A stretch of 64,000 nt of DNA from Nocardiopsis sp. CNT312. Its GTDB lineage: Bacteria; Actinomycetota; Actinomycetes; Streptosporangiales; Streptosporangiaceae. Of this stretch, positions 1 to 64,000 are shown piece after piece (within the stretch, counting starts at the first letter, position 1; each line of letters begins with the position of its first letter). The stretch spans positions 62,001 to 126,000 of the forward strand of contig NZ_AZXF01000011.1 of the NCBI RefSeq assembly GCF_000515115.1. The letters run 5' to 3'. Made by a program: the position numbers and the translations under genes. Under the pieces are notes generated by a model. It did not search any database and was not told where the DNA came from. It worked only from the letters and a program-made list of their open reading frames with translations.

Positions 1-537
1 GGTCCTGTTCCCGGCGAGGGGGTGGCTGCGGCCGACGACGGTGAGGACCTCGTAGTTGAGGATGGTCTGGCCGCTCAGTCCCGCGTCGAACTCTCGCTCC
101 GGTCCGATGGCCACGTCCACGGCGCGTTCGCGCAGCAGCTCGTCGAACCGCCCGGTGTTGTGCACGCTCAGTTCGACGTCGAGGTCGTCGGCGCGGGAGA
201 CGAAGAGGTCGAGGAGGCCGGGCGCGGCGTACTCGGCGAACACGCTGGAGGTGGCCACGCGCAGCAGGCGGGAGCGGTGCCGGGCCTGGCTGACCTCGCG
301 CAGGGTGCGGTCCTGCAACCCGAGCAGTTCGATGGCGCGCACCGCCAGGCGGAGCCCGCCGGGGGTGAAGGACAGTCCCGCCGCGGTGGGGACGAAGAGG
401 CGGTCGTCGAAGGTCTTGCGGAGTTTGCCGATGTGCAGCGAGACGGCAGCTTCGGAGACGTCGAGTTCGCGGGCCGCGCGTTTGACCGATCCGAGGCGGG
501 CGACCGCGGAGTAGGCGCGGAGTTGTGTGGGGGTCAT
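1..537 (-). CDS. LysR-family transcriptional regulator (C-terminus cut by window edge)
   Basis: The reverse strand reads MTPTQLRAYSAVARLGSVKR from an ATG at 537 and stays open to base 1, about 179 codons. Residues 1-60 form the winged helix-turn-helix of LysR regulators (AVSLHIGKLRKTFDDRLF is the recognition-helix region) and the start of the effector-binding domain follows. It is transcribed away from the beta-lactamase gene at 870, the same divergent arrangement as the BlaA activator and its beta-lactamase in Streptomyces cacaoi, so it may control that gene. That link is inferred from position only. Other LysR subfamilies (e.g. CbbR/CutR-like) remain possible because the ligand domain is missing. 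Confidence 0.9.
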   Translation of the reverse strand, partial: MTPTQLRAYSAVARLGSVKRAARELDVSEAAVSLHIGKLRKTFDDRLFVPTAAGLSFTPGGLRLAVRAIELLGLQDRTLREVSQARHRSRLLRVATSSVFAEYAAPGLLDLFVSRADDLDVELSVHNTGRFDELLRERAVDVAIGPEREFDAGLSGQTILNYEVLTVVGRSHPLAGNRT

Positions 538-704
538 CGGGGCGTGGGGCGTCCTCAGCTCAGCGCACGGTGCGGGCCGTGCGGGCACTCCGGGCGGGGG
601 CCGATGCGGGGGTGGGCCGTCGCGTCCGGAGCCGGGGGGTCTGTGGCCTCTCAAACAGTGATGCGCGCCATACTAGAAAGGACCCAACCGCCCCGCAAGT
701 GACA

Positions 705-733
705 TTGTTCCCTAAAGGGACATTAGGTATTAA
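705..733 (+). promoter_or_regulatory. bla: Candidate beta-lactamase promoter with operator-like inverted repeat
   Basis: The 332-base gap between the LysR gene and the beta-lactamase is AT-richer than its surroundings around 690-760. A -35-like TTGTTC (705-710) and a -10-like TATTAA (728-733) are 17 bases apart. Between them lies the inverted repeat TCCCT-AA-AGGGA (709-720), a plausible regulator site. The implied leader RNA would be about 130 bases. I see no other gene in 538-869. Inferred from sequence only. Confidence 0.45.
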
Positions 734-869
734 AACCCTTGAAATCTACATAAGGTACCCCGAGCTCTGTTCGAAGGCAGGGGACACGCGGGACCGGCAC
801 CGTCGACACCGCGCGGACCGGCCGCGAGACTGCACAGGGTGACCGTCCGGCGGCTGAGGAGGTGGCGCG

Positions 870-1817
870 GTGCTGCGGCCCACGACCCCGCGAACGGCAC
901 GGGCGGCCTTGGCCGCGACCGCTCTGGCCGCGCTCAGCGGCTGTACCCCTCTGTACGGGCCCGCCGACCCCCTCGACCCATCGCCTCCGGTGACGAGCGC
1001 CGAGTCGGCCCAACCGACGGATCCGCCCGAACCCCTCCGCAGGGACGCGGAGTTCGCCCGGCTGGAGGAGGACTTCGACGCCCGGCTCGGCGTCTACGCC
1101 CTCGACACCGCCACCGGCCGGACGGTCGAGTACCGCCCCGACGACCGGTTCGCCCACTGCTCCACCTTCAAGGTCCTGGCCTTCGGTGCCGTGCTGAAGC
1201 GGACCCCGGTCGCGGAACTCGACCGGGTCGTGACGTTCGACCGCTCCGACCTGGTCTTCCACTCCCCCGTCGCACAGGGGCACGTGTCCACCGGAATGAC
1301 GCTGCGCGAACTCGGCGACGCCGCCCTGCGCTACAGCGACAACACCGCCTCCAACCTGCTCCTGGAGGAGCTGGGCGGCCCCGACGCCCTGAACGGGGCC
1401 CTGCGGGAGATCGGCGACGAGACCACCCGTGTGGACCGCTTCGCCCCGGAGATGGCCCAGGCCCTGCCCGGCGACACCCGCGACACCAGCACCCCGCGCG
1501 CGATGGCCACCAGCCTGCACGCGTTCGCCCTCGGCGACGTCCTGTCCGAGGCCGGACGCACCGTCCTCGTGGACATGATGCGCGCCAACACCACTGGAGA
1601 CGGCCTCATCCGGGCCGGGGTCCCCGAGAACTGGGAGGTCGGCGACAAGTCCGGTGCCTGCGGCTACGGCACCCGCCATGACCTCGGCCTGGTGTGGCCG
1701 CCCGGGGGCGAACCCGTCGTCCTCGCGGTGATGTCGGGCCGCGACGAGGCGGGCGCGGCCTACGACGACGCCCTGGTCGCGCAGGCCGCGGCGCAGGCGG
1801 TCGGGGCCCTGGCCTAG
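870..1817 (+). CDS. bla: Class A serine beta-lactamase, lipoprotein type
   Basis: Hydrolyses beta-lactam rings outside the membrane. The 315-residue protein has a signal sequence ending in lipobox LSGC (Cys25), so it is probably a lipoprotein. Class A motifs are present in order: STFK with nucleophile Ser98 and Lys101 (preceded by Cys97, as in many Streptomyces enzymes), SDN in YSDNTASN, the omega-loop glutamate in FAPEMAQALPGDTRDTSTP, and KSG (DKSGACGYGT) in place of KTG. GTG start at 870 is supported by GAGGAGG at 856-862. The divergent LysR gene upstream may regulate it. Length is slightly above the usual 285-300 because of the Pro/Asp-rich linker after the lipobox. Confidence 0.95.
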   Translation: MLRPTTPRTARAALAATALAALSGCTPLYGPADPLDPSPPVTSAESAQPTDPPEPLRRDAEFARLEEDFDARLGVYALDTATGRTVEYRPDDRFAHCSTFKVLAFGAVLKRTPVAELDRVVTFDRSDLVFHSPVAQGHVSTGMTLRELGDAALRYSDNTASNLLLEELGGPDALNGALREIGDETTRVDRFAPEMAQALPGDTRDTSTPRAMATSLHAFALGDVLSEAGRTVLVDMMRANTTGDGLIRAGVPENWEVGDKSGACGYGTRHDLGLVWPPGGEPVVLAVMSGRDEAGAAYDDALVAQAAAQAVGALA

Positions 1818-1882
1818 TCCGGACGCGGCCCCGCCACGAGCGCACGAACCGTGCCGTGTCCGCCCCGAGCCCGGGGAACAGC

Positions 1883-2293
1883 GTGCGCACCGGCCCCCGT
1901 TGGACCGCGACGGCCTTCCGCGCCGTGGCCGTCCTCGAAGCCTTCACCTGGGCCGGCCTGCTCATCGGCGTGGCCTTCAAGTACCCGGTCAACGGCGAGG
2001 AGACGGGCGTGCACGTCTGCGGCCCGCTGCACGGCGCGGCGTTCATGGCCTACGTCCCGCTGACGCTGGCCGCGGCGCTCCCTCTGCGCTGGGGCGCGCG
2101 GCCCACACTGGTGGCACTGTCCACCTCCGTGCCCCCGCTGTGCACACTGGCCGCGGACCGGTGGCTGCACCGCACCGGCCTGCTGGCCCCGGGCCAGCCG
2201 GAGCGGGAACCCCGGCCGGTCTCCTCACGGATCCGGGCACGGGAGATCCGTGCCCGGAACGCGCCGATACTCAGTTCTGCGCGCACACGATGA
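1883..2293 (+). CDS. DUF3817 family small integral membrane protein
   Basis: A 136-residue protein with three hydrophobic helices (FRAVAVLEAFTWAGLLIGVA, the segment around AAFMAYVPLTLAAALPL, and a third around TLVALSTSVPPLCTLA). The family's lysine-proline pair KYP and a conserved HG-type turn (GPLHGAAF) are present. DUF3817 proteins are actinobacterial membrane proteins of unknown function. GTG at 1883 has GGGGAA four bases upstream. An in-frame GTG at 1856 is the alternative start but lacks a ribosome site. The last 35 codons are hydrophilic, contain the hairpin at 2232-2258, and run antisense over the end of the next gene, so the tail may not be important. Confidence 0.75.
   Translation: MRTGPRWTATAFRAVAVLEAFTWAGLLIGVAFKYPVNGEETGVHVCGPLHGAAFMAYVPLTLAAALPLRWGARPTLVALSTSVPPLCTLAADRWLHRTGLLAPGQPEREPRPVSSRIRAREIRARNAPILSSARTR
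2232..2258. terminator. Hairpin terminator between converging genes
   Basis: Perfect 11-base stem TCCGGGCACGG / CCGTGCCCGGA with a 5-base loop. It lies inside the 3' codons of the DUF3817 gene and just past the stop of the small secreted peptide gene on the other strand, so it could terminate both. No U-tract, as is common in high-GC actinomycetes. Confidence 0.6.
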
Positions 2294-2417
2294 TGGTGCC
2301 GCAACCGGGGCCGTCGATGATTCGGGGCCCGTCGGCCGAAGCCGGACCGATGGCCGCAGCGGCCATTCCGGCGGAGACGAAAACGGCGACGGCGGCGCGC
2401 GCGACGATCTTCTTCAC
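2271..2417 (-). CDS. Small secreted peptide, 48 residues
   Basis: GTG at 2417 is preceded by a strong GAGGAG site 6 bases upstream. The product starts with KK followed by a hydrophobic core (IVARAAVAVFVSAGMAAAA) and a likely signal-peptidase site after PASA. The mature peptide would be only about 20 residues, with two cysteines (GCGTIIVC) that could form a disulfide, ending CAQN. The 3' end overlaps the converging DUF3817 frame by 23 bases. Short exported two-cysteine peptides of this kind are common in actinomycetes. Function unknown. Confidence 0.7.
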   Translation of the reverse strand: MKKIVARAAVAVFVSAGMAAAAIGPASADGPRIIDGPGCGTIIVCAQN

Positions 2418-2704
2418 TGCATTCTCCTCACATCTGCGGAATCGAACCCAGTGCCGCAGCCGACAGCAGAAACACCCCCTGAACAGGAAGTTCAAAGGAT
2501 TCTCCAGCCACAGCACGCCCGACGGCACACTTCACGGAAATCATTGCGCCATCGAATTCAAAAAATGAAAAGAGTCGTTCCACCCGGAAAATAATCCGAA
2601 CGAATAAAAAGCAATCGTATCCACCGAAGAATCGTCGGAACAAGGCGTGGGAACGAAACTGCCGGTGCGCGCGGCGAACCTGCCGCCGCGTTCCCGGCGA
2701 GCGC

Positions 2705-2740
2705 GGCGGTGCCTCCCGGCCCCACCCGGGAGGCACCGCC
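2705..2740. terminator. Terminator of spo0M
   Basis: Perfect 15-base stem (2705-2719 pairs with 2726-2740) with a 6-base loop, six bases beyond the spo0M stop codon. Strong rho-independent-like hairpin without a U-tract. Confidence 0.8.
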
Positions 2741-2746
2741 CTACGG

Positions 2747-3553
2747 TCAAGCGCCCTGGGCGGCCTTGGCGTCGAGCCACTCCCGGAACCGTCCGGTGAT
2801 CGCCTCGGGGTCGACGCTGCCGTGTTCGACACTCAGGCGCAGCGGCTCCTCCCCGCCCCCGCCAAGGAGTGCGCCCGGCTCCTTGTCGAACTCCAGTACC
2901 ACGTCCACACCCGCGTCATCGGTGAAGAAGCTCAGCTCCAGCGAGTCCAGCCCCGCGTACTGCTCCGAGGCCCCGAACACGAATTCCTGGTAGAAGGGCA
3001 GCTTCTGGCGGGCACCACTGACCTCACCCTTCTCCAGGTCGCTGCCGCGCATCTCGAATCCCAGGGCGATGAGCGCCTCCAGGACCGCGGCCTGGGCGGG
3101 CAGCGGCGTGATGCTCAGCGGGTCGACGTCCTTCCGGTCGATGGCGTTGTCCATGGCCACGCTGGTGTTGAGGCCGACGTAGTCCAGGAACCGGATGCTG
3201 TTGAACGAGGTGACCGGCGCCTCCATGGGGATGGCCAGTTCGAAGGGCAGCTCCAGCTCCTGCCCCGGCTCCAGCGTCACCACCGCCTCGCTGACGGCGT
3301 TCTTGGCGACCACCACGTCGACGTTGAGCTCGCGCTTGGACTTCTCACCTTCGAGGTTCTTGTAGGTGATGTCCTTCTCCACGGTGGCGCGCAGGCCGAC
3401 GGTGACACCTTCGACGGTCTGGGCGACCTTGCCCGCGGTGACCTTGATGGTGCCGGAGACGGTACCGCCCGGCTCGACGCGATCGCTGTCCAGCGTGGAC
3501 TCCACGGTGGCTCCGCCGATGCCGACGGTCGCGAGCATGCGCTTGAAGTTCAC
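2747..3553 (-). CDS. spo0M: Sporulation-control protein Spo0M family
   Basis: 268-residue cytosolic protein with the arrestin-like double beta-sandwich sequence of Spo0M (MNFKRMLATVGIGGATVEST at the start, VEPGGTVSGTIKV and LEPGQELELPFELAIPMEAP further on). Spo0M influences sporulation and cell division in Bacillus; in actinomycetes its role is little known. The GTG start at 3553 has GAGGAAAG about 7 bases upstream. It is a single-gene unit, closed by the hairpin at 2705-2740, with the CRISPR array behind its promoter side. Confidence 0.9.
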   Translation of the reverse strand: MNFKRMLATVGIGGATVESTLDSDRVEPGGTVSGTIKVTAGKVAQTVEGVTVGLRATVEKDITYKNLEGEKSKRELNVDVVVAKNAVSEAVVTLEPGQELELPFELAIPMEAPVTSFNSIRFLDYVGLNTSVAMDNAIDRKDVDPLSITPLPAQAAVLEALIALGFEMRGSDLEKGEVSGARQKLPFYQEFVFGASEQYAGLDSLELSFFTDDAGVDVVLEFDKEPGALLGGGGEEPLRLSVEHGSVDPEAITGRFREWLDAKAAQGA

Positions 3554-3693
3554 GAAGCTCTTTCCTCAGGCCCGTGCTGCCCCTGAGCGCCGCACGGGAC
3601 AGGGGACCGGTATGGGGGTTTTCGGGGGAAACGGGCGCTCCTCCCCAGGATGCCGTGTCGGAGACCGACAGGGAACCACCGGCGTCCCCGTCC

Positions 3694-4148
3694 GCCGTAT
3701 CCCCGCGTGCGCGGGGAGCAGGCGGGCAAGCGCATGCGCGCCCGGTGGCGCAAGGGTCCATCCCCGCGTGCGCGGGGAGCAGTGGTCAAGAAAATCCGTC
3801 CATAGCTCGGATGGAGGTCCATCCCCGCGTGCGCGGGGAGCAGCAGTCACTCGACCCGAGGTCAGCACTATATATAGGTCCATCCCCGCGTGCGCGGGGA
3901 GCAGCACCACCGCGACGTCCACCTGGGCAACGTGGTGGGTCCATCCCCGCGTGCGCGGGGAGCAGGAGTCGGGTCACCCGACGCCGGACGTATACCAAGG
4001 TCCATCCCCGCGTGCGCGGGGAGCAGGATGACGAACTGGGCCACGTCCATCGGCCCGGAGGTCCATCCCCGCGTGCGCGGGGAGCAGCCTCGGAGGCGGT
4101 CTCGTTGATGGGCAGCGGTGGGTCCATCCCCGCGTGCGCGGGGAGCAG
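3694..4148 (-). CRISPR. CRISPR array, type I-E-like, 8 repeats and 7 spacers, no cas genes nearby
   Basis: Repeats of 28 bases start at 3694, 3755, 3816, 3877, 3938, 3999, 4060 and 4121, exactly 61 bases apart, with seven 33-base spacers. Seven repeats are identical. The first on the plus strand (3694-3721) differs at positions 2-5. The repeat core CCCCGCGTGCGCGGGG is the inverted stem. Read on the minus strand the repeat begins CTGCTCCCCGCG and ends GATGGACC, matching the orientation of type I-E repeats. The degenerate terminal repeat on the left marks the old end, so the leader is on the right and transcription runs leftward. No cas1-cas2 or Cascade gene lies in the window, so function depends on cas genes elsewhere. 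Confidence 0.97.
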
Positions 4149-4259
4149 CCTTATTGACCTGGGACTTTATATCGCCAGACAGCCCGAATCTGCAAGTTGT
4201 CGAAAAACAGACACAGAGACCAAACCCCCCACAAACCACAAATAACCCACTCTACTTTC
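4149..4259 (-). promoter_or_regulatory. Candidate CRISPR leader
   Basis: This AT-richer stretch directly right of the newest repeat carries runs of A/T on one strand (ACCAAACCCCCCACAAACCA on plus, T/G-rich on minus) and lies where the leader must be if transcription runs leftward. It ends at the hairpin 4260-4286. Assignment rests on array polarity and composition, and I could not identify a clear -10/-35 pair. Confidence 0.6.
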
Positions 4260-4286
4260 GGCTGGTGCCCGTGGTGGGCACCAGCC
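4260..4286. repeat. Perfect inverted repeat bounding the CRISPR leader
   Basis: GGCTGGTGCCC and GGGCACCAGCC form an 11-base stem around a 5-base loop. It could terminate the decayed gene on its right (stop at 4297-4299, minus strand) before transcription enters the CRISPR leader. Confidence 0.6.
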
Positions 4287-4296
4287 TGGCCACCGC

Positions 4297-4421
4297 CTAC
4301 AGCCACACGAGCTCGGCACGCAACCGTCGGGCAACTCCATTCCCCAGGCGAACGCCCTCCCCTTGTGCTCGCCCCGGGTCAGTCGCAGCTCGAAGAACTC
4401 CGCGCCGGGCTCGTGGTACAC
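4297..4421 (-). pseudogene. Remnant of a small unidentified gene
   Basis: The minus strand encodes VYHEPGAEFFELRLTRGEHK followed by GRAFAWGMELPDG, which reads like a real conserved protein. Shifting one frame after PDG gives RLRAELVWL and then a TAG stop at 4297-4299. This suggests a frameshifted 3' end of a small gene. I do not recognise the family, and no convincing start or upstream part is visible up to 4568. Confidence 0.35.
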
Positions 4422-4568
4422 AGAAGTTTTCAAGAAGGAACATTCACGAAGTGAGCATGAGCCCCGAAGGGAGCATGGTATCGGCCAGATCCGGGAGGAG
4501 GCATCACGCAAGAAAAGGACTCTCCCCTGAATAAGGATGAAAGCCACGAAAGACACCATCAACAGAAC

Positions 4569-4606
4569 ACCGTGCGGCCCCGCCGGTCTCGGCGGGGCCG
4601 CACGGT
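4569..4606. terminator. Terminator of the rhamnose operon
   Basis: Perfect 16-base stem (4569-4584 with 4591-4606) around a 6-base loop, 11 bases past the rhaB stop codon. One of the strongest hairpins in the window. Confidence 0.85.
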
Positions 4607-4616
4607 GCGGGCGCGG

Positions 4617-6110
4617 TCAGGGCCAGAGGCGCTTGTGAGCCTCGTCCCAGTGCCGCGTATCGCCGGACGGTTCGTACCGGCGGGTCTCGGTGGAGGCGGC
4701 GACGATCCGGCGCAGCTCGGCCAGGTCCCCGCTGACCGCCCCCACGGCGCGGGCCTGCACCAGGATGTTGCCGATCGCGGCGCCCTCGGTCGGCCCCGCG
4801 ACGACGGGCAGCCCGGTGGCGTCCGCCGTCAACTGGCACAGCAGGGTGTTCAGCGAGCCCCCGCCGACCATGTGCACCACGTCGACCGTCTTGCCGCTGA
4901 GCTCGGCGGCCTGGTGGACGGCCCGGCGGTAGGACAGGGCCAGCGAGTCCACCACGCACCGGGCGACCTCGGCGTCGGTGGAGGGCGGGCGCTGCCCGGT
5001 CTCGGCCGCCAGCTCGGCCAGACGCGCGGGCATGTCGCCCGGCGGCAGAAAGCGCGGGTCGTTCACGTCCAGCACGCACGACAGCGCGGGCAGCCGGGCG
5101 GCGCGCTCCAGCAGGTCGGGCAGGTCCACCCCGTGCCCGCGCTCGCGCCAGGTGCGCTGGGACTCCGAGAGCACCCACAACCCCATGACGTTGCGCAGGT
5201 AGCGGACCGTGCCGTCCACGCCCAGCTCGTTGGTGAAGTTGGCGGCCCGGCTCTCCTCGGTACGCACCGGCCCGTCCAGCTCCACCCCCACCAGCGACCA
5301 CGTCCCACTGGAGATGTAGGCGAAGTTCGGGGTGGTCGCGGGCACCGCCGCCACGGCCGCGGCCGTGTCGTGGGAGCCGACGGCGACGAGCGGCGCCCCC
5401 GCGGCCGCTCCCACCGACTCCCGGCCGAGCAGCGGACCCACGACCGTCCCGGGCTCCACCAGGGGCGGCAGCAGGCCGCGCACGGGCACCCCGAACGGGC
5501 CCTCCAGCACGTCCAGGCAGGCGTCCGCCCAGGTGCGGGCGCGCACGTCGACCAGGCCCGTGGTGGAGGCGTTGGTCAGCTCGGCCGCCTTCTCCCCGGT
5601 CAGCCAGTACCCCAGCAGGTCCGGGATGAGCAGCAGGTCGCGCGCGGCGGCCAGTTGGGCGTCACCAGAGGCGGCGGCCAACTGGAACACCGTGTTGAAC
5701 GGCTGCACCTGGAGCCCGTTGACCGCGTACATCCGGGCGGCGGGCAGCCACTCGAACACGTGCTCCGGCGCACTCTCGGTACGGGCGTCCCGGTAGTTGA
5801 CCGGGTTGCCCAGGAGCGCTCCGTCGGCGTCCAGCAGGCCGTAGTCCACCGCCCAGGAGTCGATGCCCACCGAGTCGAGACGGCCGTGCGCCCCGGCGGC
5901 GCGGCGCAGCCCCGCCAAGACCCCCCGGTACAGGGACAGGATGTCCCAGTGCAGGGTGTCCCGCCCCCGGGAGGGGACGGAGACCGGGCCGTTGGGGAAG
6001 CGCGCCGCCTCCTCGGTGCGCACCCGCCCGCCCTCCAGGCGGCCGGTGATGACCCGGCCACTGGAGGCGCCGAGGTCGACCGCGGCGTGGACGGTGTGCC
6101 CCGCGCTCAT
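4617..6110 (-). CDS. rhaB: L-rhamnulokinase RhaB
   Basis: Phosphorylates L-rhamnulose to rhamnulose-1-phosphate with ATP, the second step of L-rhamnose breakdown, in the cytosol. The 497-residue protein is an FGGY-family kinase: N-terminal phosphate-binding motif DLGASSGRV, the substrate segment GIDSWAVDYGLLD, SSGTWSLVGVELD in the second half and the ATP-domain glycine motif MVGGGSLNTLLCQ. Its ATG at 6110 overlaps the rhaD stop as ATGA, so the two are translationally coupled. It is the last gene of rhaI-rhaD-rhaB, followed by the hairpin at 4569. Confidence 0.95.
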   Translation of the reverse strand: MSAGHTVHAAVDLGASSGRVITGRLEGGRVRTEEAARFPNGPVSVPSRGRDTLHWDILSLYRGVLAGLRRAAGAHGRLDSVGIDSWAVDYGLLDADGALLGNPVNYRDARTESAPEHVFEWLPAARMYAVNGLQVQPFNTVFQLAAASGDAQLAAARDLLLIPDLLGYWLTGEKAAELTNASTTGLVDVRARTWADACLDVLEGPFGVPVRGLLPPLVEPGTVVGPLLGRESVGAAAGAPLVAVGSHDTAAAVAAVPATTPNFAYISSGTWSLVGVELDGPVRTEESRAANFTNELGVDGTVRYLRNVMGLWVLSESQRTWRERGHGVDLPDLLERAARLPALSCVLDVNDPRFLPPGDMPARLAELAAETGQRPPSTDAEVARCVVDSLALSYRRAVHQAAELSGKTVDVVHMVGGGSLNTLLCQLTADATGLPVVAGPTEGAAIGNILVQARAVGAVSGDLAELRRIVAASTETRRYEPSGDTRHWDEAHKRLWP

Positions 6111-8194
6111 CGCAGGAACGCGGCGGCCACGCCGCTGTCGACGGGGATGTGCAGGCCGGTGGTGTGTGACAGCTCCCCTGCGGTCAGCGCGAACACCGCG
6201 TTGGCGACGTGCTCGGGCAGGACCTCCTTGCCCAGGAGGGTGCGCTTGGCGTAGAAGGAGCCCAGGTCCTCCTCCTTGACCCCGTACACGGCGGCGCGCT
6301 TGGCACCCCAGCCGCCGGCGAAGATGCCCGAGCCGCGGACCACGCCGTCGGGGTTGATGCCGTTGACGCGGATGCCGTCCTCGCCGAGTTCGGCGGCCAG
6401 CAGGCGGACCTGGTGGGCCTGGTCGGCCTTGACCGAGGAGTAGGCGATGTTCTTGGGGCCGGCGAACACCGCGTTCTTGGAGGAGATGTAGACGATGTCG
6501 CCGCCCATACCCTGCTCCTTCATGACCCGGGCGGCCTCGCGGGAGACGAGGAAGGAGCCCTTGGCCATGACGTCGTGCTGGAGGTCCCAGTCGCGCTCGG
6601 TGGTCTCCAGCAGCGGCTTGGAGATGGACAGTCCGGCGTTGTTGACCACCAGGTCCACCCCGCCGAAGGCCAGGGCGGCCTCGGCAAAGGCGGCGGCCAC
6701 GGCGGAGCCGTCGCTGACGTCGGCGGCCACACCCACGGCGACGTCGGACGAGCCGATCCCGGCAGCGGCCTCCCGGGCCTTGTCCGCGTCCAGGTCGGCC
6801 ACGACCACGCAGGCGCCCTCGGCGGCCAGACGGGCGGCGATGGCCTTGCCGATACCGCTGGCGGCACCGGTCACCAGGGCGACGCGGGTGGCCAGGGGCT
6901 TGGGCTTGGGCATCCGCTGGAGCTTGGCCTCCTCAAGGGACCAGTACTCGATACGGAACTTCTCCGACTCCTCGATGGGCGTGTAGGCGGAGACGGCCTC
7001 GGCGCCGCGCATCACGTTGATGGCGTTGACGTAGAACTCTCCGGCCACGCGCGCGGTCTTGGCGTCCTTGCCGAAGGAGAACATGCCCACACCCGGCACG
7101 AGCACGATCGCGGGGTCGGCGCCGCGCATGGCGGGGCTGTCCTCGGTGGCGTGGCGCTCGTAGTAGGCGCGGTAGTCGGCGCGGTACTCCTCGTGGAGCT
7201 GGCCCAGGCGCTCGACGGCCCGCTCCAGCGGGGCGTCGGCGGGCAGGTCCAGGACCATCGGGCGGACCTTGGTGCGCAGGAAGTGGTCCGGGCAGGAGGT
7301 GCCCAGCGCGGCTAGGCGCGGGTGCTCGGCACCCTCCAGGAAGTCGAGGACGACCTCGCTGTCGGTGAAGCGGCCCACCTGCGGGTGGTCGGTGGAGGCC
7401 AGGCCGCGGATGACCGGGGCCAGGGCGGCGGCGCGCTCGCGGCGCTGGGCCTCGGGCAGCGCGCCGTAGCCGGCCAGCTTGGCACCGAAGGGCTCGGGGC
7501 GGCCCTTGTCCCGGAGGAACCGCTCGGCGGTGCGGATGATCTCCAGGGAGTTGGCCTGGCACTGCTCGCTGCTCTGGCCCCAGGCAGTGATGCCGTGGCC
7601 GCCCAGGACGGCACCGATGGCCTGCGGGTTCTCCTCGGCGATCTTGGCGATGTCCAGGCCGAGCTGGAAGCCGGGACGGCGCCAGGGCACCCACACGACA
7701 CGGTCGCCGAAGCACTCCGCGGTGAGCTTCTCGCCGTCGGCTGCGGTGGCCAGGGCGATACCTGAGTCGGGGTGCAGGTGGTCCACGTGCGGAGCGCGCA
7801 CGAGGCCGTGCATGGCGGTGTCGATGGAGGGTGCCGCCCCGCCCTTGCCGAAGAGGCAGTGGTCGAAGGCGGCGACCATCTCGTCCTCGCGCTCCTCGCC
7901 CGGGTAGACGTCCACGAGGGCGTGGAGCCGGTCCAGGCGGAGCACGGCCAGGCCGTCCTCGGTGAGGGTGCCCAGATCGCCGCCGGAGCCCTTCACCCAC
8001 AGCAGGTCGACGGGCTTTCCGGTAACGGGGTCGGTCCTGGTCCCGGCGGCGGAGGTGTTGCCGCCGGCGAAGTTGGTGTTGCGCGGGTCGGCGCCCAGCG
8101 CGTTGCTGCGCTCGATGAGGTCTGCGACGACGTCGTCGGCCACGGTGCTCCCCTGTTCGGTGTGGTCGGAGTTGTGCGGAGTGCGCTCGCTCAT
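6107..8194 (-). CDS. rhaD: Bifunctional rhamnulose-1-phosphate aldolase / lactaldehyde dehydrogenase
   Basis: A fusion protein of about 695 residues. The N-terminal ~430 residues are a class II (zinc) aldolase that splits rhamnulose-1-phosphate into DHAP and L-lactaldehyde (NTNFAGGNTS, VKGSGGDLGTL). The C-terminal ~260 residues are a short-chain dehydrogenase with the Rossmann motif TGAASGIGKA and catalytic YSSVK, expected to oxidise lactaldehyde to lactate. This RhaD-ADH architecture is known in actinobacteria and some bacilli. The ATG at 8194 overlaps the rhaI stop (ATGA) and is preferred over an in-frame GTG at 8203. The stop overlaps rhaB. Confidence 0.95.
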   Translation of the reverse strand: MSERTPHNSDHTEQGSTVADDVVADLIERSNALGADPRNTNFAGGNTSAAGTRTDPVTGKPVDLLWVKGSGGDLGTLTEDGLAVLRLDRLHALVDVYPGEEREDEMVAAFDHCLFGKGGAAPSIDTAMHGLVRAPHVDHLHPDSGIALATAADGEKLTAECFGDRVVWVPWRRPGFQLGLDIAKIAEENPQAIGAVLGGHGITAWGQSSEQCQANSLEIIRTAERFLRDKGRPEPFGAKLAGYGALPEAQRRERAAALAPVIRGLASTDHPQVGRFTDSEVVLDFLEGAEHPRLAALGTSCPDHFLRTKVRPMVLDLPADAPLERAVERLGQLHEEYRADYRAYYERHATEDSPAMRGADPAIVLVPGVGMFSFGKDAKTARVAGEFYVNAINVMRGAEAVSAYTPIEESEKFRIEYWSLEEAKLQRMPKPKPLATRVALVTGAASGIGKAIAARLAAEGACVVVADLDADKAREAAAGIGSSDVAVGVAADVSDGSAVAAAFAEAALAFGGVDLVVNNAGLSISKPLLETTERDWDLQHDVMAKGSFLVSREAARVMKEQGMGGDIVYISSKNAVFAGPKNIAYSSVKADQAHQVRLLAAELGEDGIRVNGINPDGVVRGSGIFAGGWGAKRAAVYGVKEEDLGSFYAKRTLLGKEVLPEHVANAVFALTAGELSHTTGLHIPVDSGVAAAFLR

Positions 8195-9369
8195 GCGCCC
8201 CACCCGGCCTGCTGTCCGCCCCTGCGCTCGTCGATGACGCGCTCGGCGTAGCCGGAGCGGGCGTGGGCGGCCATGGGGTCGGCGTCCAGGCCGAGGGAGG
8301 CGCGCAGCTCAGCCAGCATCGGGCGCACGTCGGTGTTGTAGGCGTCCATGAGGACGGCGTTGGCGCCGAGGACGTCGCCCTCGGTCTGGGCCCGGGCGAG
8401 CGCGTCGCCATCGACGAGCAGGGCCTTGGCGGTGGCCTCCTGCACGTTCATGACGGAGCGGATCTGCCCGCCGATCTTGGGCTCGATGTTGTGGCACTGG
8501 TCGAGCATGAACGCCACCTCGGTGTCGGCGGCCAGGCCGCCGCCGCGCACGACCTCGTACATGATGCGGAACAGCTGGAAGGGGTCGGCTGCGCCGACCA
8601 TGAGGTCGTCGTCGGCGTAGAAGCGCGAGTTGAAGTCGAAGGCGCCGAGCTTCCCGGCGCGCAGCAGGAACGCGACGATGAACTCGATGTTGGTGTGGGC
8701 GGCGTGGTGGCCGGTGTCGACGCAGACCACGGCCTTCTCCCCGAGTTCGAGGCAGTGGGCGTAGGCCGTGCCCCAGTCGGGGACGTCGGTGGCGTAGAAG
8801 GCGGGTTCGAAGAGCTTGTACTCCAACAGGATGCGCTGGTCGTCGCCGAGGCGGCCGTAGACCTCGGAGAGGGCCTCGGCGAGGCGGTCCTGGCGGGCGC
8901 GCAGGTCGTCCTGGCCTGGGTAGTTGGTGCCGTCGGAGAACCACAGCTTGAGGTCGCGCGACCCGGTGGCGTCCATGACGTCGACGCACTCCAGGAGGTG
9001 GTCGACGGCCTTGCGGCGGACCTTGGGGTCGGGGTTGGTGACGCTGCCGAGCTTGTAGTCGTCGTCCTGGAAGACGTTGGAGTTGATGGTGCCGACGGCG
9101 ACGCCCAGGTCCCGCGCGTGGGCGGCGAGCGCGGAGTAGTCGTCCACCCTGTCCCAGGGGATGTGGAGGGCGACGGTGGGCGCGACGCCGGTGAGGCGGT
9201 GCACCTCGGCGGAGTCGGCGATCTTCTCCCAGGGGTCACGGGGGACACCGGGCTGTCCGAAGACCTTGAATCGGGTGCCGGAGTTGCCGAACGCCCAGGA
9301 GGGGAGCTCGATGTGCTGGCGCCGCAGGGTCTCCAGAGCGGCCGCCCGGCGGTCGGAGGGAGCTGCCAC
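8191..9369 (-). CDS. rhaI: L-rhamnose isomerase RhaI
   Basis: Converts L-rhamnose to L-rhamnulose. The 392-residue protein is of the xylose-isomerase-like TIM-barrel type (Pseudomonas stutzeri/Gram-positive RhaI subtype), with the metal-site segments LLEYKLFEPAFYATDVPDWG, CVDTGHHAAHTNIEF and FDFNSRFYADDDL. GTG at 9369 with GGAGAA six bases upstream is chosen. The frame is open further upstream to 9444, but that part carries the operator and promoter sequences. First gene of the rha operon. No rhamnose transporter, mutarotase or regulator gene is in the window. Confidence 0.94.
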   Translation of the reverse strand: MAAPSDRRAAALETLRRQHIELPSWAFGNSGTRFKVFGQPGVPRDPWEKIADSAEVHRLTGVAPTVALHIPWDRVDDYSALAAHARDLGVAVGTINSNVFQDDDYKLGSVTNPDPKVRRKAVDHLLECVDVMDATGSRDLKLWFSDGTNYPGQDDLRARQDRLAEALSEVYGRLGDDQRILLEYKLFEPAFYATDVPDWGTAYAHCLELGEKAVVCVDTGHHAAHTNIEFIVAFLLRAGKLGAFDFNSRFYADDDLMVGAADPFQLFRIMYEVVRGGGLAADTEVAFMLDQCHNIEPKIGGQIRSVMNVQEATAKALLVDGDALARAQTEGDVLGANAVLMDAYNTDVRPMLAELRASLGLDADPMAAHARSGYAERVIDERRGGQQAGWGA

Positions 9370-9431
9370 GGTGATTCTCCGTTCGGATGGGACGGTGGTG
9401 GGACCGCCGGGGCAGGGAGGACCGACGGCTT

Positions 9432-9543
9432 TGAATCGTTTCACTGAGGTTGCGCTGAAGCTACCTTCGGCGTTCCAGGCCTGTCAAGAGCCCCTGCCAC
9501 GGAGAGCACAGAACCCCGATCCATCAGTGATTGAAACGTTTTA
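9432..9543 (-). promoter_or_regulatory. rha operon promoter with two LacI-type operators
   Basis: On the minus strand a -35 TTGACA (9482-9487) and -10 TAGCTT (9458-9463) are 18 bases apart. TGAATCGTTTCA (9432-9443) lies just downstream of the expected start of transcription. A second near-identical palindrome TGAAACGTTTTA (9532-9543) sits exactly 100 bases further upstream. Both resemble operators of LacI/GalR-family sugar repressors with a central CG. The pair would suit repression by DNA looping. The repressor itself is not in the window. Confidence 0.65.
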
Positions 9544-9667
9544 TTATCATAGTAGACCAGATCGGTGTCGACGACCGGCCCCAAGATGCCCCCGAAGCCG
9601 CTCCCACCTGGGTAAAGGCCACGCCGATATCCGTGACAGGTCTGCACGCGGGTGGAACGCTGATTCC

Positions 9668-9874
9668 ATGGGCGAAAAACAGAAGGCGGTCCTGTCGGGC
9701 GGACCGGAAGATCTCACACAGCGGATCGTGCCGGCCCCGCGCGCGGGAGACGACGTGAAGGTGCCGTTCCGCGGAGGTTACGAACACTTCAGCCCCACGG
9801 CGCGGCACGAGACGACGCGGGAGGGCGACCTGCCCGTCTACGAGTGGACCTCACGCACGGAGATGGTCTCCTAG
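9668..9874 (+). CDS. DUF5988 family small protein
   Basis: 68-residue protein MGEKQKAVLSGGPEDLTQRI, with the family's KVPFRGGYEHF and VYEWTSRTEM segments. DUF5988 proteins are short actinomycete proteins of unknown function, often found near biosynthetic genes; here no such cluster adjoins. ATG at 9668 has GGTGGAA about 10 bases upstream. It is transcribed divergently from the rha operon, and operator 9532-9543 lies between them, so it might be co-regulated. It ends at the shared hairpin 9901-9937. Confidence 0.75.
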   Translation: MGEKQKAVLSGGPEDLTQRIVPAPRAGDDVKVPFRGGYEHFSPTARHETTREGDLPVYEWTSRTEMVS

Positions 9875-9900
9875 GAACGGCGGCGTTCCGGGGCCGCACG

Positions 9901-9937
9901 GAGTCGGCGGCGGACACGGGTGCCCGCCGCCGGACTC
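9901..9937. terminator. Bidirectional hairpin between converging genes
   Basis: GAGTCGGCGGCGG pairs with CCGCCGCCGGACTC with one bulged base and a loop of about 10 bases. It sits between the stop of the DUF5988 gene and the stop of the converging gene at 9936. Confidence 0.6.
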
Positions 9938-11468
9938 AGAACACGAGCAGCAGGAGGCAGACCAGGAAGAGGACGGCGGCGGCGGACGCCGCCACCAGGA
10001 ACGGGGTATTGGCGGTGATCGGGGACCGCTGGGGCGCCTCCTGGGAGCCGCGCACCTCCAACTCCCCCATGAACCCGGGGTTGAGCTGGTGCACCATGCC
10101 GTTGACCGCACGCTCCAGCGACAGGACGTCCCGGGCCTCCTCGACCGCCTGGAGCAGGAGCCTCAGCCGCTGGTCCACCGCGCCCCCCGTGGGGAGCTCC
10201 TCGGTGGACTCCTCCCGGGCCGCCGGGGGCGGCGGGATCTGATCCGTCCTCTCACCGTCCACCGGCCGAGGCGGGATCCGGTCCGTGGCCTCCTCGTCTA
10301 CCGGTGGCTGTGGAGCCCGGTTCGCGAGCTCCTCCCGGGCCGCCGGGGGCGGCGGGATCCGGTCGGTGGCCTCACCGCCCGCGAGCGACTCCGTGGCCTC
10401 CTCGTCCACCGGCGGCGGAATCCGATCCGTCTCCTCGCCGTCCACGGACCGCGGTGGAACCCGCTCCGTGGCCTCCTCACCGGCCGCCCGCGCGGCCGGG
10501 GCCGATCCGGTGGCCATGCCCTCCTGCGCGGCCCGGTTGTGCAGGCTCTCCAGCACCCTGGCGTAGGCGCCGTCGGGGTCGGCGGTGAGGAGACGCCACT
10601 CCTCCTCGGAGAGGATCTCGTCCCCGGAGTTGAGCCGGTTGGTCAGCCACCCGGCGACGTCGCGGTAGGCGCTGTGGGAGCGGGGCGGCGCAGAGAGGTC
10701 GACCGGGCCCGCCCCGTTGGCCCGCATACCCCGGTACGGGGGGCGAAAGGCGATCCGCGGCGGGATGAGGCCGCTCTCCTCGCGCGTGGGCCAGGGCTCG
10801 TGGGTGGCGAACGACCAGTCGATCCCGGGGAAGCGCGGCCGGGAACCGCGACCGAGGACACGGTACAGCGCCCGATACAGGCCCCACATGAGCACGATCC
10901 GCTCCTGCCGCTCCAGTTCCCTGGTGCCGTAGGAGGTGAGGACGTCGACGGGGGAGAACGGGTCGGACAGCACCGCGGTGACGAGGTTGACCAGCGCGGG
11001 GTGGGCCAGGGCGTCGCTGTCCAGGGTGCCGTTGATGTGCACCGCCTGCTCACGGCTCGGCAGACCCACGGCCTGGAGGGAGCCCCAGCCCGGGGACGCG
11101 TCCGCGGCCCCTCCCAGCCAGTCGCTTGCGGCGCAGATCAGCGCCATCGTGGGGGTGACGTTCGTACCGAACAGGGCCCGTGCGCTACCCTCCCGGCCCT
11201 CGCTCCCGGGGAGGCGGTACAGCAGCACCCCCTGGCCGTCGTCGAAGCGCCGGTACCAGTAGCCGTCCCGGGCCTGGCCGCCGGCGAACCGCGGTGCGGC
11301 GACGGGGGCGAGCCGGTTGTTCCAGGTGGCCAGCCGGTCGTGGTCCGCCCGCGTCCCGGGCAGGGACGTGGCGCTGGGCCCGGGCCCGGGACCCAGCAGG
11401 CCGCCCTCGCCGCTGAAGTGGATCTGGTGCATGGCGCCGCTGGCCGTGCTCTGCGTGCCGGTCAACAT
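9936..11468 (-). CDS. Tail-anchored membrane protein with proline-rich repeat linker
   Basis: 510 residues, no recognised family. There is no signal peptide. Residues 1-300 look globular and begin MLTGTQSTASGAMHQIHFSG. Residues ~310-430 are a low-complexity linker of imperfect repeats around EATDRIPP and PPPAAREE. The C-terminus is one hydrophobic helix (FLVAASAAAVLFLVCLLLLVF) ending two residues before the stop, the layout of a tail-anchored protein with its bulk in the cytosol. ATG at 11468 has a GAAGGGTGGG stretch just upstream. The N-terminal region faintly recalls actinobacterial GTPase-associated proteins, but I cannot support a function. Confidence 0.7.
   Translation of the reverse strand: MLTGTQSTASGAMHQIHFSGEGGLLGPGPGPSATSLPGTRADHDRLATWNNRLAPVAAPRFAGGQARDGYWYRRFDDGQGVLLYRLPGSEGREGSARALFGTNVTPTMALICAASDWLGGAADASPGWGSLQAVGLPSREQAVHINGTLDSDALAHPALVNLVTAVLSDPFSPVDVLTSYGTRELERQERIVLMWGLYRALYRVLGRGSRPRFPGIDWSFATHEPWPTREESGLIPPRIAFRPPYRGMRANGAGPVDLSAPPRSHSAYRDVAGWLTNRLNSGDEILSEEEWRLLTADPDGAYARVLESLHNRAAQEGMATGSAPAARAAGEEATERVPPRSVDGEETDRIPPPVDEEATESLAGGEATDRIPPPPAAREELANRAPQPPVDEEATDRIPPRPVDGERTDQIPPPPAAREESTEELPTGGAVDQRLRLLLQAVEEARDVLSLERAVNGMVHQLNPGFMGELEVRGSQEAPQRSPITANTPFLVAASAAAVLFLVCLLLLVF
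10195..10485 (-). repeat. Degenerate coding repeats in the linker of the tail-anchored protein
   Basis: Recurrent DNA blocks such as GGCGGGATCCGGTC, CCGTGGCCTCCTCG and TCCTCCCGGGCCGCC appear two to five times each, encoding DRIPPP, EEATD and AAREE units. They look like internal duplications that may vary in number between strains. Confidence 0.65.
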
Positions 11469-11739
11469 CCCACCCTTCGTGCGCGCGGAGGGGGCCGCGC
11501 ACAGAAGAGGAGTGTACGGTCCCCCCTCACGGCCATCAATAACGGCCTCGGGAAGAGGCCCGTCGCTGCGGGCACCATTCCCTGCGTCCGGACGGTCCGG
11601 AACGCTCTCCGCACCGGCGAGGGGGACTCACGCGAAGACACGCACGCGTACTCCCCTGCCGTGATCAGGGAGAACGGGAAAAGGGGTATGAACGTCCCCG
11701 TCGGCCTCAGGAGAGTTCCGGTCTTTTCGCACACATCCC

Positions 11740-13320
11740 CTAACCATCGACGGCGACGACCCCGCCGACCGGCCCTTCGAGCCGGTAGTCGTCCAGGGCG
11801 GTGACCGCGTACCCCGCGCCCGCACCGGCCGGAGCCGGGTCGGTCAGGGCCGTGCCCCCGGTAACGCCGACCAGGTTCTCCGGTGCCACGGCCGCACAGG
11901 CGTCCTCCCCCACGGCGTCGGCAAGGCGGTATACCGCGTAGAAGCGGGCGCCCTCGGCCGCTTCCCAGGACACCTCGACCCCGTCCCCGGCGGAGGCGGC
12001 GGCCACTCCGCCGACCGGGCCGGTCAGGGGCTCCTGGCCGGTGGGGGCGGTCGCCACGGGCAGGACCGGGCGGGTGTAATGCGTGCGCGCAAGGTACCCG
12101 TAGGCGTCGGCGGCGTTCCCGCGCAGGCTTCCCAGAGAGAAGTAGACGTCGCCGACGACACCGGGCAGGTCGGCGGAGTAGTCGAGCTGCGCGCTCAGCG
12201 CGTCCTCGCCCCGCCAGTGCTCGTCACCCGCCTTGTAGGCGGCCTGGCCGATGTACAGGTCCACACCGGTGCCCGCCACCTGCGCCGACCACCAGTCGGC
12301 CAGGACCTCGTAGTCGGCGATGCCGAGGCCGCGGTACCAGTAGAGCTGCGGGGTGACGTAGTCGACCGTGCCCTCTCGGATCCAGGCCAGGGTGTCGGCG
12401 TGCTGGGCGCCGTAGGACTCCAGCCCGGCCGTCGCCGACCCCTCCGGGTCGCTGTCGTCGTTGCGCCAGATGCCGAACGGGGAGATACCGAAGCTCACCC
12501 ACGGCTCGGTCTCCTCGATTCCGGCGTGCACGTCGGCGACGAGCCGGTTCACGTTCTCCCTGCGCCAGTCGTCGCGATCGTCGAAACCGTCGCCGTGGGC
12601 CTGCCAGGTGGCGTCGTCGTCGAAGTCCTCCCCCTCCTTCGGATAGGGGTAGAAGTAGTCGTCGAAGTGCACGCCGTCCACGTCATAGCGCTCGACCACG
12701 TCGAGGATGACGCCGGTGACCCACGCGCGCACCTCGGGGTCGCCGGGGTCGAAGTAGGCCTCGTCGCCGTACTCGACCACCCAGTCGGGGTTCTCCACGG
12801 CCGGGTGGCCGTCGGCGAGGTCCGATACGTCGGTGTCCTGGAACCCGATCCGGTAGGGGTTGAACCACGCGTGCAGTTCCAGACCGCGCTCGTGGGCCCC
12901 CCTCACCGCGTACTCCAACGGGTCGTAACCGGGGTCACCGCCCTGCTCCCCGGTGAGGTAGCGCGCCCACGGCTCCAGGTCGGAGGTGTAGACCGCGTCG
13001 GCGGTGGGCCGCACCTGGAGGAAGACGGCGTTCAGGCCCAAGCCGGCGGCGGCGTCGAGGTGGCCGTCCAGTTCCTCGCGCTGTTCGTCGGCAGACAGCC
13101 CTGTTTCGGAGGGCCAGTCGATGTTGCGGACCGTGGTGAGCCAGGCACCGCGCATCGCGCGCTTGTCGGGGGCGTCCGCACACGCGGCAAGGCCCACGGG
13201 GTCCTGCTCGCCTTCCGCGCCCCCGCCGCCGTTCTCGGCAGCGGAACACCCCGCCAGCAGCAGCGCCGCGGCCACGACCGCAGCCGCCGACGATGCCCCG
13301 CTCCGTGTGTCCCTGCCCAT
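11740..13320 (-). CDS. GHL10 (DUF187) glycoside hydrolase-like lipoprotein
   Basis: 526 residues. A signal sequence ends in lipobox LAGC (Cys25), followed by a glycine-rich spacer. Residues ~55-400 match the glycosyl hydrolase-like 10 family (YngK type): RGAWLTTVRNIDWPS, LNAVFLQVRPTADAVYTS, ELHAWFNPYRI, DGVHFDDYFYPYP with the paired acidic residues, and VDYVTPQLYWYRG. A C-terminal domain of about 90 residues resembles fibronectin type III. Such proteins probably cleave glycans at the cell surface; substrate unknown. ATG at 13320 has GGAAGGGG upstream. Confidence 0.9.
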   Translation of the reverse strand: MGRDTRSGASSAAAVVAAALLLAGCSAAENGGGGAEGEQDPVGLAACADAPDKRAMRGAWLTTVRNIDWPSETGLSADEQREELDGHLDAAAGLGLNAVFLQVRPTADAVYTSDLEPWARYLTGEQGGDPGYDPLEYAVRGAHERGLELHAWFNPYRIGFQDTDVSDLADGHPAVENPDWVVEYGDEAYFDPGDPEVRAWVTGVILDVVERYDVDGVHFDDYFYPYPKEGEDFDDDATWQAHGDGFDDRDDWRRENVNRLVADVHAGIEETEPWVSFGISPFGIWRNDDSDPEGSATAGLESYGAQHADTLAWIREGTVDYVTPQLYWYRGLGIADYEVLADWWSAQVAGTGVDLYIGQAAYKAGDEHWRGEDALSAQLDYSADLPGVVGDVYFSLGSLRGNAADAYGYLARTHYTRPVLPVATAPTGQEPLTGPVGGVAAASAGDGVEVSWEAAEGARFYAVYRLADAVGEDACAAVAPENLVGVTGGTALTDPAPAGAGAGYAVTALDDYRLEGPVGGVVAVDG

Positions 13321-13463
13321 GGGGCCGCCCCTTCCGTGCTCACCCGCATCACCCGTCAGCAGGGACTGAACCCGACCGCGGAGCGGAGGTCAAGTCGGGG
13401 CCGCCCCTGAGCAGGCAGGGGACCCCGACCGGGTCACGCGCGGAGGTCCTACACTCGATTCCC

Positions 13464-14744
13464 GTGAGCGCCGTCCCGCCCCCGCCGCAACTGTTCGTCC
13501 GTACCGTCTCCGTGCCCGACGACACGGAGAGCCTGGTGCGCCTCCTGCCGCCCGAGGCCCCGCTGGCCTGGCTGAACAGCGGCGAGGGTCTCGTGGGATG
13601 GGGTACGGCCGCGCGGCTGGACGTGGGCGGCGCACCCGAACCGGCCGGGCCCACCGACACCGGCCGGTTCACGCGGGGCGCGCACTGGTTCGCCGGGCTG
13701 CGGGAGCACGCCGCCGTCGAGGACGGGGTCGCCCTCCCGGGGACCGGCCTGGTCGCCTTCGGCACCTTCACCTTCGCCCCCGCCTCCGAGGGCTCCGCGC
13801 TGGTGGTCCCGCAAGTCCTGGTCGGCAGGCGCGGCGGCCGGTCCTGGATGACCACCGTGAGCGGGGAACCGGACGGGAGCCCCGACACGCTCCCCGTCCC
13901 CTTTCCCGCCGCGTGGCCGGTGGGTCCCCTCTCCTGGGAGCCGGGGTCGCTCGGCGACAGTGCGTGGACGGACGCCGTCAGCGGCACCGTCGAGCGCATC
14001 CGCTCCGGCCTGCTCGACAAGGCGGTCCTGGCCCGCGACTCCGTCGCCGTCGCCGAGGCCCCCATCGACGTGCGCACCCTCCTGGAGCGGCTGCGGTTGC
14101 GCTACCCCGGCTGCTTCACCTTCTCCGTGGACGGCATGGTGGGCGCCACACCGGAACTGCTGCTGCGCCGCGAGGGCGACCGGCTGGCCTCCCTGGTCCT
14201 GGCCGGTACGCGGCCGCGTGGCCGGGACGCCGGAGAGGACCGGCGCCTGGCCGAGGAGATGGTGTCCTCCCCCAAGGACGTCGAGGAGCACCGACTGGCC
14301 GTGGACTCCCTGCGCACCGCGCTGGGGCCGCTCAGCCGGGAACTGGACGTGCCCGACACACCGGAACTGCTCGCCCTGGCCAACGTCCAGCACCTGGCCA
14401 CCCCGGTCAGCGCCCGGCTGGCGCCCGGCGTGTCGGCGCTGGAGGCGGTGGCCGCCCTGCACCCCACGGCCGCGGTCGGGGGGACGCCCACCGTGGAAGC
14501 CATGCGGCTGATCGCCGAGGTGGAGGGGATGGACCGCGGCGGCTACGCGGGGCCTGTGGGCTGGCTCGACGGGGCGGGCAACGCCGAGTGGGGTATCGCG
14601 CTGCGCTCGGCGCGTGTGGAGGGGGAGCGGGCCCGGCTGTTCGCCGGCTGCGGGATCGTGGCCGGTTCGGACCCGCGGGCGGAGCTGGCCGAGACCGAGG
14701 CGAAGTTCCAGGCGATGCGCGAGGCCCTCACCGACCCACGCTGA
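13464..14744 (+). CDS. menF: Isochorismate synthase MenF
   Basis: Converts chorismate to isochorismate, the entry step of menaquinone synthesis (or of a salicylate-type siderophore). 426 residues with the chorismate-binding fold: FSVDGMVGATPELLLRRE, VLAGTRPRGRDAGEDR, SSPKDVEEHRLAVDSLR, HPTAAVGGTPT, and the C-terminal FAGCGIVAGSDPRAELAETE. The GTG at 13464 has no ribosome site but a TACACT -10-like element at 13450-13455, so the mRNA may be leaderless. No other men genes lie beside it, so menaquinone is inferred from family size and the absence of siderophore genes. Confidence 0.9.
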   Translation: MSAVPPPPQLFVRTVSVPDDTESLVRLLPPEAPLAWLNSGEGLVGWGTAARLDVGGAPEPAGPTDTGRFTRGAHWFAGLREHAAVEDGVALPGTGLVAFGTFTFAPASEGSALVVPQVLVGRRGGRSWMTTVSGEPDGSPDTLPVPFPAAWPVGPLSWEPGSLGDSAWTDAVSGTVERIRSGLLDKAVLARDSVAVAEAPIDVRTLLERLRLRYPGCFTFSVDGMVGATPELLLRREGDRLASLVLAGTRPRGRDAGEDRRLAEEMVSSPKDVEEHRLAVDSLRTALGPLSRELDVPDTPELLALANVQHLATPVSARLAPGVSALEAVAALHPTAAVGGTPTVEAMRLIAEVEGMDRGGYAGPVGWLDGAGNAEWGIALRSARVEGERARLFAGCGIVAGSDPRAELAETEAKFQAMREALTDPR

Positions 14745-14806
14745 GCGGGGCCGGTGAACGGGTGCGCCCCGCTGGAGGCACACAGGACGCACCCGAGCTC
14801 GGAGGA

Positions 14807-14848
14807 GGCGTGACGGTACCGACCGCCGCGCGGTTCAGCCGTCACGCC
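14807..14848. terminator. Compound hairpin between menF and the cellulase
   Basis: GGCGTGACGG (14807-14816) pairs perfectly with CCGTCACGCC (14839-14848). The loop contains a second small hairpin ACCGC-CGC-GCGGT. Located between converging stops. Confidence 0.55.
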
Positions 14849-14858
14849 CGAGGCGGCC

Positions 14859-16301
<1,443 letters not shown>

Positions 16302-16397
16302 TCACCGGGAGGCTACACCGAGCGCCCCTCCGTGACTAGGGGGGCTGAGAACTTCACCGGGGCGTTCGCACCCGCTCCCCGGACTCGGCGGCTGGGG

Positions 16398-16660
16398 CGC
16401 GTAGGCGTCGATGTCCTCTTGGGCCCGGTCCACGAACCGCCGGGCCCGGCCGGAGAGGCGGTGCCCCGCGGTCCGCACCAACGAGACCCGCTCCAGGTGC
16501 GGCCTGGGCTCCAGCGCCCCGGCCGCGACGGGCGGCCCCTCGTAGCTGCGGCGGATGCGGGGAAGCTGGATGAACAGCGAGCATCCGAGCCCCTGGGCGA
16601 CCAGCGAGCGCACCGGTTCGAAGTGCGGTGTGCACAGCCGCACCCGCGGGGACGGCCCCT
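16398..16660 (-). pseudogene. Remnant of a LysR-type regulator (C-terminal domain)
   Basis: The minus strand encodes FEPVRSLVAQGLGCSLFIQL, then RSYEGPPV and LSGRARRFVDRAQEDID. These are characteristic of the last third of the LysR effector-binding domain. No helix-turn-helix sequence precedes it in any frame up to 16929, so the 5' two-thirds have been lost or scrambled. The rest of 16301-16929 holds nothing else I can identify. Confidence 0.55.
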
Positions 16661-16929
16661 GCGTCCGGACAGCGGTCCGCACCCGCTCAAGAACCTCACC
16701 GAACGCGGCGCGGCCGTGCTGCGCGCAGCACGGCCCGCTGGCCGCGCTTGGCCTCCCGCAGCGCTGCGCCGCAGGGGCCGCGGCCCGCCCCCGACTCTCC
16801 GGAGACGGACCGCGACGACGGGCGGAAGACCTTTCAGGGGGGTGCATCAGGGCCTGTCAGGCGAGGTCAGGTGCGCTATGCCCCAGACGGCGTCCTCGGG
16901 TCCCCGACGGGCCGGGCGCCTTCACGGGC

Positions 16930-17526
16930 TCACTCCAGCAGACGGGCGAAGGCGGCGTCGACCAACGCCGGGAGGCGTTCGGGGGCTCCGCCCGCCTGCG
17001 TGCGGCCGGAGCGGTAGCAGGCGGTGGCGAGTTCGGCGGCCAGGACCGCCACGGAGCGCTCGGCGCCCAGGTCGCCGAGGGCCCTGGCCATGGCCTCGGC
17101 GTAGTCGCGTTGCTTGGTGAGCTCCCGGGCGGCCAGGTCGGGGTTCTCCGCCAGCAGGCGCTCGTGGCGCAGATAGGCTTCACGGTCCTCGGTCCGGGCG
17201 GTCGCCAGTGCGTCCACAACCCGGCGCAGGTACGCCAGCGCGGCCGACAGGGAGTCCCCGAGGGGCCGTTCCGGCGGCGGGACGAGGCGGCCGACCTCCT
17301 GGGGGCCGGGCACGCGCTGAGCGCCGAAGACCACCTCCTGCTTGTCGCCGAAGTACCGGAAGAAGGTGGCCCGGCCGACCTCGGCACGGTCGGCGATGTC
17401 GCTGACGGTGACCCGGTCGAAGCCGCGCTCGGCGAACAGGGCGAGCGCGGCGGCGACGATGCTCTCGCGCGTGCGCCGACGCTTGCGCTCACGGGGCGAC
17501 TCGGTCCGCCCCAATGGTCGTTCCAT
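16930..17526 (-). CDS. TetR/AcrR-family transcriptional regulator
   Basis: 198 residues. The N-terminal helix-turn-helix is clear: TRESIVAAALALFAERGFDR, then VSDIADRAEVGRATFFRYFG. The C-terminal ligand domain is unassigned. ATG at 17526 is preceded by TAAGAT 6 bases upstream and no ribosome site, suggesting a leaderless mRNA with autoregulation possible at that promoter. It is oriented the same way as the terpene operon to its right but separated from it by 316 bases; its target is unknown. Confidence 0.9.
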   Translation of the reverse strand: MERPLGRTESPRERKRRRTRESIVAAALALFAERGFDRVTVSDIADRAEVGRATFFRYFGDKQEVVFGAQRVPGPQEVGRLVPPPERPLGDSLSAALAYLRRVVDALATARTEDREAYLRHERLLAENPDLAARELTKQRDYAEAMARALGDLGAERSVAVLAAELATACYRSGRTQAGGAPERLPALVDAAFARLLE

Positions 17527-17842
17527 ATCACCATCTTAGGGCCGACTCTCCTACCTGGGGCGGTATCCGATTCTTCGGTCGGCTCGGAGCAGTCCGCAGG
17601 GGAACCGTCCGAAGCGCCGGGTCCCGGGCCGAGCCTTTTCCGGAACGCCGGGGAAGAGGGCTTCGCCCGGTGCCCGGGCACCCGGCTGAAGAGCATCACC
17701 GGCGTCGGCGCGCCCCATGAGGCGTGCGGCCGGTCGCGCGGGAAGCCGGGAAAGGGCGAGGGCTCGGCCGGGGCCGATGACGCGAAGGGCCGCCCACCGG
17801 CGTGGCGGGCCGCTGAACGGGTGGGCGGCCCCGGGACCGGTG
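17527..17842. other. Intergenic region, no gene seen
   Basis: 316 bases between the terpene/encapsulin gene row and the TetR gene. I see only the TetR promoter at the left end, and no hairpin strong enough to call. Confidence 0.5.
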
Positions 17843-18400
17843 TCACTCGACGCGGTCGCCCTCAGGATCCCCGGCTGCACGCACGAGCGTGTCGTAGGTG
17901 TCGCTGATGGGTTCCAAGTCCACTCCCAGGCTCCGTGCCCAGGCGGCCAACTCCCCCTGGACGGCTCGGGCGTCACGGTCGTCGTCGGCGACGATCTCCA
18001 GTTCCAGGAACACGCCGACCCTGCGGACGAGGTCGACGCAGACCAGCATCCGGTCGACCACACCCACCCTGCGGTACTTGACGATGCGCAGGCTCGGGAC
18101 ATAGCCCATCGCCAGAACGGCGGCGTGCATCTGTGCCCGGTCGGCGACGGCCGACTCGTGCTCCACACACTCCATCGGCAGTGCCGAGGGGGTCTTGGTC
18201 GTGAACACGTGCATGCCGTCCTGGGTACGCAGACGGCAGAAGGTGCGCCCCGCCCTGGGCATCCCCGGATCCCAGTCGGCGGGCGCGTAGGCCTGGTCGT
18301 CCTGGAGCACCGGCTCCCCCAGTTCGACACCCGCCCGGTCGAGGGCCTCCAGGAGGGCGTCGAGGTCCGCCACACGGTACTTGGTCTCGATCTCGCGCAT
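17843..18400 (-). CDS. CYTH-domain protein, class IV adenylate cyclase-like
   Basis: 185 residues with the CYTH tunnel-fold signature: ExExK at residues 3-7 (EIETK), a following DDQAYAP tyrosine segment, basic strand TFCRLRT, TTKTP, the acidic pair in MECVEHES, IVKYRR, and FLELEI near the end. CYTH members include class IV adenylate cyclases (CyaB), thiamine triphosphatases and tripolyphosphatases, all acting on triphosphates with divalent metals. The sequence spacing is most like CyaB, but the substrate cannot be settled from sequence. It starts 18 bases after the idi stop, so it is probably the last gene of the encapsulin/terpene operon. The ribosome site is weak. Confidence 0.8.
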   Translation of the reverse strand: MREIETKYRVADLDALLEALDRAGVELGEPVLQDDQAYAPADWDPGMPRAGRTFCRLRTQDGMHVFTTKTPSALPMECVEHESAVADRAQMHAAVLAMGYVPSLRIVKYRRVGVVDRMLVCVDLVRRVGVFLELEIVADDDRDARAVQGELAAWARSLGVDLEPISDTYDTLVRAAGDPEGDRVE

Positions 18401-18418
18401 CGGTCGGCCCGGAGTGCC

Positions 18419-19006
18419 CTACCAGGACCCGCCGACGAGTTCGCGCACCGCGGGCCGCACGGCGTCCAGAACCGTCGGAAACCACACCGAGAACGTGTGC
18501 TGGGCCATCATCTGCTCCAGCCTGGCGGGGTCGGCGAACACGGTTTCGGCGATCTCTTCGGGATCGGGCTTCAGATCGCCGCGCCCCATCCCCACGAAGA
18601 GGTGGTTGTACTCCTGCTCGACCAGTTCGGAGTCGGGGTCGCGGTGGTGGTAGCGCACCGTTCCAGCGGCACGCATGAGGTCGGGTGCCGTGCCCAGCTC
18701 CTCGGCCACGCGCCGGGCCGCGGCGGCGAAGGGCTCCTCCCCGGGGTAGGGGTGGCCGCAGCAGGTGTTGGACCACACCCCGGGCGAGTGGTACTTGCCC
18801 AGGGCACGGCGCTGGAGGAGCATCCTGCCCTCGGCGTCGAAGAGGAAGACCGAGAAGGCCCGGTGCAGTTGCCCCGGCGCCCGGTGGGCGGACAGTTTCT
18901 CGGCGGTGCCGATGGTGGCACCGTCCTCGTCGACCAATTCGAGCATGATCGGTGCGTCGGCTCGGTCCGCGGAGGCGGCGCGGGCGGCGACGGAACTGGT
19001 GGACAT
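18419..19006 (-). CDS. idi: Isopentenyl-diphosphate delta-isomerase, type I
   Basis: Interconverts IPP and DMAPP, supplying the starter for geranyl diphosphate. 195 residues with the Nudix-like IDI fold: LHRAFSVFLFDAEGRMLLQR, the catalytic cysteine in WSNTCCGHPYPGE, RRVAEELG, and the catalytic glutamate in LVEQEYNHLFVG. ATG at 19006 has GAAGG six bases upstream and is preferred to the ATG at 19012. It lies 89 bases after the methyltransferase gene in the same direction, so it likely boosts precursor flow to 2-methylisoborneol. Confidence 0.95.
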   Translation of the reverse strand: MSTSSVAARAASADRADAPIMLELVDEDGATIGTAEKLSAHRAPGQLHRAFSVFLFDAEGRMLLQRRALGKYHSPGVWSNTCCGHPYPGEEPFAAAARRVAEELGTAPDLMRAAGTVRYHHRDPDSELVEQEYNHLFVGMGRGDLKPDPEEIAETVFADPARLEQMMAQHTFSVWFPTVLDAVRPAVRELVGGSW

Positions 19007-19095
19007 GGGCATCCTTCGCGGTAGGGGCCTGGGCACGCTGCGGTCAGGGGCGGGGTGCCCGCCGCAGCGGCGGCGGGCACCCGGGACCGGCCGGA

Positions 19096-19956
19096 TCAGA
19101 TCCGGTCGGCGGCGATGAGCAGGTAGTGGAAGCTGCCCTCCTTGTAGGCGGTCAGGAACGGGTCCTCGATACCGGTCGCCACCGAGGACTGGGCGCGCAG
19201 CTCCCAGTACGGGATCGTCTGGTCCGTGAGGTCGACGACGTTGATCGGGACGAGACCGTTGGCTGCCATCGCCCTGAAGTAGGCGCTGCGCGGGTGGATG
19301 TTGCAGGTGTAGTGCTCGTCGATGCGGCTGACCGCCTTGGACCGACCGCCGGTCACGTCGTTGTAGCAGCCGGTGATGGTGACGTAGCGCCCCCCGTGCC
19401 GGAGCAGGCGGGCGTGCTCGCTGAAGAGTTCGAACAGGTCCACGTACATGGTCGACTCGTTGTTCCAACTGGCCCGCAGCGAACCGGTGTCGAACCCGGT
19501 GTCCAGCATATTGCGGAAGTGGAAGGCGACCTTGTCGGAGACGCCGCGCTCCTCGGCCTGGCCGTTGGCGAAGTCCACCTGCTGCTGGGAGATGCTCACC
19601 CCGTCCACATGGCAGCCGAAGCGCTGGTGGGCCATGAAGCTGGTGCCGCCCCGGCCGGACCCGGTGTCCATGATGCGGTCCTCGGGCCGGATGTTGCCGA
19701 GGTGGTCCAGGAGTACGTCCGCCTGGGCCGTCTCCAGGCGGTGCAGTTCCTCGATGATGCGCTGGTCGCGGGTCTCCTCCGGCCCCTCCAGGACGGAGGG
19801 GTCGTAGTCGCCGAGGCCGTAGTGGTGGTGGTAGTAGCCGTCGACCTCACCGAGGCGGATGTTGACGGGGTCCTTCTCGGCGTTCCAGTACTCGGCCACG
19901 GAGCGCTGGTAGTCGGTGCGCAGGACGTGGTCGGCCTGGGGCATGGTGGACGTCAT
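19096..19956 (-). CDS. Geranyl diphosphate 2-C-methyltransferase
   Basis: Adds a methyl group from S-adenosylmethionine to C2 of geranyl diphosphate, giving 2-methyl-GPP, the substrate of 2-methylisoborneol synthase. 286 residues, close to known GPPMTs (~290). SAM motif I is MDTGSGRGGTSFMAHQRFG; VSISQQQVDFANGQAEERGV and WNNESTMYVDLFELFSEHAR are typical of the family. ATG at 19956 with AAGGAG about 10 bases upstream. It lies 55 bases downstream of the synthase gene, the usual pairing. Confidence 0.95.
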   Translation of the reverse strand: MTSTMPQADHVLRTDYQRSVAEYWNAEKDPVNIRLGEVDGYYHHHYGLGDYDPSVLEGPEETRDQRIIEELHRLETAQADVLLDHLGNIRPEDRIMDTGSGRGGTSFMAHQRFGCHVDGVSISQQQVDFANGQAEERGVSDKVAFHFRNMLDTGFDTGSLRASWNNESTMYVDLFELFSEHARLLRHGGRYVTITGCYNDVTGGRSKAVSRIDEHYTCNIHPRSAYFRAMAANGLVPINVVDLTDQTIPYWELRAQSSVATGIEDPFLTAYKEGSFHYLLIAADRI

Positions 19957-20011
19957 GTAGGGGTGGCTCCTTCGTGTTCGGCTTACCGGGTTGCGAGGGG
20001 AAGCGGGGCCC

Positions 20012-21346
20012 TCAGGTGTCGTTGTTCGTTTGGTGGTACCGGCCGCTCTGGGCGTGCCACTCGCGGCTGCCACCGATCCAGGCCCACAGGTCGGCCAGGA
20101 AGCGGCGCAGCTCGGGCGAGCCGGCCGTGGCGAGGGCGAAGGCCTCCGCCTCGATGGTGTGCATCACCTCGTCGTGGATCTCGACGGTCCGTGCGACGGC
20201 GTCGCTGAGGGAGAGGTCCTCCTCCGAGGCGATGAGTCTGGGCAGGCTGAAGTCGCCGGGGTCCTCCTTGCCCATGGAGTACAGGTCGTTGACGATCACG
20301 CTGGCCGTGCCGGCCATGGTGAACACGCGGCGTACACGCGGGTCGGCGAACTCCTCCTGGGAGATCTCGTAGCCGGCGATGGTGTCCACCAGCACCATGC
20401 AGGGCACGAAGCTGTTCTCGTGCCGGTGCATGAGGAACTCCCAGACCGGCGGCCGCTGGCCGGCCGTCGCCCAGACCGCCTCCTGGTTGTAGGCGACGAA
20501 CATGATCGCCAGTTCGTGGCGCAGGCGCCGCACCTGCGCGGAGGTGGCCAGGGCGGACAGGTTGCGCAGCGCCGAGCGCAGGGCGACCGCGACCGGGTCG
20601 GCCCGCACTTCCTCCTCCAGTTGCGGGGCGTAGTCGAGCGGAAGGTGGGCCTGGTCGATGACGGAGTGGGCGATGGCCAGGCGCTGGCCGAGCAGTTCGG
20701 GGCGGGCCTCCTCCACCTCGCCGTCGACGTAGTGGTCGTCCACCGCCCACTCCGACAGCGCGCACTTGGCCGCCGCCAGCAGGCGGTCGGGGTTGTCGGT
20801 GGCGGGGTGGGCGAGCATCATGAGCCGTCCGAACTCGGCCCTGCGGATCTTGTCCAGTTGCCCGGGGTAGATCCCCACCTCCTCGGCCCACTCCACCAGC
20901 CGTGCGTCGACCTCCCGGCCCAGGGCCGGGTCGTCCCGGACGGCGGGCGGGCAGTACAGCACCAGGTCGGTCCGGCCGTCCCCCCGTTTGCCGGGGTGCT
21001 CGGCAACCCGGGCCCGGGCCTTCGGGCCGCCGTCGGAGGACGGCAGCCGTGGGCCGGAGGGGGCCGGTGGAACGGGGGGGAGCACCACGGCCGCGGGGGC
21101 GCCCCCTGCCGTGTCCGCTGTGGGTGGACGCTCGGGGAGCAGGGCCGTGGCCGCCGCGCTGCCGAGCCCTCGCGGGCCGGTCGGCAGCCGGGTGGCCGCG
21201 GCCGCCTCCCCGGTACCCGCGGGGGCGGGCCGGGGTGCGAGCAGGTCGGATCGGCCGGGCCGCTGCGGGTCGCGCAACAGCACGTCCACCAGGTCCGCCG
21301 CCGTGTGGGTGGCGGCGGAGGCCGACATCCGGGACAGCAGTGACAC
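20012..21346 (-). CDS. 2-methylisoborneol synthase (class I terpene synthase)
   Basis: Cyclises 2-methyl-GPP to the earthy odorant 2-methylisoborneol. 444 residues. The catalytic domain (from ~125) has the Mg-binding acidic motif DDHYVD at 203-208 and the NSE motif NDLYSMGKE with Asn353, Ser357 and Glu361. The first ~125 residues are Ala/Pro/Gly-rich and predicted disordered; in Streptomyces the equivalent extension carries the signal for loading into the family 2B encapsulin shell. GTG at 21346 has AAGGAGG upstream. It begins 35 bases after the encapsulin gene. Confidence 0.95.
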   Translation of the reverse strand: MSLLSRMSASAATHTAADLVDVLLRDPQRPGRSDLLAPRPAPAGTGEAAAATRLPTGPRGLGSAAATALLPERPPTADTAGGAPAAVVLPPVPPAPSGPRLPSSDGGPKARARVAEHPGKRGDGRTDLVLYCPPAVRDDPALGREVDARLVEWAEEVGIYPGQLDKIRRAEFGRLMMLAHPATDNPDRLLAAAKCALSEWAVDDHYVDGEVEEARPELLGQRLAIAHSVIDQAHLPLDYAPQLEEEVRADPVAVALRSALRNLSALATSAQVRRLRHELAIMFVAYNQEAVWATAGQRPPVWEFLMHRHENSFVPCMVLVDTIAGYEISQEEFADPRVRRVFTMAGTASVIVNDLYSMGKEDPGDFSLPRLIASEEDLSLSDAVARTVEIHDEVMHTIEAEAFALATAGSPELRRFLADLWAWIGGSREWHAQSGRYHQTNNDT

Positions 21347-21381
21347 CGTCTCAGTCCTCCTTCCCTGTCTGCGGCGGGCGG

Positions 21382-22788
21382 TCAGCCACGCGGGTGGACC
21401 TCGACGTTCTCCAGGACACCGAGGGCGTCCGGGACGAGCACCGCGGCGGAGTAGTAGGTGCTGACCAGGTAGGAGATGATGCCCTTGTCGTCGATGCCCA
21501 TGAAGCGCGCGTTCAGGCCGGGCTCGACCTCGTCGGGCAGGCCGGTCTGGTGCAGGCCGATGACGCCCTCGTTGTCCTCACCGGTACGCACGGCGATGAT
21601 CGACGAGGTCTGGTGGTCGGAGATCGGGATCTTGCCGCAGGGCAGGATCGGCACCCCGCGCCAGGAGGGCACCTGGTTGCCGTTGAAGTCGATGGTCGGG
21701 ATGTTGAGACCCCGGCTGTTGCACTCCTTACCGAAGGCGGCGATGGCCCGCGGGTGGGCGTAGAGGAACTGGGTGTTGCGCCGCATCGTCAGCAGGTCGT
21801 CGATGTCGTCGGGGCTGGGCGGGCCGTTGTGGGTCTGGATGCGCTGTTTGAAGTCGCAGTTGTTGAGCAGGCCGAAGTCGGCGTTGTTGACGAGCTCGTA
21901 CTCCTGGCGCTCGCGCAGGGCCTGGATGGTCAGGCGGAGCTGGTGCTCCGTCTGGTTCATCGGCTTGTTGTAGAGGTCGGCGACGCGGCTGTGCACCTTG
22001 AGGACGGTCTGGGCGACGCTGAGTTCGTACTCGCGGGGCCGGAGCTCGTAGTCGGCGAAGGTGGTGGGCAGGTCGGGCTCGCCCTCGTGGCCGGAGGCCA
22101 GCGCGATCTCGGCCTCGCCGTGGGAGTTCTGCCGCTGCTGGGGCAGGCTCTGGACCCGGGTGATCTGGGTCTGGAGGCTGGGTGACTCGTCCACCAGGGA
22201 GATGAACCGCTCCCGGGGCAGTTCGAGGAGCGTTCCGGCGGTGGCCGCCTTGACCGTGTACTCCCACGTGGGCTCGCCGGAGTCGAGGAGGTGGCGCTCA
22301 CCGAACTTGTCGCCGTCGGCCAGGATGCCGAGCCGGTTGGTCTCCCCGTAGTGGCCCTGGGAGGTCTGGTGCACCCGGCCGTGCGCGAGGAGGTAGAGGT
22401 GTGTGGCCGGCGCGCCCTGCTGGGCGAGCACGTCCCCGGGTTCGAACTCGCGCTGGACGAAGCGGTCGGCGAGGGCCTCCAGGACCTCCTCGTCGTCGTA
22501 GCCCCGCAGCAGGGACAGCTCGGCGAGTTCCTGGGGGATGACCCGGACGTGCGAGCCGGTCTGGTTGAACTCGATCCGCCCGTCGCCGATGGTGTAGGTC
22601 AGGCGCCGGTTGACCCGGTAGGCGCCGCCGTCGGTCTGCACCCACGGAAGCGTCTTCTGGACCCAGCGGGAACTGATCCCCTGCATCTGCGGGGCGGACT
22701 TGGTGGTGGTGGCCAGGTTGCGCGCCGCCCTGGTGGCGAGGCTGCGCTGCTCTTCGGTCCGCACCTCGGGGACTGAGTCGATCGACAT
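21382..22788 (-). CDS. eshA: Family 2B encapsulin shell protein (EshA-like)
   Basis: 468 residues, as for EshA of Streptomyces (~470). Sequence outside ~85-205 matches the HK97-fold shell of family 2 encapsulins (N-terminal arm [21 protein letters not shown]-terminal [20 protein letters not shown] and [19 protein letters not shown]). Residues ~85-205 are a cyclic-nucleotide-binding-like domain ([20 protein letters not shown], then DKFGERHLL at 161-168). FGE is kept but Trp175 stands where the phosphate-binding arginine is normally found. It is first in the operon with 2-methylisoborneol synthase, its probable cargo. ATG at 22788 has GAGGAGAG about 9 bases upstream. Confidence 0.95.
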
Positions 22789-23324
22789 CCGCGGTGTCTC
22801 TCCTCGTGGTTTTCGCGAACCCGTCCGCAGGCCGTGCCGCGGGCGGGTCTCCGCTGGGTCGTGTGCAGTGGGGCACCCGGGCCGAACAGCACGTCGACCT
22901 TCGGGCACGCTCCGTAAACCGAGGAACACACTAAAAGGGCCGCCTTGACCGCACAACCGATTCTCGGATTTCCCTTACGTCCACGAAGCGGGAGCCCCCG
23001 ACCGAAGAGCCCTAATACCGGGAAATGCGAATGACACTCCACCTTCCTCACACACGCCACCGGCCACAGGAATCGGCCTCCACCTGCATAGACTCTCGAA
23101 TCCATGGAAGGAAGAGACACACTCACACCTCACCCAAAAGTCCGATTCGCCCTTTATTTCATGACATTCTTCCCCGCACCCAAGAGAGCATCCCACCGAT
23201 TTAAGATCACCACTCCCCCACCATTCCGGACCCACAGAACTCCAGGAGAAAAACTCACATAAACGACATCTCATCCGGCCACACAGGATCGACCGCCAGG
23301 CGGACCGCCCAACCGAGAGCAAAA
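22789..23324. other. Long AT-richer region upstream of the encapsulin operon
   Basis: 536 bases without a credible gene. From about 22905 the composition falls to roughly half GC, far below the flanking genes, with strand-biased C/A tracts on plus. It must contain the encapsulin promoter, and its length leaves room for developmental regulator sites. No open frame here shows actinomycete codon use. Confidence 0.6.
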
Positions 23325-23343
23325 TTTGGTTAGCCCAACCTCA
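23325..23343 (+). promoter_or_regulatory. Iron box (DtxR/IdeR/DmdR-type operator)
   Basis: TTTGGTTAGCCCAACCTCA matches the 19-base actinobacterial iron-repressor consensus TTAGGNTAGNCTAACCTAA at all but about three positions and is a good inverted repeat. It stands just before the decayed siderophore-interacting protein gene, a classic iron-regulated target. Confidence 0.65.
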
Positions 23344-23386
23344 CCGTGCAACCGACCGCAGCCCTGTCCCCTGGCAGAGTCCCCCC

Positions 23387-23990
23387 GTGCAGACCCGCCG
23401 GCCCGAGCAGCGCGCGCTGATCCGCGCCCGTGCGGTGCGCGCCACGACCAGTGCGTGCGCCTCCCCCTGCCCCGAGGGGTCCAGGATGAGCTCCACATGC
23501 CCCTTCCGCCGGAAGCAGAGGCTGGTACGTGCAGCTCCTGGCCGTGTCCACGGCCAAGCGCCCGCCCGTGCGCAACGACACGGTGCGGCGCTTCGACGCC
23601 GACAGGCCGGAGACGGACACCGGGCCCCTCGGCCACGGCGACGCCGGCGCGGCCTCCGCCTGGGCCACCGCGGCACAGCCGGACTCCGGATCGGACCCCC
23701 GACCGAGGGGTCTGCTACCTGCCCGCGGCAGGGGCGGCTTGACGGCTCATCATCGCGGACGGGAGCGGGCTGCCCGCCGCGGCCTCGATCCTGGGTCAGG
23801 CCCCCGAGGACCTGCGCGCCGAGGTCTGCCCGGAGGTTCCCGCCAGGGCCGACGCGCGGAGACCGTCGGCCCCCAAGGCATGGCAGCGCACGGGCTGCCC
23901 CGGAAGGACACCCGCACCGGCCCCGGACGTCTGGCCCTGGAGACCGTCCGTGCCGCCGGGACGCCGAGCGCCGTCCCGGCCGGCATCCGG
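23387..23990 (+). pseudogene. Decayed siderophore-interacting protein (ferric-siderophore reductase) gene
   Basis: One frame reads VRNDTVRRFDADRPETDTGP, then LGHGDAGAASAWATAAQP, matching the FAD-binding core of siderophore-interacting proteins (family pattern YTVRRFDxxxxELDxDFVLHGDxGPASxWA). After a stop and frame change, LIIADGSGLPAAASILGQAP matches the family's NAD-binding segment (LLAGDETALPAI). The pieces lie in different frames, the usual RxYT tyrosine is lost, and no intact frame spans them. An iron box precedes it. Ends are approximate. Confidence 0.6.
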
Positions 23991-24188
23991 GCCAGGGGGC
24001 GATGTGCCGCACATCCGGCATGTACACCCTAATTCTGTATGTGGGACGAATCAGAAGCATGGTCCGCCCTGTGGAAGGCCCCGGGCAAACCGGATCGCCT
24101 GCCCCGCCGGGTTCTCCGGGATCCCCGCGACGGCGCGCACACCTCGGTGAACCGCACCGGCAGGCCCACCGGTGCGACCATCGGAGAC

Positions 24189-26486
24189 ATGACACGTCGA
24201 GTCGAGAACGACCCTGCCCAGGACGCGCCCCGGGTGGACCCGCCGGGGCGCAGCTCCGTGGGCCTGCCCTCGGTACTCAACAGCCTCCGCCAGGTCGGTG
24301 AGAACGCCGGGGTCAGGCGCGGGGTGCCCGCCATGCTCGCGGTCAACCAGAAGCGCGGTTTCGACTGCCCCGGGTGCGCCTGGCCCGAGCCGGGACGGCG
24401 GCACACGGCGGAGTTCTGCGAGAACGGCGCCAAGGCCGTCGCCGAGGAGGCCACCGGCCGGGCCCTGGCCGCGGAGTTCTTCGCCGAGCACCCCGTCTCC
24501 GAACTGGCGGAGCGCTCCGGCTACTGGCTGGGGCGGCAGGGCCGACTCGCCGAACCCCTCTACCTCGCCGAGGGTGCCGACCACTACGAGCCGATCACCT
24601 GGGAGAGCGCGCTGGACCTGGTCGCCGGGGAGCTGCGCGCTCTGGACTCCCCGGACAAGGCGGTGTTCTACACCTCCGGCCGCACCAGCAACGAGGCCGC
24701 GTTCTGCTACCAGCTCCTCGCCCGCCTCCTGGGCACCAACAACCTGCCCGACTGCTCGAACATGTGCCACGAGTCCTCCGGGGCGGCGCTGACGGAGACC
24801 CTGGGCGTGGGCAAGGGCAGCGTGTCCCTGTCTGACCTGTACAAGGCCGATCTGATCATCGTGGCCGGGCAGAACCCGGGCACCAACCACCCCCGGATGC
24901 TCAGCGCCCTGGAGCGCGCCAAGCGCTCGGGCGCGCGGATCGTCACGGTCAACCCGCTGCCGGAGGCGGGGCTGCGCGAGTTCCGCAACCCGCAGACGGC
25001 GCGGGGGCTGGCCGGACGCGGAACCGAGCTCACCGACCTGTTCGCGCAGATCCGCCTGGGCGGCGACCTGGCGCTGTTCTCCGCCGTGAACCGGCTGCTG
25101 CTGGAGGCCGACCGGCGCGGCGAGCCGGTGCTGGACCGGGCGTTCATCGAGGAGCACACCCACGGGTTCGACGCCTACGCCGAGGACCTGCTCTCCGAGC
25201 CCGGGGCGGAGTTCTGGCCGCGGGTGGAGCGGGCGACCGGGCTGGAGCGGGAGCTGATCGAGCGCATCGCGCGGAGTGCGGTGGACTCGGAGCGGACCGT
25301 GGTGTGCTGGGCGATGGGCCTGACCCAGCACAAGCACTCGGTGCCCACCATCCGCGAGGTGGTGAACCTCCTGCTGCTGCGCGGCGACGTGGGCCGGCCC
25401 GGCGCGGGCGTGTGCCCGGTTCGAGGGCACTCCAACGTGCAGGGCGACCGGACGATGGGGATCTTCGAGCGCCCCTCGGCCGCGTTCCTGGACGCGCTGG
25501 GCGCCGAGTTCGGGTTCGAGCCGCCGCGCGCGCACGGCCTGGACACGGTGGACTCCATCCGCGCGATGGCCGAGGGGCGCGTGCGGGTGTTCTTCGCGAT
25601 GGGCGGCAACTTCGTGGCGGCCAGCCCCGACACGAACACCACCGAGGAAGCGATGCGCCGGGTGGGGCTCACCGTGCACGTGTCCACCAAGCTCAACCGC
25701 TCGCACGTGGTCACCGGCACGCGGGCGCTCATCCTGCCCGCCCTGGCCCGCAGCGACCGCGACCTGCACGGGGACCGCAGCCGATGGGTGACGGTGGAGG
25801 ACTCCATGGGCGAGGTGCACGCCTCCCACGGAGTGCTGCCGCCCCTGTCGGAGGGGATGCGCTCAGAGGTGGACATCGTCCGCGGCGTGGGGGAACGGCT
25901 GTTCGGAGAGAGCCCGGTGGCGTGGTCGCGCCTGGCCGACTACGACCGGGTGCGCGACCACGTGGCGGCGGTCGTCCCCGGGTTCGAGGACTTCAACGCC
26001 CGAGTGCGCCGACCGGGCGGCTTCACCCTGCCGCACGCCCCGCGCGACGGCCGGCGCTTCCCCACGGCGACGGGGAGGGCCAACTTCACCGTGAACGGCC
26101 GGTACGCCCCGGAAATCCCCGAAGGGCGGCTGCTGCTCCAGACCCTGCGCTCGCACGACCAGTACAACACCACGGTCTACGGGCTCGACGACCGCTACCG
26201 GGGTATCACCGACGGTCGCCGCGTGGTGCTGGTCAACCCCCGGGACTGCGCCGAGCTGGGGGTGCGGGGCGGTCAGTACGTGGACCTGGTGGGCGAGTGG
26301 TCCGACGGTGTCGACCGGCGCGCACCGCACTTCCTGGTGGTGGAGTACCCCACGGCCCGGGGCTGCGCCGCCGCCTACTACCCGGAGACCAACGTGCTGG
26401 TGCCGCTGGACTCCACGGCCGACGTGAGTAACACCCCGACGTCGAAGTCGGTGGTGGTGCGCCTGGAACCGGAGACCGGGACCTGA
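24189..26486 (+). CDS. Molybdopterin oxidoreductase, YdeP/FdhF-like family
   Basis: 765 residues, the size of E. coli YdeP (~760). N-terminal cysteine motif FDCPGCAWPEP and a later AEFCENGAK match the formate-dehydrogenase-alpha-like subfamily that binds an Fe-S cluster. YTSGRTSNEAAFCYQLLARL, PDCSNMCHESSG and GQNPGTNHPRM belong to the bis-MGD binding domains; LLLQTLRSHDQYNTTVYGLD and the final domain are the dinucleotide-binding domain. The substrate is unknown; YdeP is linked to acid resistance in E. coli. ATG at 24189 is chosen by length. Its 3' 254 bases overlap the converging transporter frame. Confidence 0.9.
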   Translation: MTRRVENDPAQDAPRVDPPGRSSVGLPSVLNSLRQVGENAGVRRGVPAMLAVNQKRGFDCPGCAWPEPGRRHTAEFCENGAKAVAEEATGRALAAEFFAEHPVSELAERSGYWLGRQGRLAEPLYLAEGADHYEPITWESALDLVAGELRALDSPDKAVFYTSGRTSNEAAFCYQLLARLLGTNNLPDCSNMCHESSGAALTETLGVGKGSVSLSDLYKADLIIVAGQNPGTNHPRMLSALERAKRSGARIVTVNPLPEAGLREFRNPQTARGLAGRGTELTDLFAQIRLGGDLALFSAVNRLLLEADRRGEPVLDRAFIEEHTHGFDAYAEDLLSEPGAEFWPRVERATGLERELIERIARSAVDSERTVVCWAMGLTQHKHSVPTIREVVNLLLLRGDVGRPGAGVCPVRGHSNVQGDRTMGIFERPSAAFLDALGAEFGFEPPRAHGLDTVDSIRAMAEGRVRVFFAMGGNFVAASPDTNTTEEAMRRVGLTVHVSTKLNRSHVVTGTRALILPALARSDRDLHGDRSRWVTVEDSMGEVHASHGVLPPLSEGMRSEVDIVRGVGERLFGESPVAWSRLADYDRVRDHVAAVVPGFEDFNARVRRPGGFTLPHAPRDGRRFPTATGRANFTVNGRYAPEIPEGRLLLQTLRSHDQYNTTVYGLDDRYRGITDGRRVVLVNPRDCAELGVRGGQYVDLVGEWSDGVDRRAPHFLVVEYPTARGCAAAYYPETNVLVPLDSTADVSNTPTSKSVVVRLEPETGT

Positions 26487-27360
26487 GCGGACCGTCCTGG
26501 CGGGCCACGGCCACGGCGTTGACGGCGACGATGGCGCCGACCGCCGCCCAGGAGAGCGGGTCCAGGTGCTGGCCGAGCACCGCCGTGCCCACCAGGGCCG
26601 CCAGGACGGGGTTGACGCTCATGAAGATTCCGAACACGTGGGCGGGCACACGCCGCAGGGCGATCAGGTCGGCCAGGAACGGGACCGCCGAGGAGAGCAC
26701 TCCGGCGGCCGACGCGCAGGCGAGCGCGGCGGCCGTGGGCGGGTGCTGGGCGAGGGCCAGCGCTCCGACGGGCAGGTACAGCGCCCCGGACACGGCCGCG
26801 GCCGCCGCCGAACCCTCCAGGCCGGGCACCCGGGAGCCGACGGCGCGGTTGAGCAGGATGTAGCAGCCCCAGCACACGGCGGCCGCCAGCGCCAGGCCGA
26901 TGCCCAGGTGGTCGGTGCTGGGACCGGGGCGCAGCAGCACGGCGACCGCTCCGACCGCCGCCAGTGCCAGGCACAGGTCCGCGCGGCGGCGCGAGGTGGC
27001 CAGGACCACGGCCAGTGGCCCGAGGAATTCGAGGGTGACCGCCAGGCCGAGCCCGATGCGGTCGATCGCCGCGTAGAGGGACAGGTTCATGGCGGCGAAC
27101 ACCGCGGCCAGACCCAGGATGAGGCGCCACTGGGCAGCCGTCAGCTCCCGCAGCCGGGGACGTCCGACGCACAGCAGGACGAGCGCGGCCACCCACTGGC
27201 GCACCGCGACCGTCCCCGCGGGGCCCAGGACCGGGAAGGAGAGGGCGGCCACGGACGCGCCCACCTGGTTGGACAGTCCGCTGCCCACCATGAGCGCCGC
27301 CCCGGCCAGGCGGCCGGAGGCGGAGCGGGGCGTACGTGCGCCCGGGGTTCGTGTCGTCAT
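26233..27360 (-). CDS. EamA/RhtA-type inner-membrane transporter
   Basis: About 375 residues; the first ~290 form the ten-helix drug/metabolite transporter fold with two EamA repeats (VAALSFPVLGPAGTVAVRQW, LSLYAAIDRIGLGLAVTLEF in repeat 1; GLALAAAVCWGCYILLNRAV and MSVNPVLAALVGTAVLGQHL in repeat 2). Relatives export threonine, homoserine or other metabolites. The last ~85 codons are Pro/Ser/Arg-rich, antisense to the oxidoreductase gene, and probably a run-on tail after loss of the original stop. ATG at 27360. The divergent LysR gene, only 68 bases away, is the likely regulator. Confidence 0.85.
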   Translation of the reverse strand: MTTRTPGARTPRSASGRLAGAALMVGSGLSNQVGASVAALSFPVLGPAGTVAVRQWVAALVLLCVGRPRLRELTAAQWRLILGLAAVFAAMNLSLYAAIDRIGLGLAVTLEFLGPLAVVLATSRRRADLCLALAAVGAVAVLLRPGPSTDHLGIGLALAAAVCWGCYILLNRAVGSRVPGLEGSAAAAAVSGALYLPVGALALAQHPPTAAALACASAAGVLSSAVPFLADLIALRRVPAHVFGIFMSVNPVLAALVGTAVLGQHLDPLSWAAVGAIVAVNAVAVARQDGPLRSRSPVPGAPPPTSTSGCYSRRPWSPAAPARWSPGSRRRRSPGPWGTPPPGSAVRAGRHRRTTRPPGPRTDRPAPPARRSPGG

Positions 27361-27385
27361 GCCTCGACGATGCGGCAGCGGCGAC

Positions 27386-27431
27386 CATACGCAAAATGCA
27401 TCCGACGCACCGTCCATACGATGGACGTATG
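27386..27431. promoter_or_regulatory. Divergent EamA-LysR control region
   Basis: CATACG-ATGGA-CGTATG (27415-27431) is a perfect inverted repeat of 6-base arms with the spacing of a LysR site (T-N11-A), overlapping the LysR start codon. A further CATACG half-site lies at 27386-27391. This suits autoregulation of the LysR gene and control of the exporter from the same 68-base gap. Confidence 0.5.
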
Positions 27432-28298
27432 GATGAGAAGGCCGCTCTGGAGCTGAGGCACCTGCGCTGCCTCGTCGCGATCGTGGACACCGGGACCCTC
27501 ACCGACGCCGCCCTCGAACTCGGTGTCTCGCAGGCGTCGGTCTCCCGGACCCTCTCGGCGCTGGAGGGGGTGCTGGGCGTGCGCCTGCTGCACCGCACCA
27601 GCCGTGTGTGCACGCCCACCACGGCCGGGGTGCGCGTGCTGGCCCGGGCCCGCCACGTGCTCGCCGAGGCCGACCACCTGTTGCGCGAGGCGGTCTCCGG
27701 GCACACCCGGCTGTGGATCGGGCACGCCTGGTCGGCGATGGGCCGCCACACCGCCGCGTTCCAGCGCCTGTGGCGGGAGCTGCGCCCCGACGTCGAACTG
27801 CGCCTGGTCCGGCACAACAGCGCCACCGGAGGACTGGCCGAGGGCAAGTGCGACCTGGCCGTCGTGCGCACCCCCGTGGACGGGCGCCGCTACGACCACG
27901 CCGTGGTCGGCCACGAGCACCGGTACGTGGCCATGGCCGCCGACGACCCGTGGGCGCGCCGCCGCTCCATCGGTGTGGCGGAGATCCGCGGGCGGACCCT
28001 GGCGGTGGACCGGCGCACGGGCACCACCACCACGCACCTGTGGCCGGAGGAGGAGCGCCCGGACCTGGAGTACACCCACGACATCGACGACTGGCTCGCC
28101 GCCATCGCCTCGGGGCGCTGTGTGGGGGTCTCACCGCACGCGACGGTCACCCAGTACCGCCGCGACGGCATCGTCTACCGGCGCGTGCGCGACGCCGAAC
28201 CGGTGGCGGTCGGCCTGTGCTGGCGGCGCGGCGACCCCCACCCCGCCACGCACGCGGCCGTGGCACTGCTCTGCGACCTGTACGCCGGGCGGCGGTGA
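27429..28298 (+). CDS. LysR-family transcriptional regulator
   Basis: 289 residues. Helix-turn-helix in residues ~8-65 (LRHLRCLVAIVDTGTLTDAA, LGVSQASVSRTLSALEGVLG, LLHRTSRVCTPTTAG), then a periplasmic-binding-protein-like effector domain (ADDPWARRRSIGVAEIRGRT). ATG at 27429 lies inside the inverted repeat of its own control region. Divergent from the EamA exporter, a common regulator/exporter arrangement (as for ArgP-ArgO). The ligand is unknown. Confidence 0.92.
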   Translation: MDEKAALELRHLRCLVAIVDTGTLTDAALELGVSQASVSRTLSALEGVLGVRLLHRTSRVCTPTTAGVRVLARARHVLAEADHLLREAVSGHTRLWIGHAWSAMGRHTAAFQRLWRELRPDVELRLVRHNSATGGLAEGKCDLAVVRTPVDGRRYDHAVVGHEHRYVAMAADDPWARRRSIGVAEIRGRTLAVDRRTGTTTTHLWPEEERPDLEYTHDIDDWLAAIASGRCVGVSPHATVTQYRRDGIVYRRVRDAEPVAVGLCWRRGDPHPATHAAVALLCDLYAGRR

Positions 28299-28332
28299 GC
28301 ACGCTCCGGCGGAGCCGTACCGCGCACCGCGC

Positions 28333-29673
28333 TCAGTCGGGACGGGGGTGGCCGAACAGGTGGGCCAGCGCCCCCTCCAACTCGGGGTACCGGAACCGGT
28401 GTCCGGACGCCGCCAGGCGGGCCGGTGCCACCCGCTGGTCGGCGAGTGCGACCTCCTCGGCCCCCTGGCGGCCCAGCAGGGCCGCCGGGGCCGCTGCGGG
28501 GACCGGGAGCAGCGCCGGGCGGCGCAGGGTGCGGGCGAGCAGCCGCGCGTGCTCGGCGCCGCGCACCGGGTTCGGCGCCACGGCGTTGACCGGACCCGAC
28601 AGGGTGTCGTCGAGGAGGGCGCGCACGTAGACGTCGGAGAGGTCGTCGGCTCCGATCCACGACAGCCACTGCCGACCGTCGCCGATCCGGCCGCCCAGAC
28701 CGGCCGCGAACAGCGGGTACTGCAACCCGAGCACCCCGCCCGCCGGGGTCTGGACGATGCCGGTGCGCACCTGGACGCACCGCGTCCCGGCGTCGGCGGC
28801 GGGACGGGCCGCCGCCTCCCAGTCGGCGACCAGGTCGGCGAGGAAGCCCGCGCCACGCGGGCTGTCCTCGGTGAGGACCTCGTCGCCGCGGTCGGGGCCG
28901 TAGTAGCCGACGGCGGAGGCCGTGACGAACACGCGCAGGCCGTCCTCGCGGGCCACCAGCTCGGCCAGCGCACGGGTGGGGCCGAGGCGGCTCTCGCGCA
29001 GCGCCCGCTTGTGCCGCTCGGTGAACCGTCCGAGGAGGGGCTCGCCCGCCAGGTGCACGAGCGCGTCCACGCCGTGCAGCAGGTCGGGGGCGGGTGCCTC
29101 GGGGTCCCAGCGCCGCTCGCCGGGGGCACCGGGGTCGCGGCGCACCAGCCGCACCACGCGGTGGCCGTTGACGGTCAGCAGGGAGCACAGGTTGCGGCCG
29201 ACCAGTCCGCCGGAGCCGGTGACCGCGACGGTCAGCACGCGGTCGCTCCACTCGCGGAAGCGGGCACGTGCGGCCAGGTCGTCAGCGAGCTGGGCGTGCC
29301 GGTAGGTGAACATGGGGCGCAGCAGCGCCTCGGGGACGGAGGTGGCGACCCTGTCGACCACGCGGGTGCCGCCGGGCTCTTGGAGGAAGTCGTGGGCGTG
29401 GGTCCACGACAGGACCGTCGACAGCGGGCGGCCCACCAGGTGGTCGGCGAACCGGCGCGGCGGGTCGTAGCGGTCGGGCAGGTGGGCGGCTCTCCAGCGC
29501 AGTCCGCCCGGCAGGGTCAGCACGGCCGTGCCGTCGCGCAGGGAGTCGGCCTCGGCGGTCAGCCGCACCGGCTGCCAGGGCGCGGTGAGGCGTGCGAACG
29601 CCCCGGGCCGCTCGTGCCAGGCGAACACCTCGTCGCGCGGTGTCGGCACCGTGCTCTCATAGCGGAAGACCAT
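28333..29673 (-). CDS. TIGR01777-type epimerase with N-terminal SRPBCC domain
   Basis: 446 residues. Residues ~1-145 are an SRPBCC (START-like) domain (MVFRYESTVPTPRDEVFAWH, LVGRPLSTVLSWTHAHDFLQ). Residues ~147-446 are an extended short-chain dehydrogenase of the SDR39U1 group: nucleotide motif VTGSGGLVGRNLCSLL, LVHLAGEPLLGRFTERHKRA, FVTASAVGYYGPDRGDEVL, WLSWIGADDLSDVYVRALLD. The fusion is usual in actinobacteria. Enzymatic substrate unknown. Independent unit converging on the LysR gene. Confidence 0.9.
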   Translation of the reverse strand: MVFRYESTVPTPRDEVFAWHERPGAFARLTAPWQPVRLTAEADSLRDGTAVLTLPGGLRWRAAHLPDRYDPPRRFADHLVGRPLSTVLSWTHAHDFLQEPGGTRVVDRVATSVPEALLRPMFTYRHAQLADDLAARARFREWSDRVLTVAVTGSGGLVGRNLCSLLTVNGHRVVRLVRRDPGAPGERRWDPEAPAPDLLHGVDALVHLAGEPLLGRFTERHKRALRESRLGPTRALAELVAREDGLRVFVTASAVGYYGPDRGDEVLTEDSPRGAGFLADLVADWEAAARPAADAGTRCVQVRTGIVQTPAGGVLGLQYPLFAAGLGGRIGDGRQWLSWIGADDLSDVYVRALLDDTLSGPVNAVAPNPVRGAEHARLLARTLRRPALLPVPAAAPAALLGRQGAEEVALADQRVAPARLAASGHRFRYPELEGALAHLFGHPRPD

Positions 29674-29766
29674 GCCGTTCCTTCCTCGTCCCTACAGCCT
29701 TCGGCCACCGTAGCGCGCGGGCGCGCGGAGGCCGGGGAAGGGCGCGCCACGGGTGGAAGCGGTCTT

Positions 29767-30170
29767 CTACCGCTGTTCCGGGAACGCGGTCACGGCGTCG
29801 GCCAGGGCGGTCCGGGCCTCGGTGTCGCCGATGCGGGCCCTCCCGTCGCCCCGCTGGTCGCCGTAGGCCCCGAACTGGGCGTGGTTCATGCCCCCGACCT
29901 CCACCATGACGGTGTTCGGGGGCAGGTGGGCACGGTGGTCGGTGGTCGCCGCCGGGTCGGACAGGCCGTCCTCGCTTCCAGCGACGGACAGTACCGGCAG
30001 GTCGTCCCGGTCGGAGAGCCCGGCGCCCTCAGTGGTGCAGGCGCCCCACAGCACCACCCCGGCCAGGGGACGACGGGCCGCCCCGTTCTGTCCATCGATG
30101 GGCAGCATCACGAGGGCGCAGACCACGGCCGCGGAGATGCCGGGGACGAGGCCACCGGTGCTTCCGGCTC
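29767..30170 (-). pseudogene. Deleted alpha/beta-hydrolase gene
   Basis: The minus strand keeps the C-terminal part of an alpha/beta hydrolase fold-5 protein: LAGVVLWGA, LPVLSVAGSEDGLSDPAATT, GGMNHAQFGAYGDQRGDG with the catalytic histidine. Upstream a GGLVPG fragment of the N-terminal region is joined almost directly to it. The nucleophile elbow (family GGHSLGG) and about 80 surrounding residues are absent, so the product cannot be an active hydrolase. No credible gene in 30171-30436. Confidence 0.6.
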
Positions 30171-30436
30171 TGACCGCGCACCGGGCCGGAGGGCGCTGGG
30201 CAGGGGCCCGGTCACGGACGAGCGTGGGCGACGCCCGTCCGGCAGGGAGCCGGAACGGCCCCCGCGCCGCATTCAGGACCTCCGCGGGTGGCAGGCGCTC
30301 TGCCGCGCGGGGGCCACTCGAAGGGCCCGTGGCGGGGGAACGGCCGGGCCGATGCCGCGTCTCACTCCGACTCCGTCCGAGGGCGGTCCCGCACCCGGCG
30401 GGCGGGGACGGGAGCGTCCCCGCGTACTGTGTCGGC

Positions 30437-31072
30437 ATGCCGGCTATCTACCTGATCCGCCACGGGAAGGCCTCTCCCGAGGCCGACGACTACGACGAAC
30501 TGAGCCCCACCGGTTACGAGCAGTCCCGCCTGGTGGGCGCCGAACTCGCCCAGCGCGGACTGAAGGTGGGGCCCGTGGTCGCCGGTTCCCTGCGCCGCCA
30601 GCGGCAGACGGCCGCCACCGCTCTGGAGGAGGCCGGTTTCGACGCCTCCGCGAGCGTGGACGAGCGGTGGAACGAGTACGACCACGTGGCGATGCTGGAG
30701 CGCTACGACATCGGCGAGGGGACGGTCCAGCAGCGGCTCGACGCCTGCCTGCACGCGTGGACCTCCGACCCCGCCGAGGGTGGCCACTCCTGGACCGCCT
30801 TCCGGGACCGGGTCGTGGCGGCGCTGGGGGACCTGGCGTCCGGGCTGGAGCGCGGCCAGACGGCGCTGGTGTTCACCTCGGGCGGGGTGATCTCCGCGGC
30901 GTACTCGTTCCTGCTGGACCTGCCGCCCGCGTCGTTCGCGGCGGTGAACCGGGTGGTGGTCAACGCCTCGATCAGCAAGATCGCGCACGGGCGCGGCGGC
31001 ACGCAGGCGCTGTCGCTCAACGACCACTCGCACCTGGAGCGGGGCGGCCCGACACTGCTCACCTACCGGTAG
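30437..31072 (+). CDS. Histidine phosphatase family protein
   Basis: 211 residues with the phosphoglycerate-mutase-like RHG motif (IYLIRHGKASPEADDYDELS), second-site arginines in GSLRRQRQTA, the catalytic glutamate in RWNEYDH and the C-terminal histidine replaced by VFTSGGVISAAY, where most members have a histidine (SHGG). That substitution may change activity. The substrate is unknown. ATG at 30437 has TACTGT seven bases upstream and no ribosome site, suggesting a leaderless mRNA. Confidence 0.88.
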   Translation: MPAIYLIRHGKASPEADDYDELSPTGYEQSRLVGAELAQRGLKVGPVVAGSLRRQRQTAATALEEAGFDASASVDERWNEYDHVAMLERYDIGEGTVQQRLDACLHAWTSDPAEGGHSWTAFRDRVVAALGDLASGLERGQTALVFTSGGVISAAYSFLLDLPPASFAAVNRVVVNASISKIAHGRGGTQALSLNDHSHLERGGPTLLTYR

Positions 31073-31139
31073 ACGCACGCCCAGAACAAACCGACCGGTC
31101 GGTTCCCGATTCCCACAGCCACCGGCCGACCGGTGCCGC

Positions 31140-31157
31140 GCTCCGCTCCAGCGGAGC
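31140..31157. terminator. Small hairpin between converging genes
   Basis: GCTCCGCT / AGCGGAGC inverted repeat in the 109-base gap between the histidine phosphatase gene and aroQ, with a neighbouring ACCGG-CCGA-CCGGT repeat. Weak but suitably placed. Confidence 0.4.
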
Positions 31158-31181
31158 CGGACACGGGCCGGCGCGCGTGGG

Positions 31182-31646
31182 CTACGCACGGCGCTCGGCG
31201 GCGCGCTGGAGGACGGCGCGCAGGGCCAGTTCGTAGCCGAACACGCCGCACCCGGCGACGTAGCCCGCCACCACGGGCGAGGTGACGGACGTGTGGCGAA
31301 ACTCCTCGCGGGCGTAGACGTTGGAGATGTGGATCTCCACCACCGGCGCCTCGATCGCGTCGATGGCGTCGCGCAGGGCGATGCTGTAGTGGGCGTAGGC
31401 ACCGGGGTTGATGACGATCCCCGCCCAGTGGCGGGCCCGGTGGATCCGGTCGACCAGTGCGCCCTCACTGTTGCTCTGGGCGCAGACCACCTCCACACCC
31501 AGCTCCCCGCCCAGGTCGCCGACGCGCCGCTCGACCTGCTCCAGGGTGGTGGTGCCGTACTGCTCCGGGTCGCGGGTGCCCAGCAGGTTGAGGTTGGGTC
31601 CGTTGAGCAGCAGGACGGTGCGGGAGGGGTCGGCGGGGCCGGTCAT
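31182..31646 (-). CDS. aroQ: Type II 3-dehydroquinate dehydratase AroQ
   Basis: Third step of the shikimate pathway, 3-dehydroquinate to 3-dehydroshikimate. 154 residues, standard for the dodecameric type II enzyme: LLLNGPNLNLLGTRDPEQYG with catalytic Arg/Tyr lid, CAQSNSEGALVDRIH, INPGAYAHYSIALRDAI with catalytic His, and VEIHISNVYAREEFRHTSVT. ATG at 31646 has AAGGAG 11 bases upstream. No other aromatic-pathway gene is adjacent. Confidence 0.96.
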   Translation of the reverse strand: MTGPADPSRTVLLLNGPNLNLLGTRDPEQYGTTTLEQVERRVGDLGGELGVEVVCAQSNSEGALVDRIHRARHWAGIVINPGAYAHYSIALRDAIDAIEAPVVEIHISNVYAREEFRHTSVTSPVVAGYVAGCGVFGYELALRAVLQRAAERRA

Positions 31647-31743
31647 CGGGCGGTGCTCCTTGCGGCTGAGGTGTGCTGACCGGTCCACCCTAGAACGGAA
31701 CCTCGGCCCCGCCCGCCCGGACACTTGCCGCGACGGATACCAT

Positions 31744-31757
31744 ACCGACCAGTCGGT
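31744..31757. promoter_or_regulatory. TetR-type operator before the acyl-CoA dehydrogenase
   Basis: ACCGACCAGTCGGT is an inverted repeat (ACCGAC / GTCGGT) starting 37 bases before the GTG start. It resembles palindromes bound by TetR-family regulators of fatty-acid degradation in actinobacteria. The regulator is not identified. Confidence 0.5.
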
Positions 31758-31780
31758 CTACGTCTTCTAGGAGGCTCCCC

Positions 31781-33577
31781 GTGGCGTCCACCATCCTGTC
31801 CGCACGCGATCTGCAGTTCCTGCTCTACGAGTGGCTCGACGCCGAGGCCCTCACCGAGCGGCCGCGCTTCGCCGACCACTCGCGGGAGACCTTCGACGGG
31901 GCCCTGGAGCTGGCCGAGCGCGTGGCCACGGACCACTTCGCGCCGCACAACAAGCTCAACGACGCCAACGAGCCCACCTTCGACGGCGAGCGCGTCCACA
32001 CCAACCCCGAGGCCAAGAGGGCCCTGGAGGTCTACGCCGAGACCGGCCTGGCCACGCTCGCCATGCCCGAGTCCGCCGGCGGCGCCCAGGCGCCCAGACT
32101 GGTCGCCAGCGCCTGCAACGCCTGGTTCCAGGCCGCCAACCTGGGCACGTTCGCCTACGCCTCCCTCACCGGCGGCAACTCCGACCTGCTGCTCGCCCAC
32201 GGCAGCAAGGAGCAGATCGACACCTTCGTGGCACCGATGCTGGAGGGCCGCTTCACCGGCACCATGTGCCTGTCCGAGCCGCAGGCGGGCAGCTCGCTGT
32301 CGGACCTCACCACCCGCGCCGAGCCCGCCGACGACGGCACCTACCGCGTCTTCGGCAACAAGATGTGGATCTCCGGCGGCGACCACGAGATGTCGGAGAA
32401 CATCGTCCACCTGGTCCTGGCGAAGATCCCCGGCGGCCCCCCGGGGGTCAAGGGCATCTCGCTGTTCATCGTCCCCAAGTACCTGGTGAACGACGACGGC
32501 TCCGCGGGCGAGCGCAACGACGTGGTCCTGGCCGGGCTCAACCACAAGATGGGCTACCGCGGCACCACCAACACCCTGCTCAACTTCGGCGAGGGCAAGC
32601 ACACGCCCGGCGGTGCCCCAGGCGCCGTGGGCTACCTGGTCGGCGAGCCCCACCAGGGCCTGAAGTACATGTTCCACATGATGAACAGCGCCCGGATCGG
32701 TGTGGGCTCGGGCGCCGCCTCACTCGGCTACACCGCCTACCTGAAGGCGGTCGGCTACGCCCGCGAGCGGGTACAGGGCCGCCCGCTGGGCGCCAAGGAC
32801 CCGGAGCAGCCGCAGGTGCCCATCATCGAGCACGCCGATGTGCGGCGGATGCTGCTCGCCCAGAAGAGCTACGCGGAGGGCGCGCTGGCGCTGGTGCTGT
32901 ACGCCTCGCGCCTGTACGACGACAGCGTCAGCCTCGGGGACGAGCAGGGCCGCGAGCGCGCCGACCTGCTGCTGGACATGCTCACGCCCATCGTCAAGAG
33001 CTGGCCCTCGCAGTGGTGCCTGGAGTCCAACAGCCTCGCGATCCAGGTGCACGGCGGCTACGGGTACACCCGCGAGTACGACGTGGAGCAGCACTACCGC
33101 GACAACCGCCTCAACATGATCCACGAGGGCACCCACGGCATCCAGGGCCAGGACCTGCTGGGACGCAAGGTCCTGGTGGAGGACGGCCGCCGCCTGACGA
33201 TCCTGGTGGAGACCGTCCGCGCGACCGTGGAGCGCGCCCGGAAGCTCGGCGGCGCCGAGGCCGGTTACGCGGACCTGCTGGACGCGGCGCTGACCCGTGT
33301 CGCCGAGACCGCCGCCGCGGCCTGGGCCGAGGGCGACGCGGCCGTGGCGCTGGCCAACGCCACCCCGTACCTGGAGGCGGTCGGGCACGTGGTGATCGCG
33401 TGGCTGTGGCTGGAGCAGGCCGTGGCGGCGCACGGCAAGGACGGCGCGTTCTACGACGGCAAGCGCGCGGCGGCGGCGTACTTCTTCCGCTACGAGCTGC
33501 CGCGCACCGGCCCGCAGTTCGACCTGGTCGCCTCGCGCGACCGCACCACGCTGGACGCCGACCCGAGCGTGTTCTAG
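31781..33577 (+). CDS. Acyl-CoA dehydrogenase, long form
   Basis: 598 residues. FAD-dependent alpha,beta-dehydrogenation of acyl-CoA thioesters. Domains: extra N-terminal segment with DLQFLLYEWLDAEALTERPR, the N-terminal helical domain, beta domain (MCLSEPQAGSSLSDLTTRAE, NKMWISGGDHEM), C-terminal helical domain with QVHGGYGYTREYDVEQHYRD and the catalytic glutamate in NMIHEGTHGIQGQDLLGRK, then the ~120-residue C-terminal extension of the PF12806 type. The ~600-residue class includes the FadE5-like enzymes of mycobacteria. GTG at 31781 has AGGAGG upstream. Monocistronic, with an operator at 31744. Confidence 0.95.
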   Translation: MASTILSARDLQFLLYEWLDAEALTERPRFADHSRETFDGALELAERVATDHFAPHNKLNDANEPTFDGERVHTNPEAKRALEVYAETGLATLAMPESAGGAQAPRLVASACNAWFQAANLGTFAYASLTGGNSDLLLAHGSKEQIDTFVAPMLEGRFTGTMCLSEPQAGSSLSDLTTRAEPADDGTYRVFGNKMWISGGDHEMSENIVHLVLAKIPGGPPGVKGISLFIVPKYLVNDDGSAGERNDVVLAGLNHKMGYRGTTNTLLNFGEGKHTPGGAPGAVGYLVGEPHQGLKYMFHMMNSARIGVGSGAASLGYTAYLKAVGYARERVQGRPLGAKDPEQPQVPIIEHADVRRMLLAQKSYAEGALALVLYASRLYDDSVSLGDEQGRERADLLLDMLTPIVKSWPSQWCLESNSLAIQVHGGYGYTREYDVEQHYRDNRLNMIHEGTHGIQGQDLLGRKVLVEDGRRLTILVETVRATVERARKLGGAEAGYADLLDAALTRVAETAAAAWAEGDAAVALANATPYLEAVGHVVIAWLWLEQAVAAHGKDGAFYDGKRAAAAYFFRYELPRTGPQFDLVASRDRTTLDADPSVF

Positions 33578-33849
33578 CGGACGGGGGCCGCTGCGGGGAC
33601 CTCCCCCGCGGCGGCACAGGATCCGGCTGAGGGGCCCGTGGCGGGCGGCGGTACCCGCCGTCAACGCAGGGCCTCTTCGCGTTCCTGCCGCCAGAGGAAG
33701 CACGGCACTGGCGGCGACGAGCGAAGCGGACACAAGCGCAGCGGCCAGCCGGACCGGACGGGGAGCGGTCGGTGGACAGGTCCGCCACCGCGCACCGAAC
33801 CCGCAACCCCATGTAGCATAACGGATACAAGAAGTCACATGGAGGCCCC

Positions 33850-34356
33850 ATGCGTGCCCTGCGCCGACTCGCCCTGCCCCTCGCCGCCTGCACGATCCTC
33901 ACCCTCACCGGCTGCACCGCGGCACGCGACCTAGCCCTCGAGATCGTGCCTGAAGAGCTGCACACCGAAGTCCACACGGTCAGCGCCCTCCTGGCACGGG
34001 TGTGCCAGGAGGGGGATACGTCGCTGGCGCGTGACTTCGTCGGCGGCCAGATGCTCGGCGAAAGCTACGACCGACACATCTCCCCAGCCCTGCTCAGCCC
34101 ACAAGCGCAGAAGCTCCACTCGTGGGTGGTACACGTCCGTTCGCGTTACGACACGGGCGCGGTCTGCACCGACCGAACCGTCGCGAAAGCCATCGAGCGA
34201 AGCTTCCACAACCGTGTGGGCATCGCCAACGCTTTGGAACTGAAGAAGGATCTGAGCGGTCCCGACACGCAGTTCCTGTCGGAGGCAGCAAGCGGGTACC
34301 GCGCCTCCCTGGAGGAGTGGGTCGACGCCGAACTGGGCGAGCGCGCCGAGAGCTGA
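33850..34356 (+). CDS. Hypothetical lipoprotein
   Basis: 168 residues with signal sequence and lipobox LTGC (Cys21). The mature part is mostly helical and charged and has two further cysteines (RVCQEGD and GAVCTDR). No family recognised. ATG at 33850 has GGAGG five bases upstream. Codon use is less GC-biased than in neighbours and the preceding 40 bases are AT-rich (ATGTAGCATAACGGATACAA), hinting at acquired DNA. Confidence 0.75.
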   Translation: MRALRRLALPLAACTILTLTGCTAARDLALEIVPEELHTEVHTVSALLARVCQEGDTSLARDFVGGQMLGESYDRHISPALLSPQAQKLHSWVVHVRSRYDTGAVCTDRTVAKAIERSFHNRVGIANALELKKDLSGPDTQFLSEAASGYRASLEEWVDAELGERAES

Positions 34357-34392
34357 CCGGCCGCGCTGGACGCGGCGCGTATCCTCGGCAGC

Positions 34393-35238
34393 GTGACCAG
34401 CACGCTCCACACCGACGGAGCCACGGACTGGGCCGCGCGTGTCCGCGAGGCCCTGGGGCCGGGGCCCGTGGCCGCCGTGACCGGGGCCGGGATGTCCACC
34501 GACTCCGGTATCCCCGACTACCGCGGCCCGGACTCTCCTCCGCGCACGCCGATGACCTACCAGCAGTTCACCGGCGACCCCGCCTTCCGCCGCCACTACT
34601 GGGCGCGCAACCACGTGGGCTGGCGGCACATGGACCGGGTCCGCCCCAACGACGGGCACCGCGCACTGGCCGACCTCGAACGCCTCGGCGCGGTCCGCGG
34701 CGTCATCACCCAGAACGTGGACACCCTGCACTCGGCCGCGGGCAGCGAGCGCGTCATCGACCTGCACGGGCGCTACGACCGGGTGGTCTGCCTGTCGTGC
34801 TCCGAGCGCACCTCCCGCGCCCGCCTGGCCGAGCGCCTCACCGCGCTCAACCCCGGTTTCACCGGCGACGTTCCCGACGTGGAGATCGCCCCGGACGCCG
34901 ACGCCGTCCTGGCCTCGACCGAGGGCTTCCGGGTGGCCGACTGCGCCTCCTGCGGCGGCGTGCTCAAACCCGACATCGTCTACTTCGGTGAGAACGTGCC
35001 CAAGGGGCGCGTCCACGACGCCTACCGGATGGTCGACGAGGCACGGGCCCTGCTCGTGGCGGGCTCCTCGCTGACCGTGCTGTCGGGGCGCCGCTTCGTC
35101 AAGCGCGCCGCCGAGCAGGGCAAGCCGGTGGTCATCGTCAACCGGGGCGCGACACGCGCCGACCATCTGGCGGCGCTGACCGTGGACGCGGGCTGCTCCC
35201 CCGTGCTGCGGTCCCTGGCCCAGTCGTACCGCGCCTGA
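34393..35238 (+). CDS. NAD-dependent protein deacylase, Sir2 family
   Basis: Removes acyl groups from lysines using NAD. 281 residues. NAD motif TGAGMSTDSGIPDYRG, TQNVDTLHS, catalytic His in IDLHGRYD, zinc ligands CLSC and CASCGG, then KPDIVYFGENVPK and VAGSSLTVLSGRRFV. The insertion between the zinc cysteine pairs is longer than usual. GTG at 34393 with TATCCT at 34380-34385 and no ribosome site points to a leaderless mRNA. Its stop codon abuts the stop of the next gene on the other strand. Confidence 0.94.
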   Translation: MTSTLHTDGATDWAARVREALGPGPVAAVTGAGMSTDSGIPDYRGPDSPPRTPMTYQQFTGDPAFRRHYWARNHVGWRHMDRVRPNDGHRALADLERLGAVRGVITQNVDTLHSAAGSERVIDLHGRYDRVVCLSCSERTSRARLAERLTALNPGFTGDVPDVEIAPDADAVLASTEGFRVADCASCGGVLKPDIVYFGENVPKGRVHDAYRMVDEARALLVAGSSLTVLSGRRFVKRAAEQGKPVVIVNRGATRADHLAALTVDAGCSPVLRSLAQSYRA

Positions 35239-37620
35239 TCAGATGGCCTCACGGCGCTGGAGGTGGGCGAAGGCCGCCCAGCCCGGCAGTACGGGGAACC
35301 AGAAGGTGAGCACCCGGAACAGCAGGACGGCGGGGAAGGCGGCCTCGGCGGGTACCCCGGCCACGGTGGTGAGCCCGCCGATCAGGGCGGCCTCCACCGC
35401 GCCGAGCCCGCCCGGGGTGGGCGCGGCCGAACCGATCGCGTTGCCCGCCAGGAACACCACCGCGACCGCGACGAGGCTGGGCTCGGTTCGGGGTGCGGTG
35501 AAGGCCAGCACCGAGAAGTGCAGGCACAGGACGAACCCGACGGTGAGCAGGAGGGTTCCGCCCACCCCCAGGGCGAGACTGGCGGGCCGCTGCAACGTGT
35601 CCAGCAGCCGGGGCAGCACACCCCGCAGGTAGGGGGCGGCGCGGTCGGCGAGCGGCCGGCGCAGCCTGGGCAGGAACAGGACGGCGGCGACGGCGGCCGT
35701 GCCCGCGGCGGCGATGGCGACGACGGTCGGTGAGGGGGTGAAGCCCGTCCAGTAGGAGGTGCCGGTCAGGTAGGCGCACACCAACAGCAGGGGGACGTGC
35801 AGGGCGAAGCCCACGAGTTGGCTGAGCCCCACCGCGGAGACCGCCAGCGGCGTGGGCGCGCCCGATTTGACGGCGAACCGGGTGTTGATGGCCAGCGCGC
35901 CCAGTCCCGCGGGGGCGGCGATGCGCAGGAACGAACCGGCGTACTGCACCATGACGGTGCGCCACCAGGGCAGGCGGACGGGGACGAACCCGATCAGGGC
36001 CATCGCGGCGGCGACCATGCACAGCGTGGCCATGGCGAAGGCCGCGGCTGTCCATCCCGGCCGGGCCGCACCGATGCCCCGCAGGTCGACCCCGGCGAGC
36101 TGGTAGGCCAGGGCCAGGCCCACGGCGGTCACGACGATCACGCTGACGACGGTGCGTGGGCGCATCCGCTCCAGGCGGGCGGGGGCGGCGGGGGCCTCGG
36201 GCGCGACCGCGGCGATGCGGGACCGCACGTCGCCGAGCAGGCCGGCGTGCGAGCGCAGCCGCCTGCGCAGGTCGGAGGGGAGGCCGGCGGGCTGGAGCAG
36301 GGGCAGCAGTGCGGCGGTGGCGGGCAGGCCCAGGGCGCGCACGGCCGAACCGACGGCGCGTTCGGGGCCCACGCGCAGTGCCAGCAGCGTCAGCATCGCG
36401 GCGTTGTCCAGGGCGGTCTTGAGCGGATGGGCGGCGACAGCGCCGCGGTCGATTCCGGTGAGGGTTATGGATCCGTCGCCCTGGACGCCGACGGTGGCTC
36501 CGCTGATCTGGCCGTGGGCGATACGGCGCCGGTGCAGGTCGCCCAGCGTCCTCCAGCAGCGTTCGAGCAGGTCATCGGTGCACGCATCCGGCTCCAGGTC
36601 GTCCAGGGTACGCGTGTCGAGGACCTCGCGTGCCAGGAGGACGGTCTCGGGGCCGAGTTCGCCCAGGGCCAGGACGCGGGGGACGGTGACGCCCGCGTCG
36701 CGCGCGGCGAAGCCCAGGAGGGCGGCGTGTTCGGCGCGGCGCCGCACGCCGTAGAGCATGCGGGGCGCCACCGGGCCGCGCAGCAGGAGCAGGTCGCGCA
36801 GCCGCCGCCAGAACCCGGCGGTGTTCTCCGAGCTCAGGACGGTCAGTTCCACGCGGGTCCCGTCGTCGAGTTCGGCGGTGTGGCGGGGCTGGCCCTCGCC
36901 GTCGGGGTCGGCCGGGTGCAGGGCGGTGGCGTGCATGCCGAACCTGTTCAGCTCGTCGCGCAGACGTGTGTCGGTGGGGTCGACGGGGACCACGCCGACG
37001 GCGTAGCGGGCCAGCGCGGCGCACAGCAGGCCGGACAGGCCGGTGAGCACGAGGGCGAGTGCGGTGGTGACCAGGGCCAGGAGCGCGCCGACGGCCACGA
37101 CGGCGATGCCGGTCCACATCAGGGAGCGGACCCGGGGCAGGCCGGCGGGCATGGTCAGGGTGAAGGCGACGCAGGCGGCCGCGTAGCCGAGGGTGGCGTT
37201 GGTGACGACGTCGGTGGGGGGCCCGGTGAGGATGGCGACGACGTCGCGCGAGCCCAGGATGGCGACCAGTGCCGCGTTGATGAGGGCGGCCAGGGCGTAG
37301 GCGCTGACCGCCGCGGCGGCGACACGCAGCAGGTCGCGTCCGCTGCCCTTGACGAGGGTGCGCAGCACGACGAAGCACATCAGCACGATGAGCAGGAGGT
37401 TGGCGCTCACCCCGGCGAGGAAGAGCAGACCGCGGGGGAGCAGGGCGCCGAGTTCGGCGGGGGCGGTGACCTGTTCGCCGTTGGAGAGGGCGCGGACCGT
37501 GAGCAGGATCGCGGCGACGGCGAGCAGTCCGGCCGCCCCCGCGAGCAGGTCGACGGGTCTGCGGGGGGCGCTCGGGGCGCGGCGCCCCGGCCGGGTGGTC
37601 TCTCGGATTGGGCTTGTCAC
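35239..37620 (-). CDS. Large flippase-like membrane protein with internal kinase-like domain
   Basis: 793 residues in three parts. Residues ~20-230: six or so membrane helices. Residues ~235-450: a soluble domain resembling aminoglycoside-phosphotransferase/kinase folds (EHAALLGFAARDAGVTVPRV, TLGDLHRRRIAHGQISGATV, TLTGIDRGAVAAHPLKTALD), though catalytic Asp residues look degenerate. Residues ~465-790: the lysylphosphatidylglycerol synthase transmembrane/flippase domain (UPF0104/YbhN type) with SAAPTPGGLGAVEAALIGGL. GTG at 37620. Related actinobacterial proteins are thought to move lipids or lipid-linked glycans; no substrate can be assigned. Confidence 0.85.
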   Translation of the reverse strand: MTSPIRETTRPGRRAPSAPRRPVDLLAGAAGLLAVAAILLTVRALSNGEQVTAPAELGALLPRGLLFLAGVSANLLLIVLMCFVVLRTLVKGSGRDLLRVAAAAVSAYALAALINAALVAILGSRDVVAILTGPPTDVVTNATLGYAAACVAFTLTMPAGLPRVRSLMWTGIAVVAVGALLALVTTALALVLTGLSGLLCAALARYAVGVVPVDPTDTRLRDELNRFGMHATALHPADPDGEGQPRHTAELDDGTRVELTVLSSENTAGFWRRLRDLLLLRGPVAPRMLYGVRRRAEHAALLGFAARDAGVTVPRVLALGELGPETVLLAREVLDTRTLDDLEPDACTDDLLERCWRTLGDLHRRRIAHGQISGATVGVQGDGSITLTGIDRGAVAAHPLKTALDNAAMLTLLALRVGPERAVGSAVRALGLPATAALLPLLQPAGLPSDLRRRLRSHAGLLGDVRSRIAAVAPEAPAAPARLERMRPRTVVSVIVVTAVGLALAYQLAGVDLRGIGAARPGWTAAAFAMATLCMVAAAMALIGFVPVRLPWWRTVMVQYAGSFLRIAAPAGLGALAINTRFAVKSGAPTPLAVSAVGLSQLVGFALHVPLLLVCAYLTGTSYWTGFTPSPTVVAIAAAGTAAVAAVLFLPRLRRPLADRAAPYLRGVLPRLLDTLQRPASLALGVGGTLLLTVGFVLCLHFSVLAFTAPRTEPSLVAVAVVFLAGNAIGSAAPTPGGLGAVEAALIGGLTTVAGVPAEAAFPAVLLFRVLTFWFPVLPGWAAFAHLQRREAI

Positions 37621-38025
37621 GTCCCTACCCTGCCGGAACCGCGTCGCTCGGCGCACGACGGGTCCGGGTGTTTCGCGCCGGACGGCGCGGTGTGCGGGCC
37701 CAGCGCCCGTTCCACCGCCGCGGGCGCGTCGCCGGGGTCGATGGCGGTGACGGCCACGCCGCAGGCCGTGCGCTGTGCGGTGAGGGCGGGGGCGACGGTA
37801 CCGGTCCTGGAGCCCGGTTCGGGATGTGTCCTGCCGTCGAGGTTCGCGCTGCGACGCATTCTCGGTCCGAGGTGCGCCCTGGGGCGAGCCTCGGACCCCA
37901 GCCGAGTCACCGGCTCAGCCGTGGAGCAGCCGGGCGGACCGGCTGCGGGGAGGCCCAGCGCCAAGTGGACGCACTCTTCGGCCGGTTCCGGAGGGACGCC
38001 CGGGCTTACCGTTCACCGGGAAGAT

Positions 38026-38148
38026 CCCGCCCTCACGGAGCAGGCCGAGGAACGGGTGCTCGGCACCGATGCGGCCGTGTCCGAGCCGCAGGGCCGCGTA
38101 GCACGCCTCCTTGCGAGCCCCGCGGTCCTCTTGCCTGGTGAAACGGGC
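38026..38148 (-). pseudogene. Fragment of a Clp N-terminal-domain protein
   Basis: The minus strand encodes RFTRQEDRGARKEACYAALR followed by LGHGRIGAEHPFLGLLREGG, matching the first Clp amino-terminal repeat (family pattern A.A.A..LGH..IGTEHLLLGLL). No second repeat follows in frame and the remaining ~400 bases to 37621 hold only broken frames, so this is a decayed gene. It lies under the promoter of the MFS gene on the other strand. Confidence 0.5.
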
Positions 38149-38159
38149 GCGGATAGCGT
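38131..38159 (+). promoter_or_regulatory. Promoter of the MFS gene, leaderless
   Basis: TTGCCT (38131-38136) and TAGCGT (38154-38159) are separated by 17 bases, and the GTG start follows 6 bases after the -10, so transcription would begin at or within a base or two of the start codon. Confidence 0.6.
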
Positions 38160-38165
38160 AACCGG

Positions 38166-39533
38166 GTGACATCACCCCAGATCACACCATCCCCCACCTC
38201 CGAGCCCCTGCCAGGGCGACGGGTCCTCGGCTTCGCCGTCGGATCGGTCGGCAACGGCGTGTTCGGCGCCGTCCCCGGCCTGCTGCTGCTCTTCTACCTC
38301 ACGGAGGTCATGGCGGTTCCCGCCGCCGCGGCCGGAGCGGCCATCGTCGCCGCCAAGGTGTGGGACGCGGTGTGCAACCCCGTCGTGGGCCTGCTCAGCG
38401 ACCGCGAGGCGGTGCGCACCGGCCGCCGCACCCGGCTGCTGCTCGTGGGCGCCCTCGGACTGCCGCTGCTGTTCACCGCCCTGTTCACCTCACCCTTGTC
38501 CTCCCCCACGGGCGCGCTGGTGTGGACCGGGCTGATGTTCGTCCTGGCCGCCACCGCCTACTCCTGCTTCCAGGTGCCCTACATCGCCCTGGCCGCCGAG
38601 CTCTCCCCCCGCCAGGACCAGCGCGCCCGCGCGATCTCCTGGCGCATCGTCTTCCTCACCGTCGGCATCCTGGCGGCGGGCGGCCTGGCCACGGTGGTCG
38701 TGGACGCCTTCGGCGGCGGCCGTGCCGGGCACACCGCGATGGGGCTGACCATGGGCGCCCTCATGTGCGCGACCATGCTGGTCACCGCCCTGTCCACCCA
38801 GTGGGTGCCCAGCCGCCCCGGCGAACGGGTGCTGGGGCCGCTGGCCGCCCTGCGCGCCGCACGCGGCAACCGGCCCTTCTTCGCCCTGCTCCTCGGCTTC
38901 GCCCTCCAGGCGATGGCGATCGCGGTGATGCTCGCGGGTGCCCCCTACGTGGCCGTCTACCGGCTGGGCGACTACTCGCTGACCACGGTGATGTTCGCGT
39001 GCGTGGTGGGGCCGAGCATGCTGTGCGTCCCGCTGTGGGCGGCGGCGGCCCGCCGGTTCGGCACGGTGCCGTGCTACCTGGCCGCGCTGCTCGCGGTCAC
39101 CGCCGCGTGCGCCGCGCTCTTCCCCGCCGCCTCCGCCGAGTCCGCCGTCTCGGTGTTCGCTCTGCTAGGGGTGGTCGGCACGGGCTACGCCGCGCTGCAA
39201 CTGCTGCCGCTGTCGCTCCTGCCCGAGACCGTGCGCGCCGACGCCGCCCGCACCGGCCAGGCCCAGTCGGGCACGTTCACCGGCGTGTGGACCGCCGCCG
39301 AGACGGGGGCGATGGCACTCGGGCCGGGGCTGTTCTCCGCGGTGCTGGCGGCGACCGCGTTCGTGTCGGGCAACGTGGAGACCGAGGCGGCCCAGCCCGC
39401 CTCCGCGGTCACCGGCCTGACCTTCGGCTTCACCGCCCTGCCCGCCGCACTGCTCGCCGTGAGCCTTCCGGCGGTGCTGCTCTACCGCCGCCTGGCCGCG
39501 GCCCACACCCGTGAGGAGAACCATGCTTCCTGA
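38166..39533 (+). CDS. MFS transporter, GPH/MelB-like
   Basis: 455 residues with twelve predicted helices. The motif pair AKVWDAVCNPVVGLLSDREA and RTGRRTRLLLVGALGLPLLF is that of the glycoside-pentoside-hexuronide cation symporter group. Substrate unknown. The last 11 bases overlap the next gene, whose ribosome site GAGGAG lies inside this one, so both products are probably made together. Confidence 0.9.
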   Translation: MTSPQITPSPTSEPLPGRRVLGFAVGSVGNGVFGAVPGLLLLFYLTEVMAVPAAAAGAAIVAAKVWDAVCNPVVGLLSDREAVRTGRRTRLLLVGALGLPLLFTALFTSPLSSPTGALVWTGLMFVLAATAYSCFQVPYIALAAELSPRQDQRARAISWRIVFLTVGILAAGGLATVVVDAFGGGRAGHTAMGLTMGALMCATMLVTALSTQWVPSRPGERVLGPLAALRAARGNRPFFALLLGFALQAMAIAVMLAGAPYVAVYRLGDYSLTTVMFACVVGPSMLCVPLWAAAARRFGTVPCYLAALLAVTAACAALFPAASAESAVSVFALLGVVGTGYAALQLLPLSLLPETVRADAARTGQAQSGTFTGVWTAAETGAMALGPGLFSAVLAATAFVSGNVETEAAQPASAVTGLTFGFTALPAALLAVSLPAVLLYRRLAAAHTREENHAS

Positions 39534-40953
39534 GTCCGGACGGTCCGCCGAGGACCTGCTCGCCGAGTTGAAGGCGCTGCGCGGGGGCGACGTGCCCGTG
39601 CGCGAGGGCCGGGTGGCCGCCTACGTCTACGACCCGGGCATGCCCGAGGCGCGGGAGGCCGGGCACCGCGCCTACCTGGAGATGCTGGAGGTCAACGGGC
39701 TGGACCCGACCGCCTTCCCCAGCACGGTCGCGCTGGAGCGACAGGTGGTCTCCACGGTCGCCGGGGTGCTGGGCGGCGGTTCCGGGACTCCGGGGATCTT
39801 CACCAGCGGCGGCACCGAGTCGATCATGCTCGCGGTCAAGGCCGCCCGGGACCGCTCCCCGGTGGAGCGCGGCGCGCTGGTGCTGCCGGCGACCGCGCAC
39901 CCGGCGTTCCGCAAGGCCGCCCACTACCTGGGGCTGCGGGTGGTGGAGGTGCCGGTGGACCCCGTGTCCCTGCGCGCGGACGCGGCGGCCGTGGAGCGGG
40001 CGATCGGCCCGGACACGGTCCTGGCGGTGGCCTCGGCGCCGTCCTACCCGCACGGGGTGGCCGACCCGGTTCCCGCGATCGCCGCCGCGGCCGCCGCGCG
40101 GGGCGTGCCCTGCCACGTGGACGCCTGTGTGGGCGGGTGGGTGCTGCCGTGGCTGGAGGGCTCCCCCGACTTCGACCTGTCGGTGCCGGGGGTGACGTCA
40201 CTCTCGGTGGACCTGCACAAGTACGGCTACGCGCCCAAGGGCGCCTCGGTGGTGCTGTTCGCCGAGGAGGAGTCGCGCCGGGCCGCCTACTTCGCGTCGG
40301 CGGGCTGGCCCGGGTATCCGGTGATCAACTCGACCGTGCAGAGCAGCAAGGGTGCCGGGCCGCTGGCCGGGGCGTGGGCGACGCTGTTGGCGGTGGGCGC
40401 CGACGGCTACCGCACGCTGGCCCGGGACGCGATGGCCGCCGCGGACCGCCTGGTGGCGGGGGTGGCGCGGATCGAGGGGCTGCGGGTGCTGGGCCGTCCG
40501 GACGCGCCGCTGGTGGCGCTGGCCGGGGAGGAGGGCGTGGACGTGTTCGCGTTGGCCGACGCGGTGGCCGGGCACGGCTGGTTCCTCCAGTCGCAGCTCT
40601 CCCACGCGGGGATGCCCGCCAACCTGCACCTGACGCTGACCGGGGTGTCGCTGGCGGGGGTGGACGACCTGCTGGCGGCCCTGGCCGAGGCGGTGCCGAA
40701 GGCGCGCCGGCCCGTGGCGGTCCCCGAGGGGCTGGTGGAGGCCGTGGCCGCGCTGGACCCGGCGGAGTTGGACGACGCGGCCTTCACCGAACTGCTGTCG
40801 GCGGTGGGTGTGGACCTGTCCGGGGTGGGCGGCGGTTCGATGGCGGTGGTCAACACGGTGTTGGACGCCCTGGAGCCGGCCACCCGCGAGGCGCTGCTGG
40901 TGCGGTTCCTGTCGGCGCTGTACTCGCCGCACACGGGCCCGGCCCCGGAGTGA
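39523..40953 (+). CDS. PLP-dependent decarboxylase/lyase, sphingosine-phosphate-lyase-like
   Basis: 476 residues of fold type I. GIFTSGGTESIMLAVKAARD binds the cofactor phosphate, HVDACVGGWVLP supplies the Asp that pairs with the pyridine nitrogen, and LSVDLHKYGYAPKGASVVLF carries the Schiff-base lysine. The segment STVQSSKGAGPLAGAWATLL is typical of the sphingosine-1-phosphate lyase/group II decarboxylase branch. ATG at 39523 with GAGGAG five bases upstream. Coupling to the MFS gene suggests that gene imports its substrate or exports its product, by inference. Confidence 0.88.
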   Translation: MLPESGRSAEDLLAELKALRGGDVPVREGRVAAYVYDPGMPEAREAGHRAYLEMLEVNGLDPTAFPSTVALERQVVSTVAGVLGGGSGTPGIFTSGGTESIMLAVKAARDRSPVERGALVLPATAHPAFRKAAHYLGLRVVEVPVDPVSLRADAAAVERAIGPDTVLAVASAPSYPHGVADPVPAIAAAAAARGVPCHVDACVGGWVLPWLEGSPDFDLSVPGVTSLSVDLHKYGYAPKGASVVLFAEEESRRAAYFASAGWPGYPVINSTVQSSKGAGPLAGAWATLLAVGADGYRTLARDAMAAADRLVAGVARIEGLRVLGRPDAPLVALAGEEGVDVFALADAVAGHGWFLQSQLSHAGMPANLHLTLTGVSLAGVDDLLAALAEAVPKARRPVAVPEGLVEAVAALDPAELDDAAFTELLSAVGVDLSGVGGGSMAVVNTVLDALEPATREALLVRFLSALYSPHTGPAPE

Positions 40954-40958
40954 GCGAA

Positions 40959-40993
40959 GGCCGGTGGCCGCCCGCGACGGGCGGCCACCGGCC
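40959..40993. terminator. Bidirectional terminator
   Basis: Perfect 16-base stem (40959-40974 with 40978-40993) and a 3-base loop between the converging PLP enzyme and ABC ATPase genes. Confidence 0.85.
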
Positions 40994-41009
40994 TCGCGCC
41001 GGGCTCCGG

Positions 41010-42794
41010 TCAGAGGGCGGCGCGGGCGACCTCGCGCTCAGCGCGGTGGCGGCGCGCCTCGTCGGGGTCCAGCAGCGGTGCGGCGTTGAGCAGGCTGCGT
41101 GTGTAGTCGCTGCGCGGGTTCTCGTACACGCCGTCGCTGTCGCCCAGTTCCACGATCTCTCCCTGCTTCATCACCGCGACGCGGTCCGAGATCTGGCGGA
41201 CCACCGCCAGGTCGTGGGCGACGAAGATGTAGGTGAGGCCGAAGTCGTCCTGAAGCTCGGACAGGAGCTTGAGGACCTGGTCCTGGGTGGACACGTCCAG
41301 CGCGGACACCGGTTCGTCGCAGACGATGAGCTTGGGCTTGAGGATGAGCGCCCGCGCGATGGCGATCCGCTGGCGCTGGCCCCCGGAAAAGGCGTGCGGG
41401 AACCGGTTGTAGTGGGCGGCCTCCAGCCCTACGCGCTCCAGCAGTTCCTGGACGCGCAGACGCACCTTCTTCGTGTCCCTCTCGCCCTGGACGCGCAGCG
41501 CTGTGCCGATCGCGTCACCGACGGTCACGCGCGGGTTGAGTGAGGAGTAGGGGCTCTGGAACACCATCTGCACGTCCTTGCGCAGCGGGCGCAGCCGCCG
41601 TTCGGGCATGTGGGTGATGTCGCGGCCCTGGAACTCGATCCGGCCCCGGGTGGGTTCCACCAGGCGCATCACCATCCGCGACAGGGTGGACTTGCCCGAA
41701 CCGGACTCGCCCACCACACCGAGGGTCTCGCCCCGGTGCAGGTCGAAGGAGACGCCCTTGACCGCCCAGAAGTCCATGGTGCGGCCCCACAGTCCGCCGC
41801 GCACCTTGAAGCACATGGCGACGTCCTGGACGCGCAGCAGCGGGGCCTCGCCGTCGGCGGGCGCGGCGGGCGCGGCGGGGGTGAAGGGCTCGAAGCCGCC
41901 CCGCTCCGCGGCGTCGGCGCCCTCCGCGCGCTGGACTCCGCGCTCGCGTTCGGCGCGCTCGGCCCGGTCCGCGGCGCGGCGCTGGGCGCGGGAGACCTCC
42001 ACCCTGGGCACGGCGGCGAGCAGGGCCCGTGTGTAGGGGTGCTCGGGCGCGGACAGGACGGTGCGCACGTCGCCGCGTTCCACGGCCTCACCGTGGCGCA
42101 TCACCACCACCTCGTCCACCGAGCCGGCGACCACGGCCAGGTCGTGGGAGACCAGGATGAGGCCCATGCCCAGGTCGCGGCGGAGCCCGTCGAGCAGGTC
42201 CAGCACCTGGGCCTGCACGGTGACGTCGAGGGCGGTGGTGGGCTCGTCGGCCAGTAGCACCTTGGGTTCGCACATGAGCCCCATGGCGATCACCACGCGC
42301 TGGCGCATCCCTCCGGAGAACTCGTGCGGGTAGGAGTTGATCCGCTTGCCCGGCTCGGGGATGCCCACCCGCTCCAGCGAGGCGACGGCGCGCTTGCGGG
42401 CCTGGGCCCGGGACGCCTTGGGGTGGTGGACGCGGTAGGCCTCCACCAACTGGTCGCCGATGGTGTACTGCGGGTGCAGCGACTGCATCGGGTCCTGGAA
42501 GACCATGGCGATGTCGTTGCCGCGCATGCGGCGCAGCTCCCGGTCGGTGGCGGCGACCACGTCCTTGCCGGTCACCTCGATGGAGCCGGTGATCGACGCC
42601 TTGGTGCCGCGGTGCAGCCCCATCAGGGCGAGCGAGGTGACGCTCTTGCCCGAACCGGACTCGCCGACGATCCCCAGGGCACCGCCTGCGGGCACCTCGA
42701 AGGACAACCCGTTCACCGCGCGAACGTCGCCGTCCAGGGTCGGGAACGTCACCCGCAGGTCGTCCACCCGGACGACGGGCTCGGTGGAGGCCAT
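41010..42794 (-). CDS. Peptide ABC transporter, fused double ATPase (DppD-DppF type)
   Basis: 594 residues containing two complete ATPases. Domain 1 (~1-265): Walker A GESGSGKS at 44-51, signature FSGGMRQRV, Walker B VLLADEPTTALD. A charged, Ala/Arg/Glu-rich linker follows (~265-315). Domain 2 (~318-594): Walker A at 362-369, FSGGQRQRIAIARAL, LIVCDEPVSALD. Each ends with the OPN-type extension (HPYTRALLAAVP; SDYTRSLLNAAP). Powers uptake of oligopeptides or similar solutes. ATG at 42794 has AAGGA upstream. Last gene of the transporter row. Confidence 0.95.
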   Translation of the reverse strand: MASTEPVVRVDDLRVTFPTLDGDVRAVNGLSFEVPAGGALGIVGESGSGKSVTSLALMGLHRGTKASITGSIEVTGKDVVAATDRELRRMRGNDIAMVFQDPMQSLHPQYTIGDQLVEAYRVHHPKASRAQARKRAVASLERVGIPEPGKRINSYPHEFSGGMRQRVVIAMGLMCEPKVLLADEPTTALDVTVQAQVLDLLDGLRRDLGMGLILVSHDLAVVAGSVDEVVVMRHGEAVERGDVRTVLSAPEHPYTRALLAAVPRVEVSRAQRRAADRAERAERERGVQRAEGADAAERGGFEPFTPAAPAAPADGEAPLLRVQDVAMCFKVRGGLWGRTMDFWAVKGVSFDLHRGETLGVVGESGSGKSTLSRMVMRLVEPTRGRIEFQGRDITHMPERRLRPLRKDVQMVFQSPYSSLNPRVTVGDAIGTALRVQGERDTKKVRLRVQELLERVGLEAAHYNRFPHAFSGGQRQRIAIARALILKPKLIVCDEPVSALDVSTQDQVLKLLSELQDDFGLTYIFVAHDLAVVRQISDRVAVMKQGEIVELGDSDGVYENPRSDYTRSLLNAAPLLDPDEARRHRAEREVARAAL

Positions 42795-42838
42795 GTCACA
42801 TTCCTTCGTTCGAAGCCGGTCTGGTCGGCGCGGCGGTC

Positions 42839-43852
42839 TCACGCGGCGATCCGCACCCGCGGGTCGACGATCGGGTAGAGCAGGTCGACGACAAGGTTGC
42901 ACAGGACGATGAAGAAGGCGCCCAGAAGGGTGACGCCGAGGATCACCGGGAGGTCCTTGGCGACGATGGCGTCGATCGCGTACTTGCCGACGCCGTTGAG
43001 CGAGAACACCGTCTCGGTGAGGATGGCTCCGCCCAGGACCAGGCCGATGTCCAGACCGAAGATGGTGACGATGGGTGTGAGGGTGGGGCGCAGGGCGTGC
43101 TTGAAGATGACCTTGCGCTCGCTGAGGCCCTTGGCCCGGGCGGTGCGGATGTAGTCCTCCCCCAGGGTCTCCAGCATGCCCGCCCGGGTCTGCCGGGCGT
43201 ACTGCGCGGCGTGCAGGAAGGCGAGGGTGACCCAGGGCAGGATCATCACCTGGAACCAGCCCACCGGGTCCTCGGTGAGGGGCACGTAGCGCGGGACCGG
43301 GAAGAGGTCCCAGGTGTGCACCAGGAAGGCCAGGGAGAGCAGACCGGTGAAGTAGATGGGCAGGGAGACGCCGACCAGGGCCAGGGACATGGCGATCCGG
43401 TCGAATACGCTGCCCTTCCTGACCGCCGAGAGCACGCCGACCGCGACCCCGCCGATCAGCCAGATAACGGCCGCGCCGAAGCCGAGGGAGACCGTGACGG
43501 GCAGGCGGTTGAGGAGCTGTTCGAGGACCGGGGTGTTGGTGGTGAACGAGTATCCCAGGCACGGCGCGGCGCACTCCACCGTCTCCCGGCCGAACGTGTA
43601 CTCGGTGCCCAGCAGGAGCGTTCTGAGGAAATCGAGGAACTGGACGGCGATCGGCTGGTCCAGGCCGAGGCGGTCGACCGTGGCCGCGATGGCCTCCGGG
43701 GTGGGCGCCTTGCCCACGTACATGGCGGCCATGCCCTCCGGGGTGACCCCGGCCCACCTGGGCAGGACGTAGAAGATCCAGAAGGTCACCATCGTGACGA
43801 TGGCGAGCAGCAGCACGCCCGCGCCGAGGCGGCGGAGAATGTAGTTCAGCAT
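42839..43852 (-). CDS. Peptide ABC transporter permease, DppB type
   Basis: 337 residues with six helices and the binding-protein-dependent permease signature (EDYIRTARAKGLSERKVIFK). Starts MLNYILRRLGAGVLLLAIVT. The large extracytoplasmic loop after helix 1 contains two cysteines (ECAAPCLGYSF). 44 bases upstream of the ATPase gene and 86 bases after the binding-protein gene. Confidence 0.95.
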   Translation of the reverse strand: MLNYILRRLGAGVLLLAIVTMVTFWIFYVLPRWAGVTPEGMAAMYVGKAPTPEAIAATVDRLGLDQPIAVQFLDFLRTLLLGTEYTFGRETVECAAPCLGYSFTTNTPVLEQLLNRLPVTVSLGFGAAVIWLIGGVAVGVLSAVRKGSVFDRIAMSLALVGVSLPIYFTGLLSLAFLVHTWDLFPVPRYVPLTEDPVGWFQVMILPWVTLAFLHAAQYARQTRAGMLETLGEDYIRTARAKGLSERKVIFKHALRPTLTPIVTIFGLDIGLVLGGAILTETVFSLNGVGKYAIDAIVAKDLPVILGVTLLGAFFIVLCNLVVDLLYPIVDPRVRIAA

Positions 43853-43938
43853 CGCGGTCGGCGGCGGGGCGACCCTCGGAGCCGGGGCGCCCCGCCGCTT
43901 TCACCTGCCTTCTCGTACTAGTTCAGGCCGGTCGGGTA

Positions 43939-45693
43939 CTAGCCGCGGTCCACGCCCAGGGCCATGTAGTTGTACATGGCGTAGCCCGGCTGGAAGTAGA
44001 CGTTGGTCAGCTCGGCGGAGCGGTAGAACATCGCGCGGTCGAAGACCACCGGCAGGATGGCGGCCTGTTCGAGGACCATGCGCTCGATGTCGCCGTAGAT
44101 GGCGGCGCGCTCCTCCGGGTCCTCGGTCTCCAGCGCCTGGTCCCACAGGGCGTTGATCTCGGGGTCGTCGAGCTCGGAGGTGTTGTAGTTGCCGGTCTCG
44201 GTGATGGCGCGGCCGTCGGTGATGGCCTGGCCGAAGCCGTAGCCGGTGGGCCAGTCCGGGATCCACCCGGAGACGCTCATGCCGATGTTGTTCTCCCGGA
44301 CGAAGTCCTGGGAGCCGGCGTACTGGGCGAAGAAGTCACCGGCCGGGTAGGTCTCGATGTCGGCCTCGATACCCACACGGGCGAGGGACTCCTGGAGGGC
44401 CTCCGCGGTCTGGATGTCGTTGTCGCGGCCCTCTCGTGCGGCGATGGTGGTCTCGAAGCCCTCGGACATACCGCACTCTTCGAGCTTGCCCTGGGCGGCT
44501 TCGAGGTCACCGGTGTTGTCCTCGGAGGGGTACAGGTCCAGCTCCGGGTCGGAGCCGGGGATGGCCGGCGGGAGGAAGTTGGTGGCGATGTCGCCGCCCA
44601 GCGTTCCGCCCCAGGCGCGGTGCATGCTGTCGCGGTTGGCCGCGTACATGATCGCCTGGCGGCAGGCCACGTCCTCGATGACCGGGGTGTGGATGTTCAC
44701 GTAGCGCAGCGCGCCGGAGAACAGGTTGTCCATGTTGGGCCGTGCGGACTCGTCGTTGGCCAGGCGGCTGTGCATGGCCGGTCCCACGCCGGTGCCGCCG
44801 AGGTCGACGTCGAGTTCTCCGCTGAGGAGGCGCTCGTCGATCTCCTCCTGGTTGACGTTGAGCTCGACCTCGACGCTGTCGGGCAGGGCGCGGCGGATGG
44901 GGTCGGTTTCGGCGTCCCAGTTCTCGTTGCGCACAAGGTTGAGCCCGACGCCGGCCTCGTAGTCGCCGTCGAACTTGTAGGGGCCCGAGGAGACGGGGTG
45001 CTGCTCGTAGAGCTCACCGCGGTCGGCGTCGACCGGCACCGGGGCGGTCTGCGGCGTGATGAGGATGTTGGGGAACTCCGAGAAGCTCTCCTTGAGGTGG
45101 AAGACCAGGGTGTGGTCGTCCGGGGTCTCGATCGCGTCGAACTCGCCGAGCGGGTCGGAGGACTCGTAGACGTTGAACTCGGGGTCGGCGTCGAGCTTCT
45201 GCGCGAAGTAGCTCGGGCCCTGGGCCAGGGCTCCGCCGTTGAAGTCACCGCGGATGATGCCGTACTTGACGTCCTGGGCGGTGATCTCGGAGCCGTCCTC
45301 GAAGAGCAGGCCCTGCTTGATCTTGACGGTCCACTCGGTGAAGTCCTCGTTGGACTCGGGCAGCGCCTCGGCCACGTCGGGGACCAGTTCGGTGGCGTTC
45401 TCGCCCGGCTCGGGGTTGTAGGCGAGCAGGGTGCGCGCGTAGTAGCGCGAGAAGTTCCAGTTGTACCCGTAGTAGGTGTTACCGGGGTCGGGGGAGTCGA
45501 CGTCGGACGACATCGCGTAGCGCAGGGTGCCGCCGGTGGCGTCGGAGGGGTTGACGATCTCCGACTCGGCGGCGTTGAAACCCGCGCCGGCGCTCTGGCC
45601 GCCGTCGGAGTCGCTTTCGCCGCCGCCACAGGCGGACAGGAAGAGGGATGCCGCCGCGCCGAGCGCGACGAAGCCGAGGGTGCGTTTCCTCAA
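43939..45693 (-). CDS. Peptide ABC transporter substrate-binding lipoprotein
   Basis: 584 residues, SBP family 5. Signal with lipobox LSAC (Cys22) followed by a Gly/Ser/Asp-rich linker. Binding-protein segments include LRYAMSSDVDSPDPGNTYYG, VKIKQGLLFEDGSEITAQDV, HPVSSGPYKFDGDYEAG and ACRQAIMYAANRD. The start codon is TTG at 45693, with GAAAGGCAG upstream. Captures peptides or related solutes outside the membrane; sits between the two permease genes. Confidence 0.94.
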   Translation of the reverse strand: MRKRTLGFVALGAAASLFLSACGGGESDSDGGQSAGAGFNAAESEIVNPSDATGGTLRYAMSSDVDSPDPGNTYYGYNWNFSRYYARTLLAYNPEPGENATELVPDVAEALPESNEDFTEWTVKIKQGLLFEDGSEITAQDVKYGIIRGDFNGGALAQGPSYFAQKLDADPEFNVYESSDPLGEFDAIETPDDHTLVFHLKESFSEFPNILITPQTAPVPVDADRGELYEQHPVSSGPYKFDGDYEAGVGLNLVRNENWDAETDPIRRALPDSVEVELNVNQEEIDERLLSGELDVDLGGTGVGPAMHSRLANDESARPNMDNLFSGALRYVNIHTPVIEDVACRQAIMYAANRDSMHRAWGGTLGGDIATNFLPPAIPGSDPELDLYPSEDNTGDLEAAQGKLEECGMSEGFETTIAAREGRDNDIQTAEALQESLARVGIEADIETYPAGDFFAQYAGSQDFVRENNIGMSVSGWIPDWPTGYGFGQAITDGRAITETGNYNTSELDDPEINALWDQALETEDPEERAAIYGDIERMVLEQAAILPVVFDRAMFYRSAELTNVYFQPGYAMYNYMALGVDRG

Positions 45694-45792
45694 GGAACTG
45701 CCTTTCTACCGAACCGATCGGGGAATTGGGGTGACCACTGGGTGATCCCATGTCTACGCAAACCGGGGAGCCGGTCCGCGCGGTGACCGGGG

Positions 45793-46854
45793 TCAGTCGG
45801 AGGTCTTGGGGTCGAAAGCGTCGCGGAGGCCGTCACCGAACAGGTTGAACGCCAGCACGGTGATGAAGATGGCCAGGCCGGGGAAGACGATGAAGTAGGG
45901 GCCGTTCTGGTAGAAGTCCACGGCTTCGGAGAGCATCTTTCCCCAACTGGGGGTGGGCGGGTTGATGCCCACACCCAGGAAGCTGAGGGCCGCCTCGAAC
46001 AGGATGTTCGTGGGGATCAGCAGGGTCGAGTAGACGATGATGGGCGTCACCAGGTTCGGCAGGATCTCCTTGAGGAGGATGTGCCGGTTGCCGGCGCCCA
46101 GGCTGCGCGCCGCCTCCACGAACTCGCGTTCGCGCAGGGAGAGCGTCTGTCCGCGGACGATGCGGGCGATGTAGGGCCAGTTGAAGAAGCCGATGATGAA
46201 GACGATGACACCGACGCGCAGTCCGTTGCCGGTCAGCCCGAAGACGCCTTCGGGGATGACGCCGACGAGGGCGATGGCGAAGAGCATCAGCGGGAAGGCC
46301 AGGAAGATGTCCATGGCCCGGCTGATGACGGTGTCGACCCAGCCGCCCTTGTACCCGGCGATGATGCCCAGGACCGTACCGATCACGACGCACAGCAGCG
46401 TGGACAGGAAGGCCACGAGCAGGGAGATCTGCGCCCCGTAGAGCAGGCGGCTGAACAGGTCCCGCCCCGTGGTGGGCTCCAGGCCGAGCAGGTGGTCGGC
46501 GCTGATGCCGCCCCACGGGTCGGTGACCGCGAACCCGGTGTCCGGGTCGTAGGGGTTGTCCGGGTCCTTGAAGGGGAGCCGGGTGGCGGGGTCGATGAGG
46601 TCCTGGTGGAACTGGGTGGGCGGGTAGCCGAACCACTTGACCAGCAGCGGGGCGAGAATCGCGGCGAGGATGAGCAGGACCACGACGACGCCCGAGACCA
46701 TCGCGACCTTGTCGCTCCTCAGCCGCTGCCACGCGATCTGGCGGAGAGACCGGTTGTCCCCTCCGCCACGGGTGGCCCGGACACCGGGCTCCGCGGCGGC
46801 GTCCTGGACACCGGCGGGGCCCGCCGACTCGGGGGCTTGCGAGGGCGCACTCAT
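45793..46854 (-). CDS. Peptide ABC transporter permease, DppC type
   Basis: 353 residues. Hydrophilic N-terminus of about 45 residues, then helix VAMVSGVVVVLLILAAILAP, a long outer loop, and five further helices with permease signature REFVEAARSLGAGNRHILLK. ATG at 46854. First gene of the row DppC - binding protein - DppB - ATPases; placing DppC first and apart from DppB is unusual. Confidence 0.94.
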   Translation of the reverse strand: MSAPSQAPESAGPAGVQDAAAEPGVRATRGGGDNRSLRQIAWQRLRSDKVAMVSGVVVVLLILAAILAPLLVKWFGYPPTQFHQDLIDPATRLPFKDPDNPYDPDTGFAVTDPWGGISADHLLGLEPTTGRDLFSRLLYGAQISLLVAFLSTLLCVVIGTVLGIIAGYKGGWVDTVISRAMDIFLAFPLMLFAIALVGVIPEGVFGLTGNGLRVGVIVFIIGFFNWPYIARIVRGQTLSLREREFVEAARSLGAGNRHILLKEILPNLVTPIIVYSTLLIPTNILFEAALSFLGVGINPPTPSWGKMLSEAVDFYQNGPYFIVFPGLAIFITVLAFNLFGDGLRDAFDPKTSD

Positions 46855-47422
46855 CGGGACACCACTCTCTCTCCAGTCATCACTTCCAGCCGAGGGCAGG
46901 ACTGATCCCGCGCATGAGGACGGGACACGCCTGGGGGTTCCCTCGGGGTCCTCACGGTGGGGCCGGTCGGTTCTCGACACTGGCTTGCGGGGGGCGGAAC
47001 CTGGCACGCGGGAGAAGGTACGCCCCCGTACCGGTCGCATCCGACCGAGTGCACCCTACCTCCGCATCCGCGTGAAGTGAGATACACACGACGTCTTGTC
47101 GCCCGGCTTGCTACACGACGACCAACTTACTCGTAAGTAAGAGCGCTATCGTCCAGCTTTAACCTCTTTGACTAGATCGTAACAAACAGGAAAAGTAAGC
47201 CTATTTATCAACAAGGGATGCGATAACACCCGTGTCAGCCTCAGAACATCCTTGATCCGGTACGCCGTCGGCCTTCGGCTCCCCTCCGCCGCCCGCGACC
47301 CGGCCACGGCTGAGCGGTGCCCTGTGATCGAGGACACAGCGCACACGGCGACGCGGCGCCGGCCGAAAGCCGTGCGCCGCGTCCGTGGATCCGCACCTCG
47401 GGACCGTCCCGGGAGACCCCGC
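46855..47422. other. Upstream region of the peptide transporter with an operator-like repeat
   Basis: 568 bases without a credible gene. Around 47100-47235 it is strongly AT-rich for this genome and contains the inverted repeat CTTACT-CGTA-AGTAAG (47126-47141), typical of a TetR-family site, plus several possible -10 elements on the minus strand. It probably holds the transporter promoter. The stretch 47236-47422 shows nothing I can identify. Confidence 0.55.
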
Positions 47423-47905
47423 TCAGTCGATACCGCGCTTGCGCAGCAGTTCCTCGATATCGCCGAAGTCGGAGTCGGCGGGCGACTCCCGCTTCCCCTT
47501 CGGCTCGGCCGGCCCCACCCGGCCCGCGGCGTCCGAACCGCCGCCCTTGGAGCCCTTGGCCTCCGTGGATCCGCCGCGCCCGGTGCCCGTGCCCCGAGCA
47601 CGCATGACGCCCGAGACGACGTAGAGCACCACCGCCAGCCCGGCGAGCACCGCCCCGGCCCACACCAGAGGGCTGAACAGCAGCCCGGTGAGCACGCCCG
47701 CCACGCCTCGGACGAACTCCCAGACCACGCCCATCAGCCCCAGCAGCGCGACGGCCAGTGGCACCAGGGACCACGCCAGGCCCCGCAGTCCCAACGCCGC
47801 GCCGCGTCGGCGCCACAGCACGAAGGAGACGATCAGCCCGACCGCCGAGAGCACGGCGCCCACGGCCAGGTCGGAGACGGGCAGGTTCTCAGGCAGCTCC
47901 AACAT
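47423..47905 (-). CDS. Small integral membrane protein
   Basis: 160 residues with four hydrophobic segments (around VGAVLSAVGLIVSFVLW, AWSLVPLAVALLGLMGVVWE, GVLTGLLFSPLVWAGAVLAG, VLYVVSGVM) and a charged C-terminal tail ending DIEELLRKRGID. The tail motif D-F-x-D-I-E-x-LL-x-x-x-G-I recurs in actinobacterial membrane proteins of unknown function. ATG at 47905. It is followed by the HAD gene in the opposite sense of need, with no clear operon. Confidence 0.75.
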   Translation of the reverse strand: MLELPENLPVSDLAVGAVLSAVGLIVSFVLWRRRGAALGLRGLAWSLVPLAVALLGLMGVVWEFVRGVAGVLTGLLFSPLVWAGAVLAGLAVVLYVVSGVMRARGTGTGRGGSTEAKGSKGGGSDAAGRVGPAEPKGKRESPADSDFGDIEELLRKRGID

Positions 47906-47979
47906 GAGACCAGTCTCGCACCGAAAGGCGCCGCGCACATCGGGTGAAGCCCCTAGGGAGCCCCACCGATCCGGCAGGC

Positions 47980-48690
47980 TCAGCGATCGGCGACCAGCGA
48001 CTCCAGCCACTCCAGGTCCACGCCCACCAGGGAGTCGCGCACGAGCACGCCCTCACGCGGGGGGATCTGCGCGTGGATGGGCACGGCGACCGTCACGCAC
48101 CCGGCCGCGGCCGCCGAGGCCGAGCCGATCACCGAGTCCTCGAAGGCCACGCACCGCCGGGGGTCGACACCCAGCCGCCGGGCCGCCGTGAGGTAGGGGT
48201 CGGGCGCGGGCTTGTTCGCGGCGACCTCGTCCCCGGCCACAGAGTCGTCGAAGTTCTCCAGGCCGATCCCACCGATCGCCATCCGCACCAGACTGCGCTC
48301 GGTGGAGGTCACCAGCGACACCGGCACCCCGGCCCCGGTGAGCAGCCCCACCAGCTCCTTGGCACCGGGCCGCAGCCGGGCCCGGCCCTCCTCCAGCTTG
48401 CGCTGGAACTTGGCGTAGAGACGGTCGGCGATCTGGCGCGGGGTCAGGTGCGTCGTCCCGGTCAGCTCCATGATGTAGCGACCCACCGGCTCAGCGGCGT
48501 TACCGAGGTTGACCTCGTGGTCGTGGTCGGTCCACCGCCCGCCCAGCTCGGCGGTGAGCTCGCTCTCGGACTCGTTCCACAGGTCCTCACTCTCGATGAG
48601 GGTCCCGTCCATGTCCAGCAGCACCGCTTGGAGGCGCCGCTGCCCGGCCGCCGGCCTCCCGGGCGCTTCCACCGTGTTCGTGTCAGTCAT
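47980..48690 (-). CDS. HAD-superfamily phosphatase, beta-phosphoglucomutase-like
   Basis: 236 residues. HAD motif I LLDMDGTLIESEDLW (nucleophile Asp and acid Asp), motif II SLVTSTERS, motif III Lys in NKPAPDPYLTAARRLGVDP, motif IV FEDSVIGSASAAAAG. A helical cap after motif I marks subfamily IA. Substrate unknown, probably a phosphorylated sugar or nucleotide. It follows metH by 185 bases in the same direction, a neighbour order seen widely in actinobacteria. Confidence 0.92.
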   Translation of the reverse strand: MTDTNTVEAPGRPAAGQRRLQAVLLDMDGTLIESEDLWNESESELTAELGGRWTDHDHEVNLGNAAEPVGRYIMELTGTTHLTPRQIADRLYAKFQRKLEEGRARLRPGAKELVGLLTGAGVPVSLVTSTERSLVRMAIGGIGLENFDDSVAGDEVAANKPAPDPYLTAARRLGVDPRRCVAFEDSVIGSASAAAAGCVTVAVPIHAQIPPREGVLVRDSLVGVDLEWLESLVADR

Positions 48691-48875
48691 GAATCCCGGC
48701 GGCGCCGTCCGAGCCCTGGCGTCGGACACGCCGCGCACTCCCCTCGCCTGTCTCGTCGGACTCCCCGTCCCCGGTCGCACCGGGGCCTGACATCGTCGCG
48801 GACCAGGCGCCCCACGTGCGTGAAGGGCACCTGTCCGCGCACGGTACACCCGGCGAACTTCACGAGACCGGCCGC

Positions 48876-52346
<3,471 letters not shown>

Positions 52347-52757
52347 CTGCTCCACATCTACTCACTCATGGGGGTGCGCGGCGGCCCGTGCGGCGCACGG
52401 CCCGGGGTCGGCCCCGGCAGCGGCCGGGACGGATGGGTGCGGGGACGGCTGCGTCCACGGGGGGCGCTGACTAGCGAGGTTATCCCATCAGGCGTTCCAT
52501 CCTGTGAGACACCGATCTCACGATAGGCCGCCGAGCCCGAAAGGTGCACGCAAAAAGAGGGTAATCGGACGTTTTTCCGTCCGTTTGCGTTCTACGGCTG
52601 GGGCCGGGTCCGCGCACCTGCGACCCCGGGGCCGGTCCTGTGGCCGACAGCACCCTGCGCGTGGCGCTGTGTGGCCCCCTCGGGCCGGGAACACGGTTTC
52701 CCGAGCGGGGTCCCACCCCATAGGGTGGACAGCGTCGAGTGCAGGAAGGGGCCGCGG
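52347..52757. other. Divergent control region between metH and the PAC2 gene
   Basis: 411 bases, no gene. The metH leader is very GC-rich and folds into several hairpins, e.g. the repeat around GGCCCGTGCGGCGCACGGCC. A symmetrical GTGAGA-CACCGA-TCTCAC (52504-52521) lies near the expected metH promoter and may be an operator or a leader hairpin. I could not match it to SAM, SAH or cobalamin riboswitch consensus elements. Confidence 0.45.
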
Positions 52758-53597
52758 ATGGTCAAGCTCACCCGGGAGCTGGTCGATCCTGTCATGGTGG
52801 CCGCGTTCGAGGGGTGGAACGACGCCGGAGAGGCGGCGACCCTCGCGGTGGAGCACCTGGCGAAGGTGTGGGACGCACGCGAGCTGTGCGCGCTCACCCC
52901 CGACGACTACTACGACTTCCAGGTGACGCGACCGCGCATGTCCGTGGTCAACGGCCTGGCCGGCAAGGTGGAGTGGCCGACCACACGCGTGGCGGTGGCC
53001 ACCCCGCCCGGGGTCGGACGCGACGTGGTGCTGGTGAACGGCCCCGAGCCCAACATGCGGTGGCGTTCCTACACCGCCGACCTCATGTCGGTCGCCCGGG
53101 AGCTGGGCGTGAAGCGGGCGGTGATGCTGGGTTCGCTGCTGGCCGACGCACCGCACACCCGGCCGATCCCGGTGACGGGGATCGCCTCGCCCGTGGAGCT
53201 GGGCGCCGGGTACGGCCTGGAGCCCACCACCTACACGGGCCCGACCGGCATCGTGGGCGTGCTGCACGAGGCCCTCTCCGAGGCGGGCGTGGACACGGTG
53301 TCGCTGTGGGCTGCCATCCCCCACTACGTGGCGCAGCCGCCCTGTCCGAAGGCGGCCCTGGCCCTGCTGGGCTGGGTGGAGGACCTGGTGGAGGCGGCCG
53401 TTCCCCTGGGCGAGCTGCCCGAGGACGCGGTGGCCTGGGAGGCCAATGTCAGCGAGCTCACCGCCGAGGACGAGGACATCTCCGCCTACGTGCGCGGTCT
53501 GGAGGAGGCCAAGGACACCGCCGAACTCCCGGAGGCGACCGGCGACGCGATCGCCCGCGAGTTCGAGCGCTACCTGCGCCGCCGCGAGGACGGCTGA
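52758..53597 (+). CDS. PAC2 family protein
   Basis: 279 residues with the proteasome-assembly-chaperone-2-like fold (MVAAFEGWNDAGEAATLAVE, VVLVNGPEPNMRW, GSLLADAPHTRPIPVTGIAS, AIPHYVAQPPCPKAALALL). Actinobacteria contain proteasomes, but a chaperone role for these proteins is not proven. The metH / PAC2 / mshC neighbourhood also occurs in Mycobacterium tuberculosis. ATG at 52758 has AGGAAGG upstream; the longer open frame to 52671 is rejected because it crosses the promoter area. Confidence 0.92.
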   Translation: MVKLTRELVDPVMVAAFEGWNDAGEAATLAVEHLAKVWDARELCALTPDDYYDFQVTRPRMSVVNGLAGKVEWPTTRVAVATPPGVGRDVVLVNGPEPNMRWRSYTADLMSVARELGVKRAVMLGSLLADAPHTRPIPVTGIASPVELGAGYGLEPTTYTGPTGIVGVLHEALSEAGVDTVSLWAAIPHYVAQPPCPKAALALLGWVEDLVEAAVPLGELPEDAVAWEANVSELTAEDEDISAYVRGLEEAKDTAELPEATGDAIAREFERYLRRREDG

Positions 53598-53640
53598 ACC
53601 CCGGCCGCGTCGGCGGCCCCGCGCCGGGCATGATGGCGGT

Positions 53641-54027
53641 ATGACACCTTTTGCGCCCGGGGCCGGAACGTTCCTCTACGACCAGGACTGCGGGTTCTGC
53701 CAGCGCGCGGTGGTCTTCGCACGCGAGCGGGTACGTACTCGCACCGCGTTCACCGCCTGGCAGGACGCCGACCTGGCCGCGCTCGGCCTCACCCCGGAGC
53801 AGGCCGACGCCCAGGCGTGGGTGGTCTACCCCGACGGACGCCGCTTCGCGGGCGGGGACGCGGTGGCGGAGGTGCTCGTCCACGGCCGCGCCCTCACCCG
53901 GCCCGTGGGGCGGCTGATGCGGCTCCCCCTGCTGCGGGCGGTCAACCGTGCCGCCTACCGGTGGGTGGCCGCCCACCGCTACCGGCTGCCGGGAGCAACG
54001 GCCTCCTGCGCGGTCGACCGGCGGTGA
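53641..54027 (+). CDS. DCC-family thiol-disulfide oxidoreductase (DUF393)
   Basis: 128 residues. The defining motif is FLYDQDCGFCQRAVVFARER, with the redox pair C-x-x-C, and the family's hydrophobic C-terminus (RLPLLRAVNRAAYRWVAAHR). Probably a small thioredoxin-like protein near the membrane. It lies 43 bases after the PAC2 gene and close to mshC, suiting a thiol-metabolism neighbourhood. ATG at 53641 without clear ribosome site. Confidence 0.88.
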   Translation: MTPFAPGAGTFLYDQDCGFCQRAVVFARERVRTRTAFTAWQDADLAALGLTPEQADAQAWVVYPDGRRFAGGDAVAEVLVHGRALTRPVGRLMRLPLLRAVNRAAYRWVAAHRYRLPGATASCAVDRR

Positions 54028-54034
54028 GGACGCC

Positions 54035-54436
54035 TCACACCCGCAGTTCGCGCCACTCCCCCGTGGCCCTCACCACCGCCCAGGCCCCCGCGATCCGGGC
54101 CAGGCCGCGACGCACCTCGTCGACCACGGCCGGCGCAAGCGGGACCGGGGAGCCGTCCGGTTCCAGGCGCACGGTGAGGCGCAGCCCGTCGAGGACGCGC
54201 TGACCGCGCGCGAGTACCTCGGGGTCGGCCCCACCGGTGAGGACGGCCCGGATGGCCTCGCGCAGGGCCAGGGCCTCCTCCAGGTCGCCCAGAGTGATGG
54301 GCATGGAGCCCTCGGAGGCCAGGTGGTGGCGGCGCAGGAAGCGGGCGAGGTCGGCCCGGTCGGTGAGCCGGGCACCGGTGGAGGCGAAGTCGGTGACGAG
54401 CGCGGCGGCGGTGCTGAGCCGTATGGGAGTGGTCAT
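54035..54436 (-). CDS. ABATE-domain-like protein lacking the CGNR zinc finger
   Basis: 133 residues resembling the stress-induced ABATE domain (LVTDFASTGARLTDRADLAR, ALALREAIRAVLTG, ARIAGAWAVVRATGEWRELR). Full-length relatives continue into a CGNR zinc-finger for DNA binding, but here the protein stops before it. ATG at 54436 chosen; an ATG at 54454 is an alternative. Converges with the DCC gene across a 7-base gap and lies downstream of mshC. Confidence 0.65.
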   Translation of the reverse strand: MTTPIRLSTAAALVTDFASTGARLTDRADLARFLRRHHLASEGSMPITLGDLEEALALREAIRAVLTGGADPEVLARGQRVLDGLRLTVRLEPDGSPVPLAPAVVDEVRRGLARIAGAWAVVRATGEWRELRV

Positions 54437-54528
54437 GGCCGCATATCCCACCATCTCCACACCCTCCGCGTCCGGGAAACGACGAAATCCGGCCGCGTGG
54501 CGCCGGGCCGCGGCCCCGCGTGCGAACC

Positions 54529-55752
54529 CTAGAGCCGCACGCCCAGGAGGGTGTCCAGGGTGGCACGGGCCAGTGCGGGAGCGCCGGTGTCGGTGCCGCC
54601 CTCGGTGAGGGCGGCCTCGGCCCAGGCGTCGATCGCGGCCAGGGCCGCGGGCGAGTCCAGGTCCTCGGCCAGTGCGGCGCGGACCGCGGACAGCAGCGGC
54701 GTGGCGTCGGGCGCCGATCCCCGGGCGGTGGCGGCGCGCCAGCGCTCCACCCGCGCGCGGGCGACAGGGAGTTCGGCACCGGTCCACTCCCACGGGGAGC
54801 GGTAGTGGTGGGCGAGCATGGCGGTGCGGATCACGGCGGGCTCCACGCCCTCCTCGCGGAGCTTGGAGACGAAGACGAGGTTGCCCCGGGACTTGGACAT
54901 CTTCTCGCCGTCGAGGCCGACCATGCCCACGTGCACGTGGTGGTGGGCGCCCGGGCCGCCGGTCACGCAGCGGGTCTCGGCCGCGCCCATCTCGTGGTGG
55001 GGGAAGACGAGGTCGCTGCCGCCGCCGTTGAGGTCGAAGCCGGGGCCGAGCCGGTCCAGGGCGATGGCGCTGCACTCGATGTGCCATCCGGGGCGTCCCC
55101 GGCCCAGGGGGCTGTCCCAGGCGGGTTCGCCGGGACGCTCGGCGCGCCAGAGCAGCCAGTCCAGGGGGCCCCGCTTGCCCGCGCGGCCGGGGTCGCCGCC
55201 GCGCTCGCCGAACAGGGTGAGCATCTCCTCGTGCTCCAGCCCGCCGACCTCGCCGAACTTGGGGGCCTCGGCGGCGGAGAAGTACAGGTCGCCGTCCAGG
55301 TCGTAGGCGGCGCCGGCGGCGCGGATGCGCTCTGCCAGCGCGCTGATGAGGTCGACCGACTCCACGACCCCCACGTAGGAGGTGGGCGGGATGACGCGCA
55401 GGGCGGCCATGTCGCCGCGGAACACGTCGATCTCGCGGTGGGCGAGGTCGCGCCAGTCCACGCCGGTGGCCTGGGCGCGCTCCAGGAGCGGGTCGTCGAT
55501 GTCGGTGGTGTTCTGCACGTAGTCCACCTCGTGTCCGGCGTCGCGCCAGACCCGGTTGACCAGGTCGAAGGTCAGGTAGGTGAAGGCGTGGCCGAGGTGG
55601 GCGGCGTCGTAGGGGGTGATCCCGCAGACGTACATCCCGGCCCGGGGGCCCGGTGCCGTCTCCCGTATCCGACCGGTGGCGGTGTCGTGGACACGGAGCG
55701 GGCCGCCGGTGCCCGGGAGGGGGGCGATGTCAGGCGCAGACCAGGAACGCAT
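54529..55752 (-). CDS. mshC: Mycothiol ligase MshC
   Basis: Joins cysteine to glucosaminyl-inositol using ATP, the penultimate step of mycothiol synthesis. 407 residues, normal length. Cysteinyl-tRNA-synthetase-like: [20 protein letters not shown] with the HIGH-type motif, [27 protein letters not shown], and KMSKS ([17 protein letters not shown]). The sequence lacks the C-terminal anticodon domain of true CysRS. ATG at 55752 is preceded by TAGTCT and seven bases, suggesting a leaderless mRNA. Confidence 0.96.
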
Positions 55753-55916
55753 ACCCGGAAGACTACGCGACACGGGTGCGGTGAACACCGCGGGATGGCC
55801 TGGTACGTCCTGGTGTGTGCGCAGCGACACACCGGTGGCCGACGTCCTCCGTCGACCTTTCGCCGCAGGTGGGCCAGGGTGCGCGGAAGACAGCACGGAC
55901 TCGCTCGGGTCGGCTT

Positions 55917-56096
55917 TCAGCCGCCCAGGCGGGGCCTGGCCCGGACGATGAGGAAGGCTCCCAGGACGGCGGACACGGCGCAGGCGGCGGCCAGCAGCAC
56001 GCCGTCCTGCCGCCAGTGCACGAGGGCACCGGCCACGGAGACCACGTAGAACAGCCAGTAGGAGCTTCTCTCCAGTTGCCCGCCATATCCGCCCAT
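55917..56096 (-). CDS. Small membrane protein, 59 residues
   Basis: Two hydrophobic segments ([17 protein letters not shown] and [19 protein letters not shown]) joined by a short polar turn, ending [11 protein letters not shown] at 56096 is preferred; the frame opens at 56144. No family recognised. Confidence 0.55.
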
Positions 56097-56259
56097 AGGG
56101 CCCGTCCCCCTGACCTGAACGCGGTGTGTACGCGTGTGGACCACGGCGTCCGCGCCGTCTGCACACAGAGACGCCCCGGGCGCGCTGCCGGTTTACCGGC
56201 CTGTTCACCCGGTGTCGGGAACCGGAGACGGAGCGCACCACCGCTCAGGTCGAGGCGGT

Positions 56260-56646
56260 TCAGGGCCGGGCCGCCAGCTCCCACTCCAGGAGTTCGAGGT
56301 CGGCCTCCACCCCCTCGGCCGCGGTGTCGTGGGGGGCGAGCTCGGCGAGGTCCGCGCGCATGGCGCGGAGTCTGCGGCGGGCGGCGCGCGCCCGTCCGCC
56401 GTCGTGGTCCCCGAGCGGCGTCACCCGCAGCTCCCCACGGTCGCTGACCACGCCGGTGGGGGTGCGCAGCGACCAGTCCCAGCCCTGCGCCCCGGTGTCG
56501 ATGCTCCTCGTGGCGTGCACAAGGACACCGACCCGGTCGTGGGGGCCGCTGTGAACGCGCGTCCACCGGCCGACGAGGTCGGCGGGGTCGTGCGGGAGTT
56601 CGTGGGCGCGGCGGGAGAATTCCTGGTGGGCGGGGCTGGCGTTCAT
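56260..56646 (-). CDS. Hypothetical protein
   Basis: 128 residues, cytosolic, with a beta-rich middle (RVHSGPHDRVGVLVHATRSI) and a charged helical end rich in Arg then Glu/Asp (ARAARRRLRAMRADLAEL). No family recognised. ATG at 56646 has AAGGA seven bases upstream, which supports a real gene. Confidence 0.65.
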   Translation of the reverse strand: MNASPAHQEFSRRAHELPHDPADLVGRWTRVHSGPHDRVGVLVHATRSIDTGAQGWDWSLRTPTGVVSDRGELRVTPLGDHDGGRARAARRRLRAMRADLAELAPHDTAAEGVEADLELLEWELAARP

Positions 56647-56846
56647 TCGGGAGTCCTTCCGAGAGGGGGCTGGCGGGTACCCGGGGCCGTGCGGCGGCAC
56701 GTCCCCGGGCCGCCGACCGGTTTCGGGCCTCGAGGCCACGGTCCAGTACGCCGCTTATAGCGCGGTTTCGGATCCTTCTACATACCCGGTCGGAGGCCTT
56801 GCGCACCTGTGCTGATCCGCGGTGGCCAGGCGGCCCGGCCGACGCC

Positions 56847-57632
56847 TCACACGTCGACCACGCGCCAGGACCGGGAATCGGCGGGATCGGTGGTGAAGGC
56901 GTGTCGGACGGTTCCGGCGTCGGCGGCGACGAGGGTCACCGACCCTGTCGCCCAGACCTTGCCGTCACCGAGTTCGGCGTGGGCGATCAGGCCCGAGGGG
57001 TCTCCCGCGCCGCCGGTGCCCGCCGAGCGGGGGGTGTCGCGTGCGGCCGCGGCGAGCAGATCCACCCAGTCCCCCCAGATCTCACCCGTGTCCGGGGCCG
57101 CGGCCAGGCCCGCGGGATCGGGGCGGGTGCGCGCGAACTCGGGACGGTGGCGGACCACGCGCGGAGCGGCCGGGTCGAGCCCGGTGTTGACGATGACGCT
57201 CACCCCGGCGGACAGAGGACGGGTGTCCAGACGGCGCCCGTCCCAACTGTGCAGCACCGCCCGGTGGGCGTCGGCGTCCAGGAGGTGGAAGGGCGCGTAC
57301 CTGCCGGCGTCGACCTCGGCCAGGGCGTCCCGGCCGTGCTGGGCGAGGGCGCGCAGCGGCAGGTCGCCGCGGCTCGCCGGGTAGGTGCCCTCCCAGGGCA
57401 TGCGGCCGTCCCATGGCCACCCGTTGAGCAGCGCGGCCGTGCGCGCACGCGCCGTGTCCACGGCCAGCCAGGTGCCGCCCGCGCTCCGGTCACGGCCTCC
57501 GACGGCGTCGGGGTGGTCGGGCCAGTGCCGACCGGGCCCGTCCCAGGGGCGGTCCCGCATCTCGTCCCGGACCGCTGCGATGACCAGCGGCGTGTCCGCG
57601 CCGGGGTCGAATCCGACGATGACGGTGCACAT
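56847..57632 (-). CDS. NRDE-family (TANGO2-like) protein
   Basis: 261 residues. Begins MCTVIVGFDPGADTPLVIAA as an Ntn-hydrolase-like NRDE protein with Cys2 as potential nucleophile; the naming motif NRDE reads VRDE here. GGTWLAVDTARARTAALLNG and SVIVNTGLDP follow the family pattern. TANGO2 relatives are implicated in heme handling, but function in bacteria is unclear. ATG at 57632 has GAAGGAC upstream. Confidence 0.85.
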   Translation of the reverse strand: MCTVIVGFDPGADTPLVIAAVRDEMRDRPWDGPGRHWPDHPDAVGGRDRSAGGTWLAVDTARARTAALLNGWPWDGRMPWEGTYPASRGDLPLRALAQHGRDALAEVDAGRYAPFHLLDADAHRAVLHSWDGRRLDTRPLSAGVSVIVNTGLDPAAPRVVRHRPEFARTRPDPAGLAAAPDTGEIWGDWVDLLAAAARDTPRSAGTGGAGDPSGLIAHAELGDGKVWATGSVTLVAADAGTVRHAFTTDPADSRSWRVVDV

Positions 57633-57937
57633 GGTGTCCTTCACGTGGTATCGGAACGGTCGCGCCCTCACTGCAACCGTATGCCCGAAAAAGGTATTGC
57701 GGCCGGACCGCCGACCGCGAGGTGTGCTTCGTCTCCGCACTGGAGACTGCGGTTCTCACCGGTACGCACCCGGAGGCCCGGGAGCACGACGACCCCGCGG
57801 AGGCGCGAACGCGCCTTGGTTCGGCACCGCGGTCCGGGAACAGCTCTTAGTCTTGACAGCGCTGGTGTCCGGCGGTCCGTGTCCCGGGCGGCCGCGGCAC
57901 CGTCCTCCCCGCCCCGAGCCCCCTACAGGAGAGCCGC
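57633..57937. other. Divergent intergenic region, no gene seen
   Basis: 305 bases between the NRDE and P-type ATPase genes. A TTGACA at 57853-57858 could be a -35 for the ATPase, but no good -10 follows at 16-18 bases. Confidence 0.4.
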
Positions 57938-60466
57938 GTGCCCGAACATCCCGATCCCCCCGACGGCGGTGCGGTCCGCGCGGCGCTGGCCGCACCCGAC
58001 CGGGTCGGCCCGGCCGCGCCTGCCGACGAGTCCGGGCTGAGCCGGGCGCAGGTCGCCGAGCGGGTGGCCTCGGGACGGACCAACGACGTCCCGGTCCGGG
58101 GCGGCCGCAGCGTCGGTCAGATCATCCGGGGCAACGTGTTCACGCGCATCAACGCGATGATCGCCGTGCTGTTCACCATCATCGCCCTCATCGGGCCCGT
58201 CCAGGACGGGCTGTTCGCGATGGTGGTCCTGTGCAACACCCTCATCGGCATCGTGCAGGAGGTCCGGGCCAAGCGGACCCTGGACCGGTTGGCGATCGTG
58301 AACGCGGCGCGCCCCCGTGTGGTGCGCGAGGGAGCCGTGGAGCGCGTGGCCGCCCAGGAGATCGTCCTAGACGAGGTGCTGGAGGTGGGCACCGGCGACC
58401 AGGTCGTCGTGGACGGGACGGTGATCTCCTCGGGCGCTCTGGAGGTCGACGAGTCGCTGCTGACCGGTGAGGCCGACCCCGTGGCCAAGGCGGTCGGCGA
58501 CACCGTCATGTCGGGCAGCTTCGTGGTGGCGGGCCACGGGCGGTTCCGGGCGACGAAGGTGGGACGGCACGCCTACGCCGCGCGCCTGGCCGAGGAGGCG
58601 AGCCGGTTCTCCCTGGTGCGCTCCGAACTGCGGTCGGGGATCGACCGGATCCTGAAATGGATCACCTACGCGCTCTTCCCTGTCGGGGGCCTGCTGGTCT
58701 ACAGCCAGTTGTTCCTGGGCGAAGGCACCGCCCTGGAGGAGGCCTCTGCGGGCGGCCAGGTCTCCGGACCCCTCGCCGACGCGCTGCGCGGCATGGTGGC
58801 GGCTCTGGTGTCGATGGTCCCCGAAGGGCTGATCCTGCTCACCAGCATCGCGTTCGCGGTGGGGGTGGTCCGGCTGGGCCGCCACAGGTGCCTGGTCCAG
58901 GAGCTGCCCGCGATCGAGGGCCTGGCCCGGGTGGACGTGGTGTGCACCGACAAGACGGGCACCCTCACCGAGGCGGGGATGCGGCTGTCCGCCGTCCGCG
59001 AACTGGGCGGCGGGGAGGGCCCGCAGGACTCCCCCGCCCGTGTGCTCGCCGCGCTGGCCGCCGGCGACCCCGACCCCAACCCGAGCATGGCGGCGATCGC
59101 CCGGGGCTGCGCCGCGACCGGAGGGCAGGCCCCGGACTGGCCGGTGACGGCGCTGGTTCCCTTCTCCTCGGCCCGCAAGTGGAGCGGCGCGAGCCTGCTG
59201 ACACCGGAGGGGGAGCGGCACTGGGTACTGGGCGCCGCCGACGTCCTGGTGCCCGCGGACGACCCCGCCGCGGCCGAGGCCGCCCGGCTGGGCGGTCAGG
59301 GGCACCGGGTCCTGCTCCTGGCACGGGCCGCCGAGCGCGTGGACACCCACGGGCTCCCCGGCGGGCTGCGGCCCGCGGCCCTGGTGGTGCTGGACCAGCG
59401 GGTGCGCGAGGACGCCGGACCCACCCTGGACTACTTCGGCGCACAGGGGGTGGACGTCAAGATCGTCTCCGGCGACCACGCGGCGGCCGTGGGCGCGGTG
59501 GGGCGCGAGGTGGGGCTGGCCGGAGCCGACCGCCCGGTGGACGTCCGGGACCTGCCCGAGGACCGCGACGACCTGGCCGAGGCCGTGGAGCGCCACTCCT
59601 CGTTCGGTCGGGTGGGCCCCGAGCGCAAACGCGACATGGTGCGGGGGCTGCGCGACCGCGGCCGCACGGTGGCCATGACCGGCGACGGCGTCAACGACGT
59701 TCTGGCGCTGAAGGAGGCCGACATCGGCGTGGCGATGGGCTCGGGCAGCCCGGCCTCGCGCTCGGTCGCGCAGTTGGTGCTGCTGGAGGACCGGTTCGCG
59801 GTGCTGCCGAGGGTCGTGGCCGAGGGCCGCCGCGTGATCGGCAACATCGAACGGGTGGCAGGGCTGTTCCTGACCAAGACCGTGTACACGATGGTGCTGG
59901 CCGTGGTCGTGGGCCTGCTGGCGGTGGCCTACCCGTTCTTCCCCCGGCACGCCACCCTGATCAACGCGGTGACCTTCGGTATCCCCTCGTTCTTCCTGGC
60001 GCTGGCACCCAACACCGACATCGTCCGCCCCGGGTTCGTGCTGCGAACGCTGCGGCTGGCGGTCCCCGCCGGGACGGTGTCGGGTGTGGCGGCCGTGACG
60101 ACCTACCTGCTGGTGCTGGGCGGGCGGACCGTCCCCGACCCCGCCGACCGGACCGCCGTGGTGATCACGCTGTGCGCGACCACCCTGTGGGTGCTGCTGC
60201 TGGTGGCCCGGCCCTACGTGTGGTGGAAGGCCGTGCTGGTGGCGGCCATGGCGGGCCTGCTGGTGCTGGCCCTGGTCACACCGCTGGGACAGGGGTTCTT
60301 CGACCTGGACGTGAGCGACCCGGCCAAGGTGCTCACCGGCCTGGCGGTGGCCGGGTGCGCGATCGCGGCGATCACCGTCATCCGCGTCGTGGACGATCGG
60401 ATGACGGCCCGGGCGGCGGCCCGTGAGGCGGGTCCCGAGCGGTCGGTCCGCGGGGCCGCGTCGTGA
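57938..60466 (+). CDS. Cation-transporting P-type ATPase, CtpE-like
   Basis: 842 residues. Actuator loop LLTGEADP (Thr176-Glu178), ion-site helix motif SMVPEGLILLTS at 292-303, phosphorylation motif CTDKTGTLTE with Asp338, nucleotide-domain SSARKWSGAS, and hinge MTGDGVNDVLALKEADIGVA. The PEGL ion site and absence of N-terminal metal-binding domains place it with mycobacterial CtpE, reported to import calcium. Ion specificity here is inferred. GTG at 57938 has AGGAGAG upstream. Its stop overlaps the next start. Confidence 0.92.
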   Translation: MPEHPDPPDGGAVRAALAAPDRVGPAAPADESGLSRAQVAERVASGRTNDVPVRGGRSVGQIIRGNVFTRINAMIAVLFTIIALIGPVQDGLFAMVVLCNTLIGIVQEVRAKRTLDRLAIVNAARPRVVREGAVERVAAQEIVLDEVLEVGTGDQVVVDGTVISSGALEVDESLLTGEADPVAKAVGDTVMSGSFVVAGHGRFRATKVGRHAYAARLAEEASRFSLVRSELRSGIDRILKWITYALFPVGGLLVYSQLFLGEGTALEEASAGGQVSGPLADALRGMVAALVSMVPEGLILLTSIAFAVGVVRLGRHRCLVQELPAIEGLARVDVVCTDKTGTLTEAGMRLSAVRELGGGEGPQDSPARVLAALAAGDPDPNPSMAAIARGCAATGGQAPDWPVTALVPFSSARKWSGASLLTPEGERHWVLGAADVLVPADDPAAAEAARLGGQGHRVLLLARAAERVDTHGLPGGLRPAALVVLDQRVREDAGPTLDYFGAQGVDVKIVSGDHAAAVGAVGREVGLAGADRPVDVRDLPEDRDDLAEAVERHSSFGRVGPERKRDMVRGLRDRGRTVAMTGDGVNDVLALKEADIGVAMGSGSPASRSVAQLVLLEDRFAVLPRVVAEGRRVIGNIERVAGLFLTKTVYTMVLAVVVGLLAVAYPFFPRHATLINAVTFGIPSFFLALAPNTDIVRPGFVLRTLRLAVPAGTVSGVAAVTTYLLVLGGRTVPDPADRTAVVITLCATTLWVLLLVARPYVWWKAVLVAAMAGLLVLALVTPLGQGFFDLDVSDPAKVLTGLAVAGCAIAAITVIRVVDDRMTARAAAREAGPERSVRGAAS

Positions 60467-61713
60467 CCGGGGCGGGGGACGCGTCGACGGGCGGCCTGCC
60501 GCGGCCCCCGGCCGCACCACGGGGTGCTCCGACGGGCCGGGCCCGCGCGGGTCTGGCGCTGCTCCTGGGGCTGCTGTCGGCGCTGGGGCCGCTGTCCATC
60601 GACACCTATCTGCCGGGCTTCCCCGCCATCGCCGCCGAACTGGAGGCGTCGGAGTCCGGTGTGCAGGCGAGCCTGACCACGTGCATGATGGGCCTGGCTG
60701 CGGGCCAGGTGGTGGTCGGTCCCCTGAGCGACGCCCTGGGGCGGCGCGGGCCGCTGCTGGTGTGCCTGGCGCTGTTCGTCGCCTCGTCGCTGCTGTGCGC
60801 CCTGGCACCGGGGACCGGCGCCCTGGCCCTCACACGCTTCCTCCAGGGCTTCACCGCCTCGGCCGGGGTGGTGCTCTCGCGCGCGGTGGTGCGCGACGTA
60901 TTCGGCGGCACGGACATGACGCGGTTCTTCGCGGCCCTGACCGCGATCATCGCGGTGACCCCCCTGGTGGCGCCGCTGGTGGGCAGCGGGATCCTGGCAC
61001 TGCCCTTCGGTGGCTGGCGGGTGGTCTTCGTCTTCCTTGCCGCGCTCGGCGCGGTCGTCGCCGCGATCGCCTTCGCCCGTTTGGCGGAGACCCTGCCCGC
61101 GCGTCGGCGCGTGCCCGGCAGCCTCGGGGGCACCCTGCGTTCGATGGGTGCGCTGCTGCTCGACCGGACCTTCTTGGCCTACGCACTGGCCCTGGGGCTG
61201 CTGCACGGTGGAAGCTTCGCCTACGTGGCGGGGACGCCGTTCGTCTATCAGGAGCTGTACGGGCTGTCCGCCCAGGGGTTCGGGGCGCTCTTCGCCTCGG
61301 GCGGACTGGCCATGGTCGCGGGCAGCGCCTCCGTGGGCCGGCTCAGCGAGCGGTTCACGGAGCGCTCCCTGCTGTGGGCCGCCTCCTCCACCGCGACGGC
61401 GGCTGCGGGGGCGATCCTGGCCGCCGCGCTCATGCACGCTCCGCTGGCCGCCCTCGCGCTGTCCTCGGTCGTGTACACGGCCTCGATGGGGGCGCTGCTG
61501 GCGTCGGGCTCGGCTCTGGCGATGCGCGGCCAGGAGGAGCGGGCGGGATCGGCCAGCGCTCTGATCGGCGCCTTCCCGATGCTCATCGGCGCCCTGGCCG
61601 CGCCGCTGGTGGGTCTGGGCGGTCAGAGCGCGGTGCCCATGGGCGTGGTGCTGTTCGGCTCGGCCGCCCTGGGCCTGCTGGCTCTGGCGGCGGGGCGGCA
61701 CCCGGGCCGCTGA
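60463..61713 (+). CDS. MFS multidrug exporter, Bcr/CflA family
   Basis: 416 residues, twelve helices. LSIDTYLPGFPAIAAELEAS and VGPLSDALGRRGPLLVCLAL are signature segments of the Bcr/CflA (DHA1) drug exporters; FLQGFTASAGVVLSRAVVRD is the family's motif C region. The GTG start overlaps the ATPase stop (GTGA), so the two are translationally coupled, an odd pairing of an ion pump with a drug exporter. Confidence 0.93.
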   Translation: MTGAGDASTGGLPRPPAAPRGAPTGRARAGLALLLGLLSALGPLSIDTYLPGFPAIAAELEASESGVQASLTTCMMGLAAGQVVVGPLSDALGRRGPLLVCLALFVASSLLCALAPGTGALALTRFLQGFTASAGVVLSRAVVRDVFGGTDMTRFFAALTAIIAVTPLVAPLVGSGILALPFGGWRVVFVFLAALGAVVAAIAFARLAETLPARRRVPGSLGGTLRSMGALLLDRTFLAYALALGLLHGGSFAYVAGTPFVYQELYGLSAQGFGALFASGGLAMVAGSASVGRLSERFTERSLLWAASSTATAAAGAILAAALMHAPLAALALSSVVYTASMGALLASGSALAMRGQEERAGSASALIGAFPMLIGALAAPLVGLGGQSAVPMGVVLFGSAALGLLALAAGRHPGR

Positions 61714-61775
61714 GCCCCGTGCACGGCCGGGTCCGGACCCGGCCGGTTCCCGTGGGAGCGGACGGTGCCGTGCCG

Positions 61776-62318
61776 TCAGCGCCTGTCGTCGTCCACCGGC
61801 TCGAAGTGGCCCTGGATGACGCGGCCTCGGGACGAGCCGGCGCTGTCGGCCCCTCCCCCGGGGCCGCCGCCGGGGCGGGGGCCGAACGGGCCGCCCTGAC
61901 CGGGAACGCCGCCCGCCGGAGGGGTGAACCGGCGGTCCATGCGCTCCTGCATACGGCTCATCCGGCGCCGGGTCCAGCCGCTGAAGGCCCACCTCAGGGC
62001 GGGCCGTGTGAAGGGCTGGACCATCAGCACGCCCAGGAGGGCGGTGAGGAAGCCGGGCACGACGAGCAGGAGCCCGCCGACCATGACCATGAGCGGGTCG
62101 AGCAGGCCTCCGCGCGGTGGCTCACCGGAGCGCATGGCCTCGTCCGCGTCGCGGAACGCCTTCGTGCCCGCGCGGCGCAGCACACCGCCGCCGAGCACGG
62201 TGAGGGAGACCAGCACGGCGATCGTCCACGGCACCCCGATCCACCCGCCGACCACGATCATCAGCCACACTTCCACGAACGGAAGCGCCATGAGCGCCAG
62301 CAGAACCAGCAGCGCCAT
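61776..62318 (-). CDS. FxsA-family membrane protein
   Basis: 180 residues. MALLVLLALMALPFVEVWLM and LVVPGFLTALLGVLMVQPFT match FxsA, a cytoplasmic-membrane protein that in E. coli relieves phage T7 exclusion by F. The C-terminal 60 residues are Gly/Pro-rich. ATG at 62318 is chosen because it begins the conserved helix. Downstream of lnt in the same direction, an order common in actinobacteria. Confidence 0.88.
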   Translation of the reverse strand: MALLVLLALMALPFVEVWLMIVVGGWIGVPWTIAVLVSLTVLGGGVLRRAGTKAFRDADEAMRSGEPPRGGLLDPLMVMVGGLLLVVPGFLTALLGVLMVQPFTRPALRWAFSGWTRRRMSRMQERMDRRFTPPAGGVPGQGGPFGPRPGGGPGGGADSAGSSRGRVIQGHFEPVDDDRR

Positions 62319-62419
62319 CGGACACCATCCCATCTCGGCACTCGTCCCTGCCGTGGTCAACGCGCACCCGCGGCCCATGGTTCCCGCGGCGGCCGAGGCG
62401 CAGGTCCCCGGCCCGTCCG

Positions 62420-64000
62420 CTACCGGCTGCGGGCGCGGCGGCCGACGACCACGGCGGCGACGGCGGCCGCGAGGCCCACCGCGCTCAGCAGAGCCTCGGG
62501 GAGCGCGCCCAGCCGGGTGGCGGTCGAGGGTCCCTCAACGGTGGTGATCTCGGCCACGTGCAGGTCGGCCTCGGCCTCGGGCGAGGTGTAGACGGCGCTG
62601 CCGTCGGGCTCCACCACCGCGCTGATGCCGCTGGTGGAGACGACGACTGCGGTCCGGCCGTGTTCGACGGCGCGCAACTGGGTGATGGCCAACTGCTGCT
62701 CGGACTGGCCGGTGAAGTTGTAGTTGGCGTTGTTGGTGGGGACCACGATGACCTGTCCACCGGCGGCGACGGACTCGCGCACCGGCCGGTCGAAGGCCAC
62801 GTCGAAGCAGATGGCCACGGCCAGGGTGGTCCCGCCCGCCTCCAGCGCACCGGGTTCGGTGCCCGGGACCGCGTCGGAGCCCACCTGTTCGAGCCGGGCC
62901 ACGAACCGGGTGAAGAAGTCGCGGTAGGGGATGTACTCGCCGAAGGGCACGAGGAAGCGCTTGTCGTAGGCCTGGCCCGGACCGGTCCGGGGGTCCCACA
63001 CCACGCTCTGGATGTAGCGGGTGCCATCGTCGTTGAACCGGCTCAGGCCCCACAGCAGGGGTGCGCCGATGTCACGCGCGGCCCCGGAGATGAGGCGTTC
63101 GGCCTCGGGGTCGCGGAAGGGGTCGATGTCGCTGGCGTTCTCCGGAAGCAGCACCACGTCCGGCTGGGGGTAGGCGCCCGCGCGGACGGCGTCGGCGAGA
63201 TCGTGGACGCCGTCGACGTGGTTGCGCAGCACCTGGGCGCGTTCACCGGTGATGCTCACCTGGCCGACACCGGGCACGTTGCCCTGCACCATGGCGACCG
63301 TGACGGTCCCGGACTCGGCGGGGCGGCCGACCGCCGGGGCCAGGGTGGCACCCGCGACGACCGCCGCGGCGGCGGCGAGCGCGGCCCCGGACAGGGCGAG
63401 GGAGCGGCCCCGGCCCGGCTCCGCTCCGCGCAGGGCCGACACCGTGCGCAGCACGCTCCACAGCGCCAGGCCGCCGGTGAGGGCGACCGCGAAGGTGACC
63501 AGGGGGGAGGAGCCCAGGGCGGCGTAGCCGGAGAAGGGGGTGTCGGGCTGGGCGAAGGCGAGTTTGCCCCAGGGGAAGCCGCCCAGCGGCCAGCGGGCGC
63601 GCAGGGCCTCCTGGGCCACCCACAGGGCGGCGGTCGTGGCGGGCCACAGGGGCATCCGCAGGGCCAGGGACAGCCCCATGGCCATGGGAACGAAGTACAC
63701 GCACTCGGCGGCGGCGATGAGCAGCCACACGTCGAGGCCGAAGATGCCCTGCCAGCTCACCAGCGGCACCATGAGCACGGCCGCGGCCAGGCCGCCCAGC
63801 CAGGCGGCACGGCGCAGCCGGGTTCCGGCGACGGCGAAGGCGAGCAGGGCGGCGCTCAGCGGCCCCAGCCACCACCATCCATAGGGCGGCAGGGCGAAGA
63901 GCTGGGCCAGGCCGGAGGCCACGGCGGCCAGGAAGCGCCAGAGCAGGTCGTATCCGCCCCAGCGGTGGCCGAGAGAGAGCGTGGAGGGCCACCGGTCCGG
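62420..64000 (-). CDS. lnt: Apolipoprotein N-acyltransferase (5' end beyond window)
   Basis: Adds the N-terminal acyl chain to lipoproteins at the outer face of the membrane. N-terminal helices (FALPPYGWWWLGPLSAALLA) are followed by a nitrilase-like domain with the catalytic triad Glu (VVLLPENASDIDPF), Lys (YDKRFLVPFGEYIPYR) and Cys (AVAICFDVAFDRPV), then a last helix. A GTG at 63922 could be a start, but the frame stays open and hydrophobic through base 64000 (DLLWRFLAAVASGLAQ), so the gene probably begins outside. Relevant to the several lipoproteins in this window. Confidence 0.92.
   Translation of the reverse strand, partial: PDRWPSTLSLGHRWGGYDLLWRFLAAVASGLAQLFALPPYGWWWLGPLSAALLAFAVAGTRLRRAAWLGGLAAAVLMVPLVSWQGIFGLDVWLLIAAAECVYFVPMAMGLSLALRMPLWPATTAALWVAQEALRARWPLGGFPWGKLAFAQPDTPFSGYAALGSSPLVTFAVALTGGLALWSVLRTVSALRGAEPGRGRSLALSGAALAAAAAVVAGATLAPAVGRPAESGTVTVAMVQGNVPGVGQVSITGERAQVLRNHVDGVHDLADAVRAGAYPQPDVVLLPENASDIDPFRDPEAERLISGAARDIGAPLLWGLSRFNDDGTRYIQSVVWDPRTGPGQAYDKRFLVPFGEYIPYRDFFTRFVARLEQVGSDAVPGTEPGALEAGGTTLAVAICFDVAFDRPVRESVAAGGQVIVVPTNNANYNFTGQSEQQLAITQLRAVEHGRTAVVVSTSGISAVVEPDGSAVYTSPEAEADLHVAEITTVEGPSTATRLGALPEALLSAVGLAAAVAAVVVGRRARSR

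Follow-up and report, generated by a model that had tools for sequence, protein, structure and literature searches.

A row of five genes in Nocardiopsis sp. CNT312 as a probable local form of the Family 2B encapsulin/2-methylisoborneol operon

Does a row of five genes with an encapsulin shell gene at one end and a CYTH gene at the other constitute a self-contained odorant pathway, and what place do its last two members, idi and the CYTH gene, have in it? The question arises in a stretch of 64 000 nt from Nocardiopsis sp. CNT312, analyzed as a whole and called here the window. We consider it quite likely that Nocardiopsis has here its own form of the known Family 2B encapsulin/2-methylisoborneol (2-MIB) operon, working by the mechanism proposed below, with the CYTH gene as a passenger.

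All five genes, in the order shell, cyclase, GPPMT, Idi and CYTH, were found on the minus strand at the coordinates given in Table 1. The initial annotation had described them as encapsulin, terpene synthase, methyltransferase, idi and CYTH genes running in one direction; family models matched all five, and the intergenic gaps it gave (35, 55, 89 and 18 bases from shell to CYTH) were correct. If idi starts at the in-frame ATG at 19012 instead of at 19006, the gene is 6 bases longer and the GPPMT-idi gap is 83 bases. In a profile search the shell scored 744.9 bits with NF041163 (encap_f2b, cut-off 400) and was also matched by PF19307 and PF00027; it is an HK97-type, family 2 shell with an inserted cNMP-like domain, and its best solved-structure chain was 9bhu (676 bits). 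The cyclase matched the family 2 encapsulin cargo terpene cyclase model NF041167 (525.6 bits, cut-off 400), and GPPMT was identified as a GPP 2-C-methyltransferase by NF041943 (543.5 bits, cut-off 400). Idi is of type 1 by TIGR02150 (119.3 bits, cut-off 105.8) and NF002995 (198.4, cut-off 127); the fifth protein matched PF01928 (43.3 bits, cut-off 23.2).

Table 1. Genes of the row and putative signals around them
Feature	Coordinates	Strand	Evidence
Shell protein (468 aa) of a Family 2B encapsulin, carrying a cyclic-nucleotide-binding-like insertion	21382..22788	-	NF041163, PF19307, PF00027
2-MIB-synthase-like terpene cyclase, probable cargo	20012..21346	-	NF041167; 3v1x, 4zq8; cargo motif
Geranyl diphosphate 2-C-methyltransferase (GPPMT)	19096..19956	-	NF041943
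Idi of type 1, GPPMT-linked lineage; starts at 19012 or 19006	18419..19012	-	TIGR02150, NF002995; tree
CYTH/triphosphate tunnel protein, 185 aa	17843..18400	-	PF01928; fold; invariant residues
GC-rich hairpin between GPPMT and idi, perfect stem of 13 bp, not followed by a T run	19053..19082	-	gap folding
Conserved block upstream of shell gene: TTGTGC, 17 bases, TAGTGT, then CGGTTTACGG	22911..22956	-	promoter-like by eye
Stable fold directly after CYTH, possible transcript end	17765..17842	-	-45.4 kcal/mol, z -2.57

Among the 71 fetched shell-bearing loci, shell, cyclase and GPPMT occurred together in 21 loci of the Nocardiopsis clade, with Idi next in 19 of them; therefore the arrangement is not a product of chance. 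Judged by sequence, the shell-cyclase-GPPMT trio is the known encapsulin/2-MIB operon.

The initial annotation had counted idi among the least expected members of the row and had proposed a comparison across relatives. That comparison showed idi to be conserved beside GPPMT: a linked Idi, no more than 2.5 kb away and on the same strand, was present in 26 of the 28 GPPMT-bearing genomes of the genus, being missing from the GPPMT contig only in G019 (contig break) and G037 (true absence). Far from unexpected, idi is the regular fourth gene, and enrichment of Idi in Family 2B encapsulin/2-MIBS-like operons is already in print (PMC8346489). The linked Idi appears frameshifted in two assemblies (L004, L009), and an Idi of the linked type occurs without GPPMT in G027 and G033. 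Outside the clade, none of the four GPPMT loci among the fetched shell loci had Idi; in the search of 341 genomes, judged by eye, at least one genome from outside the genus among the matches listed, G340, had Idi adjoining GPPMT, in a row of two shells, polyprenyl synthase, cyclase, GPPMT and Idi.

In a tree of 36 rows (13 linked, 18 housekeeping) the linked and housekeeping Idis were split at 100/100. Though of the same TIGR02150 family as the type 1 housekeeping Idi of the genus, the window Idi is only 34–44% identical to the 18 housekeeping-type proteins; on this tree it stands apart from them as a second, deeply separated lineage. The Idi of the G340 row sits on the housekeeping side. Both types were kept in 23 of the 28 GPPMT-bearing genomes, while housekeeping Idi was absent from the other 5; in the source genome, with a single type 1 match and no type 2 Idi, the linked Idi is the sole one found. 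What appears to be new here is a second-lineage Idi serving as the only one in its genome, and, in another genus, the corresponding slot occupied by an Idi of the other lineage. Because a dedicated Idi of its own lineage accompanies a terpene-making protein compartment, and a second genus has filled the slot from the other lineage, one could suggest that the IPP:DMAPP ratio limits output of encapsulated monoterpenoids.

Does the row make one transcript? A block upstream of the shell gene, obtained as the consensus of 20 aligned upstream regions, may act as promoter; no strict sigma-70 consensus promoter was reported in 17500–24100. After CYTH, where no terminator with a T run was reported, only 2 of 200 shuffles were as stable as the observed fold. 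The gaps of the row are short, but a single five-gene transcript is not assured, since a GC-rich hairpin recurs between GPPMT and idi: a perfect stem of at least 10 bp was seen in 14/20 of these gaps versus 4/20 cyclase-GPPMT gaps, and folding beat shuffles in 14/20 versus 10/20. Such figures would suit two units, a shell-cyclase-GPPMT message that stops or weakens at the hairpin and a separate idi-CYTH one, with Idi (and CYTH) serving the whole cell as well; so would the sole Idi of the window's genome and the five genomes without the housekeeping type. We hold this division to be possible but doubtful: the hairpin is followed by no T run, a promoter was not reported in the gap, folding of the window's whole gap is not exceptional (z -1.03 and -1.26), and most of the genomes, as seen above, keep both Idi types. 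The recurrent hairpin suggests that the shell and cargo genes may differ in expression level from the precursor genes.

Compartmentalization was addressed through the cargo motif, with the published consensus GPTGLGT (PMC8346489). Of the row's five proteins only the cyclase has it: its N-terminus looks disordered and carries GPRGLGSA at residue 57, ahead of a cyclase domain, as in 2-MIBS-like cargo cyclases. The motif was found in 19 of 26 cyclases by a loose pattern and in 9 of 26 by a strict one, with degenerate or absent motifs in several Nocardiopsis cyclases (L016–L019, L068); it was found in none of 26 shells, 26 GPPMTs, 20 Idis and 3 CYTHs. Idi as cargo was rejected, its N-terminal extension being short and variable and the motif absent as just noted. 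As the cyclase alone has the motif, isomerization and methylation probably proceed outside the shell. The cyclase matched 4zq8 (204 bits) slightly better than 2-MIB synthase 3v1x (182 bits), so its product could be a sister monoterpenoid instead of 2-MIB.

Idi only interconverts IPP and DMAPP, and IspH of the MEP pathway is present in the genome; the claim that the row supplies the isoprenoid starter thus went too far. Nor is a self-contained pathway supported: none of the row's five genes encodes a GPP synthase, the MEP pathway is already there in the cell, and the cargo motif is confined to the cyclase. In the mechanism that we propose, where enzyme activities, packaging, product and transcription are all predicted, precursors would come by way of the cellular MEP pathway and a GPP synthase encoded away from the row. 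The dedicated Idi, as part of the module, would tune the IPP:DMAPP ratio such that GPP, built from one molecule of each, forms at the time of odorant production. GPPMT would methylate GPP in the cytosol, and the cyclase, packed in the shell by virtue of an N-terminal GPxGLG(T/S) targeting motif, would turn 2-methyl-GPP into 2-MIB. Release of 2-MIB has been reported for a Nocardiopsis isolate (PMC7482974).

CYTH, the fifth gene, was linked to GPPMT in 4 of 28 loci of the genus (in one across a contig break), 24 loci being without it. Strong matches to the family occur in 30 of the 40 genomes of the genus, at scattered places and also where GPPMT is missing. Operon CYTHs form one clade (100/96, tree of 37 rows), and so do the shell and GPPMT sequences of the same four loci (100/99); on these trees the operon CYTH is a single gain confined to a four-species clade. 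The comparison with relatives did, therefore, find CYTH beside the operon, but only in those four loci; it is unusual, as the initial annotation had said, with an activity that shows no tie to the pathway. CYTH as a general encapsulin partner was rejected for the 71 shell loci covered: when all six frames were scanned with a profile built from 37 CYTHs, no loci other than L002 and L004 were reported up to E 10. G033 does have a CYTH about 1.8 kb away from a pair of shell genes (L146), but its nearest tree relatives (L137, L139, L141, L165) have no shell gene in the fetched stretches. By-eye comparison of the GPPMT and CYTH searches (341 genomes each; 28 and 30 matched genomes, respectively, belong to the genus) revealed no further CYTH adjoining GPPMT elsewhere in the family. 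Around CYTH in the window and at the 36 fetched places, several of these stretches ending at contig ends, no recurrent neighbor told of function: the commonest neighbor cluster, five loci, was the shell itself, and no other reached five. Some neighbors were, presumably, a NUDIX hydrolase, a glyoxalase-like protein and a sodium:alanine symporter. The source genome also has a second class of CYTH (G000:C13:230021-230527, 43.7 bits).

The CYTH protein belongs to the CYTH/TTM superfamily by its domain, start motif and tunnel residues; E3, E5 and K7, which we take to be the ‘ExExK’ motif, and further charged residues are invariant in the 37-row alignment, where no residues were reported that set the four operon CYTHs apart. 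Like Saci TTM (7ns9), ygiF (5a60) and class IV adenylyl cyclase (3n10), it is a barrel lined up on the same invariant charged residues, acidic as well as basic, at only about 20–23% identity over the structural alignment; unlike those enzymes, it is linked, in one clade, to an encapsulin operon. Most likely it is an enzyme of the triphosphatase type that rides on the operon, a phosphohydrolase acting on PPPi or another triphosphate. Its gene would have arrived behind idi in a single event, in the common ancestor of the four species, and been kept intact; any part in 2-MIB formation is hypothetical.

Why, then, does it stay? Plain synteny in a young clade, the protein having an unrelated cellular role, seems to us a rather probable answer: there was one gain, in four species; some neighbors on both sides of the row are also common to the CYTH-bearing clade; and the family is widespread in scattered contexts. 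Against it, the gene is on the row's strand with gaps of about 13–18 bases in the window and L002, and with dN/dS of 0.25–0.46 it is intact under purifying selection. Plant TTM1/2 have PPase activity, and one could imagine a helper that hydrolyzes pyrophosphate or a related phosphate from prenyl transfer and cyclization, relieving product inhibition; this is unlikely, as relatives occur in genomes without GPPMT and in scattered contexts, and other species have a working operon with no CYTH linked to it.

Far less probable still is a class IV adenylyl cyclase whose cAMP, or other cNMP, binds the cyclic-nucleotide-like domain of the shell and gates its pores. The TIGR00318 score was 32.7 bits, below the cut-off of 57.95; a class III cyclase domain is present in the genome; and the 24 loci without linked CYTH also argue against such a loop. 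The cassette-arginine column (cGMP kinase), presumably the phosphate-binding site of cyclic-nucleotide domains, has T in the window shell and N in L002, L003 and L004; by eye, R was seen in 2 of 26 shells (L008 and L012), both without CYTH. The window shell thus lacks the mark of a cyclic-nucleotide-responsive shell, and the domain of a Family 2B shell was shown not to bind cyclic nucleotides (PMC12407261). A broader version, in which CYTH turns a triphosphate into a small ligand, not necessarily cAMP, for the orphan domain over the pores and so controls entry of 2-methyl-GPP, is in our view an equally long shot. Were this true, a ligand would be known for the first time for a Family 2B encapsulin domain; through the CYTH of this clade one can test concretely whether the ligand-orphan domain has a ligand that is made locally.

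With CYTH read as a passenger, the row can be set beside known systems. In Streptomyces and cyanobacteria, the 2-MIB genes likewise bring together a cyclic-nucleotide-binding-like protein, a methyltransferase and 2-MIB synthase; summary descriptions of them, unlike the window row, leave Idi and CYTH unmentioned. The main text of PMC8346489 (Andreas and Giessen 2021) mentions neither Nocardiopsis nor adenylate. The Family 2B operons described there share with the window the cNMP-like shell insertion, a 2-MIBS-like cyclase with N-terminal GPxGLG(T/S) motif and a C-methyltransferase; in comparison with them, the window has a single shell gene, a fixed Idi of separate lineage, a conserved hairpin in the GPPMT-idi gap and an appended CYTH, the last known beside the operon, as far as the compared sequences tell, from only a few close relatives.

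All five genes of the row described in the initial annotation were found on the minus strand, running in one direction with gaps of 35, 55, 89 and 18 bases; with an Idi start at 19012 the third gap would be 83 bases instead of 89. The products scored above the curated cut-offs of their family models: Family 2B encapsulin shell, family 2 encapsulin cargo terpene cyclase, geranyl diphosphate 2-C-methyltransferase (GPPMT), type 1 isopentenyl-diphosphate isomerase (Idi) and CYTH, a triphosphate-tunnel protein. The window's shell is the single PF19307 shell match in its own genome (4.68 Mb, 62 contigs).

Features of the row and its surroundings
Feature	Coordinates	Strand	Remark
Shell	22788-21382	minus	
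Terpene cyclase	21346-20012	minus	
Cyclase N-terminal block	21346-21245		around MSLLSRMSA and LLRDPxRPG
GPPMT	19956-19096	minus	
Hairpin	19082-19053		perfect, 13-bp, GC; GPPMT-idi gap
Idi	19006-18419	minus	
CYTH	18400-17843	minus	
TetR-type regulator	17526-16930		past CYTH
GH6 cellulase			past CYTH
Molybdopterin oxidoreductase		opposite to row	~1.25 kb past shell

A shell scan of genome contigs gave 71 loci, 25 of them with GPPMT; Idi was present in 19 of those 25. All 19 belong to the Nocardiopsis clade (21 loci with GPPMT), where the misses were L003, whose contig ends right past GPPMT, and L016. A second set, overlapping the first, comprised 40 genus genomes (G019, G028, G029 and G037 correspond to L003, L004, L002 and L016). 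High-scoring GPPMT was found in 28 of these genomes, and in 26 of the 28 a same-strand Idi lies within 2.5 kb of it; as for the other two, Idi sits across a contig break in G019, and G037 has no linked Idi. Idi is a regular part of the row in this genus, and the comparison with relatives bears out its conservation beside the row. Two Idi genes appear split over two frames in their assemblies (L004, 13845-14431; L009, 13765-14336), by pseudogenization or sequencing error. Locus L015, labelled Glycomyces fuscus TRM 49117, groups inside Nocardiopsis in the tree of shell and GPPMT sequences and is possibly mislabelled.

The Idis adjoining GPPMT (linked Idis) scored 95-123 bits against TIGR02150, and the other main, housekeeping group of the genus 146-158 bits; a tree built from 36 Idis separates the 13 linked rows from the 18 of housekeeping type at 100/100, on very long branches. 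Twelve genus genomes lack GPPMT; their Idi is of the housekeeping type in 10 and of the linked type in G027 and G033. The housekeeping Idi is missing from the assemblies of five of the 28 GPPMT-bearing genomes, including the window's genome, where no type 1 Idi other than the linked one was found and a search for type 2 Idi found none. A third type (~102 bits), which in the tree falls to the linked side, was seen at G016:C8:26968-27435 and G035:C37:39882-40349 (L177, L178); in L177 it directly follows a phytanoyl-CoA dioxygenase-family gene.

In another genus of the family, genome G340 has two shells, a polyprenyl synthase, cyclase, GPPMT and Idi in one row (L173, G340:C364:41000-56321; 2451-9080), a precursor-to-odorant set more complete than the window's. 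The split puts this Idi with the housekeeping side (nearest join support 96/58), and it either was recruited separately to the same slot or replaced an earlier gene in place. Among the matches listed, no other genome outside the genus with both GPPMT and Idi had them side by side by eye. The solid new point is that the row has an Idi lineage dedicated to it, while elsewhere a second lineage of Idi occupies the same slot.

Conservation of CYTH beside the row, which the initial annotation suggested checking together with that of Idi, holds in a clade of four loci but is not general. CYTH adjoins Idi in the window, L002, L004 and G019 (where both share one contig, with GPPMT at the end of another), and a CYTH profile search over the 71 shell loci matched only L002 and L004. 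Of the 40 genus genomes, 30 have strong homologues, which share 58-75% identity over the length and occur in scattered places, and a 31st has a weak one; at E 1e-20 a match was found in 72 of 341 family genomes, those 30 counted in. Since the operon copies of CYTH, four in all, group as a single clade (100/96, tree of 37 rows), as do the shell and GPPMT sequences of the same loci (100/99), one gain suffices, and CYTH is a clade-specific addition to the row. Pairwise dN/dS of 0.25-0.46 and 47 positions invariant in the 37 rows show that CYTH is kept functional; such conservation carries no information on a role in 2-methylisoborneol (2-MIB) synthesis. As some neighbours on both sides of the row are common to clade members, plain synteny may account for the linkage. 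Against the model for class IV adenylate cyclase, the window's CYTH scored below the curated cut-off. We consider CYTH probably a passenger or a phosphohydrolase. Open-licence PubMed Central full text yielded no instance of encapsulin and CYTH together. In G033, a genome without 2-MIB GPPMT, a CYTH and a pair of Family 2B shells lie ~1.8 kb apart (L146, G033:C11, 2905-8624).

Andreas and Giessen (2021; PMC8346489) describe the consensus GPTGLGT, located in the disordered N-terminus, as a sequence that may serve in targeting. The cargo motif matched 19 of 26 cyclases by a loose pattern and nine by a strict one, and by either pattern none of 26 shells, 26 GPPMTs, 20 Idis and three CYTHs. The loose match of the L007 cyclase falls outside the aligned place; the loose pattern matched none of the cyclases of L003, L005, L016-L019 and L068, the motif being degenerate or missing in L016-L019 and L068. 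We infer that the cyclase is the sole likely cargo. The N-terminal block common to most Nocardiopsis-clade cyclases, not seen in four cyclases from outside the clade, is a possible second targeting element.

A single transcript over the five genes is not assured. The GPPMT-idi gap contains a perfect stem of at least 10 bp in 14 of 20 loci, versus four of 20 for the cyclase-GPPMT gap, and folding beats shuffles (P<0.05) in 14 versus 10; hairpins are thus common across these gaps generally. Folding of the window's whole GPPMT-idi gap is not exceptional (z -1.03 and -1.26 in two runs), perfect stems in the CYTH-bearing L002 and L004 are 7 and 6 bp, and a scan reported no terminator with a T run at the hairpin. 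The hairpin may terminate transcription without a U tail, attenuate it, or stabilise the message upstream. The region 5′ of the shell gene holds TTGTGC, 17 bases, TAGTGT and CGGTTTACGG, a block largely conserved in 20 aligned loci; a strict consensus promoter scan there reported no promoter.

Idi interconverts IPP and DMAPP. With IspH of the MEP pathway present in the genome and no GPP synthase in the five-gene row, the proposal that Idi makes the pathway self-contained does not stand.

The solved chains nearest to the window's shell are 9bhu, 9bje and 9bix; the cyclase scored 182 bits against 2-MIB synthase 3v1x and 204 bits against 4zq8. Production of 2-MIB by a Nocardiopsis isolate is reported in PMC7482974. 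PMC8346489 describes Family 2B operons that contain 2-MIBS-like cyclases together with C-methyltransferases, and the core of the row (shell, cyclase, GPPMT) is of this known kind. The same paper reports isopentenyl pyrophosphate isomerases as enriched in Family 2B operons; Idi in such a row is therefore already in print and, being regular in the genus, is not the unexpected member it was taken for. The observed row is confirmed and its initial interpretation is supported in part. The system itself is already known, and the finding represents a variant of it.
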